Shown here piece by piece: positions 1 through 39,460 of a DNA stretch of 39,460 bases. The notes beneath the pieces are model-generated. The model was not told where the DNA came from. It ran no database searches and saw only the letters and a program-made list of their open reading frames with translations. Source of the stretch: a virus. Each line of letters starts with the position of its first letter. The stretch's first letter is position 1. The stretch covers positions 1-39,460 of IMG/VR virus record IMGVR_UViG_3300050821_004201; one strand, given 5' to 3'. The position numbers and the translations under genes are program-made.

Positions 1-964
1 TCCGCCATTGTACGACATAGACCGCGGCGGCGTAGGTCGTGCCGGAGGCCCAGGCGGCGGGCTCGGTGAATATGCGGATGTGCCGATTGAATGTGCCGGT
101 CCCGCTGCCCCCGGTGCTGTCGGTGGCGACGAAGGCAGCACTCCCGGCCGTGAAGGTGATGGCTCCGGTATAAGCGCTGACCGAAGCCGACATGGATTGC
201 GGGGTGTTAAGGTAGGGGCCGTCGACCAAGGCGGTCTGGGCGATCGAGAAGGTCGGGCACTCGTTAAGCGTCTGCGGGGCCACGGTAGGCGACAGCAGGA
301 TCGCTTGCTGCTCGTTCTGCACGATGCGGAGCGCGGTGAGCTGGGCCTGGGCCGTGTAGTTGGTGGTCAGCCTGGTGACCCGGCGCAGGGCTGCATTCTT
401 TAGGACGTTGGCACCCCAGGCCCCGCCATTGACATTGTTGCCATTCATGTCGACGAGCGTGTAGTGTGTGGCGTCGACTTTAGTTAAGGTCAGGACTTGG
501 TTCTGGAGGCCGCCCATATTGACGACGGTCTGCCCAGCGGGCCAGAATAGAATGGCCTGGTCGCCAGTCGACCAAGTGGCAGGGGTGGCGCTGGTCGTAA
601 CCTTGACCGGGTTGCCCATGTCGTTGGCGCTGATGATCGCGGGGCTGCCAGCGTCATCGTCGACAACCAAGGTGTTGCCCTGGATAAAGCGCAGGTAACC
701 CTGCCCGCTGTTAACCGTGAACTCACAGGCATAGGCCGCGGCTGCTTCACCCTCGAAGTTTAACAGGCGGGGCTGATTGCCCTTATAAGGGTAGCAGATG
801 AACTCGGTGCCCGGCCGGCGGACCAGAGCCCCCTCCTCCACCGGATAGGCATTGGAACAGGTCGAGAGCGCGGTGGCATAGCGCGGGTCATCGGTACGGC
901 CCTGCGCCCATTTGGACCATTCCCCGCCGAGGAAGTTCGTCTGGTTTGGACTGCTCTTCGGCAT
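1..964 (-). CDS. Tail tubular protein B-like (nozzle) protein, 3' end missing
   Basis: The frame is open from an ATG at 962-964 to the left window edge, giving 321 visible residues without a stop. The N-terminus carries an NFLGGEWS motif, then GRTDDPRY, and then RRPGTEF near residues 46-52. This order is typical of the tail tubular B or stabilisation proteins that form the nozzle of podovirus tails. The rest is rich in Thr, Ala and Gly, as expected for beta-sheet virion proteins. It starts three bases after the stop of the tail tubular A-like gene, the usual pair order. The C-terminus lies outside the window. The family call rests on N-terminal motifs only. Confidence 0.72.
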   Translation of the reverse strand, partial: MPKSSPNQTNFLGGEWSKWAQGRTDDPRYATALSTCSNAYPVEEGALVRRPGTEFICYPYKGNQPRLLNFEGEAAAAYACEFTVNSGQGYLRFIQGNTLVVDDDAGSPAIISANDMGNPVKVTTSATPATWSTGDQAILFWPAGQTVVNMGGLQNQVLTLTKVDATHYTLVDMNGNNVNGGAWGANVLKNAALRRVTRLTTNYTAQAQLTALRIVQNEQQAILLSPTVAPQTLNECPTFSIAQTALVDGPYLNTPQSMSASVSAYTGAITFTAGSAAFVATDSTGGSGTGTFNRHIRIFTEPAAWASGTTYAAAVYVVQWR

Positions 965-967
965 GGG

Positions 968-2176
968 TTAATACCGGCAAGTAATATAGCTGTCTTCCGG
1001 TTGCTCGGTCGGACCCTGCTCGATGGCGTTGGTGTCGCGCGCTTCCTGCATGAACTGCCGGTATTGCGAATTGAGCGCAGCGATGTTAGGGCGATCCTGG
1101 GTGACCCGCGGCCACACCTCCAGGGCAATCCGGCAGGCCAGGCCCTCGCAGAACATATTGTTCATCAGGGTTACGTCCTGCACATCGGCCACAAAGCGGA
1201 ATAGGATCAGTCGGTCAGTCTTACCCGAGACAATGTATTGGCCGTTGCGTTCCCAATCGTCAGGGATCAGTCGGCTCGGGCCGCCGAGGTAACGATAGGC
1301 GCCCTCCTTGGGTGCTTGCGGAGCTGCTCGTAAAAATCCAGCAGGGAGCCGATAAGCGTTCTGGCTCGTGGTGTCCGAATAGGGGCCGGTCGTCAGCGGG
1401 AAGCTGATCGGCAGATACGATAGGGTTGGCGAGCTGACTTGGAGCCATGAGCCCGAAACCGTGGGGTTGGTTACTGTCGTTGTCCATATCGTACCATTTA
1501 CCGGGGTGTTATTCAAGTTCATGTTGATCAGGGACTGGTAGTTGGTCCCGGCGTAGGACACCACCGCGCCTGACGAATAGAGGAGGTTGTTAACCCAGGC
1601 GTCGACCGCCGTGGGCTGGTTGGTCGTGTTGTTGAGCAGCGCCGTATAGAGTTTGAACGTCCCATCCGGGGTGCTCGGCACCATGTAGACCAGTTCGCCG
1701 GCCGAGTAGTTGCCGTTCGTCGTGTTGGTTGCCCCCGCGGCACTGTTCCAGTTCCACAGGTCGGCGGTCAGAGGGCCAAAGTATTGTTGCCAGGCTACCT
1801 GACCCGAGTAACCTGCGGTCTGATACAGGCCGGGGGTGTTGCCGACGTTGCTCGCTTGGTTCGAGAGCCAAAAGTTGCCTGAACTTGTCGGGTACTGGAC
1901 GATCGCCCCTAGCCCGTAAGTGGTCCCTGACGCATAGACCGGAAAAGTAATGATCTGGGTCGACAGGTCAATCGCCCGGAGTGCCGCACGCCGGATGGCA
2001 AAGGTCCACAGGTTGCGCTCCATCTCCGCGAGGCGCAGCTTATCATAAGCAAAGGTACATTCCTGTGACTGAACGCTCTGCTCGGTCCCTAACGTAGTCG
2101 CCGTGATCCGCCGGGCGCCGCAGTGTTGTAGGGCGCGGTTGCAGATGTCGACCGGGTTAGCAAAGGCGTAGCTCAC
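968..2176 (-). CDS. Tail tubular protein A-like (head-tail gatekeeper) protein
   Basis: This is a 402-residue protein with a GTG start at 2174-2176. The first 75 residues read like tail tubular protein A: a CNRALQHCGA stretch, then AYDKLRLAEMERNLWTFAIRRAALR. The C-terminus returns to a conserved pattern (CRIALEVWPRVTQ, then DSYITCRY). The middle, about residues 85-270, is Asn/Thr-rich and beta-like, an insertion that makes the protein about twice the length of T7 gp11 (196 residues). In T7-like tails this protein forms the ring that joins the portal to the nozzle. The next gene is the B-like partner, which supports the call. GTG is used because no ATG lies near the conserved N-terminus. Confidence 0.75.
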   Translation of the reverse strand: MSYAFANPVDICNRALQHCGARRITATTLGTEQSVQSQECTFAYDKLRLAEMERNLWTFAIRRAALRAIDLSTQIITFPVYASGTTYGLGAIVQYPTSSGNFWLSNQASNVGNTPGLYQTAGYSGQVAWQQYFGPLTADLWNWNSAAGATNTTNGNYSAGELVYMVPSTPDGTFKLYTALLNNTTNQPTAVDAWVNNLLYSSGAVVSYAGTNYQSLINMNLNNTPVNGTIWTTTVTNPTVSGSWLQVSSPTLSYLPISFPLTTGPYSDTTSQNAYRLPAGFLRAAPQAPKEGAYRYLGGPSRLIPDDWERNGQYIVSGKTDRLILFRFVADVQDVTLMNNMFCEGLACRIALEVWPRVTQDRPNIAALNSQYRQFMQEARDTNAIEQGPTEQPEDSYITCRY

Positions 2177-2179
2177 AAC

Positions 2180-3055
2180 TCACCAAGCCACTTGGCGGAT
2201 AAAGGGGTCAGGCACAAAGGAAGTACAGCATCCCCGGATGAACAAGCTGCCACCGCCCGGCCCGGCACAGGGATTGCACAGCATTAACACCGCGAACCAG
2301 CCGCCCACCGCGGTAGCGGTAGCAGGGGTTGCACCATTGGCGGTTGTGCACAGGCCAGTTTGTTGAGCCGAAAATCCGGTAGTTGTGGCCCTGTCCCCGG
2401 TAGCCCGTGCTAGAAATCCAACGTTTGAGTTTGTGCCGCCATATACGTGTGCGTTGGTTGAGCTTCCGCACATGTTCGTAGGAGGGCCGTTGTTGGCCGC
2501 GGACGTGCCGAACCACACCGTCGCCGCTGACAAAGACAATGAAGTCGCGTTCACGGCAAAATTCCCGCCGCTAGCAAGTTCGGTCAATGAGGTATTGGTG
2601 GCCTCATAGTTAGACAATGAGGCACCCTGACCGGTGTATGCGATGACGGTTGCCGACGCCTCATCGTAGGTAGTTGAGAGAGTTACCGTAATGGTCTTAG
2701 CAGTAATCTGGGACGGGGCGGCAGCTATCCAAACTTCGGCGGACTGTCCGATAGTAATCGTGCCATCGTTGACAGCCGCACCATGTAGTATCTTGGTCCA
2801 GGTGCCAGTGGTGCCGGAGTTGTCCGAGATAGAGTTAACTGTCGGCGGGGCAACGCTCGTACTGTTGCTCTCAGCCGAGACCATCACAACAAGGATCTCG
2901 TTTGCCCCGGCGGTGGTTAGGGCTATCCCAAGCGTGCCTGAAGATGCGTTGACAGCAGCCGCAGAAGCTGTGTCCTCAGCAATCGCTGCTCTAGCGTGGT
3001 GGCCGGCAAACAGGGCTATGGCAAAGGCAAGTCCGACGATGATACGCCGCAACAT
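2180..3055 (-). CDS. Exported or virion-associated beta-rich protein with signal peptide
   Basis: This is a 291-residue protein. The first 24 residues form a clear Sec signal peptide: MLRR, then a hydrophobic core (IIVGLAFAIALFAG), then a likely cleavage after HHARA. The mature part is low-charge and rich in Thr, Ser, Ala and Asn, with an Ig-like beta-sandwich look. Four Cys lie near the C-terminus (CNPCAGPGG and GCCTSF). I do not recognise the family. It sits inside the tail gene block and starts in a TGATG overlap with the upstream gene, so it should be made late. Signal peptides are unusual on virion proteins. It could be a secreted late factor or a decoration protein kept in the cell. Confidence 0.7.
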   Translation of the reverse strand: MLRRIIVGLAFAIALFAGHHARAAIAEDTASAAAVNASSGTLGIALTTAGANEILVVMVSAESNSTSVAPPTVNSISDNSGTTGTWTKILHGAAVNDGTITIGQSAEVWIAAAPSQITAKTITVTLSTTYDEASATVIAYTGQGASLSNYEATNTSLTELASGGNFAVNATSLSLSAATVWFGTSAANNGPPTNMCGSSTNAHVYGGTNSNVGFLARATGDRATTTGFSAQQTGLCTTANGATPATATAVGGWFAVLMLCNPCAGPGGGSLFIRGCCTSFVPDPFIRQVAW

Positions 3056-3504
3056 CAGCGCACCCCGTAGTTTACCTGGGCACTCGTCGCTGGTGTGGTG
3101 GTGTCGATGTCGGTGACGGCGCCGGTGTAGCAGATGCCAATCCCCTGGTAGAACTGGAGATCAGCCGGCAGGGGGATAACAATGCCGGCAACGTTGGCCG
3201 CGGTTGCGTTGGTCGGGACGGGGATGTTCAGCTTTACCAGAGAGGCCGGCGCACTGCACAAAGCGGCCGTCATGTTGTTGGTGTCGTAGAAGCGAACGTC
3301 GCCGCTGGTCGTCGCGCCAAAGTTGGTGACCGCGATGAACGAGCAGAGCGCGTGCTTGCCCACAGCCGCCTGTACGATCTGCCCGCCCGAGGTAGCCGCC
3401 GAGAGGAAGTGCGCCGGTACGCAGTCGGAAGGGGTGTTTTGCGCCTGCGCCGGCCCTACGAAACAGAGAGCGAGGAGCAGGGCGCCGGATAGCGCCCGTC
3501 CCAT
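3055..3504 (-). CDS. Small exported protein with signal peptide, unknown function
   Basis: This is a 149-residue protein. I chose the ATG at 3502-3504, one base past the stop of the upstream gene, because it opens on a textbook signal peptide (MGRALSGALLLALCFVGPAQA, then Q). A longer frame from 3624 would overlap the upstream gene and hide the signal. The mature protein has four Cys (SDCVP, HALCSF, ALCSAP, GICYTG) that could pair in the periplasm. The last third is rich in Thr, Pro and Asp. The next gene downstream is also a signal-peptide protein, so two exported proteins lie side by side in the late operon. No family is recognised. Confidence 0.7.
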   Translation of the reverse strand: MGRALSGALLLALCFVGPAQAQNTPSDCVPAHFLSAATSGGQIVQAAVGKHALCSFIAVTNFGATTSGDVRFYDTNNMTAALCSAPASLVKLNIPVPTNATAANVAGIVIPLPADLQFYQGIGICYTGAVTDIDTTTPATSAQVNYGVR

Positions 3505-3505
3505 C

Positions 3506-4156
3506 TTACATCGGCCACTCTGACCAGAACAGATCCACCCCGAGATGTTCGGAGGTCTGCACCAGGGTCGAGCAGATGTTGATCGAGAAGCCGGGGAGCA
3601 GAACAACCTGGCCATTGAACTCACGGACGGCCGGGCTGGACATGCCAGCGGTCGACAGGATGTTCAAGCCGAGACCACAGATGTAGGCCATCGCCACAAG
3701 CGTCGGGCCGGAGCCGTAGCACTGAGCAACAGGCTGCTTGCCTGAGCCGAGGAGCCCGCTGGTCACCGTCGCGAGGGTCAGGGTGCCCGAGGGGGTCTGA
3801 ACTGAACCTTCGAGAGACAGGCCGGCGATGATCTGGGTCTGGGTCGAGGTCGGGTTGGTAAAGGCGACACTCTCCAGCTCGACGTAGATGCCTGATCCAA
3901 CCGGATTGTAGAGGACGAAGGAGCCGGTGGTCTGGGCCGGAGCGTGGATCGCCGAGACGCCCGCTGCACCCGATGAACCGACGAAGCCCACGCCGTTGAT
4001 GCGGCTGACGAAGTGCTCGCCATGCACACGGCCCGTGAGCAGTTCGCCATGCTTGGCGAGGCCAGCCCCGGTGAAGTTGCCGAGTGGGTTGGATACAGAC
4101 GCTGGGTTGATGACCGACCCAACAAGCTGAAAAACTGAATTTGGTAGTATAGCCAT
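3506..4156 (-). CDS. Decoration-like virion protein, paralogue of the 4833-5537 product
   Basis: This is a 216-residue protein with no signal peptide or membrane span. It shares a pattern with the product of 4833-5537: a basic segment near residue 40 (HGELLTGRVHGEHF here, GDRHRLMAARGKVFW there), then FVLYNPVGSGIYVELE against FLLNNPTGSGVNAELI. Both C-terminal parts contain a PGF motif (LLPGFSINI against LPPGFGLSL) and end on WSEW or WAEY. The two therefore look like diverged copies. Their place between capsid and tail genes and their beta-rich composition suggest capsid decoration or minor structural proteins. That role is inference. Confidence 0.68.
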   Translation of the reverse strand: MAILPNSVFQLVGSVINPASVSNPLGNFTGAGLAKHGELLTGRVHGEHFVSRINGVGFVGSSGAAGVSAIHAPAQTTGSFVLYNPVGSGIYVELESVAFTNPTSTQTQIIAGLSLEGSVQTPSGTLTLATVTSGLLGSGKQPVAQCYGSGPTLVAMAYICGLGLNILSTAGMSSPAVREFNGQVVLLPGFSINICSTLVQTSEHLGVDLFWSEWPM

Positions 4157-4165
4157 TGAGCGGTC

Positions 4166-4828
4166 CTACGAGTTGTAAGTGGTAGGCAGAAATTCCCACA
4201 CCACCGTCAGGGTCGCATCGGTGTAGGCCGACGTATTAACTGTGGTCGAGAGCGCGCCCACCGGTGAGATTGGATAAAAGCCGGGGTTCTTTACACTCAC
4301 TGCGGTCGGGAGCGGACCACCGTCTACTGCCGTTACCGTGAAGGTCGCCGCAGTTAAAAAGCTGCCGGCCGTTGTGGCGCCGGTTGTACCGGTTAGAATG
4401 TCCCCGATCACGGCCATGTTGGTCGAGCCGCCCGAAGCCACCGTCGCCGACCGGGCAACAAAGAAGCCTGCCGGGAGGATCGCCGCCTGACCCCGTGCGC
4501 GGATCATGCCTGCCAGGGCCGGTGCCATGTAAGAGACCGGCAGCGCGTTGGCACCGCGGTACTGAGCGCCAGGGCGCGAGGGAGCCCCTGTGATCCGGTT
4601 TGACGACGCGGCGGCCAACTGAAACCCTGTGTCAGCCGGGTATTGCTGCATGGCCGAGAGCCAACAAGCGTAGAGATACCCGGCCTCGTACAGTTGCAGA
4701 TTGACGATCGCCGCCGGATTGCCGGTATCTTCCACACCCGCTGCAGACAACGCCTGCATATAGGTCTGGTAGGCCGTAACCTCGGCCGCGTCGAAAGTCG
4801 GGTTGCCTGTGGGTTGGATGCGTAGCAT
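4166..4828 (-). CDS. Virion-associated protein, unknown family
   Basis: This is a 220-residue protein. The ATG at 4826-4828 lies four bases after the stop of the upstream gene; the longer frame would overlap that gene. The N-terminal half is helical, with an AYQTYMQALSAAG segment and QLYEAGYLYACWLSAMQQY. The C-terminal half is Thr/Val-rich beta sequence that ends in VVWEFLPTTYNS. I do not recognise it. It lies between the two paralogous decoration-like genes, so it is probably made late and part of the particle. A baseplate or fibre adaptor is an alternative I cannot test here. Confidence 0.65.
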   Translation of the reverse strand: MLRIQPTGNPTFDAAEVTAYQTYMQALSAAGVEDTGNPAAIVNLQLYEAGYLYACWLSAMQQYPADTGFQLAAASSNRITGAPSRPGAQYRGANALPVSYMAPALAGMIRARGQAAILPAGFFVARSATVASGGSTNMAVIGDILTGTTGATTAGSFLTAATFTVTAVDGGPLPTAVSVKNPGFYPISPVGALSTTVNTSAYTDATLTVVWEFLPTTYNS

Positions 4829-4832
4829 CAGA

Positions 4833-5537
4833 TTATTGCAGGTACTCTGCCCACATGACGCTCGGGACCGCGGTGTTCGAGCCGGTCGCCGTTGAAGCAA
4901 CCAAGCTCAGACCGAAGCCCGGCGGGAGGATGATCGAGCCCAGATGGTCACGCCGCAGGACCGGAGGCGTAATGGCCGCGGTCGGGTTGAACGACGCCGG
5001 GAACGACCAGAGCGGGAAGCCCCAGTTAGCTGCCACCGTTAGAGCCGAACCCGTGGTCGCGGCGCTATACAGCGTGCAGGATGGAATGCTGCCGCCAAAG
5101 TTCGTCGGGTTGCCGCCAGCCCGGATTGGACCAGGGATTGAGGTCAAGGACGACAGGACGTTTGACACGTTGTTGAACACCGACCAGCCGATAATCAGGG
5201 CGGTCGCCGCAAAAGCGTTGGTGATCAACAGGTCGAGCTGTGTGTAGATCAGCTCAGCGTTGACACCGCTGCCGGTCGGATTGTTCAGCAGGAAGGTGTG
5301 GGCCGAAGTCGTGGTATTGACCGGGATCGAGATCGCCGCGGTCGTGGACGCGCCCCAGAAAACCTTTCCGCGGGCAGCCATTAGGCGATGACGATCACCG
5401 AGTTCGGCAACCAGCATCTCTTGCTGATGGCCCATGTTGACCAAGCCAGCGACACCATCGGCCGCCTGGGTATTCGCGGGGTTCTGCGGTACGCCCGACA
5501 GGACCGACGCGCTGTTGACTGTAACTGATTGTGCCAT
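4833..5537 (-). CDS. Decoration-like virion protein, paralogue of the 3506-4156 product
   Basis: This is a 234-residue protein from an ATG at 5535-5537. It contains the shared blocks FLLNNPTGSGVNAELIYTQ and ILPPGFGLSL, and ends on VMWAEYLQ; see the partner gene for the alignment. The rest is low in charge and rich in Ser, Thr, Ala and Asn, with no export signal. The N-terminus differs from the partner and may carry the specific contact. A small head-surface or head-tail decoration protein is the best guess. Confidence 0.68.
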   Translation of the reverse strand: MAQSVTVNSASVLSGVPQNPANTQAADGVAGLVNMGHQQEMLVAELGDRHRLMAARGKVFWGASTTAAISIPVNTTTSAHTFLLNNPTGSGVNAELIYTQLDLLITNAFAATALIIGWSVFNNVSNVLSSLTSIPGPIRAGGNPTNFGGSIPSCTLYSAATTGSALTVAANWGFPLWSFPASFNPTAAITPPVLRRDHLGSIILPPGFGLSLVASTATGSNTAVPSVMWAEYLQ

Positions 5538-5546
5538 AAAGCCCTC

Positions 5547-5834
5547 TTATGCGCCGGCTGTGGGAGCGTCGAGTGGGAGCGGTACGTTGTTGGAAGCGCC
5601 ACCTTGACCGAGTTCCGCACTACCGCCCGAAAGGATAAACATCATGATCTCTTCGAGACCCTGGAGAACTTCCTGCTTGGTCATGTTGTGCTGCCCCGAA
5701 TTTGGGGTGGCTACCATAACCCGCACTTCCAGTTCGGCCGCCGAGGTCGACGTGGTGGTGATCGTGACGGTGTTGTTCTTTCCAACCTGACCAAACGGCC
5801 GGCTGGAACTGAGATAGGTATTGGTCGTCGTCAT
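5547..5834 (-). CDS. Small late protein, unknown (95 residues)
   Basis: This is a 95-residue protein whose ATG overlaps the upstream stop as ATGA (5831-5834), a sign of coupled translation. The first half is Thr-rich beta sequence (NTVTITTTSTSAAELEVRVMVA). The middle is an amphipathic helix (TKQEVLQGLEEIMMFIL), and the tail is Gly/Ala/Pro-rich. It has no known motif. Its place among decoration-like genes suggests a small virion component or an assembly helper. Confidence 0.62.
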   Translation of the reverse strand: MTTTNTYLSSSRPFGQVGKNNTVTITTTSTSAAELEVRVMVATPNSGQHNMTKQEVLQGLEEIMMFILSGGSAELGQGGASNNVPLPLDAPTAGA

Positions 5835-6019
5835 GGCGGCAACTGCCCTGCAAACTCAAAGAGCGCTTTGTTGAACGCTGCCCGAAGCGCGTTGATATTG
5901 GCGAACTTCGTCAGGTCGATCTCGATTACCAAATCCCCGGAGCTGGAAGTCCCAGCACTTTCCGAACTGGTCTTCCTAACTCCGGCAGATGCGGCAATTA
6001 CGACTTGCTGCCTAGCCAT
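5831..6019 (-). CDS. Small late protein, unknown (62 residues)
   Basis: This is a 62-residue protein that starts at 6019, where its ATG touches the stop of the 6019-6765 gene. A Ser-rich linker near residues 17-27 separates a short basic N-terminus from a C-terminal segment (DLVIEIDLTKFANINALRAAFNKALFEFAG) that looks like one beta strand followed by a helix. No family is recognised. Overlaps at both ends make it a real member of the operon. Confidence 0.6.
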   Translation of the reverse strand: MARQQVVIAASAGVRKTSSESAGTSSSGDLVIEIDLTKFANINALRAAFNKALFEFAGQLPP

Positions 6020-6765
6020 TAACCCGGAACCGTAATTTCAACCATCATACTGAACACTTGGTTCGCCGTAACGCCCGTGGTGGTGAGCTGCACGCCAACG
6101 TCGAAGAACCCACCGGGGTCTTGTCCCTGGACGTAAACCGAGCCACCGGCCGAAGCCACGGTGAACTGACCATTCAGCGAGGTAGCCGTGAACGCTCCGA
6201 CCGGCGTGGTCTGGAGAGCCAAGCTGTTGCTCACCGCCTGCCAAATCGGGAGGCCGCTCTGCGAGGGGAGATACTGCCCATCGGTCAAGGCGCCGGCTGC
6301 GTTGCCAAACGTCAGATCGACAAAGTTGATCGCGCTCGCAATGGTCGTGCCATCGGACGGCTTGGTGAATACACCAGAGGTCACCGATGGATAGAAGTTC
6401 TGCATGTTGAACTGGTAGGCGAAGAACGACGAGCTGATGGCCGTGAGGTTGCCCACGTTGACCAAGCTGGTGCCGTCTTGCGCATCCGAGTACCACAGGC
6501 CGATGTTGCCGATGAACCCGGACGAGCCGGCGGCAGTATCGAACAAAACCGCGACCTTGTTCACGATGCAGTTTGAGGGGATGCGGACCATCCGGTGCAG
6601 AACCGAAGTAGCCGCACTCGCCGCGGGGGTAATCCTCGCGATAGCCCGCTGAACCCGGCCGAACCCGCCCGACCCCGCGCTAGGCCGAACGATCGGAGTA
6701 GCATCGAGATTGGTGACGATGTTCGACTTGACTGCGGTCGTCGGGGCCGTTGCTGGTGCTGTCAT
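6019..6765 (-). CDS. Decoration or minor head protein downstream of the capsid gene
   Basis: This is a 248-residue protein encoded 12 bases after the capsid gene. It has no signal or membrane segment. Pro/Ala/Thr-rich residues 1-15 lead into a beta-rich body with alternating hydrophobic strands (CIVNKVAVLFDTAAG, FIGNIGLWYSDAQDG, SVYVQGQDPGGFFDVGVQL). The gene after the major capsid gene often encodes a decoration protein that fixes the shell after expansion. That position and the composition are the grounds for the call. Sequence resemblance to a named family is not visible. Confidence 0.62.
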   Translation of the reverse strand: MTAPATAPTTAVKSNIVTNLDATPIVRPSAGSGGFGRVQRAIARITPAASAATSVLHRMVRIPSNCIVNKVAVLFDTAAGSSGFIGNIGLWYSDAQDGTSLVNVGNLTAISSSFFAYQFNMQNFYPSVTSGVFTKPSDGTTIASAINFVDLTFGNAAGALTDGQYLPSQSGLPIWQAVSNSLALQTTPVGAFTATSLNGQFTVASAGGSVYVQGQDPGGFFDVGVQLTTTGVTANQVFSMMVEITVPG

Positions 6766-6777
6766 CTATCCGTTCCT

Positions 6778-7716
6778 TTATGGGGCGGTCGGATCAGCGC
6801 CGGTCGTGTCGGCACAATTGATCTGGATGACCTTGCCGAGTTGCAACCGCGTCGCACCCGCACTGATCATGCTGTAAAGCTGCCAGGGGATGGAGCTGAG
6901 GTCTTTCCGCTCATCGACCCGCGTGCTCATGTCCTTCCAGATCCCGAGGTACATCCCGTCTTCCACCCACACCGGGCAGTTGCGCAGGGTGCTCGAAGAA
7001 CTGGTGTTGAGCCGCTCGGAGTAGATGATGTCCACCCCGGCAATCCGGGTCACTTTGCCATCGCTGACGACCGGCGCATCGTTGAAGTCTTTCGACATCA
7101 CAACCGCCTGCTTCTTCAGATCGCTCTCTTGCTGCGATCCACAGGCCATTGTCACCATCGGGCTGTTCTCCAACGCCTGGTAGTGGCGCAGGATGCGCAT
7201 GGCTTCTACGACCTTGCCGTAGATCATGCCCGAGGAAGCGGCGCTGTCGAAGGTGTCCGACACAACGTAGGTGCTGGTCGGCCAGCTCTCGGTGCTGAGC
7301 GAGCTGCTGTCGACGCCGGTGCTGGCTGAGGCGAAGAACGCGCCGATCAGGAGGTCGTCAAAGAAGCGGTTGCCAGCCGCGGTCACTGCCTGAGCAATGG
7401 CACCCTTCGGATCAACGATCGTCTTCAGCTCGTCAAAGGTGTCGACGGGCACCGGCAGATCGCGGTCGTTCGGGAACACCCAGCGGCGGGTGTAGTTGGG
7501 AAGCTGGAACTGGAGAGGCGAGTACCGGCCGACCGGGCTCTTGAACTCAAGGACACCGATTTGCTGGACGGGCGACGCCATTTTGCCAACGTGGGTGCCG
7601 CTCTTGCAGCGTCCGCGAAGGTGGGACATGGTTTGCTGAAGCAATAGCTCCAGAGCTGTCGTGTACTGCGTGGTTAGCAGTTCGACTTCGTATGGGTTGT
7701 TGCCTGCGGAGGTCAT
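6778..7716 (-). CDS. Major capsid protein (P22/HK97-fold, Phage_capsid_2-like)
   Basis: This is a 312-residue protein from the ATG at 7714-7716; a GTG three codons upstream (7725) is possible. Motifs match the podovirus capsid family: HVGKMASPVQQIG at about residues 42-54, RRWVFPNDRDLPVPVDTFDELKTIVDP at about 77-103, and RFFDDLLIGAFF about 15 residues further on. The C-terminus ends in a sheet segment (GATRLQLGKVIQINC). It forms the shell of the head. The gene sits downstream of scaffold, as usual, but is separated from it by an unusual 1.3-kb insert. A long leader and a TTGACA element upstream suggest it has its own promoter for high expression. Confidence 0.85.
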   Translation of the reverse strand: MTSAGNNPYEVELLTTQYTTALELLLQQTMSHLRGRCKSGTHVGKMASPVQQIGVLEFKSPVGRYSPLQFQLPNYTRRWVFPNDRDLPVPVDTFDELKTIVDPKGAIAQAVTAAGNRFFDDLLIGAFFASASTGVDSSSLSTESWPTSTYVVSDTFDSAASSGMIYGKVVEAMRILRHYQALENSPMVTMACGSQQESDLKKQAVVMSKDFNDAPVVSDGKVTRIAGVDIIYSERLNTSSSSTLRNCPVWVEDGMYLGIWKDMSTRVDERKDLSSIPWQLYSMISAGATRLQLGKVIQINCADTTGADPTAP

Positions 7717-7875
7717 AAGCCCCACTCACAAGGGTTAAAGCCAAAGGGTGATTGGCCTTATCCTTGCGGGGGCCGGACGGCTCGAAAGCCAGATAGGGTC
7801 TGGGAGCCCGCACGCGAAGCCGGAGGAGACAGCCGGACTTATGCCGCGCCTTTTGGGACTTACCCCAGGGTTATG

Positions 7876-7904
7876 AGACTACTGCGAATAACTCTTAATG
7901 TCAA
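7876..7904 (-). promoter_or_regulatory. Candidate promoter for the capsid operon
   Basis: On the minus strand a perfect TTGACA (7899-7904) is followed after 17 bases by TAGTCT (7876-7881), a weak -10 with three of six consensus bases. It lies just downstream of the 72-residue gene and about 160 bases before the capsid ATG. The intervening leader is GC-rich and can form short hairpins. The -35 is good and the -10 is poor, so an activator may be needed if this is a promoter at all. Confidence 0.4.
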
Positions 7905-7910
7905 GAACAA

Positions 7911-8129
7911 TTAGAGAACGCGCTTCTGTCCCCGCCATAGCTCTGGCGGTCGGGCCAGGTGGGGCTTACCGCGAAGATTAAAGAACAGCAGCCATCCGCT
8001 CTTGGCGTCACACAGGCCGCGGACACATCGCTTCTCCTCCAGGATATGCGCTTGCGGCCCGATCTCCTTCTCAACGTTCACGTACCAGACCACCTTCCAG
8101 TTCCGTTTGGGCGGTTGCTTGACGGTCAA
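7911..8129 (-). CDS. 72-residue unknown protein with TTG start
   Basis: This is a 72-residue protein read from TTG at 8127-8129. The start is supported by a perfect AGGAGGT six bases upstream. The product is basic, with an aromatic N-terminal half (NWKVVWYVNVEKEIG) and two Cys (KRCVRGLCDAK). It ends RPPELWRGQKRVL. No helix-turn-helix or other family is recognised. It stands alone on the minus strand between the scaffold and capsid blocks and faces away from the plus-strand unit that starts near 8211. It could be a small regulator of that switch, but this is only a guess from position. Confidence 0.6.
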   Translation of the reverse strand: MTVKQPPKRNWKVVWYVNVEKEIGPQAHILEEKRCVRGLCDAKSGWLLFFNLRGKPHLARPPELWRGQKRVL

Positions 8130-8210
8130 TATGCTACCTCCTACCTCGTTTCATTTGGCGCAACGACGTATAAGTAGAATACTCACCGTCATAGAAACGT
8201 CCTAATGCCA

Positions 8211-8238
8211 TTGACACTAGGCGCCGCCTATGTATATG
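8211..8238 (+). promoter_or_regulatory. Candidate plus-strand promoter
   Basis: TTGACA (8211-8216), 16 bases, then TATATG (8233-8238). The region from here to 8332 is AT-rich and holds two direct repeats that may be operator sites: TGACATTT-like copies near 8264-8280 and AAGCACTT at 8298-8305 and 8309-8316. It lies between two divergent genes (7911-8129 minus, 8333-8491 plus), the usual place for such an element. Confidence 0.5.
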
Positions 8239-8332
8239 CCATGTGTCAGAATATATATTATGCGACATTTACATGACATTTTCAAACTCATAAACTTAAG
8301 CACTTGTCAAGCACTTTGTTCAAGGAGGCAGA

Positions 8333-8491
8333 ATGATTGAGCTAGTGTGGATCGACCTGATCATTAACAGCCTAGTGCTCGTGGTGCTGGGGTTCATCGC
8401 GTGGCACCTTCACCGACGAGCCAAAACGGCCGATGAAGCCCTGCGGCTACTCAGGCGGATCGCTAGGCGGGATGAGCGCCTAGAATTGTGA
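8333..8491 (+). CDS. 52-residue membrane protein
   Basis: This is a 52-residue protein with a very strong AAGGAGG (8322-8328) four bases before the ATG. Residues 5-25 form one hydrophobic span (VWIDLIINSLVLVVLGFIAWH). The rest is a highly basic amphipathic helix with many Arg (HRRAKTADEALRLLRRIARRDERLEL). The topology is probably N-out, C-in. It is the only protein gene of the plus-strand unit set inside the late minus-strand block. A holin-like or anti-holin-like role fits size and charge but is unproven. Confidence 0.68.
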   Translation: MIELVWIDLIINSLVLVVLGFIAWHLHRRAKTADEALRLLRRIARRDERLEL

Positions 8492-8530
8492 TTGACAAAG
8501 TGTTAAGAAGTTTGTAGGCAAGGTCGCAAT

Positions 8531-8600
8531 CGCCCCGTCCAACCCCCACTCGGTTCGTCAGTGCATCAGTGGGGGCGAGCGTGCAGCTCAGGACGGGGCG
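8531..8600 (+). ncRNA. Strongly paired RNA-like element
   Basis: A perfect 10-bp outer stem (CGCCCCGTCC at 8531-8540 with GGACGGGGCG at 8591-8600) encloses a perfect 8-bp inner stem (CCCCCACT at 8543-8550 with AGTGGGGG at 8568-8575). The inner loop is 17 bases and there is a 15-base one-sided bulge at 8576-8590. A further 6-bp hairpin follows (GGTCCA 8621-8626 with TGGACC 8641-8646). The element lies 40 bases after the 52-residue gene and before a terminator, so it is probably on the same transcript. No known RNA class is recognised and no open frame with a ribosome site covers it. Confidence 0.5.
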
Positions 8601-8690
8601 GGTCATCGAGAGGCACGGCAGGTCCAACCCTAAGGTTCACTGGACCCACTAGGCTGGATTATCCCCGCGCTTCGATGAACGCCAGAAAGT

Positions 8691-8702
8691 GCGTGATCAC
8701 GC
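8691..8702. repeat. Perfect 12-base palindrome GCGTGATCACGC
   Basis: This fully self-complementary 12-mer lies in the gene-free stretch after the structured element. A second small inverted repeat follows (CCGT-GT-ACGG, 8753-8762). Perfect palindromes of this size in phage control regions often bind dimeric regulators. Here they could equally be part of RNA folding. The rest of 8601-8820 holds no convincing gene. Confidence 0.35.
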
Positions 8703-8825
8703 GCGCAACCGGGGGAACAGACACTATGACCGACTGTGAACGAACCTAGCGTCCGTGTACGGCTGCGCGCGCTAACCAATTATGTGCTAGTATATATAGC
8801 AGATGTCAAGGACGAAAGTTTGACG

Positions 8826-8857
8826 CAAGGCACGATATTTCCCCCTCTCGTGCCTTG
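8826..8857 (+). other. 10-bp stem-loop before the terminator
   Basis: CAAGGCACGA (8826-8835) pairs perfectly with TCGTGCCTTG (8848-8857) around a 12-base pyrimidine-rich loop. It lacks a T-run, so it is not a classical terminator itself. It sits nine bases before the true terminator and may protect the transcript end. Confidence 0.5.
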
Positions 8858-8866
8858 TTCAAACTT

Positions 8867-8914
8867 AACCCCCGGCGTTCCCTTCCCCCCAAGGGGTGCC
8901 GGGGGTTCCTTTTT
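8867..8914 (+). terminator. Rho-independent terminator, plus strand
   Basis: AACCCCCGGC (8867-8876) pairs perfectly with GCCGGGGGTT (8898-8907). A small inner stem (CCTT 8881-8884 with AAGG 8891-8894) lies in the loop, and a T-run at 8910-8914 follows on the plus strand. The minus-strand side has no good T-run. It closes the plus-strand unit that starts near 8211 and keeps it from running against the late minus-strand genes. Confidence 0.75.
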
Positions 8915-8983
8915 CCTCCACACCCCAGACACACCTTGTAACACAAAGTTACAGAAGTGTTACATCAAAAATGCGTCAATTTC

Positions 8984-9049
8984 TCATAGCCCTTCGGCGA
9001 GGGCGAGAAACGCCAGGATGCACAGGATAAACACGATCACGCCGAGCAT
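8984..9049 (-). CDS. 21-residue hydrophobic peptide
   Basis: A minus-strand frame from ATG (9047-9049) encodes 21 residues that are almost entirely a membrane span (LGVIVFILCILAFLALAEG). It starts one base after the stop of the 9051-9434 gene, which allows translational coupling, but its own ribosome site is weak. A 7-bp inverted repeat (TGTAACA 8937-8943, TGTTACA 8958-8964) follows. Many other tiny membrane peptides in this genome make it plausible, though chance cannot be excluded. Confidence 0.42.
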   Translation of the reverse strand: MLGVIVFILCILAFLALAEGL

Positions 9050-9050
9050 G

Positions 9051-9434
9051 TCAGTTCTTACCTGAAACCAGGGCCTTTCGCTTTTCCTGGAAGTTGGCAT
9101 TCCGGGCGCCGATCTCATTAGCCATGTTGACCGCGGCCTGGTCCTCGGTGAACGCATTGCGCACCGTCAGGCAGCCGATGATCAGTTCACGGAACGTTCC
9201 GGGCGTAGGCTTTTTGCCGTACTTGATCGTGATCTCCAAAGCCAGCTCGGCCCAATTGCTCGAAGTCAGGTACATGACGGTCGGCACCGGCTCGACCAGC
9301 CCGGCGATTGTGGTCAGGGTCTTGACGTGGTTGGTGCCAAAAACCGGGAGGTTGGCCCCTTGCACCCACCCGTTGGCCAGAGCGTGCGGCGCGGTTAGAG
9401 GCTCCTCCTCGACGGTCCAGTCCTGCTCTATCAT
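9051..9434 (-). CDS. Late protein of the head block, unknown (127 residues)
   Basis: This is a 127-residue soluble protein whose start overlaps the end of the scaffold gene by four bases. It has a central predicted helix (SNWAELALEITIKYG) and a C-terminal charged helix (NEIGARNANFQEKRKALVSGKN). It is encoded between scaffold and capsid, where small head-assembly proteins are common. No named family is recognised. Confidence 0.62.
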   Translation of the reverse strand: MIEQDWTVEEEPLTAPHALANGWVQGANLPVFGTNHVKTLTTIAGLVEPVPTVMYLTSSNWAELALEITIKYGKKPTPGTFRELIIGCLTVRNAFTEDQAAVNMANEIGARNANFQEKRKALVSGKN

Positions 9435-10210
9435 CTCGGATGCGCCCGGCGTACCAGGTCATCCAGCTCGCGACCTTCCGGTCCCGCAGCCCCGTTCTTG
9501 ATCCATCGCTTGACCCAAGCATCGTCGCTCTTCAACTCGACAATCTTGGCCGCGGCCTGGTCGGCCGTCATGATCCCGCCCTGCGTCGAGCCCTGACCCG
9601 AGATGAACCGAGCTTCGCCCATCGCCATCCCGAGCTTGCGCACATCTTCCATGACGGCTGCACCGCCCTTTTCCTTGGCCCACTTCTGGATCGTGTCGGC
9701 CGAGAACCCTAGACGCTGGGTCGCCCGCTGCGCGAGGTCGAGGTTCGCTAGGTACTGCGGCGAGCCCTCCGGCCCCCAATTGCGTTGGAGCAAGTCGGCT
9801 TCGAGGCGGGCCGTGATCGCTTCCTCGTTGGCGGCCTTTTCCTTCCGGCCGGTGTCGTGCTTGACAAAAGCCTCGAACACGCCCTTGGCAGCGTCCGGGG
9901 TCAGGTGGTTGGCGAACGCTGCTGCCCGCATCGCACCAGACAGATCCTCATCGACGCCCTCACCGAAGTTATAGGCGTTCGCATCCTCGGGCTTGCCGAG
10001 CCGGCGCCACACGGCATTCCAGCCATCAGCGTCAGCCGCATCCTTGGGTAGCCTGACCATCTGCTCGGCTGGCCCACCAATAAGCTTCTCAGCCCCACGA
10101 TGAGCTTCGATCGCCGCCTTGGCCGCCGCCGCTGGGTCAAGCTTGTCCCACCCTTTGTTCTGGATATGTCCCTTAACGTCGGGCTCGAACTCGTCGTACC
10201 ACTCAGCCAC
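9431..10210 (-). CDS. Scaffolding protein
   Basis: This is a 259-residue, helix-rich, acidic protein with many Ala, Lys, Glu and Asp and no Cys. It starts MAEWYDEF, continues with an Ala-rich helix (KLDPAAAAKAAIEAHRGAEKLIGG) and a VWRRLGKPEDANAYNF segment that recurs in phage scaffolds of this type, and ends in a basic helix (DDLVRRAHPR). Scaffolds guide assembly of the capsid shell and leave or are cleaved before DNA packaging. Its place upstream of the capsid gene agrees. It overlaps the small upstream gene by eight bases. Confidence 0.75.
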   Translation of the reverse strand: MAEWYDEFEPDVKGHIQNKGWDKLDPAAAAKAAIEAHRGAEKLIGGPAEQMVRLPKDAADADGWNAVWRRLGKPEDANAYNFGEGVDEDLSGAMRAAAFANHLTPDAAKGVFEAFVKHDTGRKEKAANEEAITARLEADLLQRNWGPEGSPQYLANLDLAQRATQRLGFSADTIQKWAKEKGGAAVMEDVRKLGMAMGEARFISGQGSTQGGIMTADQAAAKIVELKSDDAWVKRWIKNGAAGPEGRELDDLVRRAHPR

Positions 10211-10373
10211 GGAAGAACTCCTTGTCCTGGAAGGCCGTCCCTGTCTTGATCAGAGCAGCGTGCAATTCCGGGAGATCACATTTATCCTGATAATCTCCCA
10301 GGAGCGCCTTCCGTAAACCTTTGAGCATGGCTTCCAATTCGACCAAAAGTCCCAATATCACGAGCCGTTCCAT
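10203..10373 (-). CDS. Small late protein, unknown (56 residues)
   Basis: This is a 56-residue protein from the ATG at 10371-10373, which overlaps the upstream stop as TAATG. A longer frame would run into the upstream gene. The N-terminal helix is strongly hydrophobic and acidic (ERLVILGLLVELEAMLKGLRKALLG) and the tail is charged. It may be a helical assembly cofactor. No family is seen. Confidence 0.6.
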   Translation of the reverse strand: MERLVILGLLVELEAMLKGLRKALLGDYQDKCDLPELHAALIKTGTAFQDKEFFRG

Positions 10374-10789
10374 TACGCAGCCCTCTTCAGATCGCGCATC
10401 GTGTCGGCCCACAGCGCCGGGATGTCTTCGAGCACCGCCTTACGCGCGTCCCAATCCGGCATTTGCGAATGAGCCTCAATCCACTGGACGAGCGCGTTCA
10501 GCTTTAGTACCGGCTCGGTCTCACGGCTCGGGCGGAAAAACCCAGGTCCGTCCTCATGGCCGGCTGCTTCGTTCTGAAGATCCTTATAGAGCGCCTTGGC
10601 GGCGTCGAACCCGCGCTTCTCGTAGCCTTCGAGGAACCGGCCTACCGCTGCCTTGATCTCGGCCTTGGGTACGTCAGCCGGCTCCGGGGTCACGTTTGGC
10701 ACATACTTCTTGCCGGTCTCGACCATCATAACAATGGCCCGCAACCGTGGCATGGCTTCAACGAGAAACATCAATGCGTCTTGGTTCAC
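10373..10789 (-). CDS. Late protein, unknown (138 residues)
   Basis: I choose the GTG at 10787-10789: it overlaps the upstream stop as GTGA and has AGGAG eight bases upstream. A frame from 10816 would lie inside the upstream gene. The product is a mostly helical, charged protein. Its N-terminus (NQDALMFLVEAMPRLRAIVMMVETGKKYV) is followed by a Pro/Glu linker and a long helix region to DTMRDLKRAA. Position suggests a head-assembly or adaptor role. I cannot name it. Confidence 0.62.
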   Translation of the reverse strand: MNQDALMFLVEAMPRLRAIVMMVETGKKYVPNVTPEPADVPKAEIKAAVGRFLEGYEKRGFDAAKALYKDLQNEAAGHEDGPGFFRPSRETEPVLKLNALVQWIEAHSQMPDWDARKAVLEDIPALWADTMRDLKRAA

Positions 10790-10941
10790 GATTTGTTCTC
10801 CTGAGCCTTTTCCCACGCGGCGTGTATTTCTTCCAGGGTTAGCTGGGCGATCTGATTTTTGCCGACCGCCTTGTAGGCCGCGACCAACTCGGCCACGAAC
10901 TCAGGGGTTACGGGATAGCCTCCGATAGAACTGCCACTCAT
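10786..10941 (-). CDS. Small late protein, unknown (51 residues)
   Basis: This is a 51-residue protein from the ATG at 10939-10941, which overlaps the Bbp19-like stop by four bases; its own end overlaps the next start as GTGA. Two short helices (TPEFVAELVAAYKAVG and TLEEIHAAWEKAQEN) follow a Gly/Ser N-terminus. Clean overlaps on both sides are the main evidence. Confidence 0.6.
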   Translation of the reverse strand: MSGSSIGGYPVTPEFVAELVAAYKAVGKNQIAQLTLEEIHAAWEKAQENKS

Positions 10942-11237
10942 TCTTCACCTTCTTTTGGCGGAGTTAATAGGCGACCTTGCAGCACCGCCATATACTGCTC
11001 CTCGGTCAACTTCAGATGCTGGACGATCCGCCGCCAGACATCCTGCTTCCCCTGGTTGTAAGCGTGCATCCGGGGGTCTTCGTGAAATGTGCTTTCGAGC
11101 CCGCGGCAGAAATCGCAGAGATCCGCGAGGACTTGCTGGCTGGCATGGCTTTGGTTAAACGTCAGTCGATAGGCCCGCTGCTTATCCGTGAAGTTCCAGC
11201 GTCGGCCAAAGCGACTGACAAACCAATTCTCAGCCAA
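10938..11237 (-). CDS. Bbp19-like phage protein
   Basis: This is a 99-residue protein read from TTG at 11235-11237, the only start before its conserved part. The segment LCDFCRGLESTFHEDPRMHAYNQGKQDVWRRI (residues 41-72) matches the pattern of the Bbp19 family of Bordetella BPP-1-type podophages: DFCR, STF, DPR, HA, G-R/K and VW. Its role is not established; it is conserved beside portal and scaffold genes. No clear ribosome site precedes the TTG, and the upstream gene overlaps it by 76 bases, so it may be coupled to or fused by frameshift with that gene. Confidence 0.68.
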   Translation of the reverse strand: MAENWFVSRFGRRWNFTDKQRAYRLTFNQSHASQQVLADLCDFCRGLESTFHEDPRMHAYNQGKQDVWRRIVQHLKLTEEQYMAVLQGRLLTPPKEGEE

Positions 11238-11350
11238 CGTGGACCGCGGCGCCGTGGCAGCGCACGCCCTCCGTCTGTATGAATTTTGTAGGGGCCTTCA
11301 TCATAATCCTGGGGGTCAGATACCGGCCGCCGGTTCCCATCGTCAGCCAT
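11162..11350 (-). CDS. Small acidic N-terminal reading frame, possible frameshift partner of the Bbp19-like gene
   Basis: A 62-residue frame opens with ATG at 11348-11350 in a TAATG overlap with the endolysin stop. The first 28 residues (MADDGNRR, then PQDYDEGPYKIH) look like real protein. The last 26 residues come from the alternative frame of the Bbp19-like gene and look like noise. The real product may be the short protein as read, or a fusion made by ribosomal frameshifting near 11240. A sequencing indel is also possible. Confidence 0.42.
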   Translation of the reverse strand: MADDGNRRPVSDPQDYDEGPYKIHTDGGRALPRRRGPRWLRIGLSVALADAGTSRISSGPID

Positions 11351-11790
11351 TACGGGGTCAGGTAAAGCTTGGCTTCAGCATTGCGACGACGGAGTAGACC
11401 GGGTATAACTCGCCCGCCCCCGTGATCCCATCTCGGAAATTCGGCCGCCGCCCCGCCATAATCCCCGGCGAGATGCTTGCGCAGTAAGGTCGACCCGTGC
11501 AGAGCGCCCGAACCGCAGTTGTAGGCAAAACTCACCAGAGCGGCGAACTGGTTGTCGGTCGTCGGCGCCATGCCCAACATATCGTTAACTGACATCGTGA
11601 ACGCGCCGAGGTCTTGCGACAGCAGCATGTCGGCCTGAGTTTGCGTAATCCGCAACCCTCGGTGAACATCCCCGCCTGTGTGACCCCAACCGATCGTCCA
11701 GACATCACCAATGCTGTCCCAATAGGCAACGAGCGAACAGCCCTCGAACATCTCAATAAGCTCAAACCCGGCGGGATTAAGTTCGTACAT
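11350..11790 (-). CDS. Endolysin, GH24 lysozyme (muramidase)
   Basis: This is a 146-residue protein. The catalytic triad of T4/P22-type lysozymes is visible: Glu16 (EMFEG), Asp25 (AYWDS) and Thr32 (VWTIGWGHT). The later motif FAALVSFAYNCGSGALHGSTLLRK is also typical of the family. It cuts the glycan of peptidoglycan at the end of infection. No signal peptide or signal-anchor is seen, so release should need a holin. It is encoded within the head operon between the lipoprotein gene and the Bbp19-like gene, with 1-base TAATG overlaps on both sides. Length is normal for the family. Confidence 0.9.
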   Translation of the reverse strand: MYELNPAGFELIEMFEGCSLVAYWDSIGDVWTIGWGHTGGDVHRGLRITQTQADMLLSQDLGAFTMSVNDMLGMAPTTDNQFAALVSFAYNCGSGALHGSTLLRKHLAGDYGGAAAEFPRWDHGGGRVIPGLLRRRNAEAKLYLTP

Positions 11791-11942
11791 TACGGCACAC
11801 CTGGTAGGGCAGACACAGGCACGGTTGCACTATTGCCATTGACCATGATCGTGGTGTTGACTGTGTTCCCGGTCCCAGTGATCGTGACCTGAGAACAGCC
11901 ACCAATGGCAGCCACTAGGAGGATCGTCCAAACGTATCTCAT
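11790..11942 (-). CDS. 50-residue lipoprotein, candidate outer-membrane spanin (Rz1-like)
   Basis: This is a 50-residue protein that starts in the last codons of the portal gene (ATGA overlap) and ends in a TAATG overlap with the endolysin start. The N-terminus has a short export signal and a lipobox ending at Cys16 (LLVAAIGGC). The mature part is only about 35 residues, Thr/Asn/Val-rich, with three Pro near the end. Small lipoproteins beside an endolysin are often o-spanins that help fuse inner and outer membranes. No i-spanin partner is visible next to it, so the role is an inference. Confidence 0.66.
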   Translation of the reverse strand: MRYVWTILLVAAIGGCSQVTITGTGNTVNTTIMVNGNSATVPVSALPGVP

Positions 11943-13744
11943 GCTGGTCTTCCTGACATGCCCGGTTGGCCCGGTTGTCCGGCCGGGTTCCCTGGTATCT
12001 GCGGCATCCCACCTTGCGGCGTGCCTGACAATGTTCCCCCGGTGTTCCCGCCAGTCTGGGCCTTGGCGACGATGGCCTGAGCCTTCATAATCGCAGCCTG
12101 TGCCGGCATCTCCTTAGCCTTGGCCTCACGCTCGGCCTGCTGCGCCCGCTGCTTCGCCTTGGCTGCCATCTTCTCCATACTGGCAAAGTGGCGCTCGGGC
12201 ATCCCACGGCTTTCCCCCACGTCGTGGAAAATCTCGTGCAGCTCGAAGATGTCGTAAATCGTCGGGTCGTATGCGGCCACTTGGTTGGCTGCCTCCAACG
12301 TCTGGAGCGACCCGGCGGCTTCCTGAGCCTGGGCAGCGCGGGCAAGCGGGCCACAGGGGACAATGTTGACCTCCCCTCCCGCTTCCCTGAGCGCATCAGG
12401 CATCTTCGGCAGCTTGCCCAGGTACGAGAGGATGTCCAGCTCCCTCGCCCCCATCGGCTCTATATAGTCGGTGTGTCGCGCTCCGAGGGTGGGGGACAGA
12501 AAAAGGCCACGCTCGGCGGCGTACTCAACGACTTCTCGGGCGGTCTTTTGCCCTTGGCCGGACTTAAGATCTGAAAAAAGAAGCTGAAATAGACTAACAA
12601 GAAAAGCATCATCAACATATTTGCCTTCCTCGGCCATCGCATCCTTGAGGTCTTCGATCTTCCCGTTGGGGAGGACTTGGACCAAGGGGTGACCATCAGC
12701 GGTGAACGGGGCTCCGTAGTTAAAGGCGCCGGGGTGGCTCTTGAAATCAAAGTTGCCATCGTCGCCGATCAGATAGGTTGGTCGCCCGGCCTGGTGGACC
12801 GTTGCCAGATAATCCCGTTTGATTGTGTTCTTGGTCTTGAGCGCCGGGAGGACCATGCCGGCCGGGCCGCGCCCGTACTCTTCCTCGGGTGCCACCATGT
12901 AGCGCATGAAGGGAAGGGGGAACGAATAGTAACCCCCCTCCTCCATGATGCAGTGCCCCTCGACCGATATGTAACAGGCAGAGTATGGCTTGCCCTTCGG
13001 GGTCAGTATCTCGAAGGGGCTCCAGTCGGTACGAGGGTGGACAAAATGCAAGAAGTTAAAAAGGTGCTGGCTGTTGCCCTCCAGGGCTTTCATTATGACG
13101 GGTGGGCACTTATCTCCCCACATTTGGTAAGCATTGCGGGCATTTCGCTTAAAAGCTCGGAAAAACCCTTCAACGCGCCCCTGGAAGTTCAAAATAGTGT
13201 AAATTTCGCCCGGACTACACGACTGATAGCTCAAACCCTTGTGATTTGGCATGTGCGGGGCGTAAAACTGGTCGACAAACATGCCAGCGTTGCCAAAGAC
13301 ACCCAAGGCTTGCCAGTTTATTTGGTTCTGCCCGACAAAATTGGCCTCTGGCTTATATCTCTCGGCCCAAACCACCTCATTAAGCTCGTCCAGGAAGAGT
13401 TTCACGTCCCGGTTCTGCTTCAACTTGCGGTCAGAGACGGTGTACTTGGTCCAGACCTCGGTGTGCGGGGTGATAAGGCTGTCACAGACGGCCCCAAACC
13501 TGTGGGATGCGATCGAGCCGTGGCTATCGAGCTGATATTGGGTCTGCTTATCGCCTGGTGCGCGCTCATGCAGCCACGTAAAGGTGTTGCGGTACTCGGG
13601 CCAGCAGAGGGCCGCCTCCTCTTCCCACTGCCCCTCGAACACAACCCGTCGCATACGGAGTTGATGGAAGAGGTTCAGGGAGTACGCTACGCGCGCCTGC
13701 TCGTCGTCGGGGTCGCCCCATTTGTAGTCAGGCGCATCTATCAT
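11939..13744 (-). CDS. Portal protein (T7-like head-tail connector)
   Basis: This is a 601-residue protein of the podovirus head-tail connector family. The order fits: an N-terminal helical part (LRMRRVVFEGQWEEEAALCWPEY), a DSHGSIASHRFGAVCDSLITP segment near residues 73-93, and LGVFGNAGMFVDQF near 147-160. Later come YGRGPAGMVLPALKTKN and a region rich in Ala, Lys and Gln. The tail is Gly/Pro-rich (TGGNTGG to GMSGRPA). Twelve copies form the DNA entry ring at one vertex and contact the terminase and the tail adaptor. The gene follows the terminase genes as expected. T7 gp8 is 536 residues. Confidence 0.85.
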   Translation of the reverse strand: MIDAPDYKWGDPDDEQARVAYSLNLFHQLRMRRVVFEGQWEEEAALCWPEYRNTFTWLHERAPGDKQTQYQLDSHGSIASHRFGAVCDSLITPHTEVWTKYTVSDRKLKQNRDVKLFLDELNEVVWAERYKPEANFVGQNQINWQALGVFGNAGMFVDQFYAPHMPNHKGLSYQSCSPGEIYTILNFQGRVEGFFRAFKRNARNAYQMWGDKCPPVIMKALEGNSQHLFNFLHFVHPRTDWSPFEILTPKGKPYSACYISVEGHCIMEEGGYYSFPLPFMRYMVAPEEEYGRGPAGMVLPALKTKNTIKRDYLATVHQAGRPTYLIGDDGNFDFKSHPGAFNYGAPFTADGHPLVQVLPNGKIEDLKDAMAEEGKYVDDAFLVSLFQLLFSDLKSGQGQKTAREVVEYAAERGLFLSPTLGARHTDYIEPMGARELDILSYLGKLPKMPDALREAGGEVNIVPCGPLARAAQAQEAAGSLQTLEAANQVAAYDPTIYDIFELHEIFHDVGESRGMPERHFASMEKMAAKAKQRAQQAEREAKAKEMPAQAAIMKAQAIVAKAQTGGNTGGTLSGTPQGGMPQIPGNPAGQPGQPGMSGRPA

Positions 13745-13953
13745 CAGGTATCTTGCAAGATCTTCAAAATGTTACGGGCAAAATCTTCGAGATCGCATGC
13801 TCGCTTGAAAGTCCAGTGCAGAGCCTCCTCCTCGGCGATCATAACCAAGGCGAAGCTCTGCACCCGTTCTAGGAGAGCCGTCTGCGAACTGGGGTCGTAC
13901 GTGACCTCGCGTGATGTAAGCGGGACTACTTCCATGTGCGCAGCTTCGGCCAT
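13744..13953 (-). CDS. Small late protein upstream of the portal gene (69 residues)
   Basis: This is a 69-residue acidic protein from the ATG at 13951-13953, with GGAG about 11 bases upstream. Its stop shares a base with the portal start. A central helix (SQTALLERVQSFALVMIAEEEALHW) and a second helix (FKRACDLEDFARNILKILQ) make up most of it. Unknown function. A 36-base gap separates it from the large terminase gene. Confidence 0.58.
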   Translation of the reverse strand: MAEAAHMEVVPLTSREVTYDPSSQTALLERVQSFALVMIAEEEALHWTFKRACDLEDFARNILKILQDT

Positions 13954-13989
13954 CCTAGATACTACTCCAAATGCAAATAGTTGTCAATC

Positions 13990-15474
13990 TCAGATAGGTT
14001 TACCGGTCCAAGGGTCGAGTAGGGCCGCCTCACCTCTACGAGTACGTCTACCAAGTGCCGTCGAAGAGCCTATCGGCATGGGCCTCCCGTGCCGCTTCGC
14101 CATGATCGCCTGGCGGGTCGCACTCATCAGATCGTCGAACTCCTTGACGACCTGGCCCTTTTCCCGGTGATAGGCCCCGTACTCGTTCATCCACTCCACG
14201 TTCTCCGGGATGTCGAGCACCTTGAACCGGTTGGTCTGCATCCGGTCCGCGATCTCGTCTATACCGGCTGTGAAAGAATATCCGCCAGCCGCAAATGTCG
14301 CATGGGTAGGCAACATATTCAGGCCGAGCTGGCCCGGTCCAGGATCGCGGTACTGCTTGGCAAGTTGAACAAGGTCGCCATCCCCCGTCTCCCGCCTCTG
14401 TGTCATGTCGTGTGGCCATGCTACCGGAACCTCGCTCGCTATGCTACGGATAGCAGGTATGTGCTGGAGCCGCGTACCATCCTTGATCTTGACGCAATAG
14501 AGCACGTAGAAGATGTCGGTGTCCTGGTCCCACGCGGTTAGGACAGCTCCAAAGGGGTGACCCACTCCAAAGTCGATACCCCATAGCTTTCGCCAGTGGA
14601 GAGGTACATTGAGCAAGCCTCCTTGCGGAGCAGGCACCAGCAGGTTTCCCCTACTAGTTGTAAACACTGCTCCCTCTCCAAGCATAGGGTCGCCAAAACC
14701 ACGGGCCGCACGCTCATGGTCGGGGTAGGCGGCGAGGATGGCATCTGCTCTCTCCTTGGTGTAATGGCCGACTTCGTAGATCCCCATCTTGACGACGATG
14801 CGGTTGGGGCCGGGCTCATAAAGATAGCGCCGGACGACCGCAGTTACACCCTTCAACGGTGTAAACGTAATGAAAATGATCCCGTCGTGCTTGGCTATCC
14901 GGGGCAGTTCTTCACTATAGACCCTCTCCGGCGGCTCCTCGTCGTTCCAAATGAAGTGAAGCGTCTCGGACTGAAAGCTGTCTTCCCCCTGGTCATAGGA
15001 CTTGAATTTGAGAATAGAAATACCACCGGAGGCGTGACGAATACGCGCCGTGTCGAAAGCTGCGTGCGTTCCGTGGCGCAAGGAGGGACGCTCTAAGAAC
15101 GCCGCTTTCGGGATCATACCCGTGCCAAACTCCTCGGGTACGCCCGGCTTCCCGCAGAGTTGCGCTTGCACGCCGTCTCTGGTCTTCTCGGCGTTGATCG
15201 AGGCCGCCCAGGCGTTCACCGGCTCCTGAAACCTCCGTCCCCTCCACCATGATGGATACTCCCCCGTAAGATGGCAGGCAGCTTCAAACGCCCCCACCGT
15301 GGTCTTGCCTAGCTGGTTACCCGCGGAGATCAGCCGCTCGTTGTACTTGGCCCCGGCGTCGAGGAAGTCTTGCTGCTTCCGATAGGGCTCGAAGAAATCC
15401 TTGGCGTGAAACCGGCGCCGCTCGACCGCAGCCTTGGCCGCCTGGTAGCGCCGGACTAATTCTTCAGAAGCCAC
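13990..15474 (-). CDS. Terminase large subunit
   Basis: This is a 494-residue protein if read from GTG at 15472-15474 (MASEELVRRYQ). A TTG at 15489 and another GTG are alternatives. The Walker A variant AGNQLGKTT (residues 51-59) and Walker B with catalytic Glu (FIWNDEEPP, about 174-182) form the packaging ATPase. WGIDFGVGHPFG (about 298-309, Asp301) and EFDDLMSATR near the C-terminus are nuclease residues. It pumps DNA into the head through the portal and cuts it. Genes for the small subunit upstream and the portal downstream agree. A GRRTRRGE segment lies near the end. Confidence 0.9.
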   Translation of the reverse strand: MASEELVRRYQAAKAAVERRRFHAKDFFEPYRKQQDFLDAGAKYNERLISAGNQLGKTTVGAFEAACHLTGEYPSWWRGRRFQEPVNAWAASINAEKTRDGVQAQLCGKPGVPEEFGTGMIPKAAFLERPSLRHGTHAAFDTARIRHASGGISILKFKSYDQGEDSFQSETLHFIWNDEEPPERVYSEELPRIAKHDGIIFITFTPLKGVTAVVRRYLYEPGPNRIVVKMGIYEVGHYTKERADAILAAYPDHERAARGFGDPMLGEGAVFTTSRGNLLVPAPQGGLLNVPLHWRKLWGIDFGVGHPFGAVLTAWDQDTDIFYVLYCVKIKDGTRLQHIPAIRSIASEVPVAWPHDMTQRRETGDGDLVQLAKQYRDPGPGQLGLNMLPTHATFAAGGYSFTAGIDEIADRMQTNRFKVLDIPENVEWMNEYGAYHREKGQVVKEFDDLMSATRQAIMAKRHGRPMPIGSSTALGRRTRRGEAALLDPWTGKPI

Positions 15475-15539
15475 CACACACCGAACCAAATCGCCGGAAA
15501 CATGGCGGCATAAAGGATCAACCCTATCTCGTCAGCCAT
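15456..15539 (-). CDS. 27-residue membrane peptide overlapping the terminase start
   Basis: A frame from ATG (15537-15539) overlaps the upstream gene end by eight bases and the terminase start by about 19. The peptide is MADEIG followed by a hydrophobic, Trp-rich span (LILYAAMFPAIWFGVWWLL) and KN. It is too small for normal gene callers. Its tiny size and weak ribosome site keep it uncertain, but the overlap style is the same as elsewhere in the operon. Confidence 0.45.
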   Translation of the reverse strand: MADEIGLILYAAMFPAIWFGVWWLLKN

Positions 15540-15819
15540 CCCGATGGAACCGCCGATCGGTCAGAAACTCGCGATGGTCAATCCCTTCTGGACTATGCCG
15601 GGTCCAGCGCATCTTATGGAACCCAGCTTTTCGTAGACATTCAGCAATCGCTGAAAAGTCGGCTCGGCTGAGATCACCGTCCGAAGACAAGGCTTTGAGC
15701 GTAGCAACCCCCTCATCTCCGACCACAGCTAAGGAGAGATCAAAAGGGGCGCCGAACCCTTCACCATTACGAAAAATGCGGACAATACCGCCGGTCGGCT
15801 CGAAATGTGCAGAAATCAT
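15532..15819 (-). CDS. Unknown late protein (95 residues)
   Basis: This is a 95-residue protein that begins in an ATGA overlap with the upstream gene. The first half is beta-like (HFEPTGGIVRIFRNGEGFGAPFDLSLAVVG); then a helix (RADFSAIAECLRKAGFHKMRW) and a His/Arg-rich tail follow. The tail has alternating His, Arg and Asp (DHREFLTDRRFHRDG). It lies between the terminase subunits. No family is seen. Confidence 0.58.
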   Translation of the reverse strand: MISAHFEPTGGIVRIFRNGEGFGAPFDLSLAVVGDEGVATLKALSSDGDLSRADFSAIAECLRKAGFHKMRWTRHSPEGIDHREFLTDRRFHRDG

Positions 15820-15968
15820 ACGGGGATGACCTTGTGTATAGCGTCGCGGAACTCCAATAATTCGTCATACGTATCAAACTCGAAGTACGATACTTTACCG
15901 GCCACCTCGATAGTCAATAGCCAAGGGTACGTAATCCGCATTTCATCTAGTTTAAGGGTTACTTTCAA
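15816..15968 (-). CDS. Unknown late protein, TTG start (50 residues)
   Basis: A 50-residue frame starts with TTG at 15966-15968 inside the terminase small subunit stop (TTGA overlap) and ends in an ATGA overlap with the next gene. The product reads KVTLKLDEMRITYPWLLTIE and then a segment rich in Tyr, Phe, Asp and Glu. It looks like a small alpha/beta protein. Overlaps on both sides and clean amino-acid composition are the evidence. Confidence 0.55.
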   Translation of the reverse strand: MKVTLKLDEMRITYPWLLTIEVAGKVSYFEFDTYDELLEFRDAIHKVIPV

Positions 15969-16510
15969 ACCAGATCCTCCAGACCAGGGTAGACTTCCTG
16001 ATAATCACTTACTTCAATCGTTGTAGCTTTGTCTCCCACCAAGGTCCGTGGGTCTACCCCGAGTACTTTGGCCATCTCAGTCAGCTCCTTGATCATCTGA
16101 GCGTCGGTGATGGTCACGTTCACCTCGTGTACACTCTTTGGTCCCATCCCGGCCGAGCTGAGGATGCTGTCGACCGCCTTTAGCCGATCGCTGTCCTTGG
16201 CAATTGGGGAACTCGCAATTTGTTCCCGGACCCGTACCGCCATAGCCACCGAGGATCGGTTGAACTTCTCGGCCACCTCCTGGATCGCCGCCAACACGTC
16301 CTGACGGTGACAGAGCCGGTGAGCCTGCACCCGCATGTAGCCAGGGTTCTCTGAGATGTACCCGGCCCGTGTCGCCGCCGCGGAGTGGTTGTTGTCGCCA
16401 GCGAGAAGTAGTTCCCAGACAAACTGCCGCATCCGGTCGTTGGGGAGCGCTTTCATCTTGGGGCCAAGCTCCTGGGTCTTCCAAGAGCTTGGCGAGAGGT
16501 CTTTAGTCAT
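15965..16510 (-). CDS. Terminase small subunit
   Basis: This is a 181-residue protein from the ATG at 16508-16510; a longer frame would run through the upstream gene. The N-terminal half has a helix-turn-helix-like region (MRQFVWELLLAGDNNHSAAATRAGY, about residues 27-51), then HRLCHRQDVLAAIQEVAEKF. This pattern is common in phage small terminases that bind the packaging site and load the large subunit. The C-terminal half holds LKAVDSILSSAGMGP and a helix that may drive oligomerisation. It precedes the large subunit by three small genes. Confidence 0.75.
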   Translation of the reverse strand: MTKDLSPSSWKTQELGPKMKALPNDRMRQFVWELLLAGDNNHSAAATRAGYISENPGYMRVQAHRLCHRQDVLAAIQEVAEKFNRSSVAMAVRVREQIASSPIAKDSDRLKAVDSILSSAGMGPKSVHEVNVTITDAQMIKELTEMAKVLGVDPRTLVGDKATTIEVSDYQEVYPGLEDLV

Positions 16511-16679
16511 TGAGCAGCAGGCCGTCCAGGTAGTCGTAGAAGTCTTCCGAGTAGAACGCGCGGGTGTCATCGCTTATTGGGCCGCCGAAAATGTCGGTTG
16601 TAATTTCCCACTCGCCGTGCGCCTTTTTGCGCGCCGTTCCGGTCAAGGTAAATGCTGAGGTTTCGCCGCCACCATCCAT
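16503..16679 (-). CDS. First gene of the late head operon, unknown (58 residues)
   Basis: This is a 58-residue protein from the ATG at 16677-16679, with GGAGGG about eight bases upstream, a strong site. A Gly-rich start (MDGGGETS) leads to a basic segment (GTARKKAHGEWEITTD) and an acidic C-terminus (DDTRAFYSEDFYDYLDGLLLND). It overlaps the small terminase start by eight bases. Function unknown. Confidence 0.62.
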   Translation of the reverse strand: MDGGGETSAFTLTGTARKKAHGEWEITTDIFGGPISDDTRAFYSEDFYDYLDGLLLND

Positions 16680-16709
16680 GATTAACCCTCCGTGCGAAAA
16701 TGTGATAGT

Positions 16710-16758
16710 AAGTTATCATTTTTTGCCGGTTTGTCAACCCCCGTTACACAAGTTATCA
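16710..16758 (-). promoter_or_regulatory. Candidate late promoter with paired direct repeat
   Basis: On the minus strand TTGACA (16732-16737) faces the late operon. No perfect -10 follows; TAACTT at 16-base spacing is the best. The 9-base word AAGTTATCA (plus-strand sense) occurs twice, at 16710-16718 and 16750-16758, exactly 40 bp apart on either side of the TTGACA, which suggests a protein bound on one face of the helix. Half-sites TGCGAA (16693-16698) and TTCGCA (16760-16765) of the 15-base palindrome found further right also flank it. A weak -10 plus bound factors would suit a regulated late promoter. Confidence 0.45.
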
Positions 16759-16828
16759 AATTCGCAAAAATGCCGCCTCCGCTGGGGGAAAGGTACCCGC
16801 TTCGCTCTCGTGAGGCACATAGGACACA

Positions 16829-16856
16829 CCCATGTTCACACCCCCTCCCCACCCCC
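16829..16856 (-). other. G-rich tract with quadruplex-forming pattern
   Basis: The minus strand carries runs of 5, 4, 5 and 3 G at 16852-16856, 16847-16850, 16841-16845 and 16829-16831, with loops of 1, 1 and 9 bases. This fits a common quadruplex pattern. It lies about 95-120 bases upstream of the late TTGACA. Between 16759 and 16880 I see no gene. Confidence 0.4.
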
Positions 16857-16917
16857 GGTCTCTAAAGTTGTATGATTAATGTCTTGACACCGCATGTGCG
16901 ACCGTTGCCAACCCAAT

Positions 16918-16932
16918 TGCGAATGGTTCGCA
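16918..16932. promoter_or_regulatory. Palindromic operator TGCGAATGGTTCGCA, copy 1
   Basis: A perfect 6-3-6 palindrome (TGCGAA, TGG, TTCGCA). An identical 15-mer lies at 17013-17027. Two identical palindromes 95 bp apart in an intergenic region between divergent operons are strong signs of binding sites for a dimeric regulator. A short CGCA-TG-TGCG palindrome precedes it at 16891-16900. I could not identify the regulator gene in this window. Confidence 0.65.
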
Positions 16933-16983
16933 TGTAGTAATTGCTGTTATCGCATGATGAATATGAGGCGCGCGAATACAACG

Positions 16984-16996
16984 TGAACATGGTTCA
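16984..16996. promoter_or_regulatory. Palindrome TGAAC-ATG-GTTCA
   Basis: A perfect 5-3-5 inverted repeat lies between the two 15-base operators. It has the same layout (short arms, 3-base centre) and a related GTTC core, so it may be a weaker site of the same protein or a site for a second one. The stretch 16933-17039 holds no convincing gene. Confidence 0.45.
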
Positions 16997-17012
16997 ATAT
17001 GGGAACACCAGA

Positions 17013-17027
17013 TGCGAATGGTTCGCA
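17013..17027. promoter_or_regulatory. Palindromic operator TGCGAATGGTTCGCA, copy 2
   Basis: Identical in all 15 bases to copy 1. It lies immediately before an AGGAG and a short open frame (17040-17108) and about 130 bases before the structured leader of the early operon. Its place suggests control of early plus-strand transcription. Confidence 0.65.
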
Positions 17028-17039
17028 GGAGAACAAACC

Positions 17040-17108
17040 ATGTCTCTAGGTAGGAACAATACAACACAAATGCAACCAAGAGTATTCGTAGTTAACATAA
17101 CACTTTGA
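17040..17108 (+). CDS. Possible 22-residue leader peptide
   Basis: ATG at 17040 is preceded by AGGAG at eight-base spacing, partly inside operator copy 2. The peptide is MSLGRNNTTQ followed by MQPRVFVVNITL. The good ribosome site and the structured RNA 40 bases downstream would suit a leader peptide. The frame is too short for any composition test, so confidence is low. Confidence 0.28.
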   Translation: MSLGRNNTTQMQPRVFVVNITL

Positions 17109-17144
17109 CGTTGCATCCTATGAGGAATGGAGTACACTCCAACT

Positions 17145-17324
17145 ATCGAACGAGACGGGCAGGACGCCACTGCCAAACAGAACTGGGAAGGCTGGCAACC
17201 CAATGCTCACAGCGGCGCAAAGGACACTCGTTCGATCGTTTGCCTCCTATCAAGCTGTGTTGCGAAGCCACAGCAACCGCGGGACGCCAAGGGCGCAGCC
17301 GGCACAGCTTGGTTGAAGGCAACC
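17145..17324 (+). ncRNA. Structured leader or non-coding RNA before the early genes
   Basis: Several perfect helices can form in order. P1 is 10 bp (ATCGAACGAG 17145-17154 with CTCGTTCGAT 17228-17237) and encloses GGCAG 17158-17162 with CTGCC 17170-17174, and TGGG 17184-17187 with CCCA 17199-17202. P4 is 9 bp (CAAGCTGTG 17251-17259 with CACAGCTTG 17303-17311) and encloses TTGC 17260-17263 with GCAA 17273-17276, and CGCC 17285-17288 with GGCG 17292-17295. A last hairpin is GGTTG 17311-17315 with CAACC 17320-17324. It ends 16 bases before the ATG of the first early gene. Open frames across it have poor ribosome sites and unnatural composition. I recognise no RNA family. Confidence 0.58.
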
Positions 17325-17340
17325 CCAAGAGGAGCATAGC

Positions 17341-17481
17341 ATGATCTTCGGAGCAATCCTGATCACAGTCTCAGCCATCTCCGGCTTGATGGTCTGGTTG
17401 ACAGAGCGCGTCGAGGTCCCACAATCACAACCGCGTGGCCACGGTCATTTCAGCGGTAACTCACCCAGAAATTGGAGGTAA
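17341..17481 (+). CDS. 46-residue membrane protein
   Basis: This is a 46-residue protein from the ATG at 17341, with AGGAG nine bases upstream. Residues 2-20 are a single hydrophobic span (IFGAILITVSAISGLMVWL). The rest is polar and basic (PQSQPRGHGHFSGNSPRNWR). It is the first gene after the structured leader, four bases before the next one, so probably among the earliest made. Possible roles include interference with host membrane functions. Nothing more can be said from sequence. Confidence 0.62.
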   Translation: MIFGAILITVSAISGLMVWLTERVEVPQSQPRGHGHFSGNSPRNWR

Positions 17482-17485
17482 TACC

Positions 17486-17659
17486 ATGAAAACAAAAGTA
17501 TGCTATGGCAAAGAACATAACGGCCGCGTGCTACTCAGGCCATTGCGCAAGCTTCCATTCATGTCTCCCACTCCATGTGCCTTGTTTGATACCAAGGACG
17601 AGGCGGAAACCAAAGCAAAAGAGCATGGTTATAGGGTGGAATGGACGGCCGAAGATTAG
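17486..17659 (+). CDS. Small early protein, unknown (57 residues)
   Basis: This is a 57-residue protein from the ATG at 17486, preceded by GGAGGT at six-base spacing; upstream in-frame starts would overlap the previous gene. It has the features MKTKVCYGKEHNGRV, a PTPCALFDTKDEAETKAKEHGYRVEW segment and an acidic end. It resembles small two-strand-plus-helix phage proteins. No family name. Confidence 0.62.
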   Translation: MKTKVCYGKEHNGRVLLRPLRKLPFMSPTPCALFDTKDEAETKAKEHGYRVEWTAED

Positions 17660-17674
17660 CCCACGGTTAAGATA

Positions 17675-17723
17675 CTTGTGCCAAGGTGGTCGGTAGGTCA
17701 CGCCCTGCCGGCCTTGGTACAGG
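17675..17723 (+). other. Long intergenic stem-loop
   Basis: CTTGTGCCAAGG (17675-17686) pairs with CCTTGGTACAGG (17712-17723) over 12 bp with two G-U pairs. An inner 6-bp stem (17692-17697 with 17704-17709) continues it. No T-run follows, so it is more likely a processing or stability element than a terminator. Confidence 0.5.
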
Positions 17724-17748
17724 CTTGTTAACCGAGGAGTGAAGTGAG

Positions 17749-17940
17749 ATGATCCACTATCCAACACACCCCGAAAAGGCGTTGTCGATAAGTGACGACG
17801 ATTTGTGTGCTGCATGCTCGCAGCTTTGCTATCGTCCGGGTGAAACCAGTCGCTGTGCTTTAGGATTTCCGGCTGGGTTTGACCAAGACGGCTACGCCCA
17901 AGAGTGTGAGGAGTTTAGCCTGTTGCCAAAGTCTGTTTGA
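17749..17940 (+). CDS. Cys-rich small early protein (63 residues)
   Basis: This is a 63-residue protein with GAGGAG about 13 bases upstream. Five Cys (LCAACSQLC, SRCALGF, QECEEF) could bind a metal, for example with the first CxxC and later ones. It is acidic overall. No export signal is present, so disulfides are unlikely. Unknown family. Confidence 0.58.
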   Translation: MIHYPTHPEKALSISDDDLCAACSQLCYRPGETSRCALGFPAGFDQDGYAQECEEFSLLPKSV

Positions 17941-17958
17941 TGATACCCCTCACGCAAC

Positions 17959-18213
17959 GATAACCTTGCTTGGGCCCCCTTATAAGAGGGGGGCACAATT
18001 GCGTATGGGCAAGTCCGACAGCTTACGCAGATTGCGTATGGAATTGCGTATGAAAATCCCCAGGGTTTCTGCGGGTCTCAGCGCTTCCTCACGCAATATG
18101 CGTATGACCTCACGCAATCTGCGTATGACAGCTCCTCACGCAGTTCTTACGCAGTTTTGTACACCTTAGGTTTTATTGCGTATGACCCCAGGTTGTGCGC
18201 ATGATAACCTTGC
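17959..18213. repeat. Iteron-like array of ACGCA/TGCGT elements flanked by direct repeats
   Basis: Twelve ACGCA or TGCGT cores lie at about 17952, 18000, 18025, 18033, 18045, 18091, 18099, 18112, 18120, 18138, 18149 and 18177. Many extend to ATTGCGTATGA or CCTCACGCAAT. Several pair as palindromes: TACGCA-GAT-TGCGTA (18024-18038), ACGCA-ATA-TGCGT (18091-18103) and ACGCA-ATC-TGCGT (18112-18124). The last two belong to a tandem 21-base repeat (18087-18107 and 18108-18128) with one mismatch. The array is bracketed by GATAACCTTGC at 17959-17969 and 18203-18213. A GC hairpin (17975-17980 with 17987-17992) lies at the left edge. It looks like a replication origin with iterons or a multi-site operator. 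The 300-base stretch holds no gene. Confidence 0.7.
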
Positions 18214-18240
18214 GAACCACTATCAACAGGAGATTTCACT

Positions 18241-18657
18241 ATGGAAATCAACATAACCCAATTTGTAACCAATGCCGATCCCTTCGAGTTTAGTGCGTCA
18301 GAAGCTGAGCGCGGCCCAAATGCCGGCCGGGATACCTGGAACAATGCCAAGGTTGTTGGTACTAAAGATCCGATCCTCACCACACCAGAACAGCTTGACG
18401 CGCTTCGTGACTATATGCGTGGGTTTGGCGCTTGGAAAGACGATGAAATTGACGGGTGGTCCGAAGCTGAGTGCAACGCCATGTTCATTCAAGAGATCAG
18501 TGCACGAATGCGTGAAGCTGGTATGGACGAGGTATTTTTAGAGGATTTCGATTGGGTGGAATATGAGGAGCGCGTAATGGCAGGTGAGATTTCAGGCCCC
18601 ATCTATCGCGGTGACGATGGTCAGTTCTATTTCAATCTAGCACAGTCGCCTGGATAA
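18241..18657 (+). CDS. Early acidic protein, unknown (138 residues)
   Basis: This is a 138-residue acidic protein with AGGAG eight bases upstream. The N-terminus reads MEINITQFVTNADPFEFSAS and ERGPNAGRDTWNNAK. The middle has RDYMRGFGAWKDDEIDGWSEAECNAMFIQEISARMRE, and the end is very acidic (DEVFLEDFDWVEYEER). I believe similar proteins occur in phages and plasmids of proteobacteria, but I know no function. Acidic proteins of this kind can mimic DNA or bind host regulators; that is speculation. Its last codons lie inside the first copy of the 62-base duplicated element. It follows the iteron array. Confidence 0.68.
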   Translation: MEINITQFVTNADPFEFSASEAERGPNAGRDTWNNAKVVGTKDPILTTPEQLDALRDYMRGFGAWKDDEIDGWSEAECNAMFIQEISARMREAGMDEVFLEDFDWVEYEERVMAGEISGPIYRGDDGQFYFNLAQSPG

Positions 18658-18738
18658 CAACACAATTTTAACAAATCCAGGCGATCATGGTACTCTGTTG
18701 TGAATAACGCAGTTGTTAACCCCAAGGAGAATGACATG
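18638..18738 (+). repeat. Duplicated hairpin module, copy A
   Basis: Bases 18638-18699 are identical to 18945-19006 (62 of 62). Inside, TCGCCTGGAT (18646-18655) and ATCCAGGCGA (18675-18684) form a perfect 10-bp inverted repeat with a 19-base AT-rich loop. In copy A an 18-base stretch (18700-18717) separates this from the shared ribosome site and start (18718-18738), while in copy B it is missing. Copy A contains the last coding codons and stop of the preceding gene, so it is probably the original. Confidence 0.75.
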
Positions 18739-18939
18739 AAAGACAGCCTCGGTAATTCAGTCCCCTTCCCGTACTCAGTCGGGGATCGTGTGCAGCTACA
18801 TCCGGCAACCGGTGCATGGATGCAGGGAGATCGCTACGGGCAAATTCAGCGCATTGGCACCAAGTTCGCTCATGTGCTTATGGACCGTAGCAACCGTATC
18901 CTGCGTGTCCCGGCTCGCAACATTCTTGAAAAGGTCTAA
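18736..18939 (+). CDS. Small early protein with KOW/SH3-like look (67 residues)
   Basis: This is a 67-residue protein from the ATG at 18736 (context AAGGAGAATGACATG). The pattern YSVGDRVQLHPATGAWMQGDRYGQIQRIG, then FAHVLMDRSNRILRVPARNILEKV, looks like one small SH3-type barrel with KOW-like GDRV and GQI segments. Such folds bind nucleic acid or proteins. A role in the takeover of host transcription is possible but not shown. It is flanked on both sides by the duplicated hairpin module. Confidence 0.64.
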   Translation: MKDSLGNSVPFPYSVGDRVQLHPATGAWMQGDRYGQIQRIGTKFAHVLMDRSNRILRVPARNILEKV

Positions 18940-18944
18940 CAGAG

Positions 18945-19027
18945 TAGCACAGTCGCCTGGATAACAACACAATTTTAACAAATCCAGGCGATCATGGTAC
19001 TCTGTTAACCCCAAGGAGAATGACATG
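18945..19027 (+). repeat. Duplicated hairpin module, copy B
   Basis: This is the second copy of the 62-base element with the 10-bp inverted repeat, followed directly by the shared ribosome site and ATG (19007-19027). It starts six bases after the stop of the 67-residue gene. The remnants of the upstream coding end (AQSPG stop) are preserved here outside any gene, which shows that the copy was duplicated from A. Confidence 0.75.
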
Positions 19028-19306
19028 GACTACGAGCTAGAAACCGTCAATTACAGTGGCCACACCTTCGCCGATTTCTATCCGCGTCGTGATCCTGCAA
19101 CTGGCCCCGGATGGTATGTGTTCGGCCGCAACACTGTGAAATATGGCGTCCTAGCTGATGGCACCGGGGCTTATGTGATGCTCTGTGCTCGCCCGGCAGT
19201 CACCGCTCGCAAACATCGTTACTACAATTGTGATGTGCGACGCGGCTGGTATACCAAGCGTGAAGCCCAGCAAATCGTGGATAGCCTCAACAGGAAAGGA
19301 GAATGA
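19025..19306 (+). CDS. Early protein, unknown (93 residues)
   Basis: This is a 93-residue protein rich in aromatic residues and Arg. The N-terminus is MDYELETVNYSGHTFADFYPRRDP; then WYVFGRNTVKYGVLADGTGAYVMLCARP and a basic end (YYNCDVRRGWYTKREAQQIVDSLNRKGE). It has the look of a small beta barrel plus C-terminal helix. The start uses the same 15-base context as the two neighbours. Function unknown. Confidence 0.62.
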   Translation: MDYELETVNYSGHTFADFYPRRDPATGPGWYVFGRNTVKYGVLADGTGAYVMLCARPAVTARKHRYYNCDVRRGWYTKREAQQIVDSLNRKGE

Positions 19307-19307
19307 C

Positions 19308-19499
19308 ATGCTTTACACAGTCACCGTTGAAGATACCATAACCCTTCGGCGCCAGGTTGAAATCACAGTTGAAGCCGACAGCGTGACAGACGCCCGTGCT
19401 TTTGCGGTAGATGAAGCCGACGAAGCTATGGGTGGCGAAAACGTGACCGAAGAACAAATCGACAATACCCCCTATCATGTCGTGGCGGTGCATTCATGA
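19308..19499 (+). CDS. Small acidic early protein (63 residues)
   Basis: This is a 63-residue protein from the ATG at 19308, again after AAGGAGAATGACATG, one base past the previous stop. The fold looks beta-beta-alpha-beta: YTVTVEDTITLRRQVEITVEADSVTDARAFAVDEADEAM, then VTEEQIDNTPYHVVAVHS. The pattern resembles small phage proteins with a strand-helix repeat. No function is known. Confidence 0.6.
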   Translation: MLYTVTVEDTITLRRQVEITVEADSVTDARAFAVDEADEAMGGENVTEEQIDNTPYHVVAVHS

Positions 19500-19702
19500 A
19501 CCCTATCAATCTGACTGACGAGCGCACGGCACGCTTTAGAGCCGCACTCGACGCCTACCAAGCCGGCATCAACAACGGTGCGTCACGCGCCACCCTAGAC
19601 CGTCTAGCGGCCGATCTCTTGCGCTACTCGGCACCGGGGCATGGCGCCAACATCGTGCGGTCCCTACCATCCGACCGCTTTTTCTCAGAACTTAACCGAT
19701 AG
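19496..19702 (+). CDS. Small early helical protein (68 residues)
   Basis: This is a 68-residue protein that starts in an ATGA overlap. It is mostly helical and Ala/Arg-rich (RTARFRAALDAYQAGIN, then RATLDRLAADLLRYSAPGHGANIVRSL). Basic and small, it could bind DNA or RNA. No motif confirms this. Confidence 0.58.
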   Translation: MNPINLTDERTARFRAALDAYQAGINNGASRATLDRLAADLLRYSAPGHGANIVRSLPSDRFFSELNR

Positions 19703-19710
19703 GAGTTTAC

Positions 19711-19962
19711 ATGACGATCACACATTCCAACATGACTGCAATCGTGACCACCTATCACGGACCAACTAACACCCGCGGCAGCAAAATCATAGCTGATGCA
19801 GGCATGAAGCGTCGGGTCAGCGTATCCTATGACTATGCGATGAACACCGAGGACAATCATGCAGCCGCCGCGAGAGCCTTGTGCGCCAAGTTCGATTGGA
19901 CAGGCGATCTCCGCTCCGGTGGACGTGAGCGCGGATTTGTCTTTGTGTTCGCCGACAAATGA
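19711..19962 (+). CDS. Early protein, unknown (83 residues)
   Basis: This is an 83-residue protein with AGGAG five bases upstream of the ATG. It has a beta-rich N-terminus (MTAIVTTYHGPTNTRGSKIIADAG), a VSVSYDYAM strand and a helix (NHAAAARALCAKFDW), and ends in GFVFVFADK. Small proteins with this YHGPTNTRGSRI pattern recur in phage early regions, as far as I can recall, but the function is unknown. Confidence 0.62.
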   Translation: MTITHSNMTAIVTTYHGPTNTRGSKIIADAGMKRRVSVSYDYAMNTEDNHAAAARALCAKFDWTGDLRSGGRERGFVFVFADK

Positions 19963-20132
19963 CCAGCAAATTCCGGCCTAAGCCGCGCACCACCAAGCTC
20001 GCCACGGCCAACGATGCAAAGTTGTTGGCCATCCGCCACCTACGCCCAGCCGCGATCAGCGTCATTACCAAGCAGGCATTTCTTCGCTTGCGCCGGTTTG
20101 AGGCTGACCGTTTTCTGTTAGGAGCACCATGA
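19959..20132 (+). CDS. Small basic early protein (57 residues)
   Basis: This is a 57-residue protein joined to both neighbours by ATGA overlaps. It is very basic (SKFRPKPRTTKLATAND, then IRHLRPAAISVITKQAFLRLRRFEADRFLL). It may bind nucleic acid. No family is recognised. Confidence 0.55.
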   Translation: MTSKFRPKPRTTKLATANDAKLLAIRHLRPAAISVITKQAFLRLRRFEADRFLLGAP

Positions 20133-20320
20133 AACGCTTTCGCCAAGACAATACTGAAGGCTATAGCGACGTCGACTTGGCCGTGATGAACGAAGCATTT
20201 GATTGTGCCGTGAATAGGTATATGGAACTGGTGGGGAAGATAGACAAATCATTACTCGACCATCTGGCCGAAGAAGTCCAGTTCACGTTTGACCAACAAC
20301 ACAAGGAACCGGCACTATGA
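20129..20320 (+). CDS. Small acidic early protein (63 residues)
   Basis: This is a 63-residue protein with ATGA overlaps at both ends. The N-terminus is charged (MKRFRQDNTEGYSDVDLAVMNEAFD); a helical body follows (YMELVGKIDKSLLDHLAEEVQFTFDQQ). Unknown function. Confidence 0.55.
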   Translation: MKRFRQDNTEGYSDVDLAVMNEAFDCAVNRYMELVGKIDKSLLDHLAEEVQFTFDQQHKEPAL

Positions 20321-20463
20321 AATTAACAGAGGCAGAGCTTATGCGCCTGCATCCCCAAAGCATGGAACAATTGCGGCAACTGTTAAAGCTGCATGGCAAG
20401 GCAAAGATCTTGCGCGCGATCGCTGAGTTAGAGCAGAACGCCAAGAAAGTGGAGGCACCATGA
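20317..20463 (+). CDS. Small early helical protein (48 residues)
   Basis: This is a 48-residue protein in the overlap chain. It is nearly all helix with Leu spacing (MKLTEAELMRLHPQSMEQLR, then LLKLHGKAKILRAIAELEQNAKK), which suggests a short coiled coil. Confidence 0.52.
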   Translation: MKLTEAELMRLHPQSMEQLRQLLKLHGKAKILRAIAELEQNAKKVEAP

Positions 20464-20534
20464 AACACTGGATTGAGATTGCGACTGTCACTTGGGGCTT
20501 TGCGGCCCTCGCTGTGTTCCTGGTGTCGCTGTGA
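20460..20534 (+). CDS. 24-residue membrane peptide
   Basis: A 24-residue frame in ATGA overlap with the previous gene. After MKHWIEI it is one hydrophobic span (ATVTWGFAALAVFLVSL). Its end overlaps the next start by one base. The chain of such overlaps over nine genes supports translation even at this size. Confidence 0.5.
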   Translation: MKHWIEIATVTWGFAALAVFLVSL

Positions 20535-20644
20535 TGAACGCGCTTTTGTATGGCTCAATCGGCCTTGCGGCGCTCTCCATTGGCCTATTCCTTTGGGGCG
20601 TTGTGGCTTATGAACTCCGCGCCCGTAAGAGGAGTAAGCAATGA
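20534..20644 (+). CDS. 36-residue membrane peptide
   Basis: A 36-residue peptide with one span (LYGSIGLAALSIGLFLWGVVAYEL) and a basic tail (RARKRSKQ), so N-out and C-in by the positive-inside rule. It overlaps its neighbours by one and four bases. Confidence 0.52.
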   Translation: MNALLYGSIGLAALSIGLFLWGVVAYELRARKRSKQ

Positions 20645-20760
20645 CCCGCCGCATCGTCTTCGCCGTCGTGTTCGCCGCGCTGCTGGCCGTCACCTACGAA
20701 TTAGGGTGGGAAACGGCCGGCGCCGCCTTTGTAGCTAAGACACAGGAGTTTTCGGCATGA
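20641..20760 (+). CDS. 39-residue peptide with N-terminal hydrophobic segment
   Basis: A 39-residue peptide, MTRR followed by IVFAVVFAALLAVTYELGW and a polar tail (ETAGAAFVAKTQEFSA). The start resembles a signal anchor or signal peptide. ATGA overlaps on both sides; AGGAG (20632-20636) lies four bases before the ATG. Confidence 0.52.
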   Translation: MTRRIVFAVVFAALLAVTYELGWETAGAAFVAKTQEFSA

Positions 20761-20837
20761 AAGGTTGGATTTGTACTATGTGTAAACGCTGGAACGAAAG
20801 TTGGTGGCCAACCTGCAAGCGGTGCGGACACAGTTAA
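20757..20837 (+). CDS. 26-residue zinc-ribbon peptide
   Basis: A 26-residue peptide with two CxxC pairs (ICTMCKRW and TCKRCGHS), the minimum for a zinc knuckle. Its TAA at 20835-20837 overlaps the minus-strand TAA of the primase gene in the palindrome TTAA. It closes the chain of overlapping tiny genes. The four Cys in this spacing are unlikely to be chance. Confidence 0.55.
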   Translation: MKGWICTMCKRWNESWWPTCKRCGHS

Positions 20838-22627
20838 GAAGGGTTAAGCATCCATCGCCATTCTTTTTTCTTGCCGTCCCTGGTGGTCCGTGAGGCTATC
20901 AGGGACGCATATTTTGCCGAGCGGTGACTATCCGACAGCGTTTTAATCATCCGTCCGACTATATCATCCGTCGCATTTGGCCCGCACAGATTTTCTGCCA
21001 TTACCGCGTCCGTCGATCCCTTCTCCCACGTCCTGATATCGTGGCGCTCCAGGTAGGATTTGATCCGATACTTCAGCTCGAATACGCTCTCGTCCGACTG
21101 ATCCTGCACCTTGCGCTTGACCTCGGCTGGACCGAGCTTGCGTGGCACTGGTACACCTTCGGGATCGTAGCCATAGACGACCGAGTGACCGTCCTCGCCA
21201 TCTTTCATCCATTTGCACGTTAAGTTAATCGTGTGAGCCTCCTTATTGTGCTCCGCGATCAGCACGCCGTCCGCTGCGTCCTCAAACCCGTGATGACCGC
21301 TGATCCCTTTCTCCCGGTCCTTGCCCAGGTGCGCCGGTATGATCACCAGCCCGTCGATTTCCTTTGCGATACGCCCCAATAGCCCGTTTGCGGTAAGCTG
21401 TGCGCTCGCCTCGGGTGCATGGGTATTGATGCCTGCCATTGCCGTTTGCAGCGTGTCGATAACAACGATATTGGCACCGAGATCCTTGCAAGTTTGAATA
21501 AAATCGTCGATGTCTGCTACACCAGCACAGACCATCGGCACCGCGGATATAGTGGTCCAGCGCCCTCGGAGATCAGCCGTCCCTAATCCATGTGCGGCTG
21601 CGTGAGCGGGAACTCGGAGCGTCTTGACACCGTTCGCCCCCTCCCCTACCGCATACACCACCTTAGCTTCGCCTTCGACCATCGCGGCCATGCTGAGCGA
21701 GATCGCAAGCCCGGTCTTATGCTGACCCTTGCCGCCGCCGAGAAGCAGCAAACCGTGCTTCGGGAGCATCTTGTCAGCGTCCCAGAACTCGACCGGTGGC
21801 GCTTGCTCGTCTTCGTCAGGGAATGACCAGGTAAACCGGCTCTTGCGCTTTGGCAGGGCTGGGAGTGCAGCGGCGAACGCTTCTTGGCTAGTTCCTGGTG
21901 ATGGCGCATCCCGACCCGGCTCAACCTGTCCGAATTTGAGGGCGTTGTCTAGCTTCGCCTCTATCGTCTCATCGTCCCATTGATCGGCAAAGTCCCGCTG
22001 CCACCATTGCCAAGCCTCCGTCGCCTGGTTTTTACTGAGCGCGAAGTCGCGAACCACCTTGGCCGCGATGATCCACCCATCTGTGTCTTCAGGCTGGTTG
22101 CCTAGCCATGTCCAAGCGCGTTCGACTGCCTCTGTCCCTGCATTCGGGTTGTCCTCGATTGGCTCCGCTTGCCGCTCCTCGCGCTCGTTCAGCCGCTCCG
22201 CAGCCCAATCTGGAAAGTCCACAGGCTCACGGCCGTCGAGCACATGGTAGCCTGGTGAGGGAGGCACAAGCACGTAGCCATTGGCCGATCGCACGTCGAT
22301 GCCCGGCGCCCATTTACCATTGCCAAACTCTTGCCAGCTTCGGTAGTAGCGATGTAATCCACCGCTTGGGGTGCGAACGGTGTAGGTCTCCGGCAATTCT
22401 GGCTCATGCGCCTTGTCTTCATCGATGATCACAAAGCCAGCGTCAACCGGCCGCACACCGATCGAATACTGACCATCCTTAAAATACCGATCGATCAGAG
22501 TTGTATCGAGCGTCCGCCCGTGGTAGCCCTTGGCTATGACTGGCAGCTTATCCGGCCAATGACGGCATGGGGTGACAGGGGTTTCCTCGGCAGCTAGGCG
22601 CCGCGCCTCTGCATGTAGGGGGTGCAT
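20834..22627 (-). CDS. Primase-polymerase fused to RepA-type helicase
   Basis: This is a 597-residue protein if started at ATG 22625-22627; a TTG 20 codons earlier is open. Residues 1-140 are a prim-pol domain: FVIIDED (65-71) for metal, TPSGGLHRYY (86-95) and DVRSANGYVLVPPS (111-124). Residues about 290-500 are a RecA-like helicase: a Walker A variant GGGKGQHKTG (297-306, His where Gly is usual), Walker B NIVVIDT (386-392) and PAHLGKDREKGISG. It would prime and unwind at the fork. It is the only minus-strand gene in the early block and converges on the tiny-gene chain. The C-terminal 100 residues may be a winged-helix region. Confidence 0.85.
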   Translation of the reverse strand: MHPLHAEARRLAAEETPVTPCRHWPDKLPVIAKGYHGRTLDTTLIDRYFKDGQYSIGVRPVDAGFVIIDEDKAHEPELPETYTVRTPSGGLHRYYRSWQEFGNGKWAPGIDVRSANGYVLVPPSPGYHVLDGREPVDFPDWAAERLNEREERQAEPIEDNPNAGTEAVERAWTWLGNQPEDTDGWIIAAKVVRDFALSKNQATEAWQWWQRDFADQWDDETIEAKLDNALKFGQVEPGRDAPSPGTSQEAFAAALPALPKRKSRFTWSFPDEDEQAPPVEFWDADKMLPKHGLLLLGGGKGQHKTGLAISLSMAAMVEGEAKVVYAVGEGANGVKTLRVPAHAAAHGLGTADLRGRWTTISAVPMVCAGVADIDDFIQTCKDLGANIVVIDTLQTAMAGINTHAPEASAQLTANGLLGRIAKEIDGLVIIPAHLGKDREKGISGHHGFEDAADGVLIAEHNKEAHTINLTCKWMKDGEDGHSVVYGYDPEGVPVPRKLGPAEVKRKVQDQSDESVFELKYRIKSYLERHDIRTWEKGSTDAVMAENLCGPNATDDIVGRMIKTLSDSHRSAKYASLIASRTTRDGKKKEWRWMLNPS

Positions 22628-22636
22628 ACGTACCCG

Positions 22637-22665
22637 ATTATATGTAGGAGTGGTCGCGGTCCTAA
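22637..22665 (-). promoter_or_regulatory. Candidate primase promoter, nearly leaderless
   Basis: On the minus strand a perfect TATAAT (22637-22642) lies 9 bases before the chosen ATG, with TTAGGA (22660-22665) at 17-base spacing. Transcription would start only a few bases before the ATG. The divergent gene at 22708 begins 80 bases away, so the control region is very short and may be shared. Confidence 0.42.
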
Positions 22666-22707
22666 CACATATTGTTACAAAACACAAGCTAAAGGAGTAG
22701 GTTAACT

Positions 22708-22998
22708 ATGACTAGTCCATATCTCCGACAGGAGCTTAACCATACGCCGGCCTTCGTCGAGGCTCACCGTAGATCCCGCGCGGATACGCCAGCCATAGTC
22801 ATAGCCGAAGCGTCAAAGTTTGCTCAGCACGAGGTACAGCGTGCAGGCATCGACTGGTTTGAAACCTATGACCGGCTGGTGGCTGAGTGGTCCGCACAGC
22901 AGGCCAAGAAGGAGCGGAGCGAGCTGGTATCCTGCTTGCTTATCTACGCTTTGGACTGGGTTTCTGCGGGTTTCGCGGTGGTCGACGCCTGCTGTTAA
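22708..22998 (+). CDS. Early protein, unknown (96 residues)
   Basis: This is a 96-residue protein with AAAGGAG about ten bases upstream. It is helical (FVEAHRRSRADTPAIVIAEASKFAQHEV, FETYDRLVAEWSAQQAKKERSELVSCLLIYALDW), and the end (VSAGFAVVDACC) is hydrophobic. It is divergent from the primase gene. Unknown family. Confidence 0.6.
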   Translation: MTSPYLRQELNHTPAFVEAHRRSRADTPAIVIAEASKFAQHEVQRAGIDWFETYDRLVAEWSAQQAKKERSELVSCLLIYALDWVSAGFAVVDACC

Positions 22999-23066
22999 CG
23001 ACGATATACAAATTGTTACCTAATCCCTGTTGACATATCGTCAAAACGCCGTCAAAGATCCCCCAG

Positions 23067-23083
23067 GCACGACGACATCGTGC
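23067..23083 (+). other. Small hairpin in a gene-free gap
   Basis: GCACGA (23067-23072) pairs with TCGTGC (23078-23083). A TTGACA lies upstream at about 23031 without a good -10. The gap 22999-23104 may thus hold a promoter and leader for the next genes. Confidence 0.35.
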
Positions 23084-23104
23084 TTAACATGGAGACCTCC
23101 CCCG

Positions 23105-23446
23105 ATGAGTAGATCACTTAGAGCAATCCCTAGCGCGATGCAGACCCTAGAGCGTCACCCGGTTGCCCGCCAAGCCCCCGCTGGCCCAACCCTTGATCCG
23201 CGCGAGGACCAGAAGCGCAAAAACTTCAAGCGTATCCTTCAGCCGCGGATGCGTACCGTGATCAAGGATATGAAGTTGCTTCACCCACTCGCCGACAAAC
23301 AGCGCTATGGCAACCCGCTATGGGACCAGGACGCGGAGAAGATTTACAACCAGCTCCTCGATGCTGTCGAAGAAGTTGCGCAGTTATTCAAGCATGGCCG
23401 TGGGGCCGCTGGCGACTGGGAACTCGACGCAGAGCCTACGGAGTGA
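23105..23446 (+). CDS. Unknown basic protein (113 residues)
   Basis: This is a 113-residue protein from the ATG at 23105, with GGAG ten bases upstream. An N-terminal basic, Pro-rich region (MSRSLRAIPSAMQTLERHPVARQAPAGP) leads to KRKNFKRILQPRMRTVIKDMKLLHPLADKQRYGNPLW and an acidic end. Probably a DNA- or RNA-interacting early protein, from its charge only. Confidence 0.58.
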   Translation: MSRSLRAIPSAMQTLERHPVARQAPAGPTLDPREDQKRKNFKRILQPRMRTVIKDMKLLHPLADKQRYGNPLWDQDAEKIYNQLLDAVEEVAQLFKHGRGAAGDWELDAEPTE

Positions 23447-23449
23447 AAC

Positions 23450-23566
23450 ATGGAACATGATAAAGAATGCCGGTGCGATGAGTGTGTGGTGAAGGATACG
23501 GCGGCCATCCACGAGGCCCAAGAGGCAGAGATGCGCCGGGATCTTGAAAAGAACCCTCCAGAGTAG
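23450..23566 (+). CDS. 38-residue Cys-containing peptide
   Basis: A 38-residue peptide three bases after the previous stop. It starts MEHDKECRCDECVV with a CxCxxC cluster and is then a charged helix (HEAQEAEMRRDLEKN). A metal site is possible. The upstream GGAG (part of the GGAGTGAAAC context) gives a reasonable ribosome site. Confidence 0.5.
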   Translation: MEHDKECRCDECVVKDTAAIHEAQEAEMRRDLEKNPPE

Positions 23567-23569
23567 ATA

Positions 23570-23620
23570 AAATTGTAGGTAATATAGGACGGCTAGAAGA
23601 CGCTTACAATTTAACCTACA
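23570..23620 (+). promoter_or_regulatory. Overlapping inverted repeats in an AT-rich gap
   Basis: AAATTGTA (23570-23577) matches TACAATTT (23605-23612), and TGTAGGT (23574-23580) matches ACCTACA (23614-23620). The two pairings overlap and exclude each other. The region 23567-23634 is AT-rich and without gene. It may be a promoter with operator or a two-state RNA leader. A further TGTGGG/CCCACA pairing lies at about 23634-23675. Confidence 0.35.
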
Positions 23621-23634
23621 TACCACTTGCAATT

Positions 23635-23868
23635 GTGGGGGTGCTCAGTGTATGGGTATCCCCACATTCATTGTGGGTGGTGTCAGTGATCTACAACACA
23701 GAACGATCGGTCTGGCGCTTAAAGCTGCTGATGGTGGCGGCAAGAAGACAGCGCATCGTCGGCGATTATAGCCCGGAAAATTGGGATTGGCCGGTGTTCA
23801 ACTATCCCGAGCCAGTTCCCCAGCGCCCGCCACTCCCTCTCTTAGAGAGGGACAAAGCCAATGGCTAG
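23635..23868 (+). CDS. Unknown early protein, start uncertain (77 residues or fewer)
   Basis: The frame runs from GTG at 23635 to TAG at 23868 and overlaps the next gene by eight bases. Only the last half (RRQRIVGDYSPENWDWPVFNYPEPVPQRPPLPLLERDKANG) looks convincing as protein. The N-terminal part, before about 23685, may be untranslated. GTG at 23685 or ATG at 23730 are alternative starts. Pro-rich C-terminus; no known family. Confidence 0.45.
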   Translation: MGVLSVWVSPHSLWVVSVIYNTERSVWRLKLLMVAARRQRIVGDYSPENWDWPVFNYPEPVPQRPPLPLLERDKANG

Positions 23869-24103
23869 GGGTAAGACCTGGCTTGGCCGTGGCGCTCGTG
23901 GCCCAGCGTCGCATAATCGCGCAACCTGCCTATGCAAATCCTGCTCCAATCGCCGACAGATGGGGGCAACCAATGTCCTCGTCGACAAGGCGAAGGTTCC
24001 TGGCACTGCGATCCTCGACCGCGACGCGGATGCCTTTTTGGAGGATTTTTTGGGTCGCGACGACATCCTACGGGACCTCGGTATTAAGGAGTTCGGCTGG
24101 TGA
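23861..24103 (+). CDS. Early protein, unknown (80 residues)
   Basis: This is an 80-residue protein. A basic, Gly-rich N-terminus (ARGKTWLGRGARGPASHNRATC) is followed by a CxCxxC group (TCLCKSCSNRRQMG) and an acidic helix (DRDADAFLEDFLGRDDILRDLG). A zinc-binding nucleic-acid contact is possible. It overlaps the next gene by four bases. Confidence 0.55.
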   Translation: MARGKTWLGRGARGPASHNRATCLCKSCSNRRQMGATNVLVDKAKVPGTAILDRDADAFLEDFLGRDDILRDLGIKEFGW

Positions 24104-24207
24104 GTAAGTGGTTTTTAAATCTGGATGACACGTCGGCGGCGGTTGTCATTATGTTCGTCCTCTTCTTCGGAGGTCTCCTCGTTGGCTTTGTGATGGGGAA
24201 GATCTGA
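24100..24207 (+). CDS. 35-residue membrane peptide, GTG start
   Basis: A 35-residue peptide from GTG in a GTGA overlap with the preceding gene, ending in a 1-base overlap with the next ATG. The span is VVIMFVLFFGGLLVGFVMG after a charged MSKWFLNLDDTSA. It belongs to the set of tiny membrane genes in this genome. Confidence 0.55.
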   Translation: MSKWFLNLDDTSAAVVIMFVLFFGGLLVGFVMGKI

Positions 24208-24482
24208 TGGCAATCGAGAAAGACTTGCTCGACTTCTATCGGGCCGGGGTTCAGAAAGTATGTGACAACGGCACCTGGGGCGACACGTTCTACATCTTCG
24301 AATGCAATGGCAAGCTCATGTCCACCAACAATAAGAGCGGTGGCGTGGGTACCCTGATCGCGACGGTTACCTCTGATCGCAAGGGGGATGCTACCGAGGA
24401 CGCCCGTGGCAACGAGATTTTCTCCCACGCTGAGCCGGCTGAGTATGCCACTCCATCAGGCGACGGGACAGGCAAGCTGTGA
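24207..24482 (+). CDS. Early protein, unknown (91 residues)
   Basis: This is a 91-residue protein starting on the last base of the previous stop. Features: MAIEKDLLDFYRAGVQKVCDNGTWGDTFYIFECNGKL and NNKSGGVGTLIATVTSDRKGDATED. It is a small mixed alpha/beta protein. No family is recognised. Confidence 0.58.
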   Translation: MAIEKDLLDFYRAGVQKVCDNGTWGDTFYIFECNGKLMSTNNKSGGVGTLIATVTSDRKGDATEDARGNEIFSHAEPAEYATPSGDGTGKL

Positions 24483-24598
24483 CCCCACTACATGAGCAGA
24501 TCGCAGCGGCTCTTAAGTGGCTGCTGACCCGTGAACAGACCCAAGTTGTGGCCGAGGTTGTAGCCACTCTGAAGGACGCCCTTGCATCAACCGTGTGA
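24479..24598 (+). CDS. 39-residue helical peptide, GTG start
   Basis: A 39-residue peptide in a GTGA overlap. It is an amphipathic helix throughout (TPLHEQIAAALKWLLTREQTQ, then VVAEVVATLKDALAS). Unknown role. Overlap and composition are the evidence. Confidence 0.5.
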   Translation: MTPLHEQIAAALKWLLTREQTQVVAEVVATLKDALASTV

Positions 24599-24634
24599 AA
24601 CCTGCCACTTGTGGCACTATGAGGGAGATAGGCA

Positions 24635-26269
24635 ATGCAGCTCGATTATCACCCTCAGACCAAGGCTTACACCCTTATGGTGCCGCGCGGGGCTTCACCT
24701 TCACCACAGGAGATTATGCGTGATTACGGTTTTGATTACTCACTCCCGAGATCATCGCCCGATCTGGCGTGCCTCTATACATTTGAGCCGTACACCGCCG
24801 CATCTTTTGGTAACGTGGGGAGCCCAACTGCCCTATCGTCTCTTGGACCTATCCTTACCCAAGTGGCTGCGTCGTGGGCTGATACTTATAGCGGTACTCG
24901 GCTTGACATGCCTGCTGATCAAGAGCTGTCCCCCTATCAATCCGCAGGTGTTAGATATGCTCTCGACCGCACCAATACTCTGATTGGAGACCCCCCTGGA
25001 TTAGGTAAGACCATGCAGGCGGTCGTCGTCGCGAATGAACTGCGGGCCAAATCGGTCCTGGTCATTTGTCCGGCGGCGATCCGGCAGCAATGGGCTAAAC
25101 AGATCCTGAAATGGTCCACCCTCTCTCCGATCACCATACACGTAGTAGACCACGGAGGTAGAGGGTGGAACCCCACAGCACATTACACGGTGACCAGTTA
25201 TGAACTCGCCCGATCTCCTGGAGTTGGTGCAGCTCTCGCGTCTGGACGGTACGACCTCCTCATCCTCGACGAAGCACACTACCTCAAAACCATTGACAGT
25301 GGCCGTACTCGCGCCGTGTTCGGTGGAGGAAGGGAGCGCGCGTTCGCTCCTCTCGCGTCTCGATGCGATCATATCCTCGCCCTTACTGGCACGCCTCTCC
25401 CCAACCGTCCGCGCGAGGCTTACACCCTTGCTAGAGGATTGTGTCACGACGCTATTGACTGGATGTCCGAGGAAAAGTTCCGCGAACGGTTCAACCCCAG
25501 CAAGCGAATAACCGGCACCCGTAATGACGGATCATCCTACACCTATATCGACGAGCGCACCGGCCGACAGAACGAGCTTGGCAACCGGCTCCGCGCAAAC
25601 CTTATGGTGCGTCGTGACAAGCGAGCGGTATTACCGCAGCTCAAACTTCCGGTATACGATTTGGTGTACGCAGAGGACACGGGGGCAGTTAAAGCTGCCC
25701 TCCAGGCTGAGCGTTTGCTGGACATTGACCCGGATAACTTGGCGGGCGCTAACGCGGATGTACTCGGACAAGCGGCCACCGTCAGAAGGTTGATGGGGGT
25801 TGCGCTAGCCCCACACGCAGCCGCCTATGTAGAGACACTCCTACGCTCAGGTGTCGAAAAGTGTCTCCTGTTCGCATGGCATAAAGAGGTACTAGACACC
25901 CTACAGAAGACCCTTGACAGGTGGGGGGTTGTGAGAGTAGACGGGTCAACCAGTGCGGCGGGTAGAGCCCGAGCCATTGAGAGGTTTATCAATGACCCCA
26001 GAGTTCGCATCCTCGAAGGAAACCACCTTGCCCTCGGAACGGGCACAGACGGCCTCCAAGATGTTTGCAACAATGCAGTCCTCGCTGAAGCATCTTGGGT
26101 TTCAGGCGACAATCAACAGTGTTTCGATCGCCTCTATCGGATCGGACAAACCCGTAGCGTACAAGGTGACATCATCGTTGCGCGCAATTCCTACGCCGAG
26201 AAGGTGGTGGCCCGCGCGCTCAGTAAGTTAGGCAACATACACAAGGTTTTAGATAGGAGAGCAGCATGA
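24635..26269 (+). CDS. SNF2-family helicase (DEAH box)
   Basis: This is a 544-residue protein with GGGAG upstream. Superfamily 2 motifs are clear: Walker A GDPPGLGKTMQ (118-128), VICPAAIRQQW (143-153), DEAH (212-215), ALTGTPLPNRP, and motif VI with FDRLYRIGQTRSV near residue 515. The RIGQ signature and the LTGTPLPN block are typical of SNF2 enzymes of the SMARCAL1-like phage type. It should move on double-stranded DNA and help replication, fork remodelling or recombination. Codons here are less GC-rich at the third position than in the structural genes. It overlaps the next small gene by four bases. Confidence 0.88.
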   Translation: MQLDYHPQTKAYTLMVPRGASPSPQEIMRDYGFDYSLPRSSPDLACLYTFEPYTAASFGNVGSPTALSSLGPILTQVAASWADTYSGTRLDMPADQELSPYQSAGVRYALDRTNTLIGDPPGLGKTMQAVVVANELRAKSVLVICPAAIRQQWAKQILKWSTLSPITIHVVDHGGRGWNPTAHYTVTSYELARSPGVGAALASGRYDLLILDEAHYLKTIDSGRTRAVFGGGRERAFAPLASRCDHILALTGTPLPNRPREAYTLARGLCHDAIDWMSEEKFRERFNPSKRITGTRNDGSSYTYIDERTGRQNELGNRLRANLMVRRDKRAVLPQLKLPVYDLVYAEDTGAVKAALQAERLLDIDPDNLAGANADVLGQAATVRRLMGVALAPHAAAYVETLLRSGVEKCLLFAWHKEVLDTLQKTLDRWGVVRVDGSTSAAGRARAIERFINDPRVRILEGNHLALGTGTDGLQDVCNNAVLAEASWVSGDNQQCFDRLYRIGQTRSVQGDIIVARNSYAEKVVARALSKLGNIHKVLDRRAA

Positions 26270-26415
26270 CGTGGGGTGAGTTTAAGGCTGCGGTCGAGCA
26301 GGCCGGCGTTGAGGATGACCACGTGATCAATTACATCGACATGGATTTTAACGTCATTGTCGAATTTAACCGTTCGGATGATGGCGTTGTGTTCTTCCAT
26401 GTGTCAGATTTTTAG
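26266..26415 (+). CDS. Small acidic protein after the helicase (49 residues)
   Basis: A 49-residue frame in ATGA overlap with the helicase gene. It reads MTWGEFKAAVEQAGVEDDHVINYIDMD and FNVIVEFNRSDDGVVFFHVSDF. Small alpha/beta acidic protein with no recognised family. Confidence 0.55.
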   Translation: MTWGEFKAAVEQAGVEDDHVINYIDMDFNVIVEFNRSDDGVVFFHVSDF

Positions 26416-26424
26416 GAGAAAGTG

Positions 26425-26970
26425 ATGGCACAGTTTACAGGCGGTACGGCTCGCTACCTCAAGCGGGTCAAGACGGGTGACTACGAGTACCACGAGGCAG
26501 AGGCGGTTATTAATTGGTCGTCAGATGGTGAGGACGCTGAAGCCACTATGGCCGAAGCCGAGCACCAGGCAGTTGATCAGGTGTTTCGCATGCTTGGAAT
26601 GGGGCCATCTAAGGTCACTTTTGTTGACACTGGTGCCCAGCCTTACGTCAACAGCTCCGAGCCAGTTCCGACAGCCGGCATTCCGCCCAAGATGCGCAGG
26701 AAGGCGAAGGACACCCCAGACCCTTTAGCCGATGCGACTGCGGCTTCCCCCGAGGAGACTGCCCCTTCCACGATCGCCGAAATTACCAATGACGAACTGA
26801 AGACCCTGGTGAACCAGACAAACGAGCGTGTCGAGAACCCGCTTGCTATTCGCACACTAATAGCTGAGTTCGCCGGCCCAATACCCAAGAAGGTTTACGA
26901 CATTCCGCAGGCGGACCGCCCGGCCTTTGTCGAGGCCCTTAAGGCAGTTCCGAAGTTAGTCGTGTCGTGA
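26425..26970 (+). CDS. Unknown replication-block protein (181 residues)
   Basis: This is a 181-residue protein from the ATG at 26425, with AGGAG at 26414-26418. The N-terminal 70 residues are an alpha/beta domain (ARYLKRVKTGDYEYHEAEAVINWSSDGED, then HQAVDQVFRMLG). A Pro/Ala/Glu-rich linker (80-120) precedes a helical C-terminus (IAEITNDELKTLVNQTNERVENPLAIRTLIAEFAG). It overlaps the nuclease gene by four bases and often accompanies it in such phages, as far as I recall. It may be a recombination cofactor. Confidence 0.6.
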   Translation: MAQFTGGTARYLKRVKTGDYEYHEAEAVINWSSDGEDAEATMAEAEHQAVDQVFRMLGMGPSKVTFVDTGAQPYVNSSEPVPTAGIPPKMRRKAKDTPDPLADATAASPEETAPSTIAEITNDELKTLVNQTNERVENPLAIRTLIAEFAGPIPKKVYDIPQADRPAFVEALKAVPKLVVS

Positions 26971-28211
26971 CAGAGCTAGCAGCCCGCACCGTAGAGCCTG
27001 GGGAAACCTGGGCTTTTACGGAGCACCGCACGATGGCCGAGGTCATTACTGCGGAGATCCCCGCGGGCCACAGCTACACGGGCGGCTCGGGGATGGAGGC
27101 TTGGGAAAAATGCGTTGGCCAAGCTGATTTGCGCCGGGAGTTCGAGCTTAACTACAAGAAAAACGAGAGCGAGTATGCCCGCGAAGGGAGTGCTGCTCAC
27201 GAGATGGGCGCCAAGGGACTGACAACCGGAGCCGACACCTGGGAACTGATCCCCGAAGAGTTCCGCGGGTTTAAGCTAAACACTGAGCAGGCATTACACG
27301 TCCAGTCATATATCGATTTCGTCCGCGATCGGTACGCTGCCCTCGTTGAGCAGTATGGTTCGTGCGAGATGTTCGTTGAACAGCGGATGGTGGGGGATGA
27401 CCCGTGGATTTATGGCACCGTGGATTGTCTACTGATCGCGGGCGACACGGGCGAGATGATTGACTTCAAGTTCGGCATTGGCATCTCTATCGATGTCGAG
27501 TGGAACAAACAGGAGATGTATTATGCTCACATGGCACAACTCAAACACCCGCAAGTCAGACGGTGGAAGCTCTGGATCATACAGCCCCGCGGTCATCACC
27601 GACGTGGCCCGGAGAGGGACTGGGACATTACAAGTGACGATCTACAGTTCTGGGCAGACACTTACCTTTATCCTGCCGTGGAGCGGGTCCGTGCCGGCGG
27701 TGGGCTCATGCCTGGAGAACATTGTCGATTTTGTGATGTCAAGCCTGCCTGCCCTGCCCTCCACGCCCTAGCCAGAGCTGCCTTTGAGTATGACGTACAG
27801 CAACTAGCTGACGCATCTAACCAACAGCTTGGGCTCCTGGTAGGTATGGTCGAAGGGCTTAAGCATTTTTACAATGCAATCCAGGCTGAGGCGTTCAAGC
27901 GCAACATGGACAATCAGGTCGTGCCGGGCACCCACCTGGAATACGGCCGGGCGAAGGAACGGGTGTGGAATGACGGCGCCCTCGACGAGCTGCGCAAGAC
28001 TTATGACGACAGTATCATCTTTAGTCGGGAGATGAAAAGCCCCAAGCAGATGGAAGATGCCGGCGCACCCAAGGCTTTAATTAAGAAACTAGCAAACCTG
28101 CCTAGAGGTAAGCTCAAACTTGCCCTATCGAGCAGTGGTGGGACGCCCGTGCGACCACAAACATCTCAGGAGGTGTTTGGTAAAGCACTTGACGCCTACA
28201 ACAATTCGTAG
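26967..28211 (+). CDS. DUF2800 / Cas4-like PD-(D/E)XK nuclease
   Basis: This is a 414-residue protein from a GTG start (GTGA overlap with the previous gene). It carries the RecB-type core: EGSAAHEMG (73-81), GTVDCLLI (150-157, Asp153), MIDFKFG (164-170, Asp166, Lys168) and a later Gln and Tyr (QEMYY). Cys49 together with Cys253, Cys256 and Cys262 (HCRFCDVKPACP) suggests the four-Cys iron-sulfur cluster of Cas4/AddB nucleases. The DUF2800 family lies beside DUF2815 in many phages, as here. It probably acts as the recombination exonuclease. Confidence 0.82.
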   Translation: MTELAARTVEPGETWAFTEHRTMAEVITAEIPAGHSYTGGSGMEAWEKCVGQADLRREFELNYKKNESEYAREGSAAHEMGAKGLTTGADTWELIPEEFRGFKLNTEQALHVQSYIDFVRDRYAALVEQYGSCEMFVEQRMVGDDPWIYGTVDCLLIAGDTGEMIDFKFGIGISIDVEWNKQEMYYAHMAQLKHPQVRRWKLWIIQPRGHHRRGPERDWDITSDDLQFWADTYLYPAVERVRAGGGLMPGEHCRFCDVKPACPALHALARAAFEYDVQQLADASNQQLGLLVGMVEGLKHFYNAIQAEAFKRNMDNQVVPGTHLEYGRAKERVWNDGALDELRKTYDDSIIFSREMKSPKQMEDAGAPKALIKKLANLPRGKLKLALSSSGGTPVRPQTSQEVFGKALDAYNNS

Positions 28212-28251
28212 TAGTACACACATCCGCAAATGTGAAACAAAGGTGATCCAA

Positions 28252-28947
28252 ATGACCGAACCATACTACACGATGCTGTCCCCGGAAGTGCTGATCGACG
28301 GCAACGTGGTGACAGCTAAGCCCTTCAAAGAGGGTGACACCCCGAAGTTCTCGGCTCTGGTCGGGTTCAAGCCTAACTCTGAACCCCTTCTCGACCTGAC
28401 CCGCTCTCTGATCGCCTTTGCCAAAGAGAAGGGCAAGCTCACAGACGCAGATCTGGGTCCGCTCGTGCATCTGGTACGGACTGGCGAAGCTCAGCCCAGT
28501 GCTATCGGGTGGCCTTTGAAGTCTGGCACTGAGAAGGCAGACAGCAAGGTTGTCGAGAAGGAAGAGAAGTTGCAACGCCCGCTGACTGACGATGAAAAGC
28601 GGGACGATCGCCGCGGCTTGGTCATCTTCACAGCACGCACTGTGCATAAGTTCGCACGGTCCATTGTACGCTCGGCTCAGTTTGTCGAGCTGGACGCACC
28701 GGGGCTGGCAATGGCTGAAGATGCCTTCTCGTCGGGCAATAAGGTCATGCTCCAGGTGAAGTGGAACTGGTATCCGAAGAATGGGCTCATCCCGGCCGGC
28801 TGCAATGCCTACCTGGAGAAGCTGGGCTCGGTCGGCGAGAAGGTTCCGTTCAAGAAGGTCTTCGGCGGTGGCAAGTCGTCGCACGATGTCTTCGGCGGCT
28901 ACGTCGGCAAGGCAACAATGGTTGACCCGCTCGCTGGGTTGATCTGA
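28252..28947 (+). CDS. DUF2815 single-stranded DNA-binding protein
   Basis: This is a 231-residue protein from the ATG at 28252, preceded by AAAGGTGAT. Its features match DUF2815 phage SSB-like proteins: FSALVGFKPNSEP early, RRGLVIFTARTVHKFARSI in the middle, GNKVMLQVKWNWYP, and GCNAYLEKLG. Such proteins have an OB-type fold and coat single-stranded DNA. It follows the nuclease, its usual partner, and precedes the polymerase. A long in-frame extension upstream is untranslated in my reading. Confidence 0.8.
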   Translation: MTEPYYTMLSPEVLIDGNVVTAKPFKEGDTPKFSALVGFKPNSEPLLDLTRSLIAFAKEKGKLTDADLGPLVHLVRTGEAQPSAIGWPLKSGTEKADSKVVEKEEKLQRPLTDDEKRDDRRGLVIFTARTVHKFARSIVRSAQFVELDAPGLAMAEDAFSSGNKVMLQVKWNWYPKNGLIPAGCNAYLEKLGSVGEKVPFKKVFGGGKSSHDVFGGYVGKATMVDPLAGLI

Positions 28948-29048
28948 TGACAGGCTTCATCCTCCTGGACATCCTGGCCATAGAGGGGATCATCATTGTC
29001 GCCTTGATCATCATGTTTTTTATTAAGGAACTGTTTTGCGGAGACTGA
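28947..29048 (+). CDS. 33-residue membrane peptide
   Basis: A 33-residue peptide whose ATG shares one base with the SSB stop. It is almost wholly hydrophobic (MTGFILLDILAIEGIIIVALIIMFFIKELFCGD). It can be one long span with a charged end. Confidence 0.55.
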   Translation: MTGFILLDILAIEGIIIVALIIMFFIKELFCGD

Positions 29049-29087
29049 TCTAACCATTCGCGGGTAGGTCTCAAAAGAGGCTCCGCA

Positions 29088-29109
29088 GCGGGGGAGGACC
29101 AGCCCCCGC
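29088..29109 (+). other. GC-rich hairpin in an intergenic gap
   Basis: GCGGGGG (29088-29094) pairs with CCCCCGC (29103-29109) around an 8-base loop. No T-run follows. It may be a weak terminator or an mRNA stability element after the SSB gene. Confidence 0.42.
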
Positions 29110-29144
29110 ACTTCCCTCCAAACCAACATGAAAGAACGTTGAAC

Positions 29145-29498
29145 ATGGTACGAAATATCCTCGCTTCGGTTGCTCTTATCGCCCTCGCCACTCCGGCGTT
29201 TGCCCTCAGCGGCTCGACCGTTAGCCCACAGTTCGGCATTTCGTCAGCCGGCACCAATTATCCACATTGTATCCGCTTCCAAACCGCGGATGGCGACGGC
29301 TTTACCTATAACATCAGTGAAAATGGCGGAGGGGCGTTGCAGGAGATTGTCAATCTGAATACCAAACTCCAAAACGGCACCTCAATCCTGTTTTCCACGG
29401 GCGTCGGTAGCCTAACGTCGGCTCAGCAGACTGCTTTGGGTGTCGCTGATTGCCCGGCCGATAGCACCAGCACGAAGTTCGTTTTTGGCATTCAGTAA
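29145..29498 (+). CDS. Exported small protein with signal peptide (117 residues)
   Basis: This is a 117-residue protein from the ATG at 29145. A clear signal peptide (MVRNILASVALIALATPAFA) with cleavage after AFA is followed by a polar, Thr/Ser/Asn-rich body with two Cys (PHCIRF, DCPAD). It should reach the periplasm. It is encoded between SSB and polymerase genes, an odd place. Envelope change or exclusion of other phages is possible but unsupported. Confidence 0.65.
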   Translation: MVRNILASVALIALATPAFALSGSTVSPQFGISSAGTNYPHCIRFQTADGDGFTYNISENGGGALQEIVNLNTKLQNGTSILFSTGVGSLTSAQQTALGVADCPADSTSTKFVFGIQ

Positions 29499-29842
29499 TG
29501 CCTGTTATCGCTTTAGGCGCAATTGTGGCCGGCGGTACGGGGTGGGCCATGTGGGTTCTGTGTACACTGTTGGGCTTGTGCGGCCCGACTGAAGACAGTC
29601 AAGCCCATTACATGTTTCATGGCTCCTGGCCAACCGGGCAGATGGCTCAGCCCCCCTTGTGGACCGGCTGCCCACCTCCCGAGATCGGCGGCGCACAAAC
29701 CGTCGATAACCACCGCTGCACACTCGTTGACTACCACCCGAACTTGACGTTACAAGCGTGCAAGTTTCAGCAAAACTACTCTAACTCGTTGCCTGGACTA
29801 CCTTACAAAAACAACGCAACCTGCACCGACCAAAATCACTAA
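29498..29842 (+). CDS. Membrane-anchored or exported Cys-rich protein (114 residues)
   Basis: This is a 114-residue protein whose ATG uses the last base of the previous stop. Residues 3-28 are hydrophobic (VIALGAIVAGGTGWAMWVLCTLLGLC). The rest is polar with five Cys (GCPPP, RCTL, ACKF, TCTD) and aromatic residues, which suits a periplasmic part with disulfides. It is a second envelope-directed protein in tandem. Confidence 0.6.
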   Translation: MPVIALGAIVAGGTGWAMWVLCTLLGLCGPTEDSQAHYMFHGSWPTGQMAQPPLWTGCPPPEIGGAQTVDNHRCTLVDYHPNLTLQACKFQQNYSNSLPGLPYKNNATCTDQNH

Positions 29843-29849
29843 GAAACTA

Positions 29850-29936
29850 GCATCCGTCCCAACTGATGGAACACGGGGTTCTCCTTGGAAAATCAGCCTC
29901 CTTCTGCTGTGAACTGCGAGACGTTGGGACGGATGC
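29850..29936 (+). promoter_or_regulatory. Perfect 14-bp inverted repeat burying the polymerase start codon
   Basis: GCATCCGTCCCAAC (29850-29863) is the exact reverse complement of GTTGGGACGGATGC (29923-29936), with a 59-base loop. The right arm contains the chosen ATG (29933-29935) and its GGGACGG ribosome site. In mRNA the stem would hide both. The loop holds a TTG and a GTG in the same frame. T4 and RB69 polymerases repress their own translation by binding an operator hairpin at the start; this looks like an analogue, but there is no direct evidence. Confidence 0.72.
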
Positions 29937-32029
29937 AAGTTGACCTCGACTTTGAAACGTGCAACCTCGCTGGCCTTGATCTGCAAAAGGTTGGGGCGGC
30001 GAGGTACACGGAAGACTTCTGGACTGAAATATTGTCCCTGGTATTCTGTCTAGATGAGGGCGAGAAACATTTGTGGCTGCCAGGTGCCGGTGGCCTGGAC
30101 GTTGCCCTTATTGTCCTAGATTGCGCAGCCTCTAACCCAAAGGTCATCTTCAACAGCCACAGCGCCTTCGAGCAGTTCGTCTGGATGAACATCATGGTTC
30201 CGCGGTTCGGTTTCCCACCGATCCCGATTAGCCGATGGAACGACACCCAGGCTTTGTGCGCCTATCATTCGGTCCCTCTCGCCCTTGACGGTGCGTTGAC
30301 AGCGCTTGCGCTACCCGTTGTGAAGGACGCCGAGGGGCAGCGGATCACGCTCGCCATGTCCCCGACAGCGAAGAACATCAAGAAGTGGAGCTATGAAAAA
30401 ACACATACACCCGAACGCATGGAGCGTGTTTACTCGTATAACGTTATCGACGTTGCCGGGGTATCGGTTATTCGAACTCGACTGGGACCGCTACCCGCAG
30501 CTGAGCGCGCCGTCTGGGAACTCGATCAAACCATCAATCAGCGAGGCGTTGGACTGGACCTGTCATTTGTGCGGGCAGCCCGAACTGTGGCGGAACGTGC
30601 ATCAGTGCCCCTGGTTGCCGAGTTTCGAGATCTTACAGGCGGCCTGAACCCTACCCAACGAGACGCGGTGCTGGCCTGGTGCCAGGGGGCCGTCCCAAAC
30701 CTTCAGAAGGCAACGATAGAGACGCTGCTAGGAGACGACGATGCGGATGAAGATGGACCAGTCCGGCTTTTACCGGAAGACAGTGCCGCTTCTGCTATTC
30801 CCGGAAACGTCAGACGAGCACTGGCTATTAGAGCAACTATTGGCAGTGCATCTGTCAAAAAACTCACCGCAATGGAACAGTGTGTATGTGGCGACGGCCG
30901 GGTCCGAGGACTTATACAGTATCACGCTGCCTTACCCGGACGTTTCGCCGGCCGCCTCATCCAGCCCCAAAACTTCCCCCGAGGAAGCCTCGGTCACCTC
31001 GACCCGGAAGTTAAAGTACGAGCCATCATGGCGGGTGATCCCGAGCAGGTTAAGGCAACTCTGGGATGCGAACCAATTGAAGCTGTGGTCTCTTCTCTCC
31101 GACATGCTTTTTGCGCTCGCCCTGGTCATGCCTTTGTATCTGGTGATTATTCTGGTGTGGAAGCTCGTCTTGTCCTAGCACTCGCCGGGCAACATGATCG
31201 CTGTGAGCTTTTAGCTTCTGGTTATCCGGTTTATTTCGATATGGCTGAGCGGGTCTTCGGGAAGCCGAAGGGTACCTGGGCAACGATGAACAAGGCGCAG
31301 CTCAAGGCCAACAAGGAAGCCTTCGCTTTCGAGTATCACATAGGGAAGAACGCTGAGCTAGGTTGTGGCTTTGGGCTCGGTGGTGACACCTTCTGCCGAA
31401 AGTATTGTCCTGACTGCAAATGTCGGTTCACCAAAGGTTGGTGTGAGTTCCCTGAGACCCCCGGTCGAAACGTAGCAGGTCGTGCGGTTTTCGCCTATCG
31501 GGAGGGCGCCGCGCCAAAGGTAATGGATCTTCATAAAGACCTAGAGAAGACAGCTTTGAAGGCCCTGTGGGGCACGGTTGACCAATGGTACGAGGCCGAC
31601 TGCGGGATAGCCTACCGGCTGCACGATGGCTGGATGCAATGCCGGTTGCTCGACGGAAAACTACTGCACTACTGGAACCCGCAGCCAATACGCAAGGATC
31701 GCTTCGGCCGGGCTAAGGACGGCTGGCAATACACCTGCTGGAAGGGCCGGCTAAAAAAGGTCGTCGACGCTTACGGTGGCATCCTGACCCAGAACGTGAT
31801 CGAGGGTCTAGCCCGGCAGCTCCTGGTTCACGCCATGTTAAAGGCTGAGGCTAATAAGATGCCCGTAGCCTTCCATGTTACTGATGAAATTATTACTGAG
31901 CCCGATGAACGCTACGGCACTGAGGCTCTAATCACTGAATTGATGACGAAAGACCTGCCCCGGTGGGTCTATGAGATCAGGTTCCCCTGCGCGGTGGAGA
32001 CATGGATTGGATCAAGGTACAAGAAATGA
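29933..32029 (+). CDS. Family A DNA polymerase with 3'-5' exonuclease domain
   Basis: This is a 698-residue protein from the ATG at 29933; the frame is open back to TTG 29885. The exonuclease domain shows DFET (6-9), a FNSHSAFEQF motif and YNVIDV. The polymerase has RRALAIRATIGSASVKKL, GRFAGRLIQPQNFPRG, motif A DYSGVEAR (405-412) and motif B GKNAELGCGFGLGG (about 471-484). In motif C the usual His-Asp-Glu reads Thr-Asp-Glu (HVTDE, about 648-652). A Cys-rich insert (five Cys between 488 and 504) follows motif B. It copies the phage genome. Confidence 0.88.
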   Translation: MQVDLDFETCNLAGLDLQKVGAARYTEDFWTEILSLVFCLDEGEKHLWLPGAGGLDVALIVLDCAASNPKVIFNSHSAFEQFVWMNIMVPRFGFPPIPISRWNDTQALCAYHSVPLALDGALTALALPVVKDAEGQRITLAMSPTAKNIKKWSYEKTHTPERMERVYSYNVIDVAGVSVIRTRLGPLPAAERAVWELDQTINQRGVGLDLSFVRAARTVAERASVPLVAEFRDLTGGLNPTQRDAVLAWCQGAVPNLQKATIETLLGDDDADEDGPVRLLPEDSAASAIPGNVRRALAIRATIGSASVKKLTAMEQCVCGDGRVRGLIQYHAALPGRFAGRLIQPQNFPRGSLGHLDPEVKVRAIMAGDPEQVKATLGCEPIEAVVSSLRHAFCARPGHAFVSGDYSGVEARLVLALAGQHDRCELLASGYPVYFDMAERVFGKPKGTWATMNKAQLKANKEAFAFEYHIGKNAELGCGFGLGGDTFCRKYCPDCKCRFTKGWCEFPETPGRNVAGRAVFAYREGAAPKVMDLHKDLEKTALKALWGTVDQWYEADCGIAYRLHDGWMQCRLLDGKLLHYWNPQPIRKDRFGRAKDGWQYTCWKGRLKKVVDAYGGILTQNVIEGLARQLLVHAMLKAEANKMPVAFHVTDEIITEPDERYGTEALITELMTKDLPRWVYEIRFPCAVETWIGSRYKK
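30741..31178 (+). other. Candidate overprinted gene inside the polymerase gene (145 residues)
   Basis: In the +1 frame relative to the polymerase, ATG at 30741 follows AGGAG at six-base spacing. The 145-residue product ends in a membrane hairpin-like region (LLSDMLFALALVMPLYLVIILVWKLVLS). Polymerase codons here have about 41 percent G or C at the third position (60 of 146, counted by hand), against about 78 percent in the 50 codons before 30392. The same alternate frame is open at 30393-30647 with a poor ribosome site. The polymerase frame is certain. The second gene is a hypothesis, since long shadow frames are common in GC-rich DNA. Confidence 0.3.
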
Positions 32030-32199
32030 CCGATCTTTTGGCGCTTGGGTTTCTCTGTCTGACCATCGGACTATCCGCACTGATCAATCGCCGCCAGACC
32101 CCTGTGATAAGCCCTTTTTATGTCCGTGTTCTCCATGCGTCAAATGCGTCTGGCCGGCGTGTAAACCGCCCGACTGGACCCCGAGGTGGTGATTTATGA
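32026..32199 (+). CDS. 57-residue membrane protein
   Basis: This is a 57-residue protein from the ATG at 32026, which overlaps the polymerase stop as ATGA; an ATG at 32002 would overlap more. The N-terminal span (LLALGFLCLTIGLSALI) is followed by a basic tail with Arg, Asn and Gly. It ends in an ATGA overlap with the nuclease gene. Confidence 0.58.
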   Translation: MTDLLALGFLCLTIGLSALINRRQTPVISPFYVRVLHASNASGRRVNRPTGPRGGDL

Positions 32200-32534
32200 A
32201 CGGGCGTCGTAGCAAAGCTAAAGGAGCACGCGGTGAACTGGAAGTACGAGATCTCTTTCGACAGTACGGTTACACCGCAGAGCGTGGGGGCGGCGCTCAG
32301 GGGGATGGCGGCGGTGCTCAACGACCCGACGTTGTTCACAACCTTCCAGGCTACCATATCGAATGCAAGCGGGTCGAAGCATACGCTGTCGTCAACCGGG
32401 GTTATAACCAGGCAAGAAAAGACGCCGGACCCGACCTCGAACCAGCTCTCTTTGCCCGCTCCGATCGGGAAGAATGGCTTGTGACCATCAGTGCCGAACA
32501 CTTCTTTTCCCTCCAACTGATGAGGCCGCTGTGA
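32196..32534 (+). CDS. RecB-like nuclease, candidate Holliday-junction resolvase
   Basis: This is a 112-residue protein. The pattern SKAKGARGELEVRDLF (Glu14), then GGGAQRPDVV (Asp45), then YHIECKRVE (Glu56, Lys58) is the PD-(D/E)XK core of Hjc-like or VRR-type nucleases. Length fits a minimal resolvase. It would cut branched DNA before packaging or during recombination. It overlaps both neighbours by four bases in the replication block. Confidence 0.72.
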   Translation: MNGRRSKAKGARGELEVRDLFRQYGYTAERGGGAQGDGGGAQRPDVVHNLPGYHIECKRVEAYAVVNRGYNQARKDAGPDLEPALFARSDREEWLVTISAEHFFSLQLMRPL

Positions 32535-32737
32535 AACTATTTATCGAGTATTCTCCAGAGCATGACGTGTATTGTCTAGGCTGTGTAAGTAATGATGATA
32601 CGGGGGTCTGCTATATCCCCCTTGATCTATATCGGCCTGATCAGCCAGAGCGGCATATACCGGGACGTACCTATCTCGACGCCATAGTGCCTGCTTTAGA
32701 AGCTGCTAACAGGCGTTGGGACGCCAGAAAATCATGA
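32531..32737 (+). CDS. Small protein, GTG start, unknown (68 residues)
   Basis: This is a 68-residue protein from GTG in a GTGA overlap. Upstream in-frame starts would overlap the nuclease gene. It has beta character (KLFIEYSPEHDVYCLGCVSNDDTGVCYIPLDLY) and a helical end (YLDAIVPALEAANRRWDARK). Three Cys. No family is recognised. Confidence 0.56.
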   Translation: MKLFIEYSPEHDVYCLGCVSNDDTGVCYIPLDLYRPDQPERHIPGRTYLDAIVPALEAANRRWDARKS

Positions 32738-33834
32738 TAGAGCAACGCGAAGGAGAGGGCCGCGGGGCCTTCCGTAAGCGCCGATGGCGGACCATGCAGC
32801 GTACCCTCAACGCCGAGGGGAAGGTCACATCCAGACAGCAGCGGCGCGAGCCCAGCCTAGTCCCGGTCACGATCGACAACGCAGTGGTCAAGTTTGCCAC
32901 CACTGTTTACGACCGGGAAGGCCGGGCCGATCGGCAGTTTGTCCGCACTGAGCCCTCGAAGGCCGAGCAGAAGGCACTCTGGGAAGGCATCGCCGATCAC
33001 CTAGCGCAGCGAGTTTCCTTCCTTCCCAGTCTCCCATGTCCAGTAGCCGGAGGTTGCGTCGATGATCTTCTCGCTTGCTATCCTGTGGGAGACCATCACT
33101 TTGGTATGCTCGCGTGGAAACATGACGCGGGCGGCAGCTACGATATTTCGATCGCTTCGGAACTTCTGGCGCAGGCCACTGCTCGGCTGGTTTCTTCTAC
33201 TCCTGCTAGTCGACATGCTCTTGTGGTTCTGCTTGGTGACTTTTTTCACTACGATGGGCATCAGCCTCTTACCCCTACTGGCAAAAACCTTCTTGATGCT
33301 GACAGCCGTTTCCCCAAGATGATCGGGGCGGCCCTCGACGGTGCTTGCGACATGATCGACACGGTAGCGGCGGGACACGAGCAGGTCCACGTCATCGTCG
33401 AGATTGGCAACCACGACTTGTCTACCTCGGTTTTCCTGGCCAACTGCCTGGCCCGGCTCTACAAGAACACGTCGCGGATCACCGTCGACATCAGCCCGAA
33501 GCACTTTCACTATTACCATTTCGGCAAGTGTTTGATCCAAACCCACCACGGGCACACGGTAAAGCCGGAGGGGCTGAAGGGTGTCATGGTCGAGGATCAG
33601 CCAGAAGCGTGGGGCGCTTCCAAGTATCGGTTTTCCTGGACAGGACATGTCCACCACAGGAACTCAGCGGACTTTGGGTCGGTGGCTTGGGAGAGCTTCC
33701 GTATCCTGGCCCCCTCAGATGCACATGGACACCAGCACGGCTTCCGCTCTCCACGGGACATGAAGGCGATCGTCCTGCATCGGGAATATGGCGAAGTCGA
33801 GCGGCACACGGTCAACCCGGAGATGTTCAAATGA
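32734..33834 (+). CDS. Calcineurin-like metallophosphoesterase
   Basis: This is a 366-residue protein from the ATG at 32734 in an ATGA overlap. Its metal-binding motifs appear in the right order: GDHHFG (119-124), LLGDFFHYDG (166-175), EIGNHD (223-228), HHGH (271-274) and GHVHHR (304-309). A basic N-terminus (FRKRRWRTMQRTL) precedes the domain. Enzymes of this fold act as nucleases or phosphatases. In phage replication blocks an SbcD-like nuclease role is likely, but no SbcC partner is seen here. Confidence 0.8.
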   Translation: MIEQREGEGRGAFRKRRWRTMQRTLNAEGKVTSRQQRREPSLVPVTIDNAVVKFATTVYDREGRADRQFVRTEPSKAEQKALWEGIADHLAQRVSFLPSLPCPVAGGCVDDLLACYPVGDHHFGMLAWKHDAGGSYDISIASELLAQATARLVSSTPASRHALVVLLGDFFHYDGHQPLTPTGKNLLDADSRFPKMIGAALDGACDMIDTVAAGHEQVHVIVEIGNHDLSTSVFLANCLARLYKNTSRITVDISPKHFHYYHFGKCLIQTHHGHTVKPEGLKGVMVEDQPEAWGASKYRFSWTGHVHHRNSADFGSVAWESFRILAPSDAHGHQHGFRSPRDMKAIVLHREYGEVERHTVNPEMFK

Positions 33835-33983
33835 TGGTCTGGGTTCTCGTGTGGTCACTCTGCTGCACTCCGCAGGTCTGGCGCCACAGTTTCTCGTCCG
33901 CTGCTGAGTGTGTGCAATATACACACAAGCTGGACACGGGGCGGTTCAGGCCAATCTGCTGGCCGGTGGAGCTGCCGAGATGA
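33831..33983 (+). CDS. Small exported Cys-containing peptide (50 residues)
   Basis: A 50-residue peptide in ATGA overlaps at both ends. The start is hydrophobic (MMVWVLVWSLCC) and may serve as a short signal or anchor. Four Cys in total (CC, ECV, ICW). The body is basic. Unknown role. Confidence 0.5.
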   Translation: MMVWVLVWSLCCTPQVWRHSFSSAAECVQYTHKLDTGRFRPICWPVELPR

Positions 33984-34333
33984 GTTATTGGTATCTGGGG
34001 TCACCCTATAGTAAATACCCGGCAGGGGTCGCTGCTGCGTTCAAGGCGGTTTGCATTGAGGCCGGGCGCTTAATCCGCGTGGGCGTCCCGGTTTACAGCC
34101 CGATCACCCACACTCACCCCATCGCGACGTATTCAGAGATGGATGTTTATGATCATTCAATTTGGCTACCAGCAGATCGTCCAATGATGGAAGCAGCCCA
34201 CGGCCTGATCATTCTTCGCATGGTATCTTGGGAGGTATCCATAGGACTACAACACGAAATAGACTTCTTCGAGCAAGCAGGAAAACCTGTAGTATTCATG
34301 GACCCCGGTACAGTCCCGGAGTTGCCGAGATGA
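33980..34333 (+). CDS. DUF1937 protein (nucleoside 2-deoxyribosyltransferase-like fold)
   Basis: This is a 117-residue protein from the ATG at 33980 in ATGA overlap. The N-terminus YWYLGSPYSKYPAGVAAAF, the SPITHTHPIA block, WLPADRPMMEAAHGLII and VSIGLQHEIDFFEQAGKPVVFMDPG match DUF1937. These proteins resemble nucleoside 2-deoxyribosyltransferases and related nucleotide-binding folds. It lies in tandem with a second protein of the same type. It may salvage or alter nucleotides during infection. Confidence 0.75.
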   Translation: MSYWYLGSPYSKYPAGVAAAFKAVCIEAGRLIRVGVPVYSPITHTHPIATYSEMDVYDHSIWLPADRPMMEAAHGLIILRMVSWEVSIGLQHEIDFFEQAGKPVVFMDPGTVPELPR

Positions 34334-34743
34334 GCAAGGTCTATATCATCGGTGCCCTCAAGAACGAACGCATTATCAGCTTGGCCAATCTGATCGAGGC
34401 TCGCGGCCACGAGGTGTTCGCCGACTGGTTCTCCCCCGGCCCGGACGCCGATGTGTACTGGAAGAAGTATGAGGTTGCCAGGGGGCGCTCATTCATCCGT
34501 GCCATGCAGGGCCCGCACGCTAAGCACGTGTTCAACTACGACCGTATCTGGCTTGACTGGTGTGATGCCGCTGTCATGGTTTGCCCGGCCGGCAAGTCGG
34601 CTCACCTGGAACTAGGCTATGTTATAGGGAGTGGTAAGCGTGGGTTTATCCTCTTGCACGGCGAGCCAGAGAGGTGGGACATTATGTATAGGTTCGCTGA
34701 GGGTATCTTCGACGACTTCAACAAACTTTTAGAGGTGCTGTGA
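34330..34743 (+). CDS. Nucleoside 2-deoxyribosyltransferase-like protein
   Basis: This is a 137-residue protein in ATGA overlap with the DUF1937 gene. The pattern KVYIIGALKNERIISLANLIEARGHEVFADWFSPGPDAD, then YEVARG, then FNYDRIWLDWCDAAVMVCPAGKSAHLELGYVIGSGKRGFIL is that of phage deoxyribosyltransferase-like enzymes. The PAGKSAHLELGY block with its Glu is the likely active-site region. A role in nucleotide pools, or in the breakdown of nucleotide signals used by host defence, is possible. Confidence 0.72.
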   Translation: MSKVYIIGALKNERIISLANLIEARGHEVFADWFSPGPDADVYWKKYEVARGRSFIRAMQGPHAKHVFNYDRIWLDWCDAAVMVCPAGKSAHLELGYVIGSGKRGFILLHGEPERWDIMYRFAEGIFDDFNKLLEVL

Positions 34744-35090
34744 TGCGTGAGCTTGAGGAATATTTTACACATCGGTTGGACGCGATCCGCGATGGGTGCG
34801 ATCCTGACACAGTGGCTTTCCCAACATGCAAGTCCAATACAACAGAGGCATTGTTGACCGAGCGGGGAGAGACCCACGGGACATTTGCGGACAACGCCTT
34901 CTATTCACAGCGGTTGCGCGAGCTGTTCCGCAGCGACGAAGACAACTGGAACAGCATACCGGACAGACAGCGCGAAGCCTTGGAGATGATCGCCGGCAAG
35001 ATCAGCCGTATCCTCAGCGGTGCCGCGGACTTCCCTGACCATTGGGAAGACATAGCAGGCTACGCGACCCTTGCGGTGGAAGTGGAATGA
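34743..35090 (+). CDS. DUF6378 protein
   Basis: This is a 115-residue protein from the ATG at 34743, which shares a base with the previous stop. The C-terminal 75 residues match DUF6378: LLTERGETHGTFADNAFYSQRLRELF, QREALEMIAGKISRILSG and DHWEDIAGYATLA. Such proteins have a helical fold with conserved Glu and Asp and look like all-alpha NTP pyrophosphohydrolases (MazG-like). The enzyme role is inference. Confidence 0.72.
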   Translation: MRELEEYFTHRLDAIRDGCDPDTVAFPTCKSNTTEALLTERGETHGTFADNAFYSQRLRELFRSDEDNWNSIPDRQREALEMIAGKISRILSGAADFPDHWEDIAGYATLAVEVE

Positions 35091-35332
35091 GCACACGAGC
35101 CGCGGACGACTTCGTGTTCATACGAAACAAGATGGTAGAGCTGCGTAAGTGGGAAGGACGGCAGCCTATCGAGATCGCCGGGCCGGCGGGGAACCCGACA
35201 CAGCCTATGCCGGGGCTAGGTAACCCTGACTTCTGTTCCAACTGTGGGGCCAACGTAGGGACCGGGATGGCCCACGCGCTCTCGTGCCCCTGTCGTCCCC
35301 ACGACGACGACTATTACGACGGTTGCTACTAG
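35087..35332 (+). CDS. Small zinc-ribbon-like protein (81 residues)
   Basis: This is an 81-residue protein from the ATG at 35087 in ATGA overlap. The last 30 residues hold FCSNCGANVG and SCPCRPH, so a zinc site is likely. The N-terminal half is charged (ADDFVFIRNKMVELRKWEG). Its TAG at 35330-35332 overlaps the stop of the converging minus-strand gene in the palindrome CTAG. Confidence 0.58.
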   Translation: MSTRAADDFVFIRNKMVELRKWEGRQPIEIAGPAGNPTQPMPGLGNPDFCSNCGANVGTGMAHALSCPCRPHDDDYYDGCY

Positions 35333-35508
35333 TCGCCTTCACGCTTAGGTGGGTGTAACATGATCATCAGGACGCCGGCAAAGATGGCCTCCACCCACTT
35401 AGCGACCCATAGATAGGGTAGAGCCTCTGGAGCATTGGCCACAAAGCCGGAGCCGATGACGTTGAGACAGGCCCAGATAATTGGACTTGTTAAGATTTTC
35501 CAGTCCAC
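35329..35508 (-). CDS. 59-residue membrane protein, holin-like
   Basis: This is a 59-residue protein from GTG at 35506-35508, which overlaps the end of the upstream gene by 19 bases. Two hydrophobic segments (SPIIWACLNVIGSGFVA and YLWVAKWVEAIFAGVLMIML) are separated by a short polar turn, and the tail is charged (HPPKREGD). Two short spans and a charged C-terminus suit a class II holin or antiholin. It lies away from the endolysin in this window. Confidence 0.6.
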   Translation of the reverse strand: MDWKILTSPIIWACLNVIGSGFVANAPEALPYLWVAKWVEAIFAGVLMIMLHPPKREGD

Positions 35509-35780
35509 CCGAGCACCATCTTGATTGCAGCGAAGATCCCTCCTGCCCCGCCGATTGCTACCGCTATCCACTTCAGGGCGTGACTGAGCCCCACGAACAT
35601 TCGCATGCCGTCTTTCAGCTCCTCTATCTCCCCGAGCACCCTGGCGTGCGACGCTTCGTCCCGCTCGACGTGGCGGTCAATCTTGTCGTTCATTAACTTA
35701 AGGTAATCGCGGAGCCAGCCGTCGTCGTACATTGGCTCTTCCACTACATTATCGAATGACTTGCGGGCAAAACGGGGCAT
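35490..35780 (-). CDS. Coiled-coil plus C-terminal membrane span, holin or spanin-like
   Basis: This is a 96-residue protein from the ATG at 35778-35780; a GTG at 35789 is possible. Residues 20-60 are a highly charged helix (LRDYLKLMNDKIDRHVERDEASHARVLGEIEELKDG). The C-terminal part is one span (ALKWIAVAIGGAGGIFAAIKMVLGW). Small phage proteins with this architecture are often holins or lysis modulators. Together with the next gene it may form the membrane part of lysis. Confidence 0.6.
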   Translation of the reverse strand: MPRFARKSFDNVVEEPMYDDGWLRDYLKLMNDKIDRHVERDEASHARVLGEIEELKDGMRMFVGLSHALKWIAVAIGGAGGIFAAIKMVLGWTGKS

Positions 35781-35856
35781 CTCTGGCACTCTAACATATA
35801 CGATCCCCGCTAACTATACTAACACGACTGCGACTTATTCGCAAGTTTAAGTAAGG

Positions 35857-36276
35857 TTAAAAGTCCGTGCCGATGACGTGGATTGTGACCAGATCGGCTG
35901 AGGTCACGGTGGTTAACGCCTCGAATTGTAGGGTGTCGCCACTCACCAGGAAGAAGAACTTGTTGGCGTCGTTGTCGACCGGTAGGCCAGCTATGTTGCT
36001 CAACAGGTTGATCGGCGCCGTGGCCGCAGACGTACCCGCAGCCGCCGTTACCGTGGTGGTCCCCAGAGGGTAGCTCGTACCCGTGTTGGTGATGTAGACT
36101 GTTACGTCGCGGTTCGAGACATCCGTGCTGGTGGCTATGATGCCGAGTATCTTTGAGCCGTTGGCCCCGGCGGTGTACCCGGTCTTGAGGGTCTGGGCAT
36201 CAGCGTGAGCGATGTTAACCCTGGAAGTCTGGGGCTGATAGGGGAAAGTCGGGTTAAGGTTCTGCGAGAATGTCAT
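35857..36276 (-). CDS. Small virion-type beta protein (139 residues)
   Basis: This is a 139-residue protein with Thr/Asn/Ala-rich composition and alternating beta pattern (RDVTVYITNTGTSYPLGTTTVTAAAGTS, FFFLVSGDTLQFEALTTVTSADLVTIHVIG). No Cys and no export signal. It follows the large virion protein on the minus strand, so a decoration or fibre-associated protein is likely. The 76 bases upstream of 35857 to the previous gene show no gene. Confidence 0.6.
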   Translation of the reverse strand: MTFSQNLNPTFPYQPQTSRVNIAHADAQTLKTGYTAGANGSKILGIIATSTDVSNRDVTVYITNTGTSYPLGTTTVTAAAGTSAATAPINLLSNIAGLPVDNDANKFFFLVSGDTLQFEALTTVTSADLVTIHVIGTDF

Positions 36277-36278
36277 TG

Positions 36279-36530
36279 TCAGATGCCTCCAAATCTATCG
36301 TGCAAAGCCACCAGGACGCCGCCCGCCACCCTGAATGAATTGCCCGTCAGCTTGAGCCCGGTGGCCGCGGTGTAGGTGGTGCCCGGCGTCGAGCTGGCAC
36401 TAGCCTGGATCTGGGTTTGCATGTCGTTAATCTTGAGGAGCTGGGGTGGCCCGTTGCCAGCCGTGCGGCCGACGATGTAGCCCGGCGGGATTGACCCGCG
36501 GATACCCCGGACCCGACGATTGATGCTCAT
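36279..36530 (-). CDS. Small late protein, unknown (83 residues)
   Basis: This is an 83-residue protein that starts in ATGA overlap with the end of the large gene and ends two bases before the next start. The N-terminus is basic (SINRRVRGIRGSIPPGYIVGR); the rest is Thr/Ser/Gly-rich. It may be an adaptor between virion proteins. No family is recognised. Confidence 0.56.
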   Translation of the reverse strand: MSINRRVRGIRGSIPPGYIVGRTAGNGPPQLLKINDMQTQIQASASSTPGTTYTAATGLKLTGNSFRVAGGVLVALHDRFGGI

Positions 36531-39460
36531 CTCCCACGCCTACGTGAACTGCCTCGGTAGTAGCGGCCACGCGCATATGGGGTGTAAGACCGACCGGACG
36601 AGCGCGCGCCGCCGGATGCCTGCCCGTCCCCTCCCCCTCCCCCTCGGGCTACGATGCCTCCACTGTCATAAGCTTGCGGTGCTGCTGCCCTTTGCCCTGT
36701 GCCAACGTAGCCTCCAGTTGCGCGCGGGTAAGATCCACCACTGCCCATGTAGCCTCCAGTAGCCGCACGCCCTCCCCCACCGCCACCTCCGGCCGCCTGG
36801 GGTGCTGCCATGTTTACCCCGAGTTCGGCAAGGTGCTCCCGCAGCCAACTCTCGATCGGGTCTTTGCGCTCGCTCGCGGCTGTCTGTGCTGCCTGTTGCT
36901 TCTCGATCCGGGCCTTTACTGCAGGGTCGAGTGGACTGTCTTCCTTGCCACCGAGCAGCGACGCCAGGGCCTTGTCCCCCTGCCCCTTGAAAAGTTGATG
37001 GAGAAGCTGGGTCGGATAGAAGAAGTCTGCTGCCGCCTCTCCCCCTTCCGTGATCTTGCCAAGCGTGGTGCTGCCAGGCTTGATGATCGGGCGGCCGAAC
37101 GCATCCTGGTTAGTCGTCGCCATGTGATAGGCGTCTAACACCTTGCCAAAAGTTAGGAAGGAGGCCATCCCTTGTTGCCATTGACCATTCACTATCTTTT
37201 TGGCACCTTCGATCAGGGAGAACGGGCCGAACGGACGCACCTCTAGGTTCTTGTTTCCAGTGAGCTGCTGGATACCTGCATTCATTGCCGGGTAGAGGTA
37301 GGCGGAGATGCCGTACATGATCGCCAACTTGGCCGCAGCGTCGAGGCGTTCGGCTACCGATCGACCAGGGCCTATTAAGTCGGTAACGTTCAACGCCATC
37401 GCTCGGATCTGACCGTAACGGTAGCGGCCGAAGTTCATGCCGACCGGGCTCTTGAGATATTCCGACAGGATGTGTGAGCCCATGACTTGTGAGGGTATCC
37501 GATAGTTCGGGATGTCCTTCTCTGCCAGGCGAATGGCTTCAGGCATGGACATCCGTGGGCCACCACCACCCAGCCGAATACCGTCTGCATCCATGAGCTC
37601 AAGGACACGGGCGTGCAGGAACACGTCGTTCATAAACCACAGCGATTTCTGCGACCAATTTAGCTCGGCCTTGACCAGATCTCCTACAGCCTGGAACCCC
37701 AGCGATCTAGCATAACTACCCCAGGTGTGGGCGTCGGCCATCTGCTCGTGAAAGAGCTTGGTCATCATGGTCGCGTAGAAGTTCTGGACCTGTGGCTGCG
37801 TACCTAAATACTGGTAGCCCCCGCCGTGTTCCAACGCTTCCAGATATCGGGGCGAGAGGGTCCACACATCTTTAACTGCTTGGGCGCCGTAATACCCCAT
37901 GCGACCATAGCCAATCGGGTTTAGCCAGTTCATGCCCCGGCCTACAACATAGTGAGCCGCGACGTTGCCGGCGTGAACAACGGGTGAAATGAACAAGGCA
38001 TTCATCAGGAACCGGCTGGATTTGGTCAACCAGTTCTCCAGGTCCGACTTACCACCACCCCAGAAATCGTTGAGTACGTCTGCGATCTTGGCATTGGCGT
38101 AGCCATTCATCGCTGGCAGATCAACCTTCTTCATGCCGTTTGGTGGAGCGTAGGTATTGGCATCGGAGCGGGACACAAACAGTCCCTTGTCCGTCAGTTC
38201 CTTTTTCACCGGGTCGAGGAAGTCGATGTTGCGGTTGATGCGCTCCAGCCGGGCCAGGTCGTCGGCGAGATTGGCGTGAAAATTGGTATAGAACTTCTTG
38301 TCAGTGTTGGCCTGGATCTCCTTTGTCGTGGCCTCCTTGACCGTGAAACCTTCCCCGAACGGATCGGGAACCTTGGTGCCAACCTTTAGTTTGGCCTTCG
38401 GGTCGTCGGAGATAAACTTGCGCTCTCCGGTCTTGTCGTTCTCCAGGACGCGGTAATGTTCGGTGGTGATCAGACCCTTTACGTTCTTGCTGATGTTCCG
38501 GCCGCGGAAGGCATTGGTGATCGGATCACGGCTCAGGTCCGGGTCGAGTGGTGACCGCGCGCCTGCTTCCTCCCCGTGGGCAATGCGGCGAACATCCCCG
38601 GCCTCGACACCAACCCAGTTCTTCAGTTCTTCCGGCGCCTTGTCTCCTAGCTTGGTGGCAATGACTTGGCGCAGCTCGGTCTGCCGATCGGTCATGTTCT
38701 TGACGGCAGTGTTGTACTCAGCCACCTCTGGCGACACTTCCTGGCCGAGCTTCACCCCTTCGTTCTCGGTATTAACCCGATCCTGAAACTCTGGGGTCAT
38801 ATACTTCTCCGGCAGGGCCTTGGTCATCGCCCATATCTTCTGTTGGTCGACCTTGGCATTGGTGACCAATTTGTTCAGCTCATCGTCAAGCCTGGTGATC
38901 AGTGGTGCAATCTTGGGGTTAAACTGTGACGGCTGGATCTGCTCGATTACCGGGTCGCCATGCTCAGCCCGCGCCTTGCCCAGCTCCTCCACTAAATCGG
39001 CAATGGTCTTCGGCGCAGTTTCGATCTGCTTCTGTTCTATCCGGTCTGCAAAGGCTTGGCTCGTTTCCCCCTCGGTACGGTTCACCTCTTCGCCGTTGAC
39101 CTTGGCTTTGTTGATGCCATCAAACGGGTGCGGGGGGTTGGCCTGTGTATCCCGTAACCCTTCCCCCGTCGCCTGCGGGATGTAGTTTTCACTCGCCTGA
39201 TGTGACGCTTCTCTGGGTAGTTGAGCGGCAGCTTCTTCCCTAGTAAGGAAGGTTTTACCTTGGTCACGGGTGAAGCCCATAGTCAATTCTGCTTCCGGGT
39301 CTCCACCTTCTTCCAATATTTTATGTAGTAGATCGCCGTGTATGTGGCCCTTATCCCCGGTCCAGATTTTACCCCCCGCTTCTTGTGCTGCCACGCGCAT
39401 GTCTTGCAACGGGCTGACCTTAGCTGCTTCTGCCGCCTTATCAGTCTCCGCGGCAATCCT
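36527..39460 (-). CDS. Large virion or polyvalent protein, 5' end missing
   Basis: At least 977 residues are open from the right window edge to 36527. The N-terminal visible half is charged and helical (many Glu, Lys and Asp). A membrane-prone, helical region (LTKSSRFLMNALFISPVVHAGNVAAHYVVGRG, then MGYYGAQAVKDVW) lies in the middle, and DLIGPGRSVAERLDAAAKLAIMYGISAYLYPAMNAGIQQL follows. The last 110 residues are Gly-rich with repeats of ATGGY plus G/S/T and an Arg-rich end. Podoviruses put such proteins inside the head for ejection. It resembles the C-terminal parts of large polyvalent phage proteins, but I cannot name it. Confidence 0.65.
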   Translation of the reverse strand, partial: RIAAETDKAAEAAKVSPLQDMRVAAQEAGGKIWTGDKGHIHGDLLHKILEEGGDPEAELTMGFTRDQGKTFLTREEAAAQLPREASHQASENYIPQATGEGLRDTQANPPHPFDGINKAKVNGEEVNRTEGETSQAFADRIEQKQIETAPKTIADLVEELGKARAEHGDPVIEQIQPSQFNPKIAPLITRLDDELNKLVTNAKVDQQKIWAMTKALPEKYMTPEFQDRVNTENEGVKLGQEVSPEVAEYNTAVKNMTDRQTELRQVIATKLGDKAPEELKNWVGVEAGDVRRIAHGEEAGARSPLDPDLSRDPITNAFRGRNISKNVKGLITTEHYRVLENDKTGERKFISDDPKAKLKVGTKVPDPFGEGFTVKEATTKEIQANTDKKFYTNFHANLADDLARLERINRNIDFLDPVKKELTDKGLFVSRSDANTYAPPNGMKKVDLPAMNGYANAKIADVLNDFWGGGKSDLENWLTKSSRFLMNALFISPVVHAGNVAAHYVVGRGMNWLNPIGYGRMGYYGAQAVKDVWTLSPRYLEALEHGGGYQYLGTQPQVQNFYATMMTKLFHEQMADAHTWGSYARSLGFQAVGDLVKAELNWSQKSLWFMNDVFLHARVLELMDADGIRLGGGGPRMSMPEAIRLAEKDIPNYRIPSQVMGSHILSEYLKSPVGMNFGRYRYGQIRAMALNVTDLIGPGRSVAERLDAAAKLAIMYGISAYLYPAMNAGIQQLTGNKNLEVRPFGPFSLIEGAKKIVNGQWQQGMASFLTFGKVLDAYHMATTNQDAFGRPIIKPGSTTLGKITEGGEAAADFFYPTQLLHQLFKGQGDKALASLLGGKEDSPLDPAVKARIEKQQAAQTAASERKDPIESWLREHLAELGVNMAAPQAAGGGGGGGRAATGGYMGSGGSYPRATGGYVGTGQRAAAPQAYDSGGIVARGGGGGDGQASGGARSSGRSYTPYARGRYYRGSSRRRGR

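Follow-up and report, generated by a model that had tools for sequence, protein, structure and literature searches.

This locus raises the question of what a dense cluster of short repeats does in the early region of a virus genome. The virus record is 39,460 bases long and was analysed whole (hereafter the window). The structural genes point leftward, starting from the small terminase gene. The early genes occupy about 17.1 kb to 35 kb and point rightward, apart from one among them, that of the replicase, which points leftward. The array sits in the early region, in a 300-base intergenic gap between an open reading frame (ORF) that ends at 17940 and another that begins at 18241. The genes that bear on its interpretation are these:

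15965 to 16570, minus strand: small terminase subunit; the gene lies 1.4 kb from the array, on the side opposite the replicase
18241 to 18657, plus strand: 138-aa early ORF directly after the array (phrog_24784)
20834 to 22687, minus strand: replicase of 617 aa, with a Prim-Pol primase-polymerase at residues 28-161, an AAA_25 RecA/RepA-type helicase at residues 285-458 and an undefined C-terminal part
29885 to 32029: family A DNA polymerase

The replication set of the window consists of the PrimPol-AAA_25 helicase, the family A polymerase, an SNF2-type helicase, a DUF2800 exonuclease and RusA. The PrimPol and AAA_25 protein gives the replicon an initiator or replicative helicase of its own. 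The replicase gene is transcribed toward the array, and its 3' end (20834) lies 2.6 kb away with small genes between. No other repeat array was found 3' of this gene (20320-20840). AlphaFold models of the replicase built without an alignment had mean confidences of 37 and 48, which is too poor to show a DNA-binding domain. The ORF at 18241-18657 shares 36% identity with a jumbo phage XacN1 protein and had no further phage-collection match at the limit applied. Farther into the early region, leader repeats TGTTAACCCCA / AAGGAGAATGA occur at 18714, 19003 and 19296, about 290 bases apart, before successive small early genes. The contig ends (1 and 39460) appear to cut one leftward structural gene, with an N-terminus beginning MPKSSPNQTNFLGGEW near the start of the contig and a 960-aa frame at its end. 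Because these pieces are in different frames across the contig joint, the genome may be near-complete with a small gap.

The first-pass annotation had reported 12 ACGCA/TGCGT cores in 230 bases. We located all of them and checked them base by base, and they span 17952-18181. The features of the array and its edges are:

17952, 18000, 18025, 18033, 18045, 18091, 18099, 18112, 18120, 18138, 18149, 18177: starts of the ACGCA/TGCGT cores
18000, 18033, 18045, 18099, 18120, 18177: forward half-sites TGCGTATG
17952, 18091, 18112, 18138 (cores): reverse half-sites CTCACGCA
18025, 18149 (cores): reverse half-sites CTTACGCA
17959 to 17969, plus strand: left copy of GATAACCTTGC
17975 to 17992, no strand: G+C stem with an AT loop (CCCCCTT-ATAA-GAGGGGG) in the left part of the array
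18024 to 18038, no strand: 6-3-6 palindrome TACGCA-GAT-TGCGTA
18087 to 18128, plus strand: tandem units CCTCACGCAAT[A/C]TGCGTATGA, the complete version, of which the remaining sites represent halves
18203 to 18213, plus strand: right copy of GATAACCTTGC
18214 to 18273, no strand: AT-rich 60-mer (65% AT) that adjoins the right edge of the array and is partly coding

The window as a whole holds 70 ACGCA/TGCGT words where about 90 are expected, so the excess of cores is local. Across 300 order-2 Markov genomes, the largest core count per 230-base span was 5, with a mean of 3.4. The 8-mer CATACGCA occurs six times in the array and is absent from the rest of the window, and a cluster scan set against the Markov genomes picked out no other mixed-orientation cluster of this kind in the window. 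Both the density and the uniqueness of the array are far above chance. It has what is expected of iterons, namely a short word repeated many times within non-coding DNA and nowhere else in the replicon.

Alignment of the sites on the core revealed a feature absent from the earlier annotation, which is that the half-sites have a direction. Each of the six forward cores extends into TGCGTATG, and the six reverse cores read TGCGTGAGG in four cases and TGCGTAAG in two. Taken whole, the unit CCTCACGCAATATGCGTATGA is thus a near-palindrome with a direction. Complete copies lie at 18087 and 18108 and an almost complete one at 18021; the left half stands alone at 17948, 18134 and 18145 and the right half at 17988, 18033 and 18165. 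The two complete copies coincide with the two 21-base tandem units that had been annotated (18087-18107 and 18108-18128), which are alike at 20 of 21 bases. The annotation had also described several 5-3-5 or 6-3-6 palindromes. Three 5-3-5 palindromes were found (18025, 18091 and 18112), but only the first of them is a true 6-3-6. A 14-base stretch of this palindrome (18024-18037) recurs inverted at 18112-18125. The 11-base repeat GATAACCTTGC noted at each edge is exact in both copies; however, exact 11-mer repeats no more than 300 bases apart occur at about 10 other places in the window, so this flanking repeat is modest evidence and weaker than the core. The six forward sites also share one reading frame, which gives LRM/MRM peptides within a 96-aa frame (17879-18169). 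This is probably due to chance. In the ORF scan this frame began within the preceding gene and matched no functional family.

The array is not AT-rich, as had been stated, with 37-60% AT per 30-base block. An AT-rich element was found not inside the iterons but beside their right edge, where the 60-mer at 18214-18273 ranks among the ten most AT-rich in the window. This stretch is a weak candidate for the site of unwinding. Rfam and tRNA searches gave no match.

We also looked for the same array elsewhere and found no close relative that contains the region. In protein searches of viral contigs with the array-adjacent ORF, the replicase, the portal and the large terminase, the only near relative was L004, at 95% in the portal, and its contig stops short of the array. 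The replicase search of genome contigs gave no relative, and no DNA similarity to the array region was found in phages. A search with the single palindrome with TATG matched 59 stretches, none with an array, and the double TATG form was absent from the genome collection. A scan for paired palindromes returned operator-like pairs and a VapE-linked array in contig L118. Among the matches listed for TTGCGTATG pairs, the dense cases were low-complexity repeats and the word of the window was not found as an array elsewhere. Within the set of papers searched, no report of such arrays in the phages named here was found.

We therefore set the exact word aside and looked for comparable features in phages that have the portal or the replicase type in common with the window. 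Clusters were required to have at least two copies per direction within 300 bases, and each genome was judged against 12 Markov genomes. Arrays above chance were found in the window, VP5, MW202496, G005, L067, CRP-823, CRP-811, CRP-406, L118, Suzuki, KPN U2874, MA11 and Vibrio 1265, and the words differ in nearly all of these genomes. In the Roseobacter phages CRP-823 and CRP-811, which have an AAA_25 helicase, CTACAAA occurs 11 times in 163 bases (seven in one direction and four in the other) directly 3' of the helicase gene. The CRP-823 helicase is among the closest AAA_25 helicases found (28% identical to that of the window over 158 aa, E 1e-10). In Roseobacter phage CRP-406 the end of the primase/helicase gene carries seven copies of GCTGGAA. 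The AAA_25 helicases of CRP-811 and CRP-406, like that of CRP-823, are similar to the helicase of the window. Each of these three arrays is the strongest mixed-orientation cluster in its whole genome. Arrays also follow the primase gene in the PrimPol-DUF5906 phages Suzuki (TGTCACA), KPN U2874 (CTTGTAA) and MA11 (CCCTAAG), and in L118 CGTCACC occurs 13 times just 3' of the VapE gene. Visible but weaker arrays lie 3' of the primase gene in JS26, phiAxp-2 and BcepNazgul (the word near the primase gene of the last being TTCGGACC), and in BcepC6B repeats flank an AT-rich stretch just beyond the primase gene; on a strict count none of these four exceeded the null. In Serratia phage JS26 (L127, 6514-6792), the repeats 3' of the primase read TACGCAAT, which is the 8-mer/core word of the window, though the helicase domains differ.

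The positions of these arrays fall into two groups. In the CRP phages, L118, Casjensviridae and BcepC6B they lie 3' of the replicase, although five of the six Casjensviridae phages were read only around the replicase/primase, so that adjacency there is partly by construction. In VP5, MW202496, G005, L067 and Vibrio 1265 they lie upstream of the terminase genes, and in VP5, MW202496, G005 and Vibrio 1265 the array is closer to the terminase genes than to the replicase. In Vibrio phage 1265 (L141, 3523-3721), a 200-base stretch amid small early genes holds eight copies of ATGTCCA; the small terminase is 3 kb away and the primase-helicase gene 7 kb away. The array of the window is intermediate, being on the 3' side of the replicase at a distance of 2.6 kb and 1.4 kb from the small terminase. 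The cluster scan found no such array in BUCT708 or Vibrio 1.182, where the helicase is DnaB-type or similar (annotated as a replicative or other DNA helicase) and the top repeats are inside the gene preceding it. Nothing above chance was found in the AAA_25-type phages SETP3, Wheelie and Nigel, in HTVC010P, the PrimPol phage MW202898 or G001; the PrimPol phage phiM5 was marginal and not above chance, and plasmid homologues from Roseomonas and Polaromonas had no comparable array. A cluster in MW202898 (2006-2483) was rejected as an analogue, being made of one-directional repeats within annotated genes. Because several primase-helicase phages have no array above chance, the link between primase-helicase and array is a tendency, not a law.

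From these sequence comparisons we lean, at somewhat better than even confidence, toward the array being a putative iteron-type replication origin used by the phage primase-helicase. The first-pass annotation had offered an origin or a master operator. The comparative evidence favours the origin, because several groups of phages carry similarly dense mixed-orientation arrays on the 3' side of their primase-helicase genes and because BUCT708 and Vibrio 1.182, with their DnaB-type or similar helicases, do not have them; a master operator is less likely given the single locus and the lack of an overlapping promoter. We propose that the initiator, most likely the PrimPol-AAA_25 primase-helicase, would bind via a DNA-binding part outside its known domains to the many half-sites (TGCGTATG / CTYACGCA), single or paired 3 bases apart. 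The bound initiator would form a multimer and open the neighbouring DNA, load itself as the helicase and prime synthesis for the family A DNA polymerase. Alternatively, another early protein may bind the half-sites, form a multimer and load the helicase. We infer the binding, the replicase as the binder, the opening site and the start of replication at the array.

Close likenesses include the CRP phages, which, as in the window, combine an AAA_25-type replicase with a single word that is present in 7-11 copies, facing both ways, within less than 200 bases at a single locus. They differ in their words (CTACAAA and GCTGGAA) and in that the array adjoins or overlaps the end of the replicase gene, and CRP-823 also differs in its lambda-gpA-type terminase. 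The origin of phage P4 is used by the alpha protein, a primase-helicase initiator, and has short iterons in both directions like the window, but in P4 the helicase is D5-type and the iterons form two separate regions. The lambda O arrangement, with iterons inside the initiator gene and a DnaB-type helicase gene adjacent, is not seen here; the array is intergenic and the helicase is an AAA_25 primase-helicase. Self-binding by the replicase is suggested by analogy, because the helicases SaPI Rep and SCCmec Cch2 bind repeats downstream of their own genes, in their case through a C-terminal domain that recognises short iterons directly downstream (PMC7581432). These origins resemble the window in having many short intergenic repeats 3' of a mobile-element helicase or primase-helicase; by contrast, they have a D5/Primase_Cterm or DUF927 helicase that itself binds the repeats and an origin directly downstream (PMC7581432), whereas the window has AAA_25, a distance of 2.6 kb and a candidate binder. 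For plasmid pRN1, a stretch downstream of the replication gene is reported to be essential (PMC4234260). The RepA origin of the PLE satellites of Vibrio cholerae also consists of semi-palindromic iterons in a non-coding gap, which are bound by the element's own initiator, and initiator and origin covary; however, it has three repeats of about 30 bases and a RepA_N initiator rather than a helicase-primase (PMC8263062).

Several observations speak against an origin. A distance of 2.6 kb separates the array from the replicase gene where its closest analogues are adjacent, it has no AT-rich core, unlike most analogues, and the AAA_25 phages SETP3, Wheelie and Nigel lack an array, so the link is not universal. 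The lack of an array above chance in the PrimPol phages MW202898 and phiM5 and the nearness of several analogues to terminase genes also weigh against it. The cumulative GC skew has its extremes at 7,964 and 23,316 and no turning point at the array, though the skew is uninformative about where replication starts. With regard to class, the helicase of the window is AAA_25 and not of the D5/VapE/DUF5906 kind, which was seen only in comparison phages, and the array is on the 3' side of the helicase gene but not directly downstream of it. Because both a D5-type helicase and direct adjacency were looked for and not found, we keep the array out of the SaPI/P4 family, and it is most likely a variant of an iteron-type origin. 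It is possible, and we put this much more tentatively, that AAA_25 (RepA/RecA-type) primase-helicases are self-loading initiators for private, fast-changing words set out as dense arrays in both directions, a system parallel to that of the unrelated D5/VapE helicases, and that the window would be a detached variant without an AT-rich core.

The array ends 60 bases upstream of an early ORF, where a phage regulator could bind 5-3-5 palindromes and half-sites cooperatively and so control the rightward early genes from 18241. Closely spaced pairs of ACGCA-N3-TGCGT, the same palindrome as in the window, occur in 42 IMG/VR stretches (L082-L123), with a TTGAC/GTCAA -35-like box within or beside the pair in 27 of the 42; this layout resembles that of a repressor operator, and the palindrome is apparently a widespread operator word shared among phages. 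However, these stretches usually have two sites around TTGAC and no array of single half-sites, whereas the array has no TTGAC/GTCAA inside it and its twelve half-sites exceed most operators of this type. A second 6-3-6 palindrome pair (TGCGAA-TGG-TTCGCA) in the divergent region of the window at 16913-17027 would also fit a multi-site operator. Its two copies are 95 bases apart, in the interval that separates the small terminase from the early genes, near a TTGACA at about 16883, and this pair is likely a separate operator. At the array itself we found no overlapping sigma-70-like promoter of the kind that would place a 5-3-5 repressor operator over the -35/-10 elements. The sites are limited to one locus and so do not form a regulon-wide operator, and the ORF scan picked up no repressor or integrase family, although small regulators are easily missed. 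Taken together, we regard the multi-site operator as unlikely.

A role in packaging, with the small terminase binding the repeats of a pac or cosB-like site and packaging leftward through the terminase and structural genes, would suit the position of the array 1.4 kb upstream of the small terminase gene. The arrays of VP5, MW202496, G005, L067 and Vibrio 1265 are likewise upstream of the terminase genes, no more than a few kb away, and those of BcepNazgul and Suzuki are between the primase gene and the annotated cos, a few hundred bases from cos. By contrast, about 10 kb separates the BcepNazgul array from the small terminase gene, no such array lies near the terminase genes of BUCT708 or Vibrio 1.182, and the arrays of the CRP phages, L118, MA11 and KPN U2874 follow the replicase. 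The nuclease part of the large terminase of the window matches a large terminase structure (4dkw), which we take to be P22 gp2; such a match presumably indicates the headful type with pac inside the small-terminase gene, and we count it against packaging at the array. The contig ends cut a structural gene rather than the array and so give no hint of fixed genome ends there. We consider a packaging site quite improbable. The strand folds better than shuffled sequences (z -4.6 as RNA and -4.9 as DNA), which together with the common frame of the forward sites could point to hairpins in an early transcript, and a parS-like centromere cluster for partition belongs with this last group of explanations. 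However, inverted repeats increase folding energy irrespective of their role, Rfam gave no match, the 96-aa frame starts in the preceding gene and resembles no functional family, and no ParA/ParB-like family was recognised, so an RNA or partition element seems very improbable.

The origin reading matters because the origins of most phages are unmapped. If dense mixed-orientation arrays mark the origins of primase-helicase phages, origins would be predictable from sequence alone in many environmental viruses, and, if true, a replicase together with its array could be used as an orthogonal replicon. The window is a test case for whether AAA_25 helicases choose their own origin, as the D5-type helicases of SaPI and SCC elements do.
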